A stretch of DNA of 64,000 nucleotides from Pontederia crassipes (Eukaryota; Streptophyta; Magnoliopsida; Commelinales; Pontederiaceae). The position numbers and the translations under genes were made by a program. Each line of letters opens with the position of its first letter. Position 1 is the stretch's first letter. The notes beneath the pieces were generated by a model. The model made no database searches, was not told the origin of the DNA, and saw nothing but the letters and a program-made list of their open reading frames with translations. The stretch spans positions 2,294,001-2,358,000 of the forward strand of contig CM060187.1 of assembly GCA_030549335.1 (NCBI GenBank). The letters run 5' to 3'. Positions 1-64,000 of this stretch are shown piece by piece.

Positions 1-1635
1 ACAGTGCGATTGCGCCATCGACTTTCGACAGCACTAATATTTCTACGCCATAGCTTAGGTTATGTCAATTAGATGCACCGGTGTCGTTAAAGATTCTTCA
101 TCGTTGTTGCAACCCTAATGTGGTGCCAATTTTTTTAAAAAACATAAAAATATGCGTTACCTATACAAAACTTTAATTTAAAAATTAATTTAATATTATT
201 AATAATTGTAGTCATAGTTGTATATGAATATAAATATACATGTATCTACATAGATACAGTTACACATATATGTGTATAAATACAAAGACAAATATATACC
301 TCTATTGATTTAATTGGTAATGTTAATGATATGTATATACATTTGTTAATATAAATAATATATACATGCGATGTAATTAATCTAATTAATACACCAATAT
401 ATATATATATATATACATATTAAATAAATATCCATGTATCATATCTTAAATACTAATGATCATTCTATGAATCATTTGTTAAATCATACAATTTTGAAAA
501 TGGAATTAACGATATAATTGTTCTTAGTAGTTAAATTAGAAAAACTTGACATCTATATACTTACGTAGAAAGAAAAATATTAATTTCACTATAGTTGATA
601 TATATATGTACATAGATACGAAAACATATATACATATAATATATATATACATACATTTTTCAATATATGATTTGTATATACAACATATATCATATATTAG
701 TCATTTATAAATCAGATTTTTATCTCATTAATCATATAATTTCAAGCATGGAATTATGAGTATGGAATTAAGCAATATAATTTTTTGTAACTTAATTTAA
801 CGCCATCGTAGAGACGCAACGGAATCAACAATAAGCTGTGGCTGTTTGGCTTCACGTTTGCGTCACGGTAGCATCACATCTTTCAAACTCTACTTCATGT
901 TGAATTTGACTTGTTTAACGAACTTTTTTTGTGCCAGTATCCTCTCCTTAGTATCACAGGTGTTGGTGACGCTAAAAATTGCTTTAAATCCCTATCCCGT
1001 CTTTTGTTTTAACATTTTAGCTTTTTTACTTTTTCCCTCCACTGTCGTCGATCCGCCATCATCGCCATCATTCTGACATCGCCATTTCTGCTCCACCATT
1101 GTCATCTCCGCTCCGTCATTGCCATCGTCGATCGATCATCACCGTCGCTACTCGGCCATCACCGTCACTGCTTGCCGTGTTTGCCATCGCCCACCATGTC
1201 AAGGCTGCCATTGCTGAACCGCCAACCCCAACGTTGCCATCCTCCATCTGCCGACCCCGACGCCTCCATCATCCATCGACCCATATGCTTCTGCTGTCTT
1301 CATCTAGCCATCAACAATAAGTTCCCATTTTTAAGAATATTGGATTGAAAATTGAGTGGATTAAATTCATGTTTTATGGTTACTTTTGGATGAATTGATA
1401 ATTAAAATTATGCTATACCACTTTTCAAAAGTTTCTTTAATAATTTTCTCTATGAAGGTGGCACATGTATTCAATGCTTCGTGACCTTTGATTGAGCTTG
1501 TTGTTAATTTTCTCAGCCACTTGTACTCCTCCTTACTGGTGAGTATAAATGACCTCACAAGTTGATTTGGGCCAGCCAAGCAAACATTTTTTACTTGTAA
1601 TCATGATTATTGGGCATCCATACATGTAATTGGTG
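1..1635. other. AT-rich intergenic DNA with a GCCATC-rich patch
   Basis: No gene is supported. Bases 1-800 are AT-rich with many short TATATA runs (for example around 402-418). Bases 1033-1310 are a GC-richer patch made of imperfect repeats of GCCATC/CGTC-like words, which opens short reading frames of low complexity with no recognisable domain. The patch may be transposon cargo, but no ends were found. Confidence 0.4.
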
Positions 1636-1790
1636 TGAAGAGAATAAATTAGTTCAGCCATGCTTGTTGTAGATGTTGACATCAGCCCAACTATTATAAC
1701 TACACAGATTGATCCAATCATTGTCATAGGATAGGTTGATCCAATCATTGTCATAGAACTAGTGCAATATTACTCTATGAAGCCAGCCCT
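1636..1790 (+). mobile_element. copia LTR remnant (partial)
   Basis: This stretch matches 18299-18425 almost base for base, apart from small duplications. Both begin TGAAGAGAATAAATTAG and end near AGCC(A/G)GCCCTAA. The 18.3-kb copy follows a copia pol remnant directly and so is its 3' LTR; this copy is the matching partial LTR. It is a fossil broken off at about 1790 and may be the 5' LTR of the same heavily interrupted element, which is inference. Confidence 0.6.
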
Positions 1791-2800
1791 AATTTGTGGC
1801 TATGCTTTTTGTCGACCGTTCTGCCCCACAAGTCGATAGGTACACTTTCTTTTTTTAAAAATATGATCGTTGGTGAATTCTGCATTGACCGGTCGATCGG
1901 TGCTTCGACCGTCATGGTCTCGACATTTTGCTCAGCTGAAATCTACATTTTCTATGTTGACCGGTCAATCGGTGTGTCTGACCAGTCGATCGATATCTTG
2001 ATCGGCATCATCTGAGCACTCTGTTTGCTGCACTAACCGGTCGACCGATGTGCTTGACCGGTCGACTAGTTCATCGTCCGTTAGATCGACCGCCCTGTAT
2101 TATTTTGAATATAACTTTTTGTCCTGTTATATCAATGAGATAATTTTTTTATTCTATGGAAAGCTAACAGATATTCAACATTCATCTAAAATCTAATGAG
2201 ATCATAGTCAAATATTGATTCAAAGTTCAGTATACAAAATTATCCATTTCAAATAAAATAGTTTAGATATTTACTCTTTTATATATAACTTTTCGTACAT
2301 GTATCCCAATGAGATGATATTTGATTTTCTACAAAGATAAGAGAATTATTTATAACTTTTACATTCACTCATTATTGTAAATCTCATGGGAATACAAACA
2401 AATATTGATAAAAAATTTAATGCATGAAGTAACTCATTTCTATTTAAAATTTTTCAACATTTTAAATATAACTCTAATCTCTTGAGGTTTGTACCATCAA
2501 AATATAATTATATAGGGCATAAAAGCTTTGCTCCAACAACTGCTACAGTTAACCTATCATACCCTAATATACTAAGTGCATGTGAAGTTAAATCATAATC
2601 TTGTTTGGATGAGTCTTATAAAACCTTTCATTAGGGGACAGCGATTGCTTGGTCACATTGATTGTTCAGATCCAGAGCCACAAAATTTATTCCCCAAATT
2701 TTTTACCAGACTCAAGGCAAAGAAAAAGATATTGATACGAGATTGATCGCTATCTAACCATGCTATGATTTCACTCATTTTATATTCAATTACATGTGCA
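1791..2800. mobile_element. Unassigned LTR-like remnant with a GACCGGTCGA motif array
   Basis: No gene is supported. Between about 1885 and 2095 a short palindromic word of the type GACCGGTCGATCGGTG recurs at least five times (near 1889, 1956, 1980, 2036 and 2055). The rest is AT-rich. Clusters of short GC-rich words in otherwise AT-rich DNA also occur in the LTR-like remnants at 23.6 kb and 44.9 kb. Family and boundaries cannot be set. Confidence 0.3.
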
Positions 2801-2804
2801 CAGA

Positions 2805-5642
2805 TGTCACGGATGTGCTCCACAAATATCATTTCAACATAATCTTACTTTTAATGAGCATTTTAAGTAAGTTTATATGCTTATATAGTCATGGTTGCAT
2901 GTAGCAATTAACCCTTGGATTAAAGCATAATCAAAATTAAATTATCGATAAGTGTTATAAAGAAATTATATAAGATTATTAAGAATAAATTATAATAATT
3001 GTAAATATTATAATAAACATGTTTAATTATGATTAAATAATGTTAATTAGAAGTTTAACACTAATTTTTAACCAAATAATATGATTGGACCTCCATTTCA
3101 ACCAATAGGGTTTCAAGCAGCTGAAGCAGGCAGCTCACTATCTGCTTAGAAAATGATTTTTCCAAACCGACATATGACGTTTTAAAATTCTGGAAAATAT
3201 ATACAAATCATTTATTCATATTATCTGCAAGCTTAAAAATTTCCAAGACCAGATCACTTTCCGAACAGTCTGAGGAAATTCGACAAGTTCGCTGGGTTAG
3301 GGTGAATCTGCGGGTCCGAAACTGACCTACAACTTCATAAGATCATATCTTCGTGAGTAGTTCTTTATAAATCCTGAAAAGTTACATGATTCATCCTCCA
3401 GATGTTAGCTTTCCATGACCACAAGAATCATACAAAAATAACTTCTTTAGAGGAAGTTATGAACCGAGAACCATAGGTCGATCACTCAGTCCCGAGTCAG
3501 AGACAGGTCCGCCTTGTAGATTAGGGTATGATTAGGGTAAATATAATTAGGGTTTGAAATTTATACATGTTAGATTATACTTCACAAGGGTTCGGTGAGA
3601 AGTGAAAGCATCAAATTTGGATGTGTAGAGGCGGAGAAATTATTTTTTCATTTCATAGTGAGTCTTCTGTCAGATTTCAGGACATTGACAGATTGCGACC
3701 CGAATTAACTATTTTTGTTATAAGTCAGTATAGCGAGTTAAATTCTTTAATTTTTATGAAAAATACTAATGAAGTCTAGTTTTCAGAAATATTATGCCCT
3801 AGTTAAATGGACAAGTATGAAGAAATATATAAATCAACATTTCAGTGACACACAGTCTGCCAGAGCACAAATCCTAGGTCAGATTGCTTGGGATGTCCTA
3901 ACTTACTCACTTGGAATTTGATAATGATATTTGGGGATTGAAAACCTTAGTATGTCTAGTTTCTAATTAATCCAGAATCATAAGATTTGCCCATGTGGTT
4001 AAGAAGTTATGAATCATTGATTGATAGACACTCAGTCTGAAACCCTGAAACAACACCTAGTTAAGCTTTGGAGAATTAAAAAGTTCTAAGTGTGGAATAG
4101 CTTATGAATATAAATGTCTAAAATTAGAAATTGGTATTAGAGGAGGTTATATGTATTTTAGGGTGCATAAGTATTCATAAATCATGAGCATGCATTACAT
4201 ATTACCTTACTAGTGATTGAGAAGTAAGAATACATTATTGTTTATAGGAAAACTTCAAGTTGCAAGTGAAAGGGAGGAAATCTAATAAACCTCCTTGAAG
4301 TGATAAAGTACAAGGTGAGTGGGTAAATTTACAACATAGCAAAATATTATATGTTAGTTCTTTTATTTATGATATTATTTCAAGCAAAGATTATTAGTAT
4401 TATTATTATTGAAACATATCTTGAACTATGAAAAGTATTTATGATATGTTTCAATGATTTTATATGAGATGGAACAATCTTTTACATGAAAATATTTTCA
4501 GGGAACAATGCTTGTGAAGTTAAAATAAGTTTTATTTGATAATGATATGAGATTATGACATGTGTATTTTGATATTGTTAAACTCTGTGTGTTCATTAGC
4601 CATGCTGTTTGAAAAAGGTCTTTGGGACCGCATTCGATATACATGAAGCCTTTGGGGCGTATATCGGGTGTCTTTGCCCTTTGGAGGCTGCTCTGCGTGC
4701 ACGTATTGACCCATGATCGCTCTGTGTATCTGATAATCATGATTGGGTGGCACACAATCATGATTGTGATACGTATTGACCCATGATTTGCTCTGTGTAT
4801 CTGAGACTTTTGATTGTGAAGCTCTGCTTAACTGTATGATACACAATCTATAGGAATACGTATTGACCCATGATTTGTTCTGCGTATCCATGACTCTTAA
4901 TTATGAAGCTCTGCTTAACTGTATGACACATGATTATAAAGAGATACGTATTGACCCATGATGAGTATGTGCAATGACACATGTGTGGAATTTAACTATG
5001 AATATGATGATATCTTGAATAATTTGTATTTATATAAAAGTTCATATGATTTGAAAAGTTATGTGAAATAAGTTATGCTTTAAATATTTTCTCATACGAA
5101 AGAAATGTGGTTATTTAAATGTTATATGCACTCGTATTGTTCCTCTATGTTGTACTTTTATTTCACTCACTGAACAAATGATTGTTGCGCACAGTACCCA
5201 TCTTAAATTTTTCAGATACTCGTAAGTTCTCAAGTTGAGACGACTCAAAGCTTACTTTTGATGCATATAGAAGAGGTCGAACCGCCGGAGCACTGCTATT
5301 TTTCTTTCGCATTTGTTTTTGAAAGCATGCATGTAATAGATAAACTCGAAAGTTGTACTAGAGTTTATTAGAATCATTTTGTAAGGTTGTATGAGATTTG
5401 ATCCTGTGGGGCTATATGTGAAATGGTTTGTGGAAAAAAAATATAATGACCATATGTGAATGTCATATCTTATTGTTTTTATTAAACTTTGATGAATATA
5501 TATCCATCTTTTGTATGTGTTGACTAATGACACAAGAAAGTAAGGGATGGAGGTTTTGCCGATTTTATTTTTGGAATGGCTAAACGTAACTAAGATTTAT
5601 GATAATTGGGATTAGCACTTAGTCACAGAGTTGGGTGTGACA
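2805..5642 (+). mobile_element. Solo LTR, probably Ty3/gypsy type, with 5-bp target duplication
   Basis: The element begins TGTCAC and ends GTGACA, a perfect 6-bp inverted terminus, and is flanked on both sides by ACAGA (2800-2804 and 5643-5647). No internal gag or pol lies between, so it is a solo LTR of 2838 bp. The last bases (GTTGGGTGTGACA) resemble the ends of plant chromovirus LTRs of the Tekay/Del type; that assignment is from memory. A second, truncated copy of its first 1.1 kb lies at 11742-12845. A small minisatellite sits at 4690-4975. The perfect target duplication suggests a moderate age at most. Confidence 0.75.
4690..4975 (+). repeat. Minisatellite inside the solo LTR (four units)
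   Basis: The word ACGTATTGACCCATGAT recurs at 4701, 4771, 4857 and 4945, spaced 70, 86 and 88 bases apart. The last spacers share CTGCTTAACTGTATGA. It lies within the LTR and looks like a local tandem expansion. Confidence 0.8.
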
Positions 5643-5849
5643 ACAGAAGTTATGAATTGCTCATATTTGGATAATTATGATTCAATGTACATGTTGTTAT
5701 CATTTCTGTGTAATATTATCATTTCTGTGCAATGTTATCATTTTTGTGCAATACTATTCTACACTTGATAATTTAGCTGATTTATATGTTGTTCTAACCC
5801 CTATTTGTTCAATTTTCATTTGAGAAGTTTGATGCTTGTTGTTCTCTTT

Positions 5850-7205
5850 AATCCATCAACTAATCAAGGTACACATCCTGCTGGAAAAAGCAAGGGGACC
5901 ACTATTAGCTATCCAAAAAGCTAAATGGAATCTGCTAGAAAAAGAAGGACTAGGACAGATGGCATTAATCAGAAGCAATGGAAGCTTCTGATTTGCATCC
6001 ATGGGTGAAGAGAGGTCATATAAAAGGAAGGATTCTAGGAGGAAGAAAGGGGAGAGCCTCCATTCATAGGTTGCTGGACCAGAGAGCTGAAGGAGAAGAA
6101 AAGGAGCTGCATTCTAATTTCTGTCAATAGATTTCTTATTTCTGATTTCAGAATGTTTTGCATTGAGTTCCATCTCTGTTTTGTATTAATCTTAGCATCT
6201 ATGAGGAGCTAAACTCCAGCTCTTCTAGGATAGGGTAGTAGTCTAATTGTAGTTATGGATGGACGATGAACAATGTTGTTTTCCTTTCTGATGTTGATAC
6301 AATTTTGATATTGTGAGAATATGTTTTCTTTATCATTAGGAGTCCTGCTTGTAATGGAACTGAAAAGTTGACTTCAGATTTCCTTCTTATTCAGAAATGA
6401 ACTAAGAACAATGATAGGTTACTTGATTCCAATCTGTGGTTATGAGTTTGATGTATCTAATTATCTTTTGTTAATGTGAACCTCACTTGTATTGGCAACC
6501 GAGAGTTTGATTATAGGTTCTCTTGATGTTTAGAGATAAACCAAGGACATTGACATTAGTGTTGATCTGAATATGTTTTTGTATGGTTAATTGAATTAAT
6601 TGTTCCATCATTGTAATTGTTGATTAATTGTGGTACTATCTTTAGACTTTACTGATTTTGCTAAAATATGAGAGATCAGTGAATGATAAGTGTTGTGCAT
6701 AATGATAACTTAACATCAGTAAGGATCCTTTCTGAATCAACCTAATTAAACATTCATATGAGAATATGATGTTAAGTTTAATTCTAATACACTGCGAGAA
6801 CAGTCCTTGTATAGGTTGAATATGATATGACTTGCACTATTGAATTTGTTCTAATTCATCCATAGCTGAATTAGATGAACCCCATTTCTAGAAGAATATA
6901 TCATTAATTGTTAATCCCTTTATGTTTTCAGTTAAGTAATTAGATTTCATTCCATCTTAATCATTTCAACACCAAAAAGAGTTAATTCTGTATCTACCTT
7001 TCCATTTCACTTAATTACTATTTTAGCTACCTTAGTTTAGGATTAGTCTAATCTAGTTAATGAGTCTTTAGCCCTCAAATCACTATGAATACGACACTTG
7101 AGTCTATTACTCTGACCTGTGCACTTGCACGAGAGTGAAGTAGGGAGTTTTGGTCATATTTCAATCAATTGCATATTTTCTTAATTCAGTGCTATAATTC
7201 AGCAA
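5850..7205 (+). mobile_element. LTR-like remnant, possibly Ty3 Tat/Athila type
   Basis: The stretch has a TATA-like CATATAAAAGGAAGG near 6017. It ends with the words GACCTGTGCACTTGCACG near 7117, which resemble the 3' part of many plant Tat/Athila-type LTRs (recalled, not searched). No coding sequence is recognised and boundaries are approximate. It is a fossil. Confidence 0.35.
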
Positions 7206-7554
7206 GTAAATTGTACTCCACACATTTCACATCAGAGATCTATTGGCCTCATAGTGATAAATCTAGAATACTTGGATTGGCAAGCTTTTAATCAACAACT
7301 TATTGGATGGATCAAATCCACCTTATCTGAGGAGATAATTATTGATGTTGAAATGGCTCAAGATTTATGGAATTTTCTGGAGAATAGTTATTCTTGTTTT
7401 GTTGAAGCAAATGCAATGGAGTTACAAAATGAATTGCAACTGATTAAACAAGATGCAATGAGTCTCATAGAATATTGCAACAAATTTCAAACATTATGCA
7501 AAGAGATTGCTTTAGTGGGCATTGTTGTGAAAGATAAAGAGAAAGTGATGTATA
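7206..7554 (+). mobile_element. copia gag fragment
   Basis: A short reading frame on the plus strand (from 7254) has the character of plant copia gag (UBN2 type), for example the run EYCNKFQTLCKEI. It is cut on its right by the LTR of the minus-strand copia copy that starts at 7555, so it is the older, interrupted element. It is a fossil fragment. Confidence 0.6.
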
Positions 7555-7763
7555 TGTTGAGAAACATGTTATCTCTTATTATTCACTAAACACTAGTGCC
7601 TCCTTATTTATAATAAAGGTAGGCAATACAAGAAAGAAGAATATGCTAAAATATTATCCCAAAATATCTTGGATATTATTCCAACAAATTTGGGATACTA
7701 ATCCTGAATAATATTGCAAAGATATGCAAAAGTATGAAAAGATATGCAAATAATATTTCAACA
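7555..7763 (-). repeat. 3' LTR of the minus-strand copia element
   Basis: The 209-bp LTR has perfect TGTTG/CAACA inverted ends. A polypurine tract (CTTGAGAGAGAG on the minus strand) lies directly upstream on the coding strand. This marks the insertion point in the older gag fragment. Confidence 0.7.
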
Positions 7764-10700
7764 CTCTCTCTCAAGATGGATCATAAATATTATTTAGGCT
7801 CAACTTGGAACATATAACTTGGAGATTTTTTCTTAGGAAGTACTTTAGTAAAGATGTCAGCTAGTTGATCTTAAGTGGACAAGTGTGGAGTGGATATCTT
7901 CTTAATTATAATAGCATCACGAATGAACTGACAATCCACTTCTATGTGTTTAGTCCTCTCATGAAGGATTATTTGCAATAAATATTGCAGCCTTGTTATC
8001 ACAATAGATAGGTACCCAAAAAGTAATAGAAATTCCAAAATCACGTAGAAGAGAGATCACCCATAAGAGTTCACATGTAGCATGAGTCATTGCCCTATAT
8101 TGTAACTTTGCGCTAGAACGTGAGACTACCTCTTGTTTCTTTCTGCACCATATCACAAGGTTTCCACCAACATAAGTACAATAAGCAATGGTTGATCTTT
8201 TATTTTCATGAGCCCCGACATAATCTACATCAGAATAATTCTACGTTTTTAAATGTCCAATGTACTTCACATGGTTCTTGTATAAATTGACTTAGGCGAC
8301 CAACAGCATAAGAAATATCAAGACAAGTTACTGTGAGATACAAAAGTTTACCAAGTATAACTCTATATCTTGTGACATCTTTTAGAATAGGATTGCACAA
8401 ATCAACTAGAGGTAGTTGTGGATCCATAGGAATGGTGATTATTTTATAGCTCATCATATCAGCTTCCTTTAATAAATCCAAGACATATTTTCTTTGAGAG
8501 AGAATGAGTCCATCAATTTATAAGATTTCTTCTTTCTCCATTTTTTGTTTCTTATAACACAAAAATCCACTCTAGATAGACTCTATGGAAAAAATGGTGG
8601 TTCAATTCGAGGTTGTCCAACGAGAAGTTAGAGCATAGATCTTTCGGATAAGACAATCACAATCAGAAATCAAATAAAAAAAATCACCAAAGACAAGAGG
8701 AAAGCAATTCTAACCAGTGGTGATAAAAGGCCAGAAACACAAAAAACAATTTTAGAGATATTCAAAAGAAAAAATACCCAATTGCCTAATAAGTATTTGA
8801 TTAGACCAAGATCTTTGATCACAAACTGTAATTGCAGAAACTTAATTCTTTGCTGCCAAAATATCTTTAGTGTCACTATCAGATATTAAAATATCATCTA
8901 CATAAACTATAAGGATGACTGAAACCTTTAGAAGTATGTAAAGAGAATGCCGAATGGTCTGAAGAGGTTCGACTAAAGTCATATTCTTCAATAGCACTCT
9001 TGAATTTTTCAAACCATGCTCTTGGATTTATTGAGTCCATAGATTGCTTTATTCAATTTGCAAACTTTTGAACTCCCTCTAAGTAATATATCTAGATGGT
9101 TGTTCCATGTAAACCTCTTCAGTAAGATCACCATATAAAAAAATCATTTTCAACATCAAGCTAGTGAAGTTACCACCCAGAGTTGATAGAAACAAAATTC
9201 AAAAAGGCAAGCAACCAAAGATAATGTTTCAAAATAATCTAATCCATAAGTTTGGGTGTAATCTTTGGTTACTAATCATGTCTTGTAATGATCAATCGTC
9301 CCATCAGGGAGATACTTTAGTGTGAACACCTACTGACAATCAACAACTGTTGTATTAATTGGAAGACCTACAAGTTCCTAAGTCTTTCTAGATTGAAGAG
9401 CGGACATCTCCTCGTCCATAGCAATTTTCCAGTTGCAGGGAATAAAATGACTATCAAAAGAAGAAGAAAAACCTTTGGCAGCGGGAACATCTAGTGCCCT
9501 TGCAATGTGCAATAGGAATATCTATATCGTGGATTACTTGAGTAGAATCTCCTTCCGACGAGTTAGGACTGTTTGTAGGATTATAAAATCATGTAGAGTG
9601 GTTCATCATCAAGGTCAGGTGGAGGTTGATGAGTATGTTGACGACTATAAAATTTTAGGGGTGATACAGATGATGGAGGAGGAGGAGACTATGGTTGTTG
9701 TGGCGGTAAATCTTGTGATGGGTTAGAATTGGAATTAGATGACTCCCATGGTTATTCACAGGATTCTGAAAGTAAGATTTGCGTTCAAAAAAGGTAACAA
9801 CAATGCTAACATAGGACTTATGAGAAGTATGATCATAGCACCGGTAACCTTTTTTAGTTCACGAGTACCTAAAAAAGATGCACTTGAATGCTTTAGTAGC
9901 TAACTTATCGATTTGAAAGAGGTGAATAAAGCATTGACATCCAAAAACATGAGGTGGGATAGGAAATAAAGACTTTCATGCAATAGTAGATGGAATGGAA
10001 TTTGTCCATTGAGAACTGATGAAACTCGATTAATGAGATAGAATGGTATTAGGTCAATAGGTGGAGGATACTTTTATATGGAAGAGGAGGGTGCAAGCAA
10101 CATCCAGCAAGTGGCGAAATTTTCTTTTAGCAACACCATTTTGGTGAGATGTTTTTACACAAGAAGTTTGATGATCTTAAATAATGGTGAAAGATCAAAA
10201 TTTACAAACTCAAGTCCATTGTCGTTGTGAAAGATTTTAATTAAGGTAGAGAATTGGGTTTTATTTCTGCAAAAAATTCTAAAATAATACGAGGAATTTT
10301 TGTCTTATTTTGCAACATATAAATCCAAGTGCCTTAGAAAATTCATCTACTAAAACCAAAAATATTTGAAATGTCTATTGTTGAAAACTCAACAAGAACC
10401 CCACAAATCAGCATGCATAAGTGAAAATGGACTTCTCTCTCATTTGTCAAGGCGAAGTGAAAAAAGAGTACGATGATGCTTTCCTATTTGATAAGCCTCA
10501 CACTCAAGAACTCAATACTTAAAATGTTAGGAAATTGTCGACGAAGAATAGTCAAACTTTGGATGACCTAGGCAACGATGGAGCTATAGGGAAATGCTAA
10601 TAGTGTAGACTATGAGATTTTGGGTAGATAGTTGGAGAGCCCATCACGTTCAAATCCTCCACCAATCTGCCTCATTGTTTGGAGATCTTGTAGAAAGAAA

Positions 10701-11741
10701 AAAGAGTATAAAAAAGTGCTTGACAATTTAAGGACTTTGTCAGTTGACTGATCGAAAGAAGGCTTAGAGCCAACTTTGAAGCATACATAACATTATCAAG
10801 GGAGATGTCACAATTAATAGAAATCGTGCCAAGGCATCTGACCGGAGAGAGAGAACCATCAGCAATTTTAACATTAAGAGGATTCGATAAAGATTTGAGA
10901 GATGAGAAGAAAGAGGCATCACCTATTATGTATGAGGAGGCACTCGAATCTGCAATCCAGCTAGATTGAGAATGAGTAGAGAGAGCAAAAGTACTTGAAT
11001 GATGCATTACAACAACACCGATTGACGGAGATGCAGATTCATTGATAGAAAGAGAACGAAGGCGATTATATTCTTTTTTAATATTAGAATATCCGACTCA
11101 TTACTAGTGGCCGCATGAACCTTTGGGTGACAACAGGATATTCAAACTTTTCTCAACAACGGTTAGAGGGATGATGGATTTGACAGTGGTCACAAAAGAA
11201 TTTACCACGTCCTCCAGAGTCATTCCCTCTTCCACGTTTGTGGCATTTGGCTTTGTCAAGGAAAATTCATCTTCCTCTTCCTCTTCCTCTTCCACGTGTA
11301 GCAAATGCGGATGCATCCGTATGAAGAGAGAAATCATCAATACCAGAGAGTCAAGCATAAATTTCTTCAAAGGTTGAAATAGTTTCCTGTGTCATCAACT
11401 GATCCTTGTCTGATTTATATTCAAGATCAAGATTGGAGAGAAATTGAACGGATCTAATTTGATCACGTTGCTCTACTAACAGTTTGATATCAGCAAAAAT
11501 AAGTTAACAGATATCCTCCTGCCCATTCTAGAGGTTAATGAATGTTCCAAAATAATTTGCTAATGGCTGATCATTTTTCTTGCATAATTGGATTTCTTCA
11601 AGGACCTTGTAAAAACGAGATATATTGGTTTTATGAGAGTGAAGTTTTTGAAGTACCTCCCACAAAGTCTTAGTTGACTTATAAGTCATGACCTGCCTAA
11701 CAACACGTCATGCTATTGAACATGACAGAGGTGACACAATC
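7555..11741 (-). mobile_element. Ty1/copia retroelement, minus strand, 5' end missing
   Basis: Read on the minus strand the order is: gag and zinc-knuckle region (about 11741-11100), protease (about 11000-10670, with the SSWIADSSASSYI motif), integrase (about 10600-9700), reverse transcriptase (about 9500-8240), RNase H (about 8160-7960), a polypurine tract (7764-7775), then the 3' LTR at 7555-7763. The LTR has TGTTG...CAACA ends and is only 209 bp. The 5' LTR is absent because the element stops where the Ty3-like LTR copy begins at 11742. It is a fossil with many breaks throughout pol and is not functional. Confidence 0.75.
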
Positions 11742-12845
11742 TGTCACAGACGTGCTCCACAAACATCATTTTAACACAATCATACTTTTAATTAGCATAT
11801 TAAGTTTTTTTAGATGTTTATATAGTCATGGTTGCATGTAACAATTAGTTTTTGGATTAATGCATAATGATAATTAAATTATTGATATGTGGTATAAGAA
11901 AATTATATAAGATTATTATGAATAAATTTTAATGTTTGTAAATACTATAATAAACATGTTTAACTATGATTAAATAAGTTTAATTATAGTTTTACACTAA
12001 TTTTTAACCAAATAATATGATTGGACCTATAATTCAACCAATAGGGTTTCAAGAGCTCACCTGCTTAGAATGATTTTTTTCAAACCGCAATATGACGTGT
12101 TAAAATTCTGAGAAAAATATATAAATTAAAAAAATCTTATCCTCGGAGAGGAGAAAACTTTGCAGAGGGAAATACCTAGCAGAACCTCCTGAGCAAATTC
12201 GTCAATGTCGCTTGATTAAGGTAGGGTTTTTGCTCCGAAATTGATCTTCATTTTCATATGATCATCTCTTCGTGGGTAGTTCTTCATAAATACTGAAATT
12301 TTACATGGTTCATCCTCTCAAAGTTAGCTTTAATGACCAAAAGAATCATATAAAAGGACTTTTTTTATAGAATGTTATGGACCCAGTACCGTAGGTCACT
12401 CACTCTGTCCTGAATCAAAGACAGATCCAACTTTAAATTAGAGCATGGTTAGAATAAAGTGAATTAAGGTTTGAAATTTGTATAAGATTAATTAGACATT
12501 TCAAGGGTTCGTTAAGAAGTGGAATCATCTAATTTAGACCTGCATACATGGAGAAATAAATTTTTCATTTCGTAGGGCCTCTTATGTCTGGTTTCAGGAC
12601 ATACACAGAACTTGAGCCGAATTGATTATTTTTGTTAAAGGGACATACAAAGAATTAAATTCTATAAGTTTTATGCCTACACAATACGAAAGTGTAGAGT
12701 CTAAGAAAATTAGGATCTCTTCAAATGAATAAGTATTGTTAAATATATAAATTACTCATTCAGTGATACACAGTCTGCCAGAACACAAATCCTAGATCAG
12801 ATTTCCTTGCATTTTATGATTTGCTCACTTGTAATTATTAATATA
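11742..12845 (+). mobile_element. Truncated second copy of the Ty3-like LTR
   Basis: This is homologous to the first 1.1 kb of the solo LTR at 2805 (same TGTCAC start; shared words such as ATATAGTCATGGTTGCATG and CCAATAGGGTTTCAAG). Similarity stops near 12830-12845, where CACTA-type sequence begins. The two copies have drifted visibly, with many point and small length differences, so this is an old insertion or an old family. Confidence 0.7.
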
Positions 12846-13760
12846 AGGAGTATTTTATTAATATAATTAGCGATAGTCCGAAAAGTCATAGTTCCGACTG
12901 TCGCTAATAATTAGCGACAGTTCAAATCATCGGTAAACTAAAAATTAAATATTATATATAACTATATATAGTATTTTATATTTATAATTAAATAATTTGC
13001 GACGGTCAGGACCGTCGGTAATTAAAATTTCACTATCCCGCTTTTTTTCATTTTCCCGCTTTCTCATTTTTCCACCTATATATATATGTGTGTGTGTGTG
13101 TAATCTTCCCCACTATTTCTTTCCCCCTTCCTCTCTCTCTCCCTCTCCCTCTCCCTGCCGGCGAGCCTCTCCCGATCAGACAACAGGCGTCGGAGGCCGG
13201 ATCGGTCGAGTTCGACCGCTGGCTGTCAGATTTGGCCGACAGGCGCCCGAGCTGGCCGCGGGCGCCTGATCGGCCGCCTGGCGGCCGGATCTAGCCGCGG
13301 GCACCGAATCGGCCGCCTGGCAGCCAGATCTGATCGTGGACGCCGTATCGGCCACCTGGCGGTCGGATCTGGCCGCAGACGGCCAAATCCGTCGTTGATT
13401 GCTAGATCCGGTCGTTGGCGGTGGGCTAATTTTTTTATATTATAAAAATTCTTTGTGACAATTGCGACCGCCGAAAGTTTCGATGGTTTCTACCACCGAT
13501 ATTTGCGACGGTCGTTGCAACCGACCGTCGAAAGTTTCGCCAGTCACGATCGCCGAAGTTTCGACGGTTTCGTCGACCGTCACAAATATTGACGGTCGTG
13601 ATCGCCGGATTTTGGTTGAAACTTGCGACGTCTTGTTTTCGGACGACCATTTTGCGACGACCATTTTTCGGACGAATCGATTCCATCAAAAAAACCATCG
13701 GAAATCATCATTTCCGACGGTTTTCGAGAAATTACAGACGGTTCCACTTTTCTTGTAGTG
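12846..13760. mobile_element. CACTA (En/Spm) transposon, one end only
   Basis: The right end reads TTTTCTTGTAGTG, the reverse complement of the CACTACAAGAAAA terminus of CACTA elements, ending at 13760. The flanks inside carry subterminal repeats of the type CGACGGTC, ACCGTCG and GCGACAGT. The centre (13125-13420) is very GC-rich, with a CT-rich run then repeated GGCCGCC/GGATC words. No matching left CACTA terminus was found, so the left side is probably lost or covered. No transposase is encoded. Short overlapping frames at 13435-13900 on both strands come from the subterminal repeats and are not genes. Confidence 0.65.
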
Positions 13761-13773
13761 ACGAAACTCATCA

Positions 13774-15070
13774 CATATGTCAGCTTTGTGGAAGAGCATG
13801 TCATATTGCAAAAAAATGTTGGGATCTTCAGAAATTTGCAAGTGGTAAGGAAAATTTAGATGCTAATGCACAATATAACACATTTACTACTGGACTTTAG
13901 TTTGAGGACAACATACAACATAACATACTTAGTGACAACCTTCAAATTTTACATCTTGATCAATCAACCAACAATTCTTGGGTCATGGATACTAGTGCAG
14001 CAAACCATCTGGCTAATAATCCATGTATCTTTAATGATTTAAAGCCTTATAATGGAAATGGATTTATTACTTTAGGAGATGACAGTACTCGTCAAATCAT
14101 TCACATTGGAAATATTGTAATTAGAACACATGTTGGTCCACTTTTCCTTTATAATGTGTTTTTTGTCCCTTCTTTCAAATTTCTCCTTATTTCAATCTCT
14201 CAATTTATCAATGACAACAAAGGATCCAATATCTAAAGTCATATACATGGAAGGATATCAAAGAGGAAGGTTATTTGTGATTGATGGCATTTCTCCTTGT
14301 TTAGTCTCAATTTCTCATTCTCTTTCCTTGCATGACCTCTGACATTTCAGACTTGGTCATGTATCTTATCAGTCTCAATAAAGTTGTCAACCTAAGAGAC
14401 TTTGATTATAATACAATTTTTCAAAATTTTCAATTTTGCAAACAAAATAAACTTCTTTTTCCTATCTCTAATTCTAAGTCCAGGCCTCTTGAATTGATTC
14501 ATAGTGATGTATGGGAACCTACTCCTAATGTTTTTATGAGAAATTCAAGATTTTATGTCATATTCGTTGATGATTTCTCTCGTTACACTTGGATATACTT
14601 TTTGAAAGAAAAATGAGAGGTTTTTTCTACCTTTGTTCGATCAAATCATTTGTTAAGAAATATTTCCAATTCAAAATCAAATTCTTTCGTAGGGATGGTG
14701 GTGGTGAGTACACATCAACTAATTTAAAGCATTTCTATATCAAAATGGCATTGCACATCAAATATTGTGTCCATACACACCCCAACAAATGGTAAAGCTG
14801 AAAGAAACCATAGATAAATTATTGAAATATCCTTAAGCATGTTATATGCCTCCAATGTGCCTTTCTATCTATGGACAGAAGCATTTGATACATCTGCTTA
14901 TACAATTAATAAGTTGCCATCAGATGTTTTGAAAGGATAATCACCATATAAGAAACTATTTAAGAAAGAGCCAAACTATGAATCCATAAGAGTATTTGGA
15001 TGTGATGTTATGTGTGGAATCTTAATACTCTCAGAGATAAATTATCTTGCAAAGGTTATGAAGAGCAGGT
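13774..15070 (+). repeat. Tandem duplication inside the copia element, first copy
   Basis: The block from the zinc knuckle through part of the integrase is present twice head to tail, offset by 1297 bases (13774 against 15071). The copies differ at scattered positions, so the duplication is not very recent. It could come from strand switching during reverse transcription or from unequal recombination. Confidence 0.8.
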
Positions 15071-16375
15071 CATATGTTAGCTTTGTGGAAGAGCATGTCA
15101 TATTGTCAAAAAATGTTGGGATCTTCATAAATTTTCAAGTGGTAGGGAAATTTAAATGCTAATGCACAATATAACACATTTACTATTGGACTTCAGTTTG
15201 AGGACAACATACAACATAACATACTTAGTACTAAGCTTCAAATTTTACATCTTGATCAATAAACCAACAATTCTTGGGTCATGGATACAGGGGCAGCAAA
15301 CCATGTGGCTAATAATCTTGACATCTTTAATGATTTAAAGCCTTATAATGGAAATGGATTTATTACTTTAGGATATGGCAGTACTCATCAAATCATTCAC
15401 ATTGGGAATGTTGTAATTAGAACACATGTTGGTCTACTTTTCCTTCATAGTGTGTTTCTTGTCCCTTCTTTCAAATTTCTCTTTATTTCAATATCTCAAT
15501 TTATCAATGACAACAATTGTAAGTGTATGTTCACTCTCTCTTCCATCTTCTAGAAGGATCCAATATCTATAGTGATGTACACTGAAGGATATCATAGAGG
15601 AAGGTTGTTCGTGATTGATGGCATTTATCCCTAAATCCTTTCAACTTGTTTAGTCCCAATTTCTCATTCTCTTTCCTTGCATGACCTCTGGCATTTCAGA
15701 CTTGGTCATGTATCTTATCAGTCTCAATAAAGTTGTCAACTTAGGAGACTTTGATTATAATAAAGTTTTTCAAGTTTGTCAATTTGGCAAACAATGTAAA
15801 CTTCTTTTTCCTATCTCTAATTCTAAGTCTAACAGGCCTCTTGAATTGATTCATAGTGATGTATGGGAACCTACTCCTAATGTTTTTATGAGAAATTCAA
15901 GATTATATGTCATATTCATTGATGATTTCTCTCGTTATACTTGGATATACTTTTTGAAAGAAAAATGAGAGGTTTTTTCTACCTTTGTTCGATTCAAATC
16001 ATTTGTTGAGAAATATTTCCAATTCAAGATCAAATTCTTTCGTAGTGATGGTGGCGATGAGTGCACATCAACTAATTTAAAGCATTTCTATATCAAAATG
16101 ACATTGCACATCAAATATTGTGTCCATACACACCCCAACAAATGGTAAAGCTGAAAGAAAACATAGATAAATTATAGAAATATCTTTAAGCATGTTATAT
16201 GCCTCCAATGTGCCTTTCTATCTATGGACATAAGCATTTGATACATCTGCTTATACAATTAATAAGTTGTCATTAGATATTTTGAAAGGAAAATCACCAT
16301 ATAAGAAACTATTTAAGAAAGAGCCAAACTATGCATCCTTAAGAGTATTTGGATGGATGTTATGTGTGGAATCCT
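15071..16375 (+). repeat. Tandem duplication inside the copia element, second copy
   Basis: This is the second copy of the zinc knuckle-protease-integrase block. It runs on into reverse transcriptase and RNase H, so it keeps the element's normal downstream order. Confidence 0.8.
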
Positions 16376-18299
16376 AATACTCTCAGAGATATATTAGCTT
16401 GCAAATAAGAAAAGTGCATTTTTGTTGGTTATGAAGATGGTTATAAAGAGTACAAGTGCTTTGATTGGAACAAGAAAAAAGGTTATTACATCGAGACATG
16501 TTGTTATCAGAAAAGATTTGATGGGTTCAAAACAAAAGACAAATCAAGGCATCGACTTAGACTTGGATGTTATAAACAAAGCTAATAATGCTACTAACGA
16601 ACCATGTATTGAAGAACTGAATGAAGCAGGCATTGAAGAACAATATGACAACACAATGACCGAGAACAACCCAATACTTGATGACTTAAATACTCAACCA
16701 GAAGTATATCTCCGAAGGTATGACAGAATTAGTAAAGCACTGAAAAGATTGAACCTTCTTACTAATTTGATAACTCAACAAGAGCATGACGTTAAAGAAG
16801 TCATGATGTAGATGGATTGAAGCAATGGTAGAGGAAATTAATGCTATGCATGAGAATCAAGCAAGGGAGATTGTTGAAAGGCCGAGAAACACTAATGTCG
16901 TTGGATCTAGATGGGTATATAAGATCAAATACAATATACATGGAACAATCAAACACTTCAAGGCTCGTTTAGTTGTTAAATATTTCACCCAAAAGTATGA
17001 TTTTGATTACGATGAAACTTTTAGTCTTGTCATCAAAATCATTACTGTTCATATAATCCTATCTTTAGCATTATCAAATGATTGGAGACTTTATCAACTT
17101 GATGTTAAAAATGCATTTTTGCATGGGGAACTGAATGAGAATATATACATGGAGCAGCCTAAAGGTTTTAGTGAAAAAAACCCAAGTAAGTATGTGTGCA
17201 AGTTAAAGAGGTCAATGTATGGTTTAAAACAAATATCCAAAATGGGGTTTCATAGTTTCAGGAAGCAATTCGATTTAAGAAAACTATGGTAGATAATTCT
17301 TTATTCATTTATAAAAGGGAGGTACACTTGTTGTCCTATTGTTATATGTAGATGATATAATTGTCACGGTAAATTCAAAGGAACTCATAAAAAAATTGAA
17401 ACAGTTGTTGCATCACCATTTTCACATAAAGGATCTTGGAGAATTGAAATATTTTTTGGGTATTGAGATAGAAAAAAGTGATGACACACTCAAGATGGGC
17501 TGGAGAAAGTATGCACAAGATCTTTTTGAAAAGTACCACATGTCAACTTGTAAGGAAGTTAATGCTTGCATTCAACAAAAAGTTAAAAGCTAATGACAAC
17601 CCGTTTTATGATAAGCCTAAAAAGTTTAGAAGCCTTGCTGGTGCATTGCAATACCTCACTATTACCATACCAGATTTATCAGTTGTTGTAATTTAAACTT
17701 CACAATACATGCATGCACCAACACAAGCATATGGAAGCATTGAAGCGAATTCTTAGATACGTCAAAGGGACTACTGGCCATGGAATTATTTATAAGAAAA
17801 ATCCATTAGATCATATAAGTGTTTTAATTGGCTATTCGGAGGGCTGGAGATCATGATACTAGAAGGTCACATATAGGGTATTCTATTTTTCTTGATTGCA
17901 AATTAATTTCTTGGAAAACTAAAAGGCAAAAGACTGTGCCAAGATCAAGTGTTGAACCTAAGTATCGAGTTATGGCAACAATTATTGTAGAACTTACATG
18001 GATTCGCCAATTGCTTACAATTTTAGAATATTATGTTAAAAGGGCAGAAGTCAGATGTGACAATAAGAGTGCCATTTCCATGGCTCGAAATCCTGTTTTT
18101 CATGATCACACGAAGCATATAGCAATTGATTACCATTTCATTAATGAGAAGGTCGTGGCCAAAGAAGTAACAATGTGTTTTGTTCCTTCTTCCTAGAATT
18201 TAGTAGTTGATATCTTAACAAAAGGGCTCTTAGTTACTCAACATTATTATCTCAAGAAAAAACTATGCACATCATTATCTAGTGCAAAGTTTGAGGATA

Positions 18300-18598
18300 T
18301 GAAGAGAATAAATTAGTTCGGCCAATGCTTGTTGTAGATGTTGAGCTAGCCCAACTATTATAACTAGATAGGTTGATCTAATCATTGTAATAGGACTGGT
18401 GGAATATTACTCTATGGAGCCGGCCCTAAATAAGAACCCTTTCTCCAATTATAAAAGGAGAAGAGACATGGACGTAGGGTTTTGTCTCGGCATCCCAAAC
18501 CACTTTCAAAAGCATGCTTCTCTTTTCTCTCTTCTTTGTTTACAATTGGTTCTATTTTTCGTACGAATACGTTGTGTATGAAGAAATCTTTTTTCACA
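18300..18598 (+). repeat. 3' LTR of the plus-strand copia element
   Basis: It starts TGAAGAGAATAAATTAG and ends near TTTTTTCACA. It contains a TATA-like AATTATAAAAGGAG near 18448 that would have been the LTR promoter. The first 125 bases are shared with the remnant at 1636-1790. It lies directly after the RNase H remnant. Confidence 0.65.
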
Positions 18599-18602
18599 TA
18601 TA

Positions 18603-21600
18603 CTAATGTATACCCCGCACGATGTGCGGGGTGACTTAAGAATAAAATTTCTATTATAAAAATAAAAAATAATTATGTATTTATATTTTAAAAAAAATAT
18701 TAGAATTCATAGTCCTTGAGTTGTTGTTGTCCTCAATTTAAATTTTTTTTTTTTGACATATTTATCCATAAAAACTTCATAAAATAACTTAGGCATATTA
18801 CATATATGCATGCATAATATAATAGGTTGATACATATTTGAAACCTTGGCCTAAAAAAATGATATGTATATTAAAATAATTTAAAATGGAAAAAAGAACT
18901 AAAGAAACAAATTTTCATATATCTCATCTAGAATTAAAATAATATCTCAAATTATATTTCTAATAAATTAAAATAATTAAGAAAATGTAAGTGTACAAAA
19001 ATTATGTATGTCTGAATATAATTATTCATTTTTGTTATTATTATATTTACCATAGTTATATCATTCTCCAATAATATATAGTAAAAAATTTAAAATAAAT
19101 AATAATAATCAATATGTTCATGGAATACACTATTGTTTTCATTATTTTTAAACACAAACATATCCACCACCTTATGTTTTTTGAGAAAGATTTTACATCG
19201 CATCAAAGGCCTCTTCTTCTTTCACTACTCTTTCCGTGTTTTTGTTATTTTTACAATTTATAATTTTTATGCTTATTATCTCAAAATCATATTAATTTAT
19301 TGCATCATTCAATTTTTTGTATTTCCACTTGATAATCTCATTATTAAATATCATATTAATTAATTGTAACATTTAGTATTTGTATCAGCACTTAGTATTA
19401 TTATTATCAGTTTGTTTATTACTTTGTACACTCTCCAAACAATCCATGTCATTTACTTTTTTTTCCTCAATTGGATGCACCATATCTGTACAATACATTT
19501 TAGGTGGTTACAGACTTAATAAAGGCTAAAAAAATTAATTGAAAGTTAATCAGTCACGTTTCTCAGCGCTTGTTTATCATGTTCGTCTTTTCAGACGTTA
19601 TCCAATCGGTTTATAGATAGCATGCTAGAATTCAAATAAATGACGTGTCTAAATTTGTCCTAGATAGCATATTGCTTCAAATTGAAGTATATATAGATAA
19701 TCCGTAGTCATTATTGGTATGATTAATATGTAAATATATACTAAGATAATGACACACAATATCTTATTATTTATATATAATTACATATGCTAAATTAGTT
19801 AATTTTTTAGTTATCAATTATTTATTGTAATCGAATTTATTCGATTTAAGAAAACTCTACAATATTTTAAGATTTAAAAACATATTAAAGAATAAGAATT
19901 CTCCAAAAAAAAATCTAGGGGCCGGTGAGAATACAGTTATTATTTTGGGAAACCCGCTTGAAAGATTTTCTTAAAAAAAATCACATTTATGTATTAATTC
20001 AAAAATTAAATATTGGATTTGCATCACTGATACATGATTGATAGATGGCAATCTAGGCTAGTGTCAAATGTCATATTCTCGTCCCTTTAATATAGTATAT
20101 AGTATAGATAGATAAATTAGTGAATATATGAAAAATATAAAACAATTTAAAACAGAAAAGTACATGTCTTTTTTTATGAACAAAGAGAGAAATATAATAA
20201 TTTGCATAAAATAGAAATATTTTGAATAAAATTAATAATTGTAAATTAAAATTTTGTATTTTTAAGATCATTTCAAATAAGACATTGTCATTAGGATATT
20301 CATATGATTAAGAGTGTTGGAATCGCACTATACAAAATTTAGAATTTCAATGCTCCTTAAATTTAAATTTTCATATCATTAATAAAATTCATCTTCAAAA
20401 TCAAACCCTGCATGATTAGTACTCAAATAATTGTAGAAAATTTATCAAATAAAATTAAGCACTCATAACATATATACATTTGTCAAAAAATATATTAAAA
20501 AGAAAATAAATCTTCACACTATCAAAATCTTTTAAGTTGGGTCATAGAGCAATTGAAAGACATGACAAACATGTGACAATGTATTTACATGTCAATTGTT
20601 AAAATATTTATAATAGGGGATAAAAATATAATAACACTTGGAAGATCTAAGTAGTGAGAAAATGAAATTTTGAAATGTTAGTTCAAAATTAGACGAACTT
20701 CTATCATTGGGAAGATTTTAAAATAAAAGGAATGCAAATTGATGCTTCAGTCTAAGAAAGTAAAGTAACCATTGGCAAAACATTAATGTAATAAAGAATA
20801 TAATCGGTGCATATGTACATATAGTAAGTAGAAGATGAAGGAAACTTACATAGGATAGATCGTGAATGAGATTTTCTTCCTTCCTGAATAGTATTTATAA
20901 GAATGCTAGGAAACAGTTGCTAAATAACTGTTCATAGGAACAATATTTTCATGTGCCAAAATATATTATTACATAATTTAATATTTTTGCTAATTTATTA
21001 GACAAATGATATCATTTCCACAATATAGGTGTTAATGTATAAGAAAATGTAGTCACTATGTCTGTTGGACGGTTATAGATAGTTATTATCTGCTGCTCCA
21101 ATTAAATTAATATAATTAACAAATCTTATAGCCAATTTTCATAATTATTATTAAAAAATTAGACAAATTAGTTTTCAATATTTAACAAATGACACTTGGA
21201 TGCATGTGTGAAATGTCATTCTTTCTATTTTTACTACTCATTCTAAGATAAGATCATTTATATTTTGCATTGTACATTATATTGAGACGGTTGCTAAGTG
21301 GAAAGGGTTTCCAACGGATAAATAGAAGTTGAGACGGTTCCTAATTAATTGTGTAGGTTAATAATTAATCATCCAGTGGAATGTCATGATAAATCAATAT
21401 TTTAATTATTATGATATAAATACATAGATTTATATCTAATTCGTTATTATTTATATATATATATATTATCATAAAGGTTATCATTATTATTTCTATACAT
21501 TTATTTTACATTATTAATCTAGGATTAAATGTCTTTCAAGAATTATCCAAAATATTTATTTTTTGACTCATATAACGTCTTTTTTTTTAAATCGTGCGAA

Positions 21601-21728
21601 ATTAGTTACCCAAAAATTTACTATCCAACCATCCATTAAAAATATTATATATAAGACACATGGCGATTCAAGAATTTGCCAAATGTCATCTTCTCATCAA
21701 AAGTATTCTCTTTTTAATATAGTATAGA
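18603..21728 (-). mobile_element. Helitron-like non-autonomous element
   Basis: On the minus strand the putative 5' end is TCTATACTATATTAAA (from 21728), preceded by A. The putative 3' end is a perfect 8-bp hairpin (arms CCCCGCAC/GTGCGGGG, three-base loop, 18613-18631), then a short spacer and TTAG, followed by T. This fits the Helitron pattern (TC start, hairpin near the 3' end, CTRR end, insertion between A and T), except that CTAG is TTAG here. A second related 5' end occurs near 20090-20110, suggesting nested copies. The body is AT-rich with no helicase frame. Confidence 0.45.
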
Positions 21729-22672
21729 TATGATACGGTGAAAGTCTAACCAAGATAATTAGTCTTTGTTACTTGTTGGTTTATTTATGGTGTATGTTCA
21801 AGAGGACATTTGTGAAGTCCTTTCAAGTCAAAACTTGCAAACATTATAATCTTTTTTTTTTCTTGTGTGAGTTTGAATTGTAAAAGAGAGATTGTGAGTG
21901 TATTTTTTTTAAAAAACAAATACTTTTTCCTTTTCTTAAAAATAATGAATTACTTTGGAATTTAAAATAATTTTAAACAAAGTATAATATGATTTTTTAT
22001 TTGAGAAAAAATAAATTCAATTTGAGTATGAATAATATTTTCTTTTAAAGAGATAATGTATTATTTTTTAAAAACAACATGTTGATCCAAATTTTAAACA
22101 CAAAGAAAATAATAACTCAATTGCAATATTAGAACCAAAAGTGGAACAAGAAAAATGATGCCGGTTCAGGGATGGTGGCGTGGTTCACATTGTCACCACC
22201 AATTCAAAAAGTGTTTGAGGGCAACGACTCTCCTCCACTGTTTGATGGCGACGGTCCGATGTCATTACAATAGATCAAGGGTCGGCATACAAGGTGTTCA
22301 AGCGATATTCAAGGGAGACGACTTCGAGGATGGTGGTCCGATGGATCAAGGCTCAACGGATCGAGTGCCGACTATTCAGGTGGATTCCTTCAATTCGCGA
22401 TGGCACTGATCAAGGGTTCCGACAGTCCGAGGATAGCAATGATGATAACCACCACTAGCGCTCCTTATGCTCCTTGCCCGCTATCGTCGTCGTCGTCTCC
22501 CTCACTCGGCGCACTTTCCCTCGTCCGCCCTCGCCATCATCGTCTTCTTCACTCTCTGTCATCATCTCACCCATCGTCGTCATCAAGGTTGTCAAGCTCA
22601 AGATCTTACGTAAGATCGGAGGGGTCATAACACTGACGATCGTAAGAACAAATCGATGATCATAAGGTCTTA

Positions 22673-22720
<48 letters not shown>

Positions 22721-23430
22721 ATATTTTTTAAAACATGTATCTCATTTAAAACATAAATTACACCTCATTATATCATATTTATATTAGTTCTAAAGAAAAA
22801 ATATATCCAAACATATCAAAAATGAAGAAAATATAGTAAGCTTCATCTAAATTAATTATTGTTATCATAAATGTATAGTTTTATTAATATTTAAATGATT
22901 GTATTAATCATATGAGATTGTATAAGTTCGGATAAGATTGTAAGTTCGTGTGAACTTAAAATCTTATGCATAAATCTCTAAAGGTAAGATCGAGTTCGAT
23001 TAACGATTAAGAGTAGTAAGATTACAAAATCGTAAGATCTTAATATCTAAATTGGGATCTTGAAAATCTTGATTGTCATCCTCTAGTTCATCATCATCTC
23101 TCTCGCCATCGTTATCTCCCTAGCTAGCTCGCTATCATCGTCTTCCACGCTTGCCTCCCTTGACCATTGACCTCACTCCATGCCATCGATATCAACTTCG
23201 CCCCTGTCTCCACCCTCGACCTCGTTCGTCATTGCCGCCCTTGATGTTAGATGGAGCTTTCATTCAACATTGTCGACCTCACCACCATGCCCTCTAAACT
23301 GCTCCTACTCAAACGTTGAACTGTCCGATTTATGCTCTCCTACGGACAAATAAAAACTATCATCAAAATGCCATTGTACGAGGTGTGTCTAGGTAAAGAA
23401 TCCACCTCAGTTTAATGGGGATGAACACTA
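21729..23430. other. Intergenic DNA with GC-rich patches and a TA microsatellite
   Basis: No gene is supported. Bases 22150-22640 and 23080-23330 are GC-richer with repeated CGTC/GCCATC/CATC words that open low-complexity frames; they may be transposon cargo. A (TA)n run covers about 22675-22715. Recurring AAGATCTTA/CGTAAGATC words around 22600-23060 suggest an uncharacterised repeat. Confidence 0.35.
22675..22715. repeat. (TA)n microsatellite
   Basis: An unbroken TA dinucleotide run of about 40 bases. Confidence 0.95.
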
Positions 23431-24800
23431 TGCATGAAAAATTATGCATTAGTTTAGGTCATTTAATTTTCATATTAGGAGTATTTTTTTGGTTAAGAAA
23501 GGAGAGATTTGAATTATTTTTATAAAAAATTCTTTAAGATTTGATTTATACCTAAATTTGAATAATTTTGTTGCAAGAAATTAAAACACAAGAAAATGGT
23601 AAAAAACACATGAAAAATAGCCTGTCACGGTCGTGTCACCTTTGGTCTCAATTGTGCCTCTATCACGCGCCTAAACCATGCACGGTCGTGGTCGTGCCTC
23701 TTGTTGTCATGATCGTGCTTTTGTCCACGGTCGTTCCACCGAGTTCACGGCCAAACACGCGAAGCTGGAATCTCATCATCTCGGTCACGATCGTGATATA
23801 TACTGTCATGGCCGTGAGCGCGAGTTGGAATTCAGACATGAAAAATCGTCTTGGTCACGACCGTGACGACGGACGGTTAGGCAGTTTGAAAGCAAGTTTT
23901 ATCCACTTTTCGAATAGATTTTCGATTGCTTCATTTGGGAGATGAGAAAATATGTAAAAGGGGGCATAAGAGGACCTCGAAAAGTACCCTTGAGCATAGA
24001 AAGAGGAGAAGAGCGAAAATAATAGCGAAGTTCTGCCAAAAATTCGAGAGAGCACGTACACAACGACTGCAAGAGTTCTTTATTTTCTTTTCCTACTCTT
24101 TTGTATTAAATTTGATGTTATTATTCTTATATATATTCTTTCATTAGGGTTATCCTAGTTGAACCTTATTTGTGTTTTAAAATATTTCTCAATATTACTT
24201 TAGTTTGAATATTTAATAGCATTGTAATTTTGTGTTTAATGTGTTCCTTTGATTCCATAATTTATGATTTGATTGCTATGTGAGAAGAAGTGATTATTTT
24301 CATAATAGTTTGATCTTAATTTATTGCATGTCACAATTAGAAAAATCGAAAAAGACAATTTGTATAGTTATTGTGACTTGAGAAAGTTATTAATTCTAAG
24401 TATGGTTTAATGCATCTTTTGATTAAGGATTAATTTATTCTAATTGTTCATAAGATAATAGTTAAAGTCTAAAACATTAGTTAACTAACTTTGATAATTC
24501 AAGTTATTATTTATTCAACTAATTTTAAATTGAGAAAATTCATTATATTTTAGGAATGATAATTATGCGACTTAATCATCAAATCATTATTTTTTCAGAT
24601 GACAATTTTCTTTATTATTATCTTTTTATTTTATTTGCATTTGAAAACATTTTTTTCTAAATTTCTTAATTAACAAAATTAAAATAGAATTTAAGTTATT
24701 AACTGTCATCGTGAAATGATAACTCTATTAATTTACTTTATTACTTAAGTGATTATTGCACTTCCTAATGTTTGCTATAATTTTTACATGCATCAAACAC
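23431..24800 (+). mobile_element. LTR-like remnant with a CACGGTCGTG motif array
   Basis: Between 23627 and 23880 the near-palindromic word CACG(G/A)(T/C)CGTG and its variants recur about eight times in otherwise AT-rich DNA. Downstream AT-rich sequence resembles the U3-R-U5 style of plant Ty3 Tat/Athila LTRs, by general appearance only. No coding region is recognised and boundaries are approximate. It is a fossil. Confidence 0.35.
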
Positions 24801-25670
24801 CCATTAAATCTTTTCATATTTTATGATACAAATTAAGAAAGTCATATGCTTCCGTTTACTACTACATATCGCTTTTAACATGCTAGAAAGATTCAACCCC
24901 TAAATTACATTCAAATTCGCCGAATGAATTAACCTAATTGTAATACCGTTAGTTAATCCAGATTAGTTAATTACGTACTATGCATTACGTTTTAATTGTT
25001 TTTTTAAAATCGACGTCAGCCACCTGCCGATTTCTTTGCTCGTCACTTCAATTTTATTTTTCTCACAAAGTACTCCAATTAGTTTTTCTTCTACTATTTT
25101 CGCTTTTTTCCCCCTTAATTTTTTCTTCTTTCTATACTAGAAATATTCTGATTTGGAAACGAGAAGGTTAATTAGCTTATAACCAAACAAAAGCCGCCGT
25201 CTTTGTCAAGTAAAAAAAAAGGAAAAATGAAGTAGACAACAAAAAACAAGTTGGTGAGAGAGAGAGAGAGAGCAAGTGGCACGCCCATCGTTTCCCAAAT
25301 TTAATTCAATATTTTTTTATTGTTCCGAATGTAACAAAAACATGCTTTTGAAGAAAATAAAATAAAATAATTCTCAATAAGAAATACGAATTATTTACTC
25401 GAATACAAGTTTAGAGACACTTCAATTAATTTAATTAATTAATACATATCAAAACTTGGTTAACGAACCAAATTAGAGAAAACAAACATGATAAAGTCAA
25501 CGATCAAAAGACGTACGCATTAAAATTGATGAGTAGATCCCACTAAATATAGGGTTGCTCCATCACATTGGCTGGCTGGATGGCTGATCCATCTTTATAA
25601 GCATGCAAGCGAATCTTATTAAAATTATCACCTTCAACTCAATTTTTTAAGCAAACGCTATTGTGTAGGT
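24801..25670. other. AT-rich intergenic DNA
   Basis: No gene is supported. A (GA)n run lies at about 25254-25271. Short frames here (for example 24980-25171) have no recognisable domain. Confidence 0.5.
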
Positions 25671-26219
25671 TAGGACTGTACAGGAGTTAGGTCGAGATAG
25701 ACTTCTATTTAAATAGGTTAAGCCTATTACAAAATAAAAGTATTTAAGTCTGACTTATACTCTGTGACAAGTTATGAATATAAACTTAGCTTGACTTATT
25801 TGATTAATTTTTAATGTCCGACCTAGCTTATTAATCTGTTAAGCTAAATATTTTTTTATAATATACTAAATTAAATATAATAAATTTTATTTATTAAAAA
25901 ATAATATATACGAAATAAATAAAAGAGACACCACTAATATATATATATTTTTAAACATATAATAAAAATAGTAATATTGAACTCAAAATTAAAAATTTAA
26001 AAGATGAAGAATTATAAATTATAATATAATATATTAATAAATTTTGGCCTGTAAGCTATAAGGTTAGGTCAATTATTAAGAGGCTAAACTTCTTTAAAAA
26101 AATAAGCTTTATTTAATATTTCAGCTTGACTTATTTTGATAATAGGTCGAGTCGAGCTAGTTCAAAAATAGATCGAGCCACGAGTTGCTCATGAACGACT
26201 CGACTTATTTTCAGCCCTA
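25671..26219. mobile_element. hAT-type non-autonomous element
   Basis: The ends are TAGGACTG on the left and CAGCCCTA on the right, a hAT-type inverted terminus with one mismatch. The flanks are GTGTAGGT (25663-25670) and GTGTAAGT (26220-26227), an 8-bp target duplication matching at 7 of 8 positions. The 549-bp body is AT-rich with repeated AGGTCGAG/GACTCGAC words near both ends and encodes no transposase. Confidence 0.7.
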
Positions 26220-26227
26220 GTGTAAGT

Positions 26228-27340
26228 CCTCTTTTAACTTAAGAAGATAAATAATTTTCATTAAAAATCTCACTTGTTACGATGGAACATCGAACTATTT
26301 GATGTTCATGGTGGATCGATTTGTTAACTTGTTAACAATGAGTTTTTTAGCATCGAATGAATCGGACGAATGATAGTTCTCGGGTTGACGATAAAAAGAA
26401 ATTTTACTATGTATTTTCAAAAATAAAAAGTTGGTTTTCATAAAACAAAAGTTATTAAAAAGGAAAATGTTGTACAGTTTCTTACTTGGTGATTTAATTT
26501 TTGTCCTTCAATTATTTTGATGACTATATATATAGTATATAATAAACCCTTCTTATGATTAAAACTAATCAATTTGATCAAATTATCATTTTTTAACGTG
26601 ATTATAATAATTACTTTTAAAAACTTATAACAGGTTTCTTTTACAACCCATGTATTTTTTTGCATTAGAAATTCATAATAATATAAAATATCATTTTCTT
26701 CTTTTTCTTTCAATATCTTCCATTATTTATGATTTAGGAGATTCTTAATAATGCTACAAATTTCAAACAATATGTGATAATTAAATTTATTTTAACAACT
26801 TGCGGCCATTACTAATATTTACCATAGATATGCCTATTTTTAATGCTTCGTTGTCTTCCAATACTATTTTTTTCACATTATTAATGACCTTCTAAGACAT
26901 AATTAATAAAAAAATAAAATTAATATGTAATTCTTATTCGCACAGGAAAATAAAATTTGACACTCTTATTACGCTCTTTTCTTTATTCTAAAATTTAAAA
27001 ATGCTAATTATTCTTTTAATTTCATCCATGTTACTAAAACAAAACAATTTTTTCATAACTTTTTTCCGGTAAAGAAAACCATAATATCTTAATTTGGTAT
27101 CTAACCCCACAGGCACGTGCGACGCGAACGCCATGGCACTCATCCGTTATTCGACCCAAGTTGCGAGCCCATTTCCGTCATTTCGCGAAGTCCATGGCCG
27201 TAACCGAGCCGCAGGAGGCATCGAAGTCGAATCCTAATCAACATTCCCAAACGCATCGGCCGAACCATTTCGCCCTCGATCGAGCGCCTTATTTACGAGA
27301 CTACCACTCGCCCCACGGGATCCCATCTCCTTCCCCTCGG
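26228..27340. other. Upstream region of the eIF(iso)4G gene
   Basis: AT-rich DNA to about 27100, then an abrupt rise in GC content that continues into the first exon. No separate gene is supported. A long plus-strand frame opening at 27161 simply runs in from the GC-rich leader and shares the frame of the real start. Confidence 0.5.
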
Positions 27341-27342
27341 AC

Positions 27343-27351
27343 AAATATAAG
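27343..27351 (+). promoter_or_regulatory. Possible TATA box of the eIF(iso)4G gene
   Basis: AAATATAAG lies about 180 bases before the start codon in a GC-rich leader, a reasonable distance for a TATA element. It is weak and unverified. Confidence 0.35.
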
Positions 27352-27532
27352 GGGCGTTCTCGCCCTCCTCAATCGGCCCCTTTCTTCTTCCCCTTTCCGC
27401 CCTTCTCCCACCGACCGAGAGGGCAAACCGCGGCCTCTTCTCCAGTCCGCCGCGCCTCCGATTCGTTTCACCGGCGGGGATCGACGCCGGCGAGATCGCA
27501 TAACCGACGACGGAGAGGGATCTCAGCGAGGT

Positions 27533-30500
27533 ATGCAGTCGGATCACACCGTGCTGAGCTTGAGGCCTGGAGGAGGCGGCGGCGGCAACCGGAGCAAACT
27601 CTTCGCCCCTCGCTTCGACTCCTCCGGTTCCTCCGACCTCCCAGCCCTCCGCCCCCATGGTGGCGCCGGCGCCAACGTCTCGCTCAAGGTCGATCTAAGA
27701 TTTTGTTCGCTCGATCTGAACGTTTCGGATTTGCTTCCCGAATTTGTTGTTCCATTTTTGGATGTTCTTGATGCGGCATCGAATCTTGTTTTGTTTTGTT
27801 TTGCTCTTTGGTTGGATTTGTTGGTTCGTTTGCATATGATCTGAGTTTTCTGATGCGTGCTGAAACGAGATTTCTGAGGGGAAAAAATTGAGTTTTGACG
27901 GAATACCATGAATTGTTGTTATGTTATCCTTCGAGGAGCTGTTGTTACCAATACTTTTATGAAATTACCTCTCTAATTTGTCTGGCCGATGGAATAAAAT
28001 ATCTCCCAATCTGTTCTTTGCGAGTTTTTTTTTTGTTTCCAAAAGTAGAAAAATATCTGATATGCTAAATTCTGTTTCATTTGTTTCAATTATTTTGGGC
28101 TGGGCATTTTTTATCTTTAGTAACGTTCAATTCTTCATTGTGCCGAGCTTTTGTCACAAGCTAATGCAGCAAATTAGTATTTAATTCACTGGAGCTGATC
28201 GAATTGTATATCTACCCTTCTTCTTCTACCACAAAAAAAAGTATCTACCCCGTCCGTTTCCTTCTTCCATTACGCCTTTTATATTGCTCAGAACTGTTTT
28301 GTTGTATTGATGGACGTGCCGAGTATAATCATGAATGAATGTTTTGTCAGGCTGGAGAGTCGAGGTTTGAGAGTCGGGAACGCATACGCTACACAAGGGA
28401 TCAACTTTTCGAACTTCGTGAGGTATGTTGCAACTGTAGCTGTCGATTCTCACATATGTGCTCTTTTTTTTTCTCTTTTCTCGAAATTTCTAGGTCTCCT
28501 GTCCTTTGTGGTTATTCAATTAATTTTCTTCTCCTTTCCTTTCCTCTCCATATGATTCTCTTCTTCTTACATTGATCAATTATTACTTGGCCGTTGGTTT
28601 ATCTAACAAAGACATGCAAACTTTCTTCATATCTGGTGCCAACGGTTTAAATCCTTCAAATGGTTTGACATTCTGTGTCAAGCTCACTTCTTTCTAGTCT
28701 TGGCTCAGCGCTTTTCTGCATAAAATATGAGAATTTGGTAAATAAACCATATCTTCATGTCAGTTGCTTCTTACTATGTGGTCGTCAACTTTGTTTGGAC
28801 TTTTTTCCCTGGAAGCTGTGCTCCATAGTATTTCAATTTGGATACGTCTACAATATAAAAATTTGTTCTATGTTGAAGTACGTATTTATTATCACTTTTA
28901 TTGTGATAAATATAATGAAAATGAAAAGTCCCAGCCAGCTTACTTTAAGTCTAACTCTGCACACAAGGTGACATTCTTTGCTGAACTCATTCCATCCTTG
29001 ATCTACTGCGAATTAAGATTATCTTTCTTGTTGCAGCTTCTTCCTTCAATCTCCATATATTTTCTAATTTTGATTATACTTCTTAATCATTTAATTTCAT
29101 GCAGACAATAATATTTCCCCATTTATTCTGTATGACGTCTTTTGTTATCACTTAAACCAACATTGATGTCATTCATCTTACTAGATGGTTGTAGCTGGAT
29201 TCTGCATGACCTACTATATGGTTGTAACTTTGCTAAAACTGCAATTTATATCCTTGCTAAATTTCCATCTTTACCTTTTTTTTTCCATGTCAGGTTGTAG
29301 TGGCTACAGAAGAAATATTGAAGCTCAAACAGGAGATTGATACTGAATTAGCTATTGAAGATCAGTCTTGGGGTCACGGCGACTCAAATGTATCACTCAT
29401 CTTTGCATATGGAATTCCATACATCTTAGATGAAATCCTGATTGGATGATTGAACACATGTTATGAAGTTTAAAATATATGCTCCATCATTAATTTTGAT
29501 TCATATGTAATTTAAAATATATGCTCCATCATTACCTTGTGATCTTAGTTGAAAATGTTTTCATTATTGCTTGAATATCTACAAAAAAAAAGTCTGAACT
29601 TTCTACTAAGATTTGTTTCATTGTTCTAGGCGCCAAGTCAATCACAGACTTTCCAGGGCCGCTATTATGAGCCAGACACTCGTGATTGGCGTGGTCGATC
29701 AGCACAGTTGCCCTCAGTTGGAGAGGAGAGATCGTGGGACACAATTCGTGAGAATAAGGAATCACAGTTGCGACAACAAGATGCAAACCAGTCAAATAGG
29801 CAGGATCAACTCAGTTCACAGCACTCAAAAGTTTCTCCTGGCCAGGTGCTGATATACATGTACTTGGAATTTTTTTGAGGAAGTACACATATTTGGAATG
29901 TTGTTCAGTTTATCTAGTTATATTTCATGTTTGATCTCAGCTTCAGCTTTGTCCTGATTTTGTTCTCTTTCTTAACCACTTTCAGTCATTCCAACATCCA
30001 ATGCTATTTTCTCCTGTGTTTATGTCTGTTGTGTTTACTGTTGGTTCCTTTCATCATCACATCTATCTCTTTTGAGGAAAAATGATGATTAACCACGCTG
30101 TTAATCACATCAATTATTTTGCTTTTTAGGGATATTCATTTTCATCCTATATCTATGTAGGTCTTGATATTTCAATGCTCAATTCATGTGGATGGGTTGA
30201 TCAGATTAGGTAGCCGACCCCACCTAGTGGGATAAGGCTTTGTTGTTGTTGTTTGAGGGGATTGATCAGATTTTTTCTTTTCATGATTCACCATGTTTTG
30301 AAAGTTAACTAGTGTACTCCTTTTTATATTCACATTCCAGATGTCTTTAACAATCTGGTCTTGATGCCTGATTCCTAGAGACTCCTATCTTGCCTAGTCA
30401 GGCCCATTACAACAACAACAACAACAACAAAGCCTTATCCCACTAGGTGGGGTCGGCTACATGGATCATACGACGCCATTCCGATTCGTCCGATTCGTTG

Positions 30501-33160
30501 ATCCATGTTCATAAGATTCGACATGATTTTATGTTGGCTGTCGGGGCCTAACACAACCCTCCTCCTTTATCCGGGCTTGGGACCGGCTATAAAATATAGG
30601 CGGAGTTATTTTATTATAACGTGTGCTTGGTTCAAGAAACGTCATCACCACCTGTTTCATTATTGTTATGCTTGTGTTCAGTCCCTCTAACATGCTTTTA
30701 TGTGGAATCTTCTTCCAATAGTGTGCCTTGACAATGTTATGTCGGTTAATATGGATTATCAGGTGGGACCTACACCTACTCTGGTTAAAGCTGAAGTGCC
30801 ATGGTCCGCTCGAAGAGGCAATCTTACAGATAAAGAAAGAGTTTTAAAAACAGTGAAAGGGTAAATTATATTTATTCCTGTATTTAACCTTCTGGAAATC
30901 TAGATCTTATGAAGATATGCTTCTGTATTTGACACATCTGTGACAAAGTTACGCTTCATGTATCATTATCTCCGCTTGAAATTCTGTAACATATTTTTGC
31001 TTGTTACGTGCAACATATTTTTGCTATCTTTCCTTCTGTGTACGTTGTTTTTATAACCACTTCCACTAAAAATAAGGCATATGGAACCATAATAATTTAT
31101 CATTGAAAATTAAATCATTATAATTGCTTTTAAATTTTGTTGGATGAGATTTCATTTTCTTGGTATGCCTCTATGTAGGATATTGAATAAATTGACACCA
31201 GAAAAGTTTGACGTCCTGAAGGGCCAACTCATCGATGCTGGGATAACAACAGCAGATATTCTAAAGGTTTCTTGGTTGACTAAGTTCAACACACATTTTG
31301 CACAAGGATATCCTATTATAATTTGCTTATCAGTATTTCATTTGGGATTTGCAGGATGTTATTACCCTCATATTTGAGAAAGCTGTTTTTGAGCCAACAT
31401 TTTGTCCGATGTATGCTCAATTGTGTTCTGATCTCAACGAGAAACTTCCTTCTTTTCCCTCGGAAGAGGAAAATGGAAAAGAGATCACCTTTAAACGTGT
31501 TCTCTTGAATAATTGCCAGGAGGCATTTGAAGGTGCTGATAATTTGAGGGCTGAGATAAGAAAGTTGACTGGGCCTGACCAAGAAATGGAGCGTAGGGAT
31601 AAAGAGAGAATGGTGAAGCTCCGCACTCTTGGTAACATTCGTCTCATTGGTGAGCTTTTGAAACAAAAGATGGTGCCAGAGAAAATAGTACATCATATTG
31701 CTCAGGTATATTTTATGTTGGTCACAAGTGTTTGGCTCATAATGAACCATTTGAAAGTGACATAACACATTATTGCAAACAGGAGTTATTGGGGCATGAT
31801 GCCAAAACTTGTCCTGCTGAGGAAAATGTTGAGGCAATCTGCCAGTTATTCAATACTATTGGTAAGCAATTGGATGATAGCCCCAAGTCTCGTCGATTTA
31901 ATGATGTCTACTTTAACCGGCTAAAAGATCTGACGAACAATCCTCAACTTGCTGCACGTCTGAGATTTATGGTTCGTAATGTTCTCGACTTACGAGCCAA
32001 TAACTGGGTACCTCGTCGTGAAGAGGTAAGTTTTCCTGTTCTCGAGCAAGAAAATTTTCAAGTCATGATTCCTAATTTTTTAAGATTCTAGAAGGGGATT
32101 AAATATAGGTTTTTGTATTTGACTGGTTTGGCAGGTGAAAGCCAAGACTATATCTGAAATCCACTCTGAGGCTGAAAAGAATCTCGGACTGCGCCCTGGA
32201 GCAACTGCAAACATGAGAAATAACCGTAATGTTAGTGCTTTAGGAGGTCTTAGCCCTGGTGGATTGCCCATTAACCGACCTGGAACTGGTGGAATGATGC
32301 CAGGGATGCCTGGAACAAGAAAAATGCCTGGCATGCCTGGGTTAGATGGAGATAATTGGGAAGTTGCACGAAGCAAATCTATGCCCAGAGTTGACCCTAC
32401 TAAGGTCCAGACCCCATTGATGTCCAAGCCTTTGCCTGCCAGTTTCAAGTTATTACCCCAAGGTAGTAGTGGTCTGATAACTGGCAAGTCCAGTGCTTTG
32501 CTGCAGGGTAATGGTTTGCCAGCGCGTTCGTCGGGTCTTGTTTCTAGTCCAGCTGACTCTTCGCCACAAAATGTTGTGCCATTAAAAACGGCTGTTCAAG
32601 TGCCACCATCTGCGGTATCAGCGAATGTGGTCGCTGCACCCAAGTTCAATCCTAATGAGTTACACAAGAAAACAGTTGCTCTTCTTGAAGAGTATTTCCA
32701 CATCCATATTCTAGATGAAGCACTTCAATGCGTGGAGGAATTGAAATGCCCTGAATACCATCCAGAAGTTGTTAAGGAAGGTATTAGTATAGCTCTAGAC
32801 AAGGGCCCTTCCTCTGTACAATCTATTATTAGGTTATTGGAGCATCTCTTTGCCAAGAAGGTTTTCAGTCAAAGAGACTTGGGGACCGGTTGTTTGCTTT
32901 TCGGGGCAATGTTGGATGACATTGGCATTGACTTACCAAAAGCGCCCGTATATTTCGGTGAAGTCGTGGGTAAGTTGGTTCTTTCAGGTGGTGTTGATTT
33001 CAAGGTCCTGGAGGAAATTCTCAAGAAAGTTGAAGATGATAGATTCCGTGTAGCATTGTTTGATGCTGTGATCAAATCTGTTAAAGCAAGCCCAAATGGT
33101 GAGGCAATATTGTCTGGACAGTCTGCTGATATTGCTACCTGTAAGAACTTAGCATCTTGA
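27533..33160 (+). CDS. EIF(ISO)4G: Eukaryotic initiation factor eIF(iso)4G (plant-specific scaffold)
   Basis: This is the scaffold of the plant cap-binding complex eIF(iso)4F, which joins eIF(iso)4E at the cap to eIF4A and eIF3 in the cytoplasm. Exons by splice sites and frame: 27533-27688, 28351-28422, 29294-29389, 29630-29845, 30763-30860, 31179-31266, 31355-31705, 31783-32025, 32135-33160; all introns are GT-AG and phases agree. The product is 781 residues, close to rice eIF(iso)4G. It starts [15 protein letters not shown], as in family members, which fixes the start. The eIF(iso)4E-binding motif YTRDQLF is at residues 66-72. A MIF4G domain spans about 205-440 ([19 protein letters not shown] inside), a linker rich in PGMPG follows, and an MA3 domain spans about 612-735. 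The gene looks whole. Two SINE/LINE-tail insertions sit in intron 4. Confidence 0.96.
30210..30253 (+). mobile_element. SINE-like element, 3' tail only (copy 1)
   Basis: It has the shared tail TAGCCGACCCCACCTAGTGG, GATAAGGCTTTG and then GTTGTTG. Only the last 40 or so bases of the element are present. It lies in intron 4 of the eIF(iso)4G gene, in the same orientation as the gene. Confidence 0.85.
30409..30608 (-). mobile_element. SINE-like element (copy 2)
   Basis: A full-length copy on the minus strand, from the AACTCCGCCTAT 5' end (30608) to the (TTG)n tail. It is a little longer than the others because of a small internal duplication of CCGATTCGT. No clear target duplication was seen. 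It lies in intron 4 of the eIF(iso)4G gene. Confidence 0.85.
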
Positions 33161-34049
33161 TGTACCTTTGTTGCCACAGTCCAAGGTTGCTTTTTGCTTT
33201 CCGCTATTTTAGCCCTCCATATGCCAAGCTGTTGCTGCCTTCTGCAGTCATTTCCATCTCTTTTCTTCTGTCCTCTTTTTTAAAGAACTGTGAGGCGAGC
33301 AATATCCATTTCTGGGAGGAACATATAAGTTACAAGAGTTGTATATTTCTGCGATGAAGGTTTATTGTTTATTCAATGATGAACAAGAAAATGCCATGGA
33401 TTTTGGCTGATAGCCACGGCTAATTTTGTGTAATGTCAAGAACATGATATGATAAATGGCCATTTTATATGTATGTGGAACTATGGCGTGGAGAATTTCG
33501 AGTTAAAAAGATGTTTGAAATATCTGTTGCTCTATCCATATTCATGAGTATGTTTTTTTTTATTATATTCATGACTCTGCGTTTTGTATTAATGAATTCA
33601 TGCATTATTTAATAACTCCCAGAATCGGTTGGTATTAATATTTTGCATTGTTTTTTTTTTCGTGTGGTACTTTATACCAAGATAAATAAGAAAACGAAAG
33701 GGCATGATTTTTTTCCTGCTAGATTCATGTATTAGAAAATAAGATGAAGTGGCGTTTAATTTAAATTCTAGGGTTTTCAATGATTCAAGCGAAAGAGAAA
33801 AAAAATACAATAACTCAATCTTTATATATTACTATCCGGGAACTTGGAAGGCTAAATATGAGAAAAGTTATTGACTGATTTAGGTTGAGATAACACGAGA
33901 ATTTGATCTTGAGATTTTTCTATTTTCGCATTAAATTTAAGAACTAACTCAGTTTCTAATCAGGATTAATTATTTGTTTTTTATTTTTCACATTAATGTG
34001 AGGCAATTTTGCCTTCAAATTGAAGGCGTCGACGGTTTGGAGCCCAAGT
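33161..34049. other. 3' UTR of the eIF(iso)4G gene and intergenic DNA
   Basis: The first 250-350 bases are the likely 3' UTR (T-rich; transcript end not fixed). The rest, to the TATA box of the next gene, shows no coding potential. Confidence 0.5.
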
Positions 34050-34058
34050 ATAAAAGGA
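34050..34058 (+). promoter_or_regulatory. TATA box of the MPS1-like gene
   Basis: TATAAAAGG lies 104 bases before the chosen start codon at 34154, a textbook plant TATA position. It supports that start over a reading frame that opens further upstream at 33974. Confidence 0.7.
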
Positions 34059-34153
34059 TCGCCTCGTCTCCCTCGCTTTCTGCTCAAAACACCACCAGTT
34101 TGAATTTGCCTCTTGCGCTTTTGTTCTCGTCTCCTTCTTCTTGGTCGCCCTTG

Positions 34154-37100
34154 ATGGCTCCTCCCGTTTCCAGCTCTCGATGCGACTCGCCTTCGTTCAA
34201 GATCGCTCTTGCCCTCGCTCTGCTCCGGTTCAACAAGCTCCATCGCCCCCCTGCTTCATCGCCGACGTCGGAATCCGACGCCCAGCGCTGGAAGAGGAAG
34301 GTGACACGGTTTTTTTTTTTTTTTTGGATCGTCTCTCTCTCTCTCTGTCCTGCCGATCGGATCGATTCTAGTTCCTAACCCCTGATCTCATCGCCGACAA
34401 CGGCTGTAGGCCAAGGACCGGAAGCGGGAGATCCTTCGGCTGAGAGAAGAGCTCAAACAAATCGAGGGCATGCTCTGGGCCTCTTCTTGCGCCAATCCAC
34501 TCCAATGGATTTTTCTTTGAACCATTTTTTTCTTTATAAATTTTCATATTGCAGATGGGAGTTCATGCGATGTGGATCCGTTAGTGGCTACTTGCCGCTG
34601 CTATTTCTTCGATGGCATAGGTGAATTAGGAGTAGACACACAAGGAAACGGTGAGCACTGGATTGATGACGTCCTGAGGCGGAGGTTTTTGAGACTGGGT
34701 GAGCCATATGATTCGACTGGTGGGATTTAAAGGTTCCTTTTTAGTCGTATTTGTGGATGTTGTCATTGTTTTCTTTTGTTAGTTCGGTGGAAAGAGGGAA
34801 AGAAAAAGGTGGATCATTCTATCCAAAGGAAGCACTTCTTAGGTGGGTAGGATTCGACTAATGTAAGCTGTTGGTGTTATGCTCATATGATTCTAATGAA
34901 ATGCTGATGATTGGATTATATATGTAGAATGTGATATTATGTTAATGAAAGTTCGCTTGTTGTTTCTTTCTTTTGCATTAAATTGCAGTATCATTTTGCG
35001 TCATCTGCAAAATTTTGACAAAAATCTTTATTCTGCCCACAATGATTCTTATAATCCTCTTCCTCTCTCATATTAGGGGAGGGAATCAAAATCAAACAAC
35101 AAAGCCTTATCCCACTAAGTGGGATCGGCTACATGGATCATACGACGCTAATTCGTTGATCCATGTTCATAAGATTCGACAGGATTTTACGCTGGCTGTC
35201 GGGGCCTAACACAACCCTCCTCCTTTATCCGGGCTTGGGACCGGCTATAAAACATAGGCGGAGTTATTAGGGGAGGGAAGCATAATTAAATTTTTATTAA
35301 TGAACATGGATCATACGACGCTCGAATCTCATGAACATGGATCAACGAAGCGTCGTATGATCCATGTAGCCGACCCCACCTAGTGGGATAAGGCTTTGTT
35401 GTTGTTGTTGTTGTTGTGAAAATAATTTGGCATTTATTATATAAAATCCTATCCAGTCATAATGCATTCATATTTCTCGTAGAATCTTCTCTATATAATG
35501 GCTTGATACAGGGTGTATTCAACTGAAATTTCTTCCTTCATTTTTTCATCTCGCACATGGATTTACTTCATGTCTATATGTTTTCTTTTACAATGATTTT
35601 TTTTTGTTTCTTACATAAGTTATGATGCACAATATAGGACAATTTTTTCACATGATATTGGACTTGGAGGTTTCGAAAGAATTTCTTTAGCAAATGAAAG
35701 CATATCAACAATACTACAGTTTTGCTTCCGACCACTCCATGTGATAGTGTCATTGCTAAGCAGGAAAATGTATTTGAAGGTGGACTTTCACTTATCAGCA
35801 TTGTCTACCTAATCAACACCCAATTATCTAGCAAGTCACAAACTTCCCTTGTGATAACATTTTAGTCAACAATGTTCTTGATGTGTCTTAGGTTTCTGTT
35901 CTTGCCTTCCAATGTTGGCATCGTGGATTAGTTTAATATTGGTTAGTAGACACACTGCATACCCTTTGTTTGGTTGGGTACCAAATGTGGAATACGTCCG
36001 CATCGGCGACAAAAAATATTTTATGTTGCTACACTTGAGCTTTTTTGTACGTACATTGAAACTCAAAGCTTCATTACAATAGGAAATCATTCTAAAATTT
36101 TGTTAATGAATTATTCCTTTATAAAGCAAGAAATCTCTCGAATCATTCTCACTGAATTTTCACACTGATTATTTAGGCTTCTTCATTCATATTTTTTATC
36201 CCAAATTTGGAGGACATGATTTATAGCCGGTCCCAAGCCCGGATAAAGGAGGAGGGTTGTGTTAGGCCCCGACAACCAGCGTAAAACCCTGTCGAATCTC
36301 ATGAACATGGATCAGGCGTCGTATGATCCATGTAGCCGACCCCACCTAGTGGGATAAGGCTTTGTTGTTGTTGTATTATTGTCTGCTTTAAATTTGCAGA
36401 ACTACATGCTGTTCAGATTTTGAATAAATTCTTAGTTAATTTTTTAACATTGACAATTATTTTAATGCTGTGGACTTGCATGTTAGAGATGCGTGCATTT
36501 CCATGAAAAATATTTATGACACATGCTGGTCTTCTCTTTTGTGCACTTGATGATGTCAGAGTTTAACAAAGAAGATGAGATGCAGCGGCTTGGTACATCA
36601 ATTGATTTCTTGGTAACGCTCGCAGACAGTCAAGTAGTAAAAGTAATTACATCGTTTGAAAAGCTCAAATTAAAGTTACGAATTAATTTATTGTATCTTC
36701 TGGTGCTTTTATTTTGGATTTCCTAAGTTGACTTGTGATATCGTCAGGGGGAAGTTGCTCCCTCCTTTGCTACACTTTCTCATCAAGCTGTTGATTACAT
36801 TTCAGGTAAGGCATAGTAAAATCAGTGATGCACAATTATTTTTATATTGCAAATGTCATTTATTTAATATTCAAAGTCAACATCACAATGTTTATATTTG
36901 CTACACAATTTCATAGTCCATATTTATATGTTTTTTAGAGTGAGTCCATATTTATCTGTTATTTACATATCCGTATGTAATAGATCAGATATGCAGTTGA
37001 TGCAAAGTTTCTGTGTTGTTGCTGACTTTTTTTCTTCTCATCGATCATCACTCTCAACTAGATGATAAGTAGTTTTTCCGATTTCTGTTATGAAGCTACA

Positions 37101-40100
37101 TTGAAGAATTTAATATCGCTGCGAAAGGATGTTGAGGTTGTTGAAGAAATTACTAACAATATGATCACCCATCTTGTAAGAAGAATGTGCAGCACTCCTG
37201 AAGCTAATGGTAAATTTCTTCTGTAGCAAAACTTTTGTCCTTTTTTGACATTGCTGTACTATGCTTCTATGAGTTCCCATCTTGTCTTATATATTGGTCA
37301 AGTATTCCTCTTAACCATGATATATATATATCCCTGATTGATAATTTCTAATTCAAGAATATAGTGAATACAAAAATTATTCTTAGTTAAGAAATTTCTA
37401 AGCATTTGCTTACTGATATATGTTGAGACATGTTAGTCTTTTCATTTTTTGAAGATCATATTCATGTACAGGTATCATGTTCAAAGAAAAATGATCAACA
37501 ACAACAACAACAACAAATCCTTATCCCACTAGGTGGGGTCGGCTACATGGATCATACGACGCTTCGTTGATCCATGTTCATGAGATTCGACAGGGTTTTA
37601 CGCTGGCTGTCGGGGCCTAACACAACCCTCCTCCTTTATCCGGGCTTGGGACCGGCTATAAAACATAGGCGGAGTTTCAAAGAAAAATGATCATTGTTGT
37701 AAAAGAGGTCGTGGAACATTATCGGTAGTAAATGCTTGTCGGCGTGTATGATTTGATTTCCATTTATTTGCTTTTTCATTGTAATTGAGGTTGTTGAAAT
37801 TAAAAGTATAACTATAAAATCTTTCTAAAAGCTAAACCTTTTGCGATAGATGATTACTTTATCAATTTGAGTATTTATATATTATCTGAGCTGGTTGAGA
37901 GGTTTTGAGTTTTGACCTTGACAAAGTTATTATAGAAAATAATTTCCCCCCTAAATAACTCATGTGATGGACCAGTCCCAAAGTGTTGTTGACCCACACC
38001 TGAAGAAGAACGTTAAGAATATAAGAATGATCACCATGCTAACAGCCTAATCTTCTTGTGATAAATGATCAGTTCACAACTTGAGAGTATATCAGAAATC
38101 TTCATTAGTATAACTTAAGTTTCAATAAGTCCAGTCTAATTCTTGTACTTTCATATTCTTCCACATTATCATATTGTAATCTCCATAGTAATAGTTCATG
38201 TTAGTTTGACGAAATTTCATTTTGAAATTTAATGTAGGATATTTTCACTACTTGTATATTTTGTTATGGGTTTATTACTTTGGAGTCAACAATAGAATAA
38301 GAAAAATATATCTTTGTGATTTATTGTGAAAGATACACTTTAAATTTCTAGGCCATCTCATTATACCATAAAATTTTATACAGTAAATTGCATATTGTGG
38401 GTCTATGTTGACTTGGTTCTCTCTCACACTAATATCTTACTCTCTTCTATGTGGAATATCCCCTTGTCTTGATAAATTTGTTTTACAGTGTCAGGATCAA
38501 CACATTCTCATTCAGATGTACAATTTTGTATTCAACATTTGATCCGCGAACTCGGAAATGTGCCTTTTGTTGGTCAAAGATCTCTTCTTTTAGTCTCACA
38601 AAAGATTTCAGGAGTTGCTGAAAACTTACTCTTCATCGATCCATTTGATGAGTCATTCCCTTGCACTCATGGAAGCATGTTTTTGATGTATGCTTCGGAT
38701 CAATCTTTGTTTGTGTTTGTTATTTTGGTACTTTTTAGGATTTTAGTTGATGACTGAAGATTTGTGGCCTTTGCATATCTTGGGAGATAACTAGTATTTT
38801 TAGCTCATTCCATTTTATCTTGTAGCTTCTTTTGCTATGTGGTGATATCCAATGTTGGTGGAATGATGCTGCTCTCGAACTAGTAGAGTGACATAGATTA
38901 ACTAGCATTATGGGCTTTCAACCTAACCTGTAGGCTACACTATTTAGTTAGGGACATTTCTGCTCTTTAGTTTGTTCAGTTTCCTTTTGTTTAATTTGTT
39001 TTTTGTTTGAAACACAGTGTCTTTAGAACTCTCAGTAAACCCTGTACTTGATGAATGAATTATGATTATTTTTTGCAAGAGGAAATTCTTCGTTAGGGAT
39101 TAGTTTGGATAGTATATATTTATCATAGTCTAGTCATTCTTGATAGCACTAAAAGATGGTCCACATTTAGAAGTAGCAATACAAAGTAGAATTGTTTAAG
39201 TCCATGGATCGGTCAAATTCTACAGTATTTGGCATAGAATTGATGACTGGCTTTCCATATGAAGCACTATTTCGTTGAAGCTCTTATTGTTTGCTTGCCC
39301 TTGATGAGAGCTGGATTAAACAAACGCATCTCCCTTTTCCTCTTCCACCTACAATGGTCTGCACACTCAATTTTTTTTTCCTGGCGAGGCAGGATTCAAC
39401 TTGTGGAGTTCTTGATAGCAGATTATGTGAGAAAGTGGATGGTTGCGGAAGATTTTGAAACAAGTAATTTTCATGCATAAGACCTCAGATTATCTGTCCT
39501 ATCAATGGTCCAAATACTATTTCCATTGATACTCAGTTTTTTTGTTTTCACATCACTGTACTATAAAACCTTAGCTATAGGTATTTAATATATTCTATCA
39601 GTTTGTAGTTACATACCTTTTGTTTATGTCATAAAATTGATGTCTTCCTGTTTACATAAAGTTTGAGGAACATGTCTGCCCGGTCAAATCTGCTATCCTG
39701 CCTGTTCCGTTGATCTATTGACAGATTGTGGCTGTATACGGCCCCCTCTGAGTAGTAATTGCTGACTTATTCTATGTTTCTTAGAATTTTAGAAGATTCC
39801 TTCTTAGAAAGTTCTCAGCCCACACACTCATCTTGTTAATAGTGACTGCACATAATAATAAAAATAATAGTGGCTGCACTCGTCTATAGTAAGATTTATC
39901 GGTTAAAAACTTAGTGGGAAATCATACTTGAGGCCAAAGTTGAAGTCTCTTCTCTTGTTTCCTATAAACATAGCACTTGAGAATAGCGTCCAGGCGAAGT
40001 GCTTGGGCTAGAATGTCATTTTACATTTCAGATTTTAAAGTTTCTCCACAGAATGTTTTGAGCTTCCATTGTGCATGTGCTTTGATTGCAGAGCTATTTG

Positions 40101-40276
40101 AGGAGTGGGTAAGATCGATACTACAAGCACAGAGATCTTTGGAATTATTGGAATTTAGGATTGGGTTATATTCACTGTACATGGAACGAGTAACTGGAGA
40201 ACTGGCTAAGCTCCTGGCTCCAGTTGCCAGTCAGGGGAAGCTTGACAAAGACATTGCTTCAAAATTATTCTCTTGA
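34154..40276 (+). CDS. MPS1: MULTIPOLAR SPINDLE 1 / PRD2-like meiotic protein
   Basis: The family is needed for meiotic double-strand break formation and bipolar spindles in Arabidopsis (MPS1/PRD2). Exons by splice sites and frame: 34154-34300, 34410-34467, 34555-34698, 34783-34842, 36560-36642, 36748-36805, 37096-37209, 38489-38687, 39393-39463, 40092-40276, giving 372 residues with no internal stop. Recognisable stretches are the N-terminal KIALALALLR, the basic coil WKRKAKDRKREILRLREEL, CRCYFFDGIGEL, DVLRRRFLRLVRWKE, and the C-terminal LYSLYMERVTGELAKLL. The family call rests on recalled similarity. Intron 2 appears to use a GC donor (34468), because only that junction keeps IEDGSSCD in frame. 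Introns 4 and 7 carry four SINE-like copies. The start follows a TATA box. Confidence 0.85.
34468..34554 (+). other. Probable GC-AG intron (MPS1 intron 2)
   Basis: The exon ends ATCGAGG and the intron starts GCATGC and ends TTGCAG. No GT donor nearby gives an open frame that fits the next exon. Joining here yields Gln-Ile-Glu-Asp-Gly-Ser-Ser, which suits the family. Confidence 0.65.
35071..35279 (-). mobile_element. SINE-like element with 15-bp target duplication (copy 3)
   Basis: A complete 179-bp copy (35086-35264, minus strand) between perfect repeats TATTAGGGGAGGGAA at 35071-35085 and 35265-35279. The tail has few TTG repeats. It lies in intron 4 of the MPS1-like gene. The unbroken target duplication points to a fairly recent insertion. 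Confidence 0.92.
35301..35418 (+). mobile_element. SINE-like element, rearranged 5' part (copy 4)
   Basis: The 3' half of the element on the plus strand ends in GTTGTTG repeats. It is preceded by an inverted copy of its own CATGGATCATACGACGCT word (35305-35322), which pairs perfectly with 35349-35366. It lies 20 bases beyond copy 3, in opposite orientation, in MPS1 intron 4. Confidence 0.85.
36220..36374 (+). mobile_element. SINE-like element, slightly 5'-truncated (copy 5)
   Basis: It begins TTATAGCCGGTCCCAAGCC, lacking about 15 bases of the usual 5' end, and finishes in TTGTTGTTG. It has no obvious target duplication. It lies in intron 4 of the MPS1-like gene, in the same orientation as the gene. 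Confidence 0.88.
37480..37693 (-). mobile_element. SINE-like element with 18-bp target duplication (copy 6)
   Basis: A complete 178-bp copy (37498-37675, minus strand) between perfect repeats TTCAAAGAAAAATGATCA at 37480-37497 and 37676-37693. It lies in intron 7 of the MPS1-like gene. Confidence 0.93.
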
Positions 40277-41420
40277 CAGTAATGACATCCACTATCAGTT
40301 CTATGTTGACTCACCACAGATTTTGTTTTAGAGGCCGAACCAGGTGCATGACTGGCAACTGCTCGGTATGTTATGTCGATCCTCTTCAAGAATTGGATGT
40401 GAAACATTTGCAATACAATATGCTTGATACCAAATCGATAGAAACTTCTTTTTCATTGAGTTACTGATATCTTTCCAATTTAGTTTTACATGTTTGCAAG
40501 AGGTTCCTTTGGAGCTTGAATTCAGCTAGTTGAATATGAAGCCCTATATTGTATAGTTGAAGATCCTTCTAATATAATCAATTCATAGTTGTGGATGGTA
40601 ACATTTTTGTTTGTTTCTGGATAGAAGACAACTTTTAGCTATCATCTTGCCATAAGTTGTTCTCGGATAGAATCTTGTTCTTTTTTGTTAGCTGTAAATT
40701 TAAGATTGCATGTATAGAGCACCACCTATAACATCATTGATGGGTTGGATTTTAACTCGCTTGTGGAAGGACTTGTACGAGAGTTTATGTCAAGGTTCTC
40801 CATGTTCAGTTTCCTTAAAAAGCCTGATATGTGCTGTCGTTGGGAAATGGAATCCGATGCGTGTTCGTTGTAAGACGGTGATGAATTTATACCTTTTTCT
40901 CCTACATAATTGCTGATGGCAAGTACAAGGAAATCTCCTTTTAATGCCAGCCAAATGCTGGTTAGCATCTTTCAAAACATGAAACGTGCAAAAAGGATGA
41001 GAGATCTGCGTTGCCTTCTCTTTTCCGAATCGGGCGATTCCAATTTGTAACAGCACTAGTTCTCTTGGGTCTTTGGCTTCCACGCGACATGATCCTTGCA
41101 ATCTCTGTATGTGCTCCCCGCCTATACAACTCTCTTTATTGAGTATTAGCGAAAGTTTTATTGTGCGATTTACTAAAAGATTCTTGTGCTCGACAATTAA
41201 GTTGTTGTGCGAACATCAACTAGGCGCTCGAGACGTTCCTGGTCTCCAGACAATCTCGTTTCACAAGTTATCATCCTATGCTTAGAGAAAACTGTACTAT
41301 AATTAAGAAATCATTAACTTGTGTTAAGAAATAAATACTTAAATACAGAAGCTTCTGGAGAATATTTACTTCTGGTACATGGTTGATGCATATGTTACCC
41401 TGATAATCTATGATGGGACT
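40277..41420. other. 3' UTR of the MPS1-like gene and intergenic DNA
   Basis: The first few hundred bases are probably 3' UTR. Frames at 40710-41285 on both strands are short, overlapping and unlike any known family. No gene is supported. Confidence 0.4.
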
Positions 41421-41426
41421 GACCAA

Positions 41427-41690
41427 GGTAAATTTTTGTCTCTTCAATTTTATCCTTTTTTTTTATTTTGTCCTCCATCTTTATTTTATAATAAGTCTGT
41501 CTTTAACTTTTAACTTATTTTACTAATGGTCTTATCTTGAATAACCCGTCCATGAATTGGCCAACTTACCTGGAACACTCGGTCATGTCATCTCCTTCAA
41601 CGTGGCAAAATAGTTAATATAAAAAATAAAATTAATATAAAATAAAAAATAACAAGAAAATGATATAAAAAATGGTAGCATAAGAAAATG
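41427..41690. repeat. Terminal fragment related to the 42.1-kb Mutator-like element
   Basis: The words TTTTGTCCTCCATCTTTATTTTATAATAAG and AACTTTTAACTTATTTTACTAATGG parallel the left terminal repeat at 42153-42250. No matching second end was found nearby, so it is a lone fragment or solo end. Confidence 0.4.
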
Positions 41691-41739
41691 ATAAATCATT
41701 TAATATAAACTTATTCAAACATCGGCGGGCAGTGTTTGG

Positions 41740-42030
41740 ATCCGAAGATTTTAGTTTCGATAAGATCTTAGAACTTTATGATTTGATGTTTTGTTTATAC
41801 ATCATGTTTGGATGGAAGTTTCAAGTTACGAGAACTAGCTTTGATTTCGATTAAGTTACACGGCGCCAAGTGAGAGAAGTTTTAAGTTCTAGTTCGGAGC
41901 AGGAACTTTTCCGTAAGAACGTCGGCGTTGATCCGAATTTTAATTCGCGTGGAGTCCATCAAAACTCAGCTCTTTGTTTGGTCGAATTTATTAAAGTTCC
42001 CAGCTTTAGTTCTTATCCAAACACATCAAG
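41740..42030. mobile_element. MITE-like sequence
   Basis: CAGTGTTTGGATCC on the left (41750) faces TTATCCAAACACATC on the right (42016-42030), an inverted pair typical of small terminal-inverted-repeat elements. The interior repeats TTTAGTT/AAGTTC words. Superfamily and exact ends are not fixed. Confidence 0.35.
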
Positions 42031-42149
42031 GACTCAATTCCATCCAAATTTCCATTTGTCGTCATTGTCGCAACACTCGGTGCTTCTGCAGCCAGCAAGG
42101 GACATCACATTCATTTGCCATGCGGTTACTTTGCTTTGTCTATCTCTTA

Positions 42150-43266
42150 ACTAAATGTCCTCAAACTTTAATATTTTATCAATTATCCTCAAACTTCATT
42201 TTGTAATAAGATTGTCCTCCATCTTTTAACTTATTTTTTAATTACCCTTTTCCGACCTTCAATCGATGGTTTCCCGGCCATCTATTGATGTGGTGTACAC
42301 ATGTTTTCTCTCTCCTCCACACGTACAATCGTATGACATGGCATCACTAAAAAAGAAAAAAATATTAAAAAATTAAAAAAAATAGGGCTACGCAGGGACC
42401 TTGCCAGAGGTCGTCGGAGAAGGGGGAGAATCGGGGGACGCTCGTTGGAGATCGTCACAGAGGGGGGTCAATTGTGCTCGCTGGTGGCAGCGCAGAGAGG
42501 GGGCATCATCGACCCCCCCCCCCCTCTGTGTGCCGACACAGGAGTAGGGGGTCGCCTCCCCTTTTGCGACTACGGTTGCCGGTGCAGTCGCCATGGGGGA
42601 GGTGGACCCCCCTTCCGCGACTGCACCGGCGAGCGCAAGAGCAGAGGGGGAGGTTGAACTCCTTTTGTGATTGCACCGGCGAGTGCAGGGGGAGGTTGAA
42701 CCCCTTTTGTGATTGCACCGATGAGCGCAGTCCAGCCCCTTTTGCGATTGTGCTCGCCGGTCGACCCCCTTCTGTGACTGCGCCGACGAAAAGGGGTTCG
42801 AGAGGGGAGGTCGACCCTCCCTTCTGCAATTGTGCTCGCCGGCGCAATCGCAAAAGGGGGGCTGGAAGGGACTGGCCGCATGAAGTCGAACACGGCACTT
42901 TCGTCGTGAGCTCCTCCGTCAAGGACAATGAAGTCCGCCTCAGGCGATGATGATGTCGAACACAGCGCCTGCGCTGCCTCCTCCCCCACCGATGAACCGG
43001 AACGAGAACGCAGCACCTATGCATATGCTTGTGTGACATCTTTTACCATTCTTTTAATATTATTTTATTTTTTTAATGTTGTCACGTAGGCAAATGCTTG
43101 CGCGGAGGAGAGAGAAGATGTTGCCACATCAGCAACACGACCGGTAATGACCTATAATTAATGAAAAGGGTATTTAGTGAAAGAAGTTAAAAGATGGAGG
43201 ACAGTTTGTTACAAAATAAAGTTGAAGGATAGCGCTGAAAAAGATCAAAGTTGAAGGGTATTTGAC
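42150..43266. mobile_element. Mutator-like element with long inverted ends and GC-rich cargo
   Basis: The first 110 bases (AAATGTCCTCAAACTTTA, then TGTCCTCCATCTTTTAACTT) are repeated in reverse complement at the right end (AAGTTAAAAGATGGAGGACA, then GTTGAAGGGTATTT). Such long terminal inverted repeats are typical of Mutator-like elements. Between them lies about 570 bp of very GC-rich DNA (42400-42970) that opens long frames on both strands. It is a tandem array of about 45-bp GCACCGGCGAG/GGGGAGGTTGAACCCC words, not a recognisable gene. No transposase is present, and the target duplication could not be fixed. Confidence 0.5.
42480..42870. repeat. GC-rich imperfect minisatellite in the Mutator-like cargo
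   Basis: Units of roughly 40-55 bases alternate CTTTTGTGATTGCACCGGCG and GAGCGCAGnnGGGGGAGGTT, with divergence between units. Frames here on both strands are a consequence of the repeat. Confidence 0.6.
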
Positions 43267-43812
43267 GTAATTTACTCTTTTATATAAAGACATAATAGAC
43301 ATCATTCAAGATTATTAACATTTGCTCATGAATAATTCGTGGGTAAGTTTTGATTTCCTCGTAACAAAGAAGCTTATTGGATTAGTTTTTTTTCGGAAGA
43401 AACTTAAAGCGAAAAATAAAGAACTTGCGTGATATAATTAATGTTATTAGCAAGCCTGCTACATGGACCACCTTGCGCAATATGAAGAAGCGCAAAAGTA
43501 CCAAATCAGTGAAAAGAGACAATATTAAACGATGTATAAATGTGTTATCCAGAACCTTAGTGTGTTCGGGCAATTAGAGTTGTAGGGGATTCTTGCTTGG
43601 CGATCTAAAGCCAACTGGTCTGGGATACGTCAGTCGAAAGCCTGTTACATGGACCACCTTGAGCAAAATGGAGAAACACATGATTAATCAATTCTATATA
43701 AAAATAATAAGGTGAATAAAGTAAAATTAATCTCACTCTTTACTTTTTGCGTTCAATATTAATACTATTATTTGATAGGTTGTATGTTTTCTTGCACAGA
43801 GCTGAACTAGAA
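43267..43812. other. Intergenic DNA with short local duplications
   Basis: No gene is supported. A roughly 40-base word (AAGCCTGCTACATGGACCAC...) at 43451-43490 recurs at 43628-43674. A further word (CTCGTAACAAAGAAGCTTAT) at 43358 recurs at 47011. Confidence 0.5.
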
Positions 43813-44544
43813 TAGGGCTGAACAAACCCAAGACCGGGTCCGGGTCTCAAGGACCCGGTCCCGACCCGAATTATACTGGATCAAAATTTTTTTGATCCGG
43901 TACCGGACCCGAACCCGGCCGGATCCGGTTTCGGGTCAGACACGGCAATCCAAGAAAATCACCGGGTTTGTGATCGGGAATAGATCGGTTCATCGTGCCC
44001 GGCGGCGAATCTGCCACCAACGGTCGATCCGGCTGACAGGCGACTGGATCCGGCCGCCGGATCGGCCTCCAGCGGTCAGCGGACGATCCGGCCGCCGGAT
44101 CGGCCTCCAGCGGTTAGCGGACGATCCGGCAGGCGCTGGATCTGACAGCTGGCAGCCGATCCGAACGCCAGGCAGCCGGAGGAGAGAGAGAGGAGTTAGG
44201 AGAGGGGGAGGGCTGCCGGAGGAGTCAGAGTTGCCGCCGCCGCCGTGAGAGAGAGGGAGAGGGTGTCGAGCGAGGCCGAGGCGTGAGACGATGAGAGAGA
44301 TGGGAGAGAGAGAAAGTCGGGTGTGAAATGAATGAAAAAAATGGCCGGCGAGTTTATATAGTGAATATAAATCGGGTCGGGTCCGAGTCAGGTATTTGCA
44401 CTCCAGACCCAGTCTTGACTCGAAATCCGCCGGATTTTTGACCCATTGGACTCGGTCCCGGACTGAGTCTTGTTCGGGCTGAGTTTTTTACCCGATTTTT
44501 CGGGTCGGTGCGGTCCGGGTCGATCCGGACCGTGCTCAGCCCTA
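43813..44544. mobile_element. hAT-type non-autonomous element with GC-rich core
   Basis: The inverted ends TAGGGCTGAACA and TGCTCAGCCCTA are flanked by a perfect 8-bp target duplication AACTAGAA (43805-43812 and 44545-44552). The 732-bp body has GGGTCGGGTCCGG-type subterminal repeats and a GC-rich centre with a 38-bp unit repeated twice (44051-44088, 44089-44126). Frames in the centre do not encode a transposase. Confidence 0.85.
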
Positions 44545-44718
44545 AACTAGAATAAGTTTAAAGTGTTTAAGATTCAGAAATTCTATGAGGCTGGCGATGG
44601 ACTTGTAAAACGATGGTAGTATAAAAGTATTAGTCATGGGATGGAGACTATGATGGATTCTTGAGTCTTGTCTTGAAGCTTGCTTGAGGTCAAGCAAGAG
44701 TTCAAGATTGGAGGAATT

Positions 44719-46280
44719 TGATGTATGCAATTTTATACATATTTTTCATGCACAATTTAGGTTATTTTTCATAATTTTATCATGATATGCATCTATTTTC
44801 TTATTTAATTTTTTAAAATTTGTTAGAATCAAAAGCTTACCACGTTTGATTTAGTTTGGCCTCAGGATTGTCAATTAGGAGATGCGGAGTGATTGGACCA
44901 AAAGAATGTGAAAATCAGAGCATAAACACCATGTTACGCTATTTTGTACATGAACCTGGGCTGAGTCATTATTACACCCGAGCTGGGCTGATCGTGAGAC
45001 CGAATCTGACACGGGTTGTGCGTGACACTTGAACCTGAGCCGGGTACCCTGGAAATCTCGATCGGGTTTGCTTATCATATGATGTTTATCAGACGGCTCG
45101 AACTTTTTCCTTGTTTAACACGAAATTAACATCCTAAAATAGTGTGTAATCCTAGGGAACATTCTCCCCTATAAATATTGATGTTTGGAGACTTTGGCTG
45201 CATCCCATGCTGGTGAAATTTTGTGCCCTAGCCGCTAAGAAGAGGATTGTTCGCCGTTGTTGCTGTTGCGCGTTCTAAAAGTTTTCTCCATACTTTTCGG
45301 TGATCTTTTGTGACGTCCACTCGACCGAGGAGCGGAGCAGAAGCATCAAACAACTTTTGGGAGTCTCCTCTCTAACCTTTAGTACAACTTTCATGCTTAT
45401 TTTTCTCATATTGAGGTCAAAACGATTGTCTATGGAGTAGTCTTATCATTAGAGAAGACTGAAGTTGAACCTTGATTTTGCTCTTGAATTATTCTAGATT
45501 TTAGACTTCTGTGAACCAAAGTTTAGCCTTTGCGTAATGCTTATAGATTTATAGGTTCATTATTAGTTGTTTTGCAATAATTGTGTGTGAATTTTGTGCA
45601 TGATAATCGATTCGATTATCGCCAGATTCTGCTTATATTGAACCCAGGCCGAGCTTGATCAACCCGGGTCGGGCACCTATGCAACTTGGGCCGCGTTTGC
45701 GACCCTAGCCTAGTACTCTGCGTTGATTTCTTAGACTCAACCCAGGTCGAGTCATTCTGAACCCAGGCCGAGTTCGGCTATTCCGGGATCAATTTTTGAT
45801 GATATGTTTGAGGCCATGAATTGTGGATTAGTATCTAATTATTTCAGTATTTAATAACATAAATCTACATCTAAAGCATAAAATTTATCATAGATTAAAA
45901 GTTGATTTGTTTAACATGGTTTATCTATTGATAAACGTGATAGTTAGGTTATCTTAACTGAAAGCTATATTATTATGGTCTTTCCATCAGAGAAATCTAA
46001 TTATGTTTTAATTGTTAATTAAAGAAAAAACCAGGGAATACAAACCCTAACTTCATCGCATATTGAATTTTTCTCGAATTAAGGCACATCTTTCCTCCTC
46101 CATTTCTGATTAATTTCTATCTTTTACTTTCGCTTTGCAACACAACGTGAATTTAAACTTCCTCCCTTTAACTTGTGAGATTAGAAAAATTCAAGCCCTT
46201 ACATCTTACTTCACTTTATTATTTTATTCGGCGTAGTATACTTGTTAATATTTTGCGCATACAAATCTCGCATCATATAT
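44719..46280 (+). mobile_element. LTR-like remnant with CCCAGGCCGAG motif array
   Basis: The stretch starts near TGATGTATGCAATTTT. It carries scattered GC-rich words of the type AACCCAGGCCGAG, ACCTGGGCTGAGTC and CCGGGTCGGGC at about 44955-45065 and 45640-45790. Its AT-rich body resembles plant Ty3 LTRs. No coding sequence is recognised and boundaries are approximate. It is a fossil. Confidence 0.35.
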
Positions 46281-46524
46281 CTTGGATAGGAAGTTAACAT
46301 ATTTTCATTTTATTAAAACTCTTCTACTTTAAGTTCTAAATTTATTTATAGTCTATATTCTATACCTATAAATATATTAAAGGAAATGGGTAAAAAGATA
46401 AAATATTAAAGACAATTATGAGAAAATGGAAAATAATGATAATTTATTTAATAATATTATATTATATTAATGCATCAAGAAAAGAATAAAAGTAAATGTA
46501 AGAAATATTATATTATAAATATTA

Positions 46525-47010
46525 CTAATAAATTATTATTTTAGTTATCGACAGGCTTAGCCTTCGGAATTACGGATATTAATTCGTCGATAATTCTGAA
46601 GGCAAGGTCCGTCAGTGATTAAAGTAATAAAATATTAGGCATATATTAGTACTATATTACATATATATTATTATAAAAAATTGATTACCGATTGTCGTAA
46701 CCTTCATCCCTCGGTAATTCCAAAGACTAACCCGTCAATAATTTTAATCATAAAATATTAAATATATAATATATTATTATAAATATAATTACTGATGGGT
46801 CTAGCCTTCGAAATTACCGACCGATTGAAATCCCTCGGTAATTCCAAACGATATACCCGTCGGTAATATATCGCCGGGTATTTTTCGTCTATAGTAGCGA
46901 AGGATGTTTTGGCCCTCAGTATTTCGAAAGATTTTTTCTATCCGACCCAAAAGTCAATGGAAAATACGAAAGATTCGTGTTCGTCGCAAATCGATAATTT
47001 TCTTATAGTG
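46525..47010. mobile_element. CACTA-like fragment, right end
   Basis: Repeated words TCGGTAATTCC, ACCGTCGG/CCGTCGGTAAT and CCTTCG(G/A)AATTAC lead to a terminal TTTTCTTATAGTG at 46998-47010, a diverged form of the CACTA terminus. The left terminus was not found. It lies about 310 bases upstream of the small glycine-rich gene. Confidence 0.5.
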
Positions 47011-47170
47011 CTCGTAACAAAGAAGCTTATTGGAGTTTTTTTTTCGGAATAAACTTAAATCTTATTTCCCATAAGGGCCTATGTGGATAAAGTTGGACAG
47101 CAGCTTTTGTTTTGGGTTACAGCCCTACGTTACCTGCATGAGGAGCCATGAATCTTTCATTCATTTCCAG

Positions 47171-47178
47171 CTATATAT
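47171..47178 (+). promoter_or_regulatory. Possible TATA box of the small secreted-protein gene
   Basis: CTATATAT lies about 145 bases before the start codon at 47320. The distance would allow a short leader. Confidence 0.4.
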
Positions 47179-47319
47179 CCCCATCACAAGGACGTCGACA
47201 CTGTCCCTCGTCCCCCACCTTTGGCAGCTGTCTTCCTTCTTTTTCCCAATCTGCTCACCGATTAAAATCCCTTGGCGACCGACGTGTTCATTGGTTGCCA
47301 TCAACAATATCTTCAGAAT

Positions 47320-47850
47320 ATGAAGACCATCCTTCTCACGTTTTTCCTCTTCATCGCATGTCTCCATGCCCATGGGCGGTCTGCGGCTGGTCAGAACACC
47401 AACGATGGAATACTAATCAAGCAACAACCACTCCACGGTGATACATATATAATAATTATCTCTTTTCACGATGCATGTCCTCAAGTTTATATATCATCTT
47501 TTGAACAAAAAGCACATTTTAGTTTGCTGACTGTTATGTTATGCATGGGGCGTCGTTCTGGTCTAACTGGTTGCAGCGTGCATGTCGGATTTGCAGCTAG
47601 GAACGCCACCGGCAAATTTGTCGGCGGTGAAAACTTCATGAGCCCGATCGGAGAGTCGGATTCCGGCAGACGGATAGGCCACACGGGTAAGGGTGGTGGC
47701 TCCGGTGGCGGCAAGGGCGTCGGCGGCGGCGGCTCTGCGTCGGTCCGAGAACCTCGTGAGAAACAGAACTGTTCGCCGTCTATGTCGCCGTCGCTCTTCT
47801 TCGTTCTCGGCATTTTCTTTCCCTTCTTGCTTTCCCTTCAACTCATCTGA
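47320..47850 (+). CDS. Small secreted glycine-rich protein, GPI-type tail (family not recognised)
   Basis: The model has two exons, 47320-47437 and 47597-47850, joined by a GT-AG intron in phase 1, giving 123 residues. Residues 1-19 (MKTILLTFFLFIACLHAHG) form a clear signal peptide, which is why this start is preferred over an in-frame upstream one at 47272. A short polar segment follows, then a glycine-rich stretch (about residues 70-87). The tail ends in a hydrophobic run (SPSLFFVLGIFFPFLLSLQ) with no charged residues after it, as in GPI-attachment signals, so a wall- or membrane-surface protein is inferred. Without splicing the frame is also open, so an unspliced 177-residue form is possible. 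No function is assigned. A CACTA-like end lies about 310 bases upstream. Confidence 0.6.
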   Translation: MKTILLTFFLFIACLHAHGRSAAGQNTNDGILIKQQPLHGDTYIIIISFHDACPQVYISSFEQKAHFSLLTVMLCMGRRSGLTGCSVHVGFAARNATGKFVGGENFMSPIGESDSGRRIGHTGKGGGSGGGKGVGGGGSASVREPREKQNCSPSMSPSLFFVLGIFFPFLLSLQLI

Positions 47851-48137
47851 GGAAACTCCAATTGGATCAACTTACACATACATATTCATCCCATGGTTTC
47901 AAAGGTGGTCTGAGTTCTAAGAGACGCTTCTTGCTTATCTACGTACAGTTGCTTGCTTGATATTTGGAGTGAGCTTTATGCATGTAATGAAACAAGTTTG
48001 GTGTTACTACTACTTTTTTTTTTTTGTTTAGTTTTGTTTTGGCAACGACGACCACCGACGACGTCGTTTTCTTGGAAATAATAAAAAGGACAGATTGCAC
48101 TTTTGTCTTGTTTGATCGAAACAATAATGATTAATTG

Positions 48138-48181
<44 letters not shown>
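48138..48181. repeat. (TA)n microsatellite
   Basis: An unbroken TA dinucleotide run of about 42 bases, beyond the 3' end of the small secreted-protein gene. Confidence 0.95.
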
Positions 48182-48183
<2 letters not shown>

Positions 48184-49982
48184 CAGCTTCCTAATCTAAT
48201 CGTCTTCATGAGTTTTCTTTAGCTGCTTCGGTGGAATGGAATAAAGAACACGATCACGGCCATTTGGGGAAATCAAAGATCCATGCTGTCATGCAAATAC
48301 CTCTTTTTTTATAATATTCCCATAAAGTAGTAAACGAAACAGTTTTTTTTTTCCTTACAAGAAAACAAATATTTTGTAATATATAGAGAGATTAAGGAGA
48401 AGAAACAAAGAAAGAAGATTGCGAACCAACGATGTTTGAGTTTCATAAGTTCATTGGGTGATACTAGCTATAACATAATCTTGGAATCTCTTCTATTTTT
48501 TCAATTTCGAATTAGTGAGATTAATAGCTCTGGACACCGAAGGTCGTCTTAAAAAATGTGGGAAAAAAAAGATGACAAGAAAAATAAGACTGAAAAGGAG
48601 GTTGCAAAATATAATGGAAAAAATCCTATTTAAAAACTGTAAAAGAAGATTTTTTTTTTTTTTTGCCAGCCTTTTTCCAATGATTATGAACCCCCAAGAT
48701 TTCTCTTTTTCCACGAAATTTGGCCTTAAAAAAGGCCCAAAAAATAGATTCCAGATGGTGGGCCAATGACAGAACCAAAATTGTTCAATGAGCAAATGGA
48801 GTATAGTAACAAAGCATGTCAGAGATCACTTATCAGAACAATCGATTTATTAAGTGGCTTCACAAATAATATTTTTTTAAAAAAAATATTTATTAATATA
48901 AAATATGAAAGCTTTTTAATTTATTTTCAATTTTAACATTTGTAACACGAAATATTTATTTAAAAACATTCATTTTTTTAGCATAAACAAGAAGGCTAAA
49001 ATTATTTTAATTTTAGTACTATATATAGACACATAAACATTTGAAATATGATTTGATGTTAAAAAGTATATAGTCAAGTGCATGATGAAGAAATGTATTC
49101 TCCCCATGATATAGAAAATAGGATTAAATAGTAATTTTAATGTAATATTATACAATGAGCTAATTAAAATAAAAAATATTTATAAATATATTTTCCTAAT
49201 GGCAATTTCCTTTTCAAGATATTATTTCACATTGTTGTTAATTAAACTAGAATTATTTATTGATGTAAAAATGTTTATAAATATGAAATAAAATAATTGT
49301 TAAATTTATATATAGAACATATAAATTATTTAATTACGATGATATAAAAAATGAACATTTTTGAAAAGATAAATAAAAATATTATATATTCAAATAATCT
49401 TCGATAATTTTAACCTGGAGCCCAATTAATATTCTTAGAGAAACTCAAAATATTAGATTAGAAAAATTAAATTTTACAAAAATAATTTAAATATTAAATA
49501 AAATAATAAATGAACGTGTATATAATTTTTTGTGAAAAAAATAAAGTAGAAGGCGTATACTTCTAATAATATTTGTTGTGCCCACTTAACTATTTGGAAA
49601 CTATATTAATACTTAAAAACAAATGCAATAAAAGGTGATCCGGTGGGAGGCAAGATCTGTGAACCTCTTATAAGAGACAACACGCATCAAACCACTTGAC
49701 CAAATGATAATATCTAATATATTACTACTTTTATTTTATTTATCAAGTAGGTGCACGGGCATCCACTCGCACTAAAATTACTCTCACCAACTATTACTCT
49801 CGAATAAAAAATTATTGTGAAATACATATGCAGGAATCTATTAACGTGAATGATTCATTCCTCAAATTCATCGGGGCATTTCGATACTGAAATTGTGATT
49901 CTTCTTAGTTTAAAGTAAATAATTGAATTGACAAATTAGTTCGTAATGTGTTTAGATGGAGTGAAGTGTAATGATGAAGAAT
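48182..49982. other. AT-rich intergenic DNA
   Basis: No gene is supported. The short frames at 48493-48795 on both strands are lysine- or phenylalanine-rich products of A/T runs. Confidence 0.5.
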
Positions 49983-49985
49983 CAA

Positions 49986-51382
49986 CACTACAAGAAAAAT
50001 TTACATTTTCGACAGCCCGAGCCTTCGCAAATTGTGAAAAATCCGTCGAAAAATAAAATTTACAACAGATTTTTCGACGGAAGTACCCATAGCCGAAGCT
50101 GTGAAAAATTTGTCACGGCTTGACCCGTGAGAAGTTTCCATGGCTCGGCCCATGGAAAGTTCCCAAGGGTCAGAGCCGTGGGAAAGTTTGCCACGGCTCG
50201 GCCCGTGGGACGTTCCCACGTCTCAACCCGTGAGAAGTTTCCATGGCTAGAACCGTGGCAAAACTTTCATTCGGCTCCAGTCGTGAAAACTTTTCCACGG
50301 TTGCAGGTTGCAGTCGTGGCAAAAGTTTCCAACGACTCAAGCTATGAAAATTTTCGACGGGTATATGCTTTTCCGATGATTTCAACCATCGAAAAGATTT
50401 TTTCAAATATTAAAAAAATGCACACTCGCGAGCGGCCGATCGGTCGCAGGCAGCTGAAATGGTCGCGGTAGCCGAAACGGTCTCTGGTAGCCGGATCTGG
50501 CCGCTCGCAGCCGATCGATGCTCGACAACGGATAACTAGATCTGGCCGCCCATAGTATGATTAGCCGTCAAGAGGCCAAATCCGACTATCCACAGCCTGG
50601 TTCATCTTCAAGCGGCCATATCAAGCTTCCTGGAGGTCGATCCGATTGCGGGCGGCCACATCAGGTCTCCTGGCGACCGAATCAGAGTGAGGGAGACAGG
50701 GCGATCAAAGTCGAGAGGGAGGTCGGGGCAGCCATTGTGGGGAGGCCAATATGACCGCGGGTGGCTAGATCGGGCCGCCTGATGTTGTCGCGAGCAGCCG
50801 ATCTGGCCGCAGGTGGCCACATCAAGCCGCCTAGCGGACGATCCTGCGGCAAGCGGCCACATCAAGCCGCCTAGCGGACGATCCTGCGGCAAGCGGCCAC
50901 ATCAAGCCGCCTAGCGGACGATCAGGCGGCAAGCGGCCACATCAAGCTATTGGCGGCCGGATCAAAGTGAGGGAGATAGGTCGATCGGAGTCGGGAGAGA
51001 GGGAAGTCGGGGCAGCCATGGCCGGAGCACAGGCTCACCGGAGCCGAGTGAGAGAGAGTGGGAGAAAGGGAGAGAGTGACAGGAAACAGAAAAGAGGGGG
51101 TGAAAAAAAAAGTAAGAGAGGGAGAGAAATAAATAGAGGGCGCAGGAAAAGTGAAGAGGGAGAGATGTGGGAATTTCAAGTTTGTGATGGTTTAGGCCGT
51201 GGAAAAGTTTGCCCCTCGGCCCGTGGGAAGTTCTCACGGCTAGAACTATGACAAACTTTCCCACGGCTCAGCCCGAGGGAAGTTCTCAAAATTATGAAGA
51301 ATTTGTATCCGTCACAAAATTCATCGAAAATTGTGAAGAATTTAATTTGTATCCGTCGAAAATTGACGATTTTCTAGTAGTG
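49986..51382. mobile_element. CACTA (En/Spm) non-autonomous element, both ends present
   Basis: It starts CACTACAAGAAAAAT and ends TTTTCTAGTAGTG, so the 13-base termini match with one difference. A 3-bp target duplication CAA flanks it (49983-49985 and 51383-51385). Subterminal regions are packed with words such as CCGTGGGAAGTT/CCACGGCTCGG. The centre (50430-51170) is GC-rich, with a 40-bp unit repeated three times (50821-50940) and then a GA-rich run. Frames here encode no transposase, so the element would need one from elsewhere. Confidence 0.88.
50821..50940. repeat. 40-bp tandem repeat (three copies) in the CACTA core
   Basis: The units begin ATCAAGCCGCCTAGCGGACG at 50821, 50861 and 50901 and are nearly identical. 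Partial units flank both sides. Confidence 0.92.
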
Positions 51383-51385
51383 CAA

Positions 51386-52125
51386 GTAGTTCATATGATA
51401 AAAAAAAAGTAGATCTGACATATTAATTTTAGATTGAATAAAAATAGGTATTATAAATATAAAATATACTTTTATTAAAAAATAAAAAAAAATATTAAGT
51501 AAAAATATTTTGTTAAAAATATAATATTTAAGAATAAAAAATTTGATTTTTAAATATATTTAATCAAATACTAAAATTTTTAATTAAATAATAAGTAATA
51601 AATTATATTATATTAATTTTTTATCATAAATATTTTATATATAATAAATAAGTTATTTTATATAGAAAAGGTAGAAAATGAAATGGTAAAAGAAAAATAT
51701 TATAAAATGAAAAAAGATCACTTTAAAAAAAAGTGGAACCAAAAGTGGCGTGATCCTGGTTCCACCTCATTAATTGCGGCTTGAAAGTGGAAGCAATTGC
51801 CACATTCCCCCATTGTCACTTGAAGATTCCAAATCAAATCTCAATAAGAGTTCGGAACATGAGATTGAAGCTTTGTTTACTATGGGGTTGTATGGGAGGG
51901 GCAAATCAAGAAGAATCAACTTGTTCTTATCTAAAAGTTCATTTTTATCACTTGTGAATTCTACCGGCGTCATGATGGGATTAGAATATTTTGTATATTC
52001 TTGATGCCACTTGAAACTTTCTCGCTTTAACTGTTGGGACAAGTTACGGTTATTTTTTTAAATCCCGAACTCATCCAAACAATCCTCGTAAATGCTAGCA
52101 TAGTTCCATTTGCTGGCAGAACAAT
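51386..52125. other. AT-rich intergenic DNA
   Basis: No gene is supported. Short opposing frames at 51770-52042 have no recognisable domain. Confidence 0.5.
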
Positions 52126-52197
52126 ATGAATACTATACGATCATTAATATAGATGATTGCATTGTTGGTCCGAACCATATTTCAAATAGTCAAAAAT
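52126..52197 (+). repeat. 72-bp direct repeat, first copy
   Basis: ATGAATACTATACGATCATT... to AATAGTCA is repeated at 52678-52749 with about five differences. The 480 bases between the copies are AT-rich and non-coding. Confidence 0.8.
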
Positions 52198-52677
52198 TAT
52201 TATGATTGATCAAATTATTTATGATTTATTAATTATCATTAAATATTATCTATTATGATCACTTATATATTATTATAGATAATTATTTATTAGCAGTAAT
52301 GATATTGATATTGATCATGATTCATATAGTTATTTTTATGGGTGACCTTACGTACTGAGTTATCTCATTGGGCTTTGCCCCTGTATTTGAATTTATACAG
52401 GTGATGATGATGGCGATGGTGAGACGGTTGGTGGCTCCTCTGACGAGTGACATGCACATGGATATAGGATCCATTATTGTATAAATGTGGAGCCTAACTC
52501 ACAAGTTATTAAATATGGTATAGATATCTTTCAAATATTGTAATAGAATATTATAAATTAGTCTTTCGCTTATGTAAGTTAATTTATTGACTGGTCAAAG
52601 TCAGAGTATAGAATTGAGTGACGTCACCGAGATATTCTTCTGAGCAGGAAAAAGAAAAAAATATCGGAACGTTACAC

Positions 52678-52749
52678 ATGAATACTATACGATCATTAAT
52701 CTAGATGATTGCATCGTTGGTCCGGACCATATTTCAAATAGTCAGCAAT
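52678..52749 (+). repeat. 72-bp direct repeat, second copy
   Basis: This is the partner of 52126-52197. The arrangement suggests a local duplication or recombination at an insertion site. Confidence 0.8.
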
Positions 52750-53264
52750 TACAAATATTTTAACGTGTTCCCACATGTGAGCTTTGGAAGTTGGAATTTT
52801 ATCTTTGGATGCACAAGGGTATCACTATTGCTATTTTTTTTTTAACAAGAAAAAAAAAGAAATATACTATTGGTCACTTAATATGTGTAATGGACTTTTT
52901 TCACCCGTCAAGATAATAAAATACTCTTCGTAGACACTGAATGGAGTATGATGTTTTCTTGCGCTTTACCCGAATGTACATAGCCTACGTCAAGCAGAAT
53001 AAAATTGCGCAAAGGGAGATAATAATAAAAAATTTCGAACTTTGTGATCTCTACAAAAACCGACGAAAATGAAAGAAAAACTTAATGATGACATATAAAA
53101 GATCTAAACTTCTAATCTGTCGAGAGGAAAGAAAAGAACATATGGCAAGATGATTAATAGTAGGCATCTCAAATGGAAGCATGCACTCAAGTCTCGGTCT
53201 ATATTATTCATGAAGGATTTGTTTGGCATCTTCCAAAAATAAATTTATTTGTCCGTTGTTCCTA

Positions 53265-53980
53265 AGCAGTGTTTGGTTGAGAACTTTTCGCGAGAATATC
53301 ACGAAAAGTTCCCAAACAACCAACGTGAAAAGTTCCCGTCACGTGACTTTGACGAGAACTTTTCGCGTCAAAAGTTCTTGCCTTCAGCAAGAATATTTCT
53401 TTTTTTTTTCAACTTCTCCGCCGCAATGTTTAACTTTTTTTAAAAAAATTCATCTATTTTTTAATTATTTTATAATGTATGTATATATAATATAGAATAT
53501 ATTAATACATTATTAAGGATATTATAACATAATTTATTAAATGTTATTAATTAAAAATTATAAAATAATTAGTTCTAATAATTAATAAATATTTTATTAA
53601 TTAAACTATTCAATTATTTTTTAAAAAATTGTATTATATTTGGATCTTAAAATGTACGTAAATTATAATATTAATAATATTTAAAAGATTTAATCAAAAT
53701 AAATAAAAATAATATTAATAATATAACAATTTACGTAAATTATAATATTAATAACATATTCTTATTTACTATAATTTTATACCTTATAAAATAATAAATT
53801 ATATTCTTAGTTCTTCTTTTTTATCTAAACACCCACTAAAACTTATCCATTGCATCAACTTTTTAAATACTCATCATTACACTTTTTCATCCAAATTCCA
53901 ACTCAAACTTTTCTATCAAATCAATTAGTTCTCGAGAACTAATATTTTCTCAATATTTCCGTACCAAACGCAGCCACAGT
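53265..53980. mobile_element. MITE-like sequence
   Basis: GCAGTGTTTGGTTG on the left faces CGTACCAAACGCAGCC on the right, an imperfect inverted terminus. The left part has GAACTTTTCGCG/ CACGAAAAGTTC inverted words. The remainder is AT-rich. Ends and superfamily are uncertain; the frames at 53223-53495 are not genes. Confidence 0.4.
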
Positions 53981-54139
53981 GACAACAAATAAAGAACTCA
54001 TCTGTTCTTGAGGGGAGGTAGAACATGTTTGTCCCTACTTTTTTTTATTCTTGTTATAGGTCTACCAGTAATTTTTAGATTGTTTGAATGAAAAGTTGAG
54101 AACAAGAGAGAGATGTTCCTCTCTACCAAATAACCTCGA

Positions 54140-54768
54140 AAGGATTTAATAGGGATGGTTCCAACTTAAGTTCGAAGCACCTTGCTTCCAAATCTCCCCA
54201 GTGCGACAGTGGCAATGCAGATCTTGTTCGCAGTCTTTTTTTCTTCTTTTCTCCCAAATCTCATATTCCTTTCTAGGCACGAACGACGGGCAATTGCGAG
54301 GGCGGACGAGACTGGAGGTCATCATGCGAGGGTTCATGGGAGGATGTCGGGAACACGGCCCCAAGGAGGTCGAAGATGATTTCGCCAAGGAGGCCGTGCC
54401 GAGACCGCGGTCCGCCAAGGTTGCAGGTCCTTATACGTGTTCAGACAGTGGCGGCGAGGTCTTTCTCGGGTGGCGAAGAATCGCGACGACGGCGGCGAGA
54501 TCTTGTGAGAAGCTCGGTCAAAGCGGTGACCTAGGGGTTGGTTGAAGCGGCGAGTTTGCACATTGAAGGTGACGGCGAGCCACGGAAGAAAGAGGAGATC
54601 AATTGCTGCGACGAGTTCGCATGTTTTAGGGCAGGTGAGATTTGGGAGAAAAGGAGAAAAAAATGCAAATCATATCTACATTCCCACCATCGCACCTCGA
54701 TCATACGGTGGAGAGATTTGGTAGCAGAGTGCTCCAACTTAAGTTGGATGCACCCCCGTTAAATCCTT
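54140..54768. mobile_element. Mutator-like element A with GC-rich cargo
   Basis: The left end (AAGGATTTAATAGGGATG, then TCCAACTTAAGTT) is mirrored at the right (AACTTAAGTTGGATG, then GTTAAATCCTT), and the inverted similarity continues for about 120 bases through CTTTTCTCCCAAATCTC. Long inverted ends with a GC-rich non-transposase interior are typical of Mutator-like elements, including Pack-MULEs. The target duplication was not found. Frames at 54146-54561 on both strands lie in the cargo and are not recognised. Confidence 0.6.
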
Positions 54769-55024
54769 CATGAAAAATACATAACTTACTTCATTATATC
54801 TAAATTCAAATTTGGGACCTTCAAACTCTAATTTCTGAATTCTACGAGCTAAACTTGGAAGATCAACAAGCAAAAAAAATTTCTGACACATGCATGAGAC
54901 AAAGGAAATTTGTGTGAAATTCAAATTCGAACCATCTGAAAATCGAATGGAAACCAAAGATTGGATTGGTGGTCTTCTTGTTTGTTCTTAACTTTCTTGT
55001 CGAATGCATATACAAAAAGAAAAA

Positions 55025-55998
55025 AAGGATTTGATGGGCAATGCTGCCCACTTAAGTGGGTAGGATGCTGCTCCCTACACGGAGCCGTCAGATGTAGAAT
55101 CTACTGTAGATCAGCTTTGGCTGGGTTTGAGTCAGCTTCGTCCAAAAGCATTCTTTGGAAACAAGCTTGCTTTTGTTCAATATGGTTTCCACAGTGCTAT
55201 AAGCTAAAGACATACGTGATAAAAAGCAAATGGTTCAACATGTTGCCATCGTGCTCTCATCGTCGTCGCTGGCGCTCGCCTCGTCGACGGACGCTTTGCC
55301 TCTCACCACGTGTGGAAGCCCTGTGACTGAACCATCTCGCCGGCCTGCCCTAGCCAGCGTCGCTGTCACACTCGCTACATCAGAATCATCTTCGGCGATG
55401 AGATCGCTAGACCACGTTGCTTGCCGGCCCATCGTCCTTTTCGCTCCTGAACGAGCCGCCACACGCATCCTCGTCGACCTCCCGAACTCTCCGGACAACA
55501 CGACCTCGCTTCTTGCCTTGACATCGGTCGTGACCTCCTCACCGGACATCCTCACCGTCATCCTCCCTCCCGGACAAGTCTCCGAACGTGTCCATGGAGC
55601 TCGCTTCCTCTCAAACTCGCCCAGCGACCACAACAAAGTGTCTGCCCTTGGTGATTTCTCCTCTCTGAGCGCCGACGAGGAGCTTCTCCCTCTCGGTCGT
55701 GGTAAGATTCTTGTAAAATAATCAACTCCAGAACAACGGTGACGGATGGTTGGCGGAGGATGATGACATCGGCAGAGGAGACGTGGAGGAGGTGGAGCTA
55801 GATCGTTGCAGCGGCCATCGAGAATTCGAGCCCGGTTTCCGTCTTTGTGGTCGCGGCTACATCTTGCGCCCTGAATAGGGGGCTTGACAGGGCGAACCAA
55901 CATTTGAACCGCGCATCTCTATCCATCGTCGATGTGGCATTCAACGGTTCTAGATGGAGGGAGCAAGATGCTACCCACTTCATGCCCATGAAATCCCA
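55025..55998. mobile_element. Mutator-like element B with GC-rich cargo
   Basis: The left end (GGATTTGATGGGCA, then AAGTGGGTAGGATGCTGCTC) is mirrored at the right (GAGCAAGATGCTACCCACTT, then CATGCCCATGAAATCC). The left end resembles that of element A (AAGGATTT...CTTAAGT), so the two belong to related families and sit only 256 bases apart. The cargo (55230-55900) is GC-rich and open on both strands, 163 residues on plus and 222 on minus, with neither frame recognised. Confidence 0.6.
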
Positions 55999-56756
55999 AA
56001 AAAAAATCTTGAAAGAGGACAATAAAACCTTAAAATTATATTTTTCTAGAATGGACAAACTGATGGGATCATATTACTCGCGCTAATCGGAAGATGAAAT
56101 GGGCCGTCAGTTGGCCCACTGAGGCCCAACAGTTCGGTCGCATTAAATGAGACCAATGGCGGAGGGGGTGAAATATTTCTCAAGTGAATAATTTTATTTT
56201 GTGCAAAAAAAAGTATGATGTAAATATAAATTGATTAGTTGGCCTTAAATTGAGTAATTAATTATTTGATCCATACATAGAAAGCATATTTAATTATTTT
56301 AAATGAGTTTAAGTAATATGCAACCAAAAATTATACGAGCAATATGCATAATCGTTAGATGATAATTATATAGTTGAGATTAAATTTAATAAATTAATAT
56401 TAAATTTAATAGAGATTAAATTTTAATTATATAGTCATGATCTAAGGATTCTGATTTGTTGGTTGTATAAAAATTGGTTGCATACTACATAATCTAATTT
56501 GAAATATATCTTGGATAAAGAATTAATTTTTTTTCTTTCATTATTTGAAGGAAAATAATATACTTTTTATCAACAATTTTCCGCACGGTGTTTAGAACAT
56601 TTCTATTAGATAGAATTTATAATAATAAAATGCAAAAAAATATAAAACTATTTAAATAAACATGTGCCGGGTGTTTGTTTACCAAATAACACGATGAATA
56701 TTTACTTTTTCAGTTTAAAAGAGCCAAACACATCAAAAGAATAGGGTTATCAAGAG
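55999..56756. other. AT-rich intergenic DNA
   Basis: No gene is supported between Mutator-like element B and the leader region of the DUF593 gene. Confidence 0.5.
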
Positions 56757-56938
56757 GTGAGCTATTACATTTTGCCAATACGGAGGAGAGGAAAATTTGA
56801 ATTTTGCGAGTTCATTGCAACTTTTATTGCAAGCTGCGGAAGAAGTTAATGCTCCAATTTAAGAATGTTGTCATCAACATTTTCCTAATCAAGAATATGA
56901 ATTCATTTGGCAAGATATTAGAGGCCTTTGATCAGGTC

Positions 56939-57685
56939 CTATCAATGTTACTAAAATCGGATTGGACTCACGTTTCGTCATATCCGATTTGAAGCCGAAA
57001 TTTGAAAGTGTTTGATCGGAAAAAAATTGATTAAATCAATAAAAATTGGCGAATAGGAAGGAATCTGATTCAATTGAAAAAAATAAAAAAAAACTCAAAA
57101 ATCACTAAAAGAAAAGAAAAAAAGTTGGAAAGGAAAAAAAGGATAAAAGGAACGTAGATATTTGAATCAACAAAGTCAGAATGGGAAAACACCAAAAAGG
57201 AATTAAAATAAATGGAGAGAGAGAGAGAGAGTGTGTGGAATGGACAAGATAAAAGAGTGTGGCATTAAATGGTAAATAAAATTTAACACGGAAAGATAAT
57301 AGAGAGAGAGGAAGAAAGAGAAAAAAAGGAAAGTAAAATTATTGAAGAGAGAGGAAGAAATGGAAAAAAGAAATTAAAATAAAAAATCCATAAGAGTGAT
57401 TTTTGTTTAAAAAGATTTAACATATTATTAATAGCATTAAATGATAAATAAAAATAATAATAATAAATTAATATTTTAAAATAGAATAAATAAATGTATT
57501 TATGTTAATATTTAAAATTTAGTAAGTTATTGTTTTCTATATATAATATAATATCTATTATATATATATCTTTAAAATTATAATAAATAATATTATTTTA
57601 ATAAAATTTGATTTAATACGATCCAATCGGACTTGATCCATCGACTCAATTGGTCATCCGATCTAACCGGTCCAATTCTGAAAAT
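56939..57685. mobile_element. Insertion in leader copy 1 (small transposon, superfamily unclear)
   Basis: Leader copies 2 and 3 read CAGGTAATATAGACTTTT without interruption, whereas copy 1 reads CAGGT, then about 745 bases, then AATATAGATTTTT. The inserted block starts with AAAATCGGATTGGA words and ends with GACCGGTCCAATTCTG-like words in inverted sense. The interior is purine-rich and non-coding, with a GA run at 57217-57230. Confidence 0.55.
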
Positions 57686-57778
57686 ATAGATTTTTGCTTT
57701 CTTCTTGTTGTGTTTTGTGTCTTTTAGTATTCCATCTTTTCTGCAAGATGCATGCTCTTTATTTTGCCTTTTGTCTTA

Positions 57779-58208
57779 GGCTCCATTTGGAAGATGAATA
57801 TGTTTTAGAGAATAAGAAATTTTATTCAAAAGAATAAAATATTATTCTCATATTTTTATTCTATTCTTTGTTTGGTTCAACCGGAATAAAAATTTTAAAA
57901 TATAATATTTTATAAGTAAAATATTTTATTATTAATAGTTGATATTTATTATTACTTTTGAAAATAATAATATAATAATACATGAATAAATAATAAAAAT
58001 AAATTACAATTGAAAAAAGAAGAATAGTGATATTCATCTGTTTTAAAAGAATAGAGATATTCTTAATTTTTTATTAAAAGTAGCGGTTTCATCAATTTCA
58101 AGGTGGTTTTTCGAGGTTTGACTGCTTTATTCCTAATCCTCTCGGTGTTTGACTATATTATGAGAATATTACGATATTCCGCTGGTTAATCTCGAACCAA
58201 ACGGCACC
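57779..58208. mobile_element. Tourist/Harbinger-type MITE
   Basis: The inverted ends GGCTCCATTTGG and CCAAACGGCACC are flanked by TTA on both sides (57776-57778 and 58209-58211), the target preferred by PIF/Harbinger elements. The 430-bp body is AT-rich and non-coding. The tandem copies at 58.7 and 59.3 kb supply the empty site. Confidence 0.75.
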
Positions 58209-58435
58209 TTAATATTTTTTCTTGCCGAGACTTTTGTTTGAATCTTGATCATTTTATTTGTGATGACATCAGGTTTATCTGATTTCTTATGTTGATGCAT
58301 TGACTGTTGATGAAAAAAAATTTCTGTTTAGAATGCTATTAACTCTATGCATAACCTCATGCACATGATAAAAGAATTCTTATTCATTTTGCTCGTGTTG
58401 TTCTGAATAAAATTTGTTGTTGACTACTAACTACT

Positions 58436-59025
58436 ACACCTTGCCAATATGAAGAAGGGGGAAAGATTGAATTTTGTGAGTCATTTGCAACTTAGGTAAG
58501 CATTTAATATTGAGTTCATAACTGCATAAGAAGTTAATGCTGCAATTTAAGAAGGCTGTCATCGGCATTTTCTTAATCAAGGATTATGAAGTTATTTCTC
58601 TGATTTGGTAATGTATCGGAGGTCTCTTATCAGGTAATATAGACTTTTGCTTTCTTCTTGTATTGTTTGTGTCTTTTCTATCCAGTCTTCTCTGTAGGAT
58701 GCATGCTTACCTTTATTTTGTCTTCTGTCTGAATGTTTTTTTCTTGCAGAGCCTTTTGTCTGAATTTTGATCATTTTTATTTGCTGATGAAACAAGACAT
58801 TTTCTATTTAGAATGTTGTTAGATTTCCCACGCTCCTGTTATGATCATATTTTGATGAACTAATTCTTTGGAGAGTTCAAATTTGCTGATGAGCATTTTT
58901 GTTTGATTCAATTTAGATCCTGAGCAAGATCATAAACAGTTTGCATAACCTAGTGGACATCATGTAGAAGGTTTTTGTTATTTGTTTTATTCTCATTGTT
59001 ATTGGACAAAATTTGTTGGTTGCTG
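58436..59025 (+). repeat. Leader tandem copy 2
   Basis: An uninterrupted copy of the leader unit. The core ends at a donor-like CAG|GTAATATAG (58633/58634). It is followed by the shared TTTTGCTTTCTTCTTGT...GATGCATGCT...TTGATCATTTT stretch. Confidence 0.75.
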
Positions 59026-59397
59026 CACTACTACTCTTTGTCAATTCAAAGGAGGGGGAAAGATTGAATCTTGCGAGTTCCTTGCAAACATTTGATTGAG
59101 TTCAGAACTGCGGAAGAAGTTAATGCTGCAATCTAAGAAGGTTGTCATCAACATTTTCTCATCAAGCATATGAAGCCATTCATTTGATTTGGCAAGATAT
59201 TGGAGTTCCTCCGATCAGGTAATATAGACTTTTACCTTCTTGTATTAATCTTCTTCCCAGGATGCATGCTCACCCTTATTTTGCCTTTTGTCTCAATGTT
59301 TTTTTGTCTGAATCTTGATCATTTTATTTTCGACGACATCAAGTTTATTTGATTTCTTGTGTTCATGCATTGATCTTTTTCTTTTTTTTGTTCAGAA
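59026..59397 (+). repeat. Leader tandem copy 3, nearest to the coding exon
   Basis: The core ends at CAG|GTAATATAG (59218/59219). The copy then runs to TTTGTTCAG (acceptor, 59387-59395), directly before the start codon at 59398. It probably provides a non-coding 5' exon spliced to the coding exon. Confidence 0.75.
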
Positions 59398-62388
59398 ATG
59401 GCTGAAGCAGAGTTGATTGCTTTAAGAGAGTCCTTCCTCAATCAGTCTGTTCTGCTGAAGAGACTTCGTGCGGAGCTCGAGGAAGAAAGAACAGCCGCCG
59501 CATCGGGCGTAGAGGAAGCCTTGTCCATGATCATGCGGCTTCAGGAAGAGAAGGCTGCACAGAATTTGGAAGCATGCCAGTACAAGAGGATGGCTGAAGA
59601 AAAGTTGCAGCATGCCGAGGAATCCATGGCCTTCCTCAATGAGGTCATATTTCAGAAAGGGCTGGAGAACGCGTCCCTCAAGTTTCAAGTACACAATTAC
59701 AAGCAGAAGCTATTGACTCTTGGCATCAAGGACTGTGATTTCGAGACGAAAAGGTCGAATGCTTTCCCATGGTTGAAGAAAGGAAGTAGTAGTGCCTTTC
59801 CTAAGAAACCAAGCTTGAACAGGAACGTATCTCTGCCTGCAATTAGATTGGAAGAGATACTATCTGAGATTGATGCTACTGACAAATTTGGTTCGTTGCT
59901 TCCTGATAGACAAGCAAGTTCATCAGAAAATTCTGAATGTCCAAAGCAGATTCTGGATGACTGCAATACAAACAAAATTCACATGGAAGGTGGTGGTATG
60001 ATGGAAGAGTATGACACAAACAAAGTGCACAACTTCTTGAGGGAATTCAAGGAGGAATCACTATATGCAAACAAAACCTTACAAAGGTTGTTGACTCCTA
60101 AAAGATACAAGGAAAATGATCGCACAACATACGAAGATAATTCGAGAACTGAAACAGTGGAGCATGATTGCTCATGGAACCCGAGTGGAGATTATTCTGA
60201 CAATTCGACGTTTCTTCTAAAGATAAATGAGGAATATCCAAGGAAAAGATCTGCATTCACATCTTTAAGGAGACACGTTGCACGGACCAGATCATATGGA
60301 AATGGACTTAATCCATTTGGCATTCAGAAGATTTCTGAAATCGAAGATAGTCAAAATGGTGCTGGCTTTGGTGAAAAGTATGATGAAATGCTGGAAGATC
60401 CTATTTCTAAAACTAAGAGAATCAATACAGATCCTAGCTCATTACAGAAAACATCTATTTCTGCTAGTTATAAGAACAAATCAACCAAACAGCATGAAGA
60501 TGGTTTTCTGACTGAAGGTAGTAGCAGATGTGTTCCATGTCCAACTGATATTGAGGAATTACAAGAGAGGATGCAGCGTCTCGAAGATTCTGTGAGAAGT
60601 CTTAAGAAGGAAGATCAAGGAAGTGGCAGAGATCAATTTGAGTTGTTAAAGAGAGTAGTTGAGCTGTTTGACTCAATAGGAACTCTTTTTGAAATGGAAA
60701 TGCCAAAATTTGGCTGTCATCAAGATAATGACTGCTCATTGCCTCTTGTAGAGGTATGCTTTGACTTATTTATCATGGTCCTGCCATTTCATTTGTTCTA
60801 ACATAAAGAGTTATCTGCCAAGGAGATTTATCCAATATCATCAGTCATAAGGAATCATGTGAAAAGAACTCATAACTCATTTATCATACAATTAAGGTTC
60901 CCTAAATTTTTTATAATGCAAAGTTCATATTATATACACAGAAGACTAGGAGATTACCATAGGAGCAATTAATGAAGATGGTATTGATTCTAAATAATTC
61001 TCATAAGTTCTGTAAGGATCATCCTTCAAAGTTTTATATGAGCTATAACTATGGATTTCATGGTATAAGATTTTGTTCTTACCTTGATTCTGCATGGAAT
61101 AGGAATCCCAGTTGTTTGTAACATTGAACTTTTATGTCAGTGTCCCATTATTGCTTGTAACATAGAAGTATCGAAGTAGGAGAAGAGACTTACATATGGC
61201 TTTCATTGATTTAGAGAAGACGTATGATCGGGTACCAAGGGATGTACTTTGGAAAGTCTTGCAAAAAAAGAGGGTGAGTGTTGCCTACATTAAGGTAATA
61301 CAAGATATGTACGATGGGGCATTGACTAGGGTTAGGACACCCGGAGGTGAGACAAATGAATTTCCTATAGGAATTGGCCTACATCAAGGATCAGCTTTAA
61401 GCCCGTATCTATTTAACTTAGTTATCGATGCTATAATCGAGAATATCACAGAGGAGGTACCTAAGTGCATGCTATTTGCGGATGATATAGTACTTTTAGC
61501 GGATTCAAGAGAAGAGATTAATACAAAATTGGAAATATGGAGAAATACGTTGGAGTCAAAGGGTTTTCGTTTAAGTAGGAATAAAATAGAATATATGCAT
61601 AGCAATTTCACAAATAAACAACTTAGAGACGATTTGAAAGTTAGGCTAGGGGAGGATATAATTCCTCAAGTGACAAAGTTTAAATATTTAGGATCAATTG
61701 TAAGACAAAATGGTGAGATTGATGACGATGTTAATCATAGAATTCAAGCTGGTTGGTGTAAGTGGAGGAAAGCCACTGGAGTTCTTTGTGATAGAAAAAT
61801 ACCCAATAAAGTTAAAGGAAAATTCTATCATACTGTTATAAGGCCAGCAGTGTTATATGGTAGTGAATGTTGGGCTATGAAGGGACAACATGAACGTAAA
61901 GTGGGGGTAGCCGAAATGAGGATGTTGAGATGGATGTGTGGTCATACAAGATTAGATAAGATTAGGAATGATCATATACGTGAACGAGTCGGAGTGGCTC
62001 CTATTAGTGAGAAAATGGTAGAGAATCGTTTGAGATGGTTTGGTCATGTTCAGAGAAGATCATTAGATGCGTCAGTAAGAAGAGTAGATCAAATAATCTG
62101 GAGTCTGATTAAAAGAGGGAGAGGGAGGCCAAGGCGGACACTTGGCGAACTAATAGAGCAAGATCTATTGGTGAATAATATACCGAAATGTTTGGTTACT
62201 AATAGAGCGGAATGGCGTCGTATGATCCATGTAGCCGACCCCACCTAGTGGGATAAGGTTTTGTTGTTGTTGTTGTTGTCTCATTATTGCTTGCTTTGCG
62301 CTTTTTCTCTTTTGCTGAAATAATATTCTCAATCTAACACAGCTTTTGTTTCAACTTTGAACAGGCAATGCAATGTTTCTGGCTTTGA
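59398..62388 (+). CDS. GTD-binding (DUF593/zein-binding) coiled-coil protein
   Basis: Members of this plant family bind myosin XI or act as vesicle-surface receptors (the group includes maize FLOURY1 and MyoB proteins). Exons 59398-60753 and 62365-62388 give 459 residues. The junction PLVE|AMQCFWL is a phase-0 GT-AG intron and the last exon has only seven codons plus stop. The GTD-binding domain is the coiled coil at about residues 8-108 (RLRAELEEERTAAASGVEEA, then QYKRMAEEK). A second short coil lies near 383-405. No membrane segment is visible, unlike FLOURY1, so it suits the soluble subgroup. The middle is serine- and charge-rich. The start codon directly follows a splice acceptor, so the 5' UTR is spliced. 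The last intron holds an RTE LINE. Confidence 0.85.
61146..62293 (+). mobile_element. RTE-type LINE, 5'-truncated, with 12-bp target duplication
   Basis: A continuous frame (from 61158 through the methionine at 61196 to the stop at 62246-62248) encodes most of a reverse transcriptase. It has FIDLEKTYDRVPR, GLHQGSALSPYLFNL and the catalytic FADD (residues 94-97 counting from 61196), then an RTE/BovB-like C-terminus (NRLRWFGHVQRR, GRGRPRRT). The endonuclease and earlier regions are missing, the usual 5' truncation. The flanks repeat CATTATTGCTTG (61146-61157 and 62282-62293). The open frame and near-perfect duplication suggest a young insertion. It sits in the last intron of the DUF593 gene, in the same orientation. 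The 3' end, including its last ten codons, matches the SINE-like copies. Confidence 0.92.
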
Positions 62389-63108
62389 TATATTGCACCT
62401 TTCACATTTGAGGTTTCATACAACTTCTGATTACAACAGAAACTTGGTCCGCATTGTTGTTTGCAGGAGTGGTGCTTCTATGGCTTGGAGATTCTCCAAA
62501 ATAATTATTCTTTGCCATTGTTGAATAATTCGTACAAGCATATATGTACTTACAGAAGTTTTTTTGAGAAGTGATACAGGCTATATGGACATAATTGATG
62601 AACTGTGTTTATGAATAAATTCTTGTACTTGCCACCTGCAGGCTGGAGATACCATCCAACATCAAAAGAGAACTATTATTGATTTTTTTATTTCCATTTC
62701 TCTCTCTTTTTTTTCTCTTTGGGCTTATTCCTTGGCAGTCAATTGCCACAATATCATTTTTGGATTTTCTTTCTTTAAAGTTTAGAAATATGGTAGTGTA
62801 AAAAAGAGGTAAATATTTTTTTGCAAATGTGAAAATGTTAAGGGCTTCATATTGCCTTCAAGCATTTTTCTAGTGTTGAACACTGTATTAAAAAAAATTA
62901 TATTAAAATTAAATCACTTCTAACATTAATGCTTTTGATATTTCGATTTGTTTATCTCTTTCTACCTAATATGGTTGGTACGAGGATACTAACATAATTA
63001 AAACTTCGAGGGTGAACACAAATATATTCTGTACTTAAATTGATAACTTTAAATATCAAATCCACTGCTAACTTTTTACACCTTTCAATTAGGAATTCAA
63101 TGGGAAAA
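62389..63108 (+). other. 3' UTR of the DUF593 gene and intergenic DNA
   Basis: The likely 3' UTR runs from 62389, with an AATAAA signal at 62614-62619. Beyond about 62700 the DNA is AT-rich with no gene. Confidence 0.55.
62614..62619 (+). terminator. Polyadenylation signal (DUF593 gene)
   Basis: AATAAA about 226 bases after the stop codon, followed by T-rich DNA. Confidence 0.5.
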
Positions 63109-63303
63109 TTTTGGTTCCATATACAACAACAACAAAGCTTTATCCCACTAGGTGGGGTCGGCTATATGGATCATACGACGTCATTCGTTAATCCATGTTC
63201 ATGAGATTCGACAGGGTTTTACGCCGGGGTCTAACACAACCCTCCTCTTTTATTCAGGCTTGGGACCGACTATAAACATAGGCGGAGTTTTTGGTTCCAT
63301 ATA
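63109..63303 (-). mobile_element. SINE-like element with 15-bp target duplication (copy 7)
   Basis: A complete 165-bp copy (63124-63288, minus strand) between perfect repeats TTTTGGTTCCATATA at 63109-63123 and 63289-63303. It carries a few small deletions relative to copies 3 and 6. Confidence 0.92.
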
Positions 63304-63589
63304 TATAAAAAAATAACAAGGATGACAATGGCGTGTGTAATTAGGAAACACGAAAGCAGATGTAGCCTTTGAGTATCCTGCAGTTATAAGCTAATTGAGT
63401 ATCCTGCGCATTATAAGTTCACAAAAGGAATGAGCCATAATACAGCTAAGAGTGCGCAACTTCACATGAATTCATATGCAGAAGTAGAGATACGAGATAG
63501 TAATGGAGATATGAAGAAAGCTCCTCTAATTACTGAAGAGCAATATAATTGCATTCATTTTTTTACTAAGCAAGACTCAAGTTCAGGAG

Positions 63590-64000
63590 GCCTCTGATCA
63601 TGAGGCTAATATGGCAGGTACAGACAATGAACTTTATGACATTGATAGTAGTCAATCCACAAGAGCTTCAAATCACATGACATGTCTTAAAGGGTGGTTA
63701 ATTGATGTAAGCAGTTAGTTTTGTAGAAGTACAGTTATCATGCCTAATGGAAGTATATCAACAGTAACACATTCAGGAAGCTTACTGCGAAGTAATGGCG
63801 CTAGTTTGAGTAATGTACTTTGTGTTACTAGATTTCAAGTTCAATTTTAATTTCAGTGGCACAACTAGTTAAAGATCTTCATTGCACAGTGACATTATCC
63901 TTTGAAACTTGTTTAATTCATGCAGTGGAAAGATGAGCCTGATTGGTGAAAAGAAGAAGGGGCTCTACTATATGAAGGAACAATTCTACGGGAGTTACAA
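63590..64000 (+). mobile_element. copia pol fossil (protease to pre-integrase), cut by window end
   Basis: The order of remnants (a NHMTCLKGW-like protease stretch, then VIMPNGS, SNVLCV and a KKKGLYYMK-like pre-integrase stretch) is that of plant copia pol. It is fragmentary with several breaks. The rest of the element would lie beyond the window. Confidence 0.55.

What the first reader, a model, noticed from the sequence alone, without database searches (positions are those of the whole stretch)
61146..63303. A LINE and a SINE-like family share the same 3' end, including the LINE's own final codons
Seen directly: the LINE ends GGCGTCGTATGATCCATGTA, then GCCGACCCCACCTAGTGGGA, then TAAGG and a TTG repeat. 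Copy 5 at 36.3 kb has the same roughly 45 bases, and copies 2, 3, 4, 6 and 7 match with small changes. In the LINE this stretch encodes [10 protein letters not shown] and the stop, so the SINE-like element has taken over coding sequence as its recognition tail. RTE LINEs are known to mobilise SINEs that share their 3' end (for example BovB with Bov-tA), and plant Au SINEs end in TTG repeats. The link to Au is recalled, not tested.
Basis: partly seen in the sequence, partly recalled or inferred. Interest (0 to 1): 0.75.

Follow-up and report, generated by a model that had tools for sequence, protein, structure and literature searches.

The report
Ribozyme-headed short element with LINE tail
A short jumping-gene family in what looks like plant DNA ends in the same letters as a larger jumping gene nearby, and begins with a predicted self-cutting RNA (twister ribozyme) whose cut site falls where the copies start, so it looks like a stripped-down passenger of the larger element.

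Summary
A 5'-truncated LINE (61158-62278) and seven short copies share 3' ends of 44-72 nt (93.8-98.6% identity), running from LINE codons through the TAG stop to a TTG tail. All 7 runs of four or more TTG in the window (LINE plus six short copies) follow this tail.

The short family has no detectable tRNA/Pol III head. Its 5' end matches the Rfam twister-P1 self-cleaving ribozyme (69.1, 65.9, 60.1, 52.2, 28.6 bits; gathering 67.2). In the three full-length copies with exact 15-18 nt target duplications, the element starts, within one base, at the predicted twister cut site. Twister lacking stem P1 still cleaves at almost wild-type rate (PMC5408937), so a copy could free its 5' end at any insertion site.

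Best reading: a non-autonomous RTE-type element, twister head plus LINE tail. Plant SINE/LINE tail sharing is known (tobacco TS; PMC3747384); twister at RTE 5' ends is stated in one sentence (PMC7761336). I found no plant short element combining both, in open-access searches with capped lists. Not shown: ribozyme activity, or that this LINE begins with twister; both LINE copies seen are 5'-truncated.

The parts
61158..62278 (+). 5'-truncated LINE (RTE type): reverse transcriptase C-terminal part, open frame to TAG, (TTG)6 tail
   Evidence: RVT_1 E 1.5e-24; flanking duplication TGTCYCATTATTGCTTG, 16 of 17
62229..62256 (+). core shared tail ATGTAGCCGACCCCACCTAGTGGGATAA with hairpin CCCAC-CTA-GTGGG holding the stop codon (62246-62248)
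   Evidence: 27 of 28 identical in the LINE of L001; only such window of 1090; hairpin present in six of six folds, five short copies and the LINE
   Evidence: twister-P1 52.2 bits
37496..37676 (-). short element copy, full length, exact duplication of up to 18 nt
   Evidence: twister-P1 60.1 bits
   Evidence: twister-P1 28.6 bits
35095..35265 (-). short element copy, full length, exact 15-nt target duplication that starts 9 nt beyond a tail of about two TTG units
   Evidence: twister-P1 65.9 bits
35304..35417 (+). short element copy, 5'-truncated, begins with an 18-nt inverted copy of its own tail; no duplication found
30409..30607 (-). short element copy, full length, longest junction; no target duplication found
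   Evidence: twister-P1 69.1 bits, above gathering
30210..30253 (+). tail-only insertion, duplication 13 of 14
37622..37681 (-). twister-P1 ribozyme match at the 5' end of a short copy (its first 5 nt lie in flanking DNA)
63236..63294 (-). twister-P1 ribozyme match, same place in its copy
35211..35270 (-). twister-P1 ribozyme match, same place in its copy
30553..30612 (-). twister-P1 ribozyme match, same place in its copy
36192..36260 (+). weak twister-P1 match (28.6 bits, E 0.029) over the truncated head of copy 36216

Best explanation
The short family is a non-autonomous retroelement moved by the RTE-type LINE whose tail it shares. Shown by computation: its 3' 44-72 nt are LINE sequence including codons, stop and TTG repeat; its first ~55 nt match the twister-P1 ribozyme; exact target duplications meet the element, within one base, at the predicted twister scissile bond. 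Inferred: the element is transcribed by read-through (no Pol III boxes seen; Pol II promoters not tested); the twister cuts the transcript at the element's first A and discards upstream RNA; the LINE reverse transcriptase recognises the tail hairpin plus (UUG)n, nicks a new site and copies the RNA by target-primed reverse transcription up to the ribozyme-made 5' end. Since twister does not need stem P1 (PMC5408937), each new copy could cut itself out whatever DNA flanks it. The head most likely comes from the 5' end of the LINE itself, making the element a LINE reduced to its two ends. The confidence given is for a twister-headed passenger of this LINE, whatever the origin of the head; the first two rivals below differ only on origin and overlap with it.
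For: Shared tail. Twister-P1 in five of five heads, E 7e-14 to 5e-9 for four, 0.03 for the fifth. The four full-length copies have the same first bases AACTCCGCC and different upstream DNA; three have exact duplications of 15, 18 and 15 nt, all ending with the first A of that start. Rfam places the same AA right after P1 and the U of internal loop L1, and PMC5408937 (passages) puts the scissile bond between a less conserved U next to P1 and a highly conserved A. No tRNA or A/B boxes. Duplications also flank the LINE (16 of 17) and the tail-only copy (13 of 14). PMC7761336 (passage) says truncated but active twisters are conserved at the 5' end of RTE retrotransposons, as work in preparation.
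Against: Only one of five heads passes the Rfam gathering score (67.2). Two of four full-length copies lack the U before the cut. The shared first A leaves the start uncertain by one base. Copy 30607 has no duplication, 35304 none, 36216 a weak one and no first ~10 nt. No cleavage was tested. The window LINE and the only other LINE found (L001) are 5'-truncated, so twister on this LINE is not seen. RTE clade was not tested by a tree. Seven copies from one window are few.
Confidence: 0.8

Rival explanations
1. Chimeric SINE: the twister head came from some other genomic twister and was joined to this LINE's tail; the LINE does not begin with twister. (Overlaps with the best explanation except on the origin of the head.)
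For: No LINE 5' end could be inspected here; the junction varies between copies.
Against: PMC7761336 says twister is conserved at RTE 5' ends; several animal RTE passengers carry heads listed as '5'-end of RTE' (PMC3747384 Table 1).
Confidence: 0.2
2. No master short element: each short copy is its own internally deleted LINE copy made by template jumping during reverse transcription. (Also differs from the best explanation on origin only.)
For: The junction between head and tail has five forms among six copies.
Against: Head and linker are alike in all copies up to the same place (87-99% to one query for the five with a head), and the junction differences sit in or next to the loop of one hairpin, which fits one lineage with small indels.
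Confidence: 0.12
3. Ordinary tRNA-derived SINE that took a LINE tail.
For: Tail sharing and TTG end as in tobacco TS (PMC3747384).
Against: No tRNA gene; best A+B box fit no better than shuffles, 185-227 of 300 shuffles as good, in 5 of 5 copies; the head is accounted for by twister-P1.
Confidence: 0.03
4. The twister match is a coincidence of sequence and the start of the copies has nothing to do with self-cleavage.
For: Only one of five heads passes the gathering score; activity is untested.
Against: Four E-values of 5e-9 or less (the copies are related, so these are not independent) and the agreement of the predicted cut with the duplications.
Confidence: 0.05

Closest known systems
Tobacco TS SINE with potato RTE-1_Stu (PMC3747384, passages)
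   Same: Plant short element whose 3' end (about 100 bases) is nearly identical to an RTE LINE; both end in TTG repeats
   Different: TS has a tRNA-related head with A and B boxes; this family has a twister head
Bov-A2, MAR4, RTESINE1, RTE1-N1_LA (PMC3747384 Table 1)
   Same: Short passengers with the 3' end of an RTE and a head listed as 5'-end of BovB or RTE instead of a tRNA
   Different: Mammalian; no ribozyme head is named in the table; origin of the head from the LINE is not tested here
Twister at the 5' end of RTE retrotransposons (PMC7761336, one sentence) and twister variants in Schistosoma mansoni non-LTR elements (Liu 2021, seen only in the citing text and reference list of PMC11620745; paper not held)
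   Same: Twister in non-LTR elements, at the 5' end of RTEs. From recall, unread here: Liu 2021 also finds target duplications next to the twister cut site of Perere-3
   Different: Those are autonomous LINEs; here a 167-199 nt passenger, apparently of a plant, carries it
R2 LINE with HDV-like ribozyme (start of abstract of PMC3774820 in a search listing)
   Different: Other ribozyme class; R2 inserts site-specifically in 28S genes
Retrozymes (PMC7761336 passages; PMC9695139 abstract start)
   Same: Small non-coding plant retroelements with a self-cleaving ribozyme
   Different: Hammerhead ribozymes in LTRs and circular RNA; here no hammerhead hit and a LINE tail

Membership tests
SINE/LINE pair with common tail | 3' end nearly identical to that of a LINE in the same genome | tested here: met
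   44-72 nt at 93.8-98.6% in seven of seven copies
SINE/LINE pair with common tail | Mobilised by that LINE's proteins | not testable with these tools
   Inferred from the shared tail only
tRNA-derived SINE | tRNA-related head with Pol III A and B boxes | tested here: not met
   no tRNA gene; box fit at shuffle level in 5 of 5 copies; no positive control was run
Twister ribozyme, type P1 | Match to the Rfam covariance model RF03160 | tested here: met
   four of five heads E <= 5e-9; one (69.1) above gathering 67.2, others 65.9, 60.1, 52.2, 28.6
Twister ribozyme, type P1 | Self-cleavage at the U-A step | not testable with these tools
   Only the agreement of cut site and exact duplications, in three of three copies that have them
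Non-autonomous RTE with both LINE ends (Bov-A2 type) | Head derived from the LINE's 5' end | not testable with these tools
   Both LINE copies seen are 5'-truncated; no full-length relative found
RTE clade LINE | TTG-type 3' repeat, as in all seven flowering-plant RTE families of PMC3747384 Table 3 | tested here: met
RTE clade LINE | RT phylogeny within RTE; APE endonuclease upstream | not tested
   Copy truncated; only RVT_1 found; RTE label rests on the tail and on recall of plant RTE C-termini
Au SINE | 3' end in a T tract (PMC3747384) | tested here: not met
   Six of seven short copies end in (TTG)>=4, the seventh in about two TTG; no Au sequence was compared
Retrozyme | Hammerhead ribozyme | tested here: not met
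   No hammerhead hit in 28000-64000 or 1-28100 at E <= 0.5

The most novel reading that the evidence does not exclude
Plants hold a class of short retroelements made of only two working parts, a twister ribozyme that sets the 5' end without any promoter of its own and an RTE tail that recruits the reverse transcriptase; many genomic plant twisters may be the heads of such elements and of their RTE partners. The conserved tail is at once the LINE's last codons and stop and the recognition hairpin.
Probability: 0.45. Interest if true: 0.68.

Novelty: new variant of a known kind. Interest (0 to 1): 0.55.

Why it matters
It offers a simple answer to how a short element without a tRNA or Pol III head can keep a constant 5' end wherever it lands, and a biological role for plant twister ribozymes. 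It makes the partnership testable at both ends: the cut site at one, the stop-codon hairpin at the other.

Tried and rejected
Relatives in viral contigs: DNA patterns of head or tail found nothing, the LINE protein gave one pattern match that was no relative. Genome contigs: head pattern nothing; LINE protein 11 pattern matches, 1 relative, a record that looks like a plant clone mislabelled as a bacterial plasmid, whose LINE is 5'-truncated and without a twister hit. Plasmids by protein: the same record and an RT-Cas1 gene of Azospirillum at 35%. tRNA head: rejected. Au membership: rejected on the published tail type. Exact DNA words of head and tail in the paper library: one unrelated paper. 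Passages of PMC10085705, PMC11445735 and PMC8216279 did not bear on twister plus RTE. Higher synonymous identity in the last LINE codons (5 of 6 against 77 of 186 elsewhere) is weak alone; I rely on the 28-nt window test. Copy 36216 first looked to me as if it began at a cut site between CCU and AUG; the Rfam alignment shows the cut lies before AACUCC, so that idea was dropped.

Full report
Observation. The LINE at 61158-62278 and seven short copies share their 3' ends. BLAST of the LINE against the window gives seven further matches of its end, 44-72 nt at 93.8-98.6% identity; an HMM of five copies finds the same seven plus the LINE above its threshold. The shared part runs, in the longer copies, from LINE codons (EW)[10 protein letters not shown] through TAG (62246-62248) into TGGGATAAGG and TTG repeats. 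All 7 runs of (TTG)>=4 in the window, the LINE and six short copies, follow this tail; copy 35265 has only about two TTG.

The LINE. One open frame of 360 codons from stop to stop holds the C-terminal part of RVT_1; its best matches among solved structures are R2 and LINE-1 proteins, with weaker ones to other reverse transcriptases. It is 5'-truncated and flanked by TGTCYCATTATTGCTTG, 16 of 17. A TTG end is the RTE type among flowering-plant LINEs (PMC3747384, passages); I did not build a tree.

A second LINE. The one relative found lies in NZ_CP104070.1, called an Alicyclobacillus plasmid but with a lacZ cloning-vector stretch (recognised by eye) beside the LINE-bearing DNA. Over 1117 aligned columns the two LINEs are 61% identical; of 1090 windows of 28 nt one reaches 27 identities: ATGTAGCCGACCCCAC[C/A]TAGTGGGATAA. 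The best conserved stretch thus crosses the stop codon and contains the hairpin CCCAC-NTA-GTGGG. In copy 35265 a C-to-T change turns the neighbouring C-A mismatch into a U-A pair. This fits a tail kept as an RNA recognition signal, but it is one pair of LINEs. The ~14 bases just upstream are shared by the short copies with the window LINE but not with the second one, so the short family's tail comes from a LINE close to the one in the window.

The head. Rfam search of the whole window found one match at gathering level: twister-P1 at 30553-30612, the 5' end of a short copy. With relaxed threshold five of five heads match: 69.1, 65.9, 60.1, 52.2 and 28.6 bits; in 1-28100 no twister appears. The fifth, copy 36216, lacks the first ~10 nt. 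No tRNA gene was found, and A/B boxes fit no better than in shuffles (185-227 of 300 shuffles as good, five of five copies; SINE-Finder motif in none of five; motifs recalled, no positive control).

The boundary. Four full-length copies (167-199 nt) start AACTCCGCC after four different flanks. Three have exact duplications, 15, 18 and 15 nt, each ending with the first A of that start; the fourth (30607) has none. In the Rfam alignment the same AA follows P1 and the loop U. A review puts the twister scissile bond between a less conserved uridine beside P1 and a highly conserved adenine, and reports that twister without P1 cleaves off a single nucleoside at almost wild-type rate, and that the U could be replaced by 2-aminopurine (PMC5408937, passages). 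So the element starts where twister would cut, give or take one base, and the target DNA supplies whatever lies upstream. Copy 37676 matches 35265 letter for letter inside the element part of the alignment, so its lower score (60.1 against 65.9) comes from the flank, which lacks the U; copy 63289 has changes inside as well.

Mechanism. Shown: LINE tail, twister match, agreement of cut site and duplications. Inferred: read-through transcription, self-cleavage at the first A, recognition of the tail hairpin by the RTE reverse transcriptase, target-primed reverse transcription, and new copies that can cut themselves out anywhere. Whether the head is the LINE's own 5' end could not be seen, because both LINE copies are truncated; a review says in one sentence, as work in preparation, that truncated but competent twisters are conserved at the 5' end of RTE retrotransposons (PMC7761336, passages), which makes it likely. 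Twister variants in S. mansoni non-LTR elements are cited in PMC11620745 (passages); that paper itself was not held.

Middle part. The short RNA has a second hairpin, ACATGGATCAACGA with TCGTATGATCCATGT, whose right arm is LINE tail and left arm an imperfect inverted copy of it. A 10-nt inverted repeat of this kind, looked for in copy 37676, occurred in 3 of 500 shuffles; folds of the 3' parts give z from -0.8 to -5.8 in five copies and +0.45 in the LINE. Junctions take five forms in six copies, in or next to its loop; copy 36216 also loses the inner four pairs and 63289 has changes in the arms. Copy 35304 begins with an 18-nt inverted copy of the tail, as if the cDNA had folded back. The whole 181-nt copy 37676 folds at z -2.87, none of 200 shuffles as well.

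Against known things. Tail-sharing pairs are well known (58 SINEs counted in PMC3747384, one plant case with an RTE), as are RTE passengers with '5'-end of RTE' heads. What I did not find in searches is a plant short element with twister head and RTE tail. These covered open-access papers only, and for the broad ones only the top of the list was seen (20 of 4,648, 40 of 736, 10 of 4,253), so priority is not proven. Hence: new variant of a known kind.

Noticed in passing
L002 (NZ_CP104070.1, 1-39760): Record called an Alicyclobacillus fastidiosus plasmid holds a lacZ cloning-vector stretch, an IncFIA replicon call, catA1 and DNA with a plant-type LINE: apparently a plant BAC clone that contaminated the assembly.
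   Followed up: partly
window 35304-35417 (+): Short copy starts with an 18-nt inverted copy of its own tail, like a snap-back of the cDNA; it lies close to copy 35265-35095 in the opposite orientation.
   Followed up: partly
window 30409-30607, 35095-35265, 36216-36374, 37496-37676, 63123-63289: Head-tail junction length varies among copies, in or next to the loop of a hairpin.
   Followed up: partly
window 30210-37676: Six of the seven short copies lie within 7.5 kb.
   Followed up: no
window 59398-60756 (+): Exon-like open frame with a Zein-binding domain (PF04576, E 2.5e-25), just upstream of the LINE.
   Followed up: partly
window 50799-50947 and 44047-44130: Tandem repeats of periods 40 and 38, up to 97% identical.
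   Followed up: no
window 4768-4962: 87-nt tandem repeat, about two copies, 85% matches.
   Followed up: no
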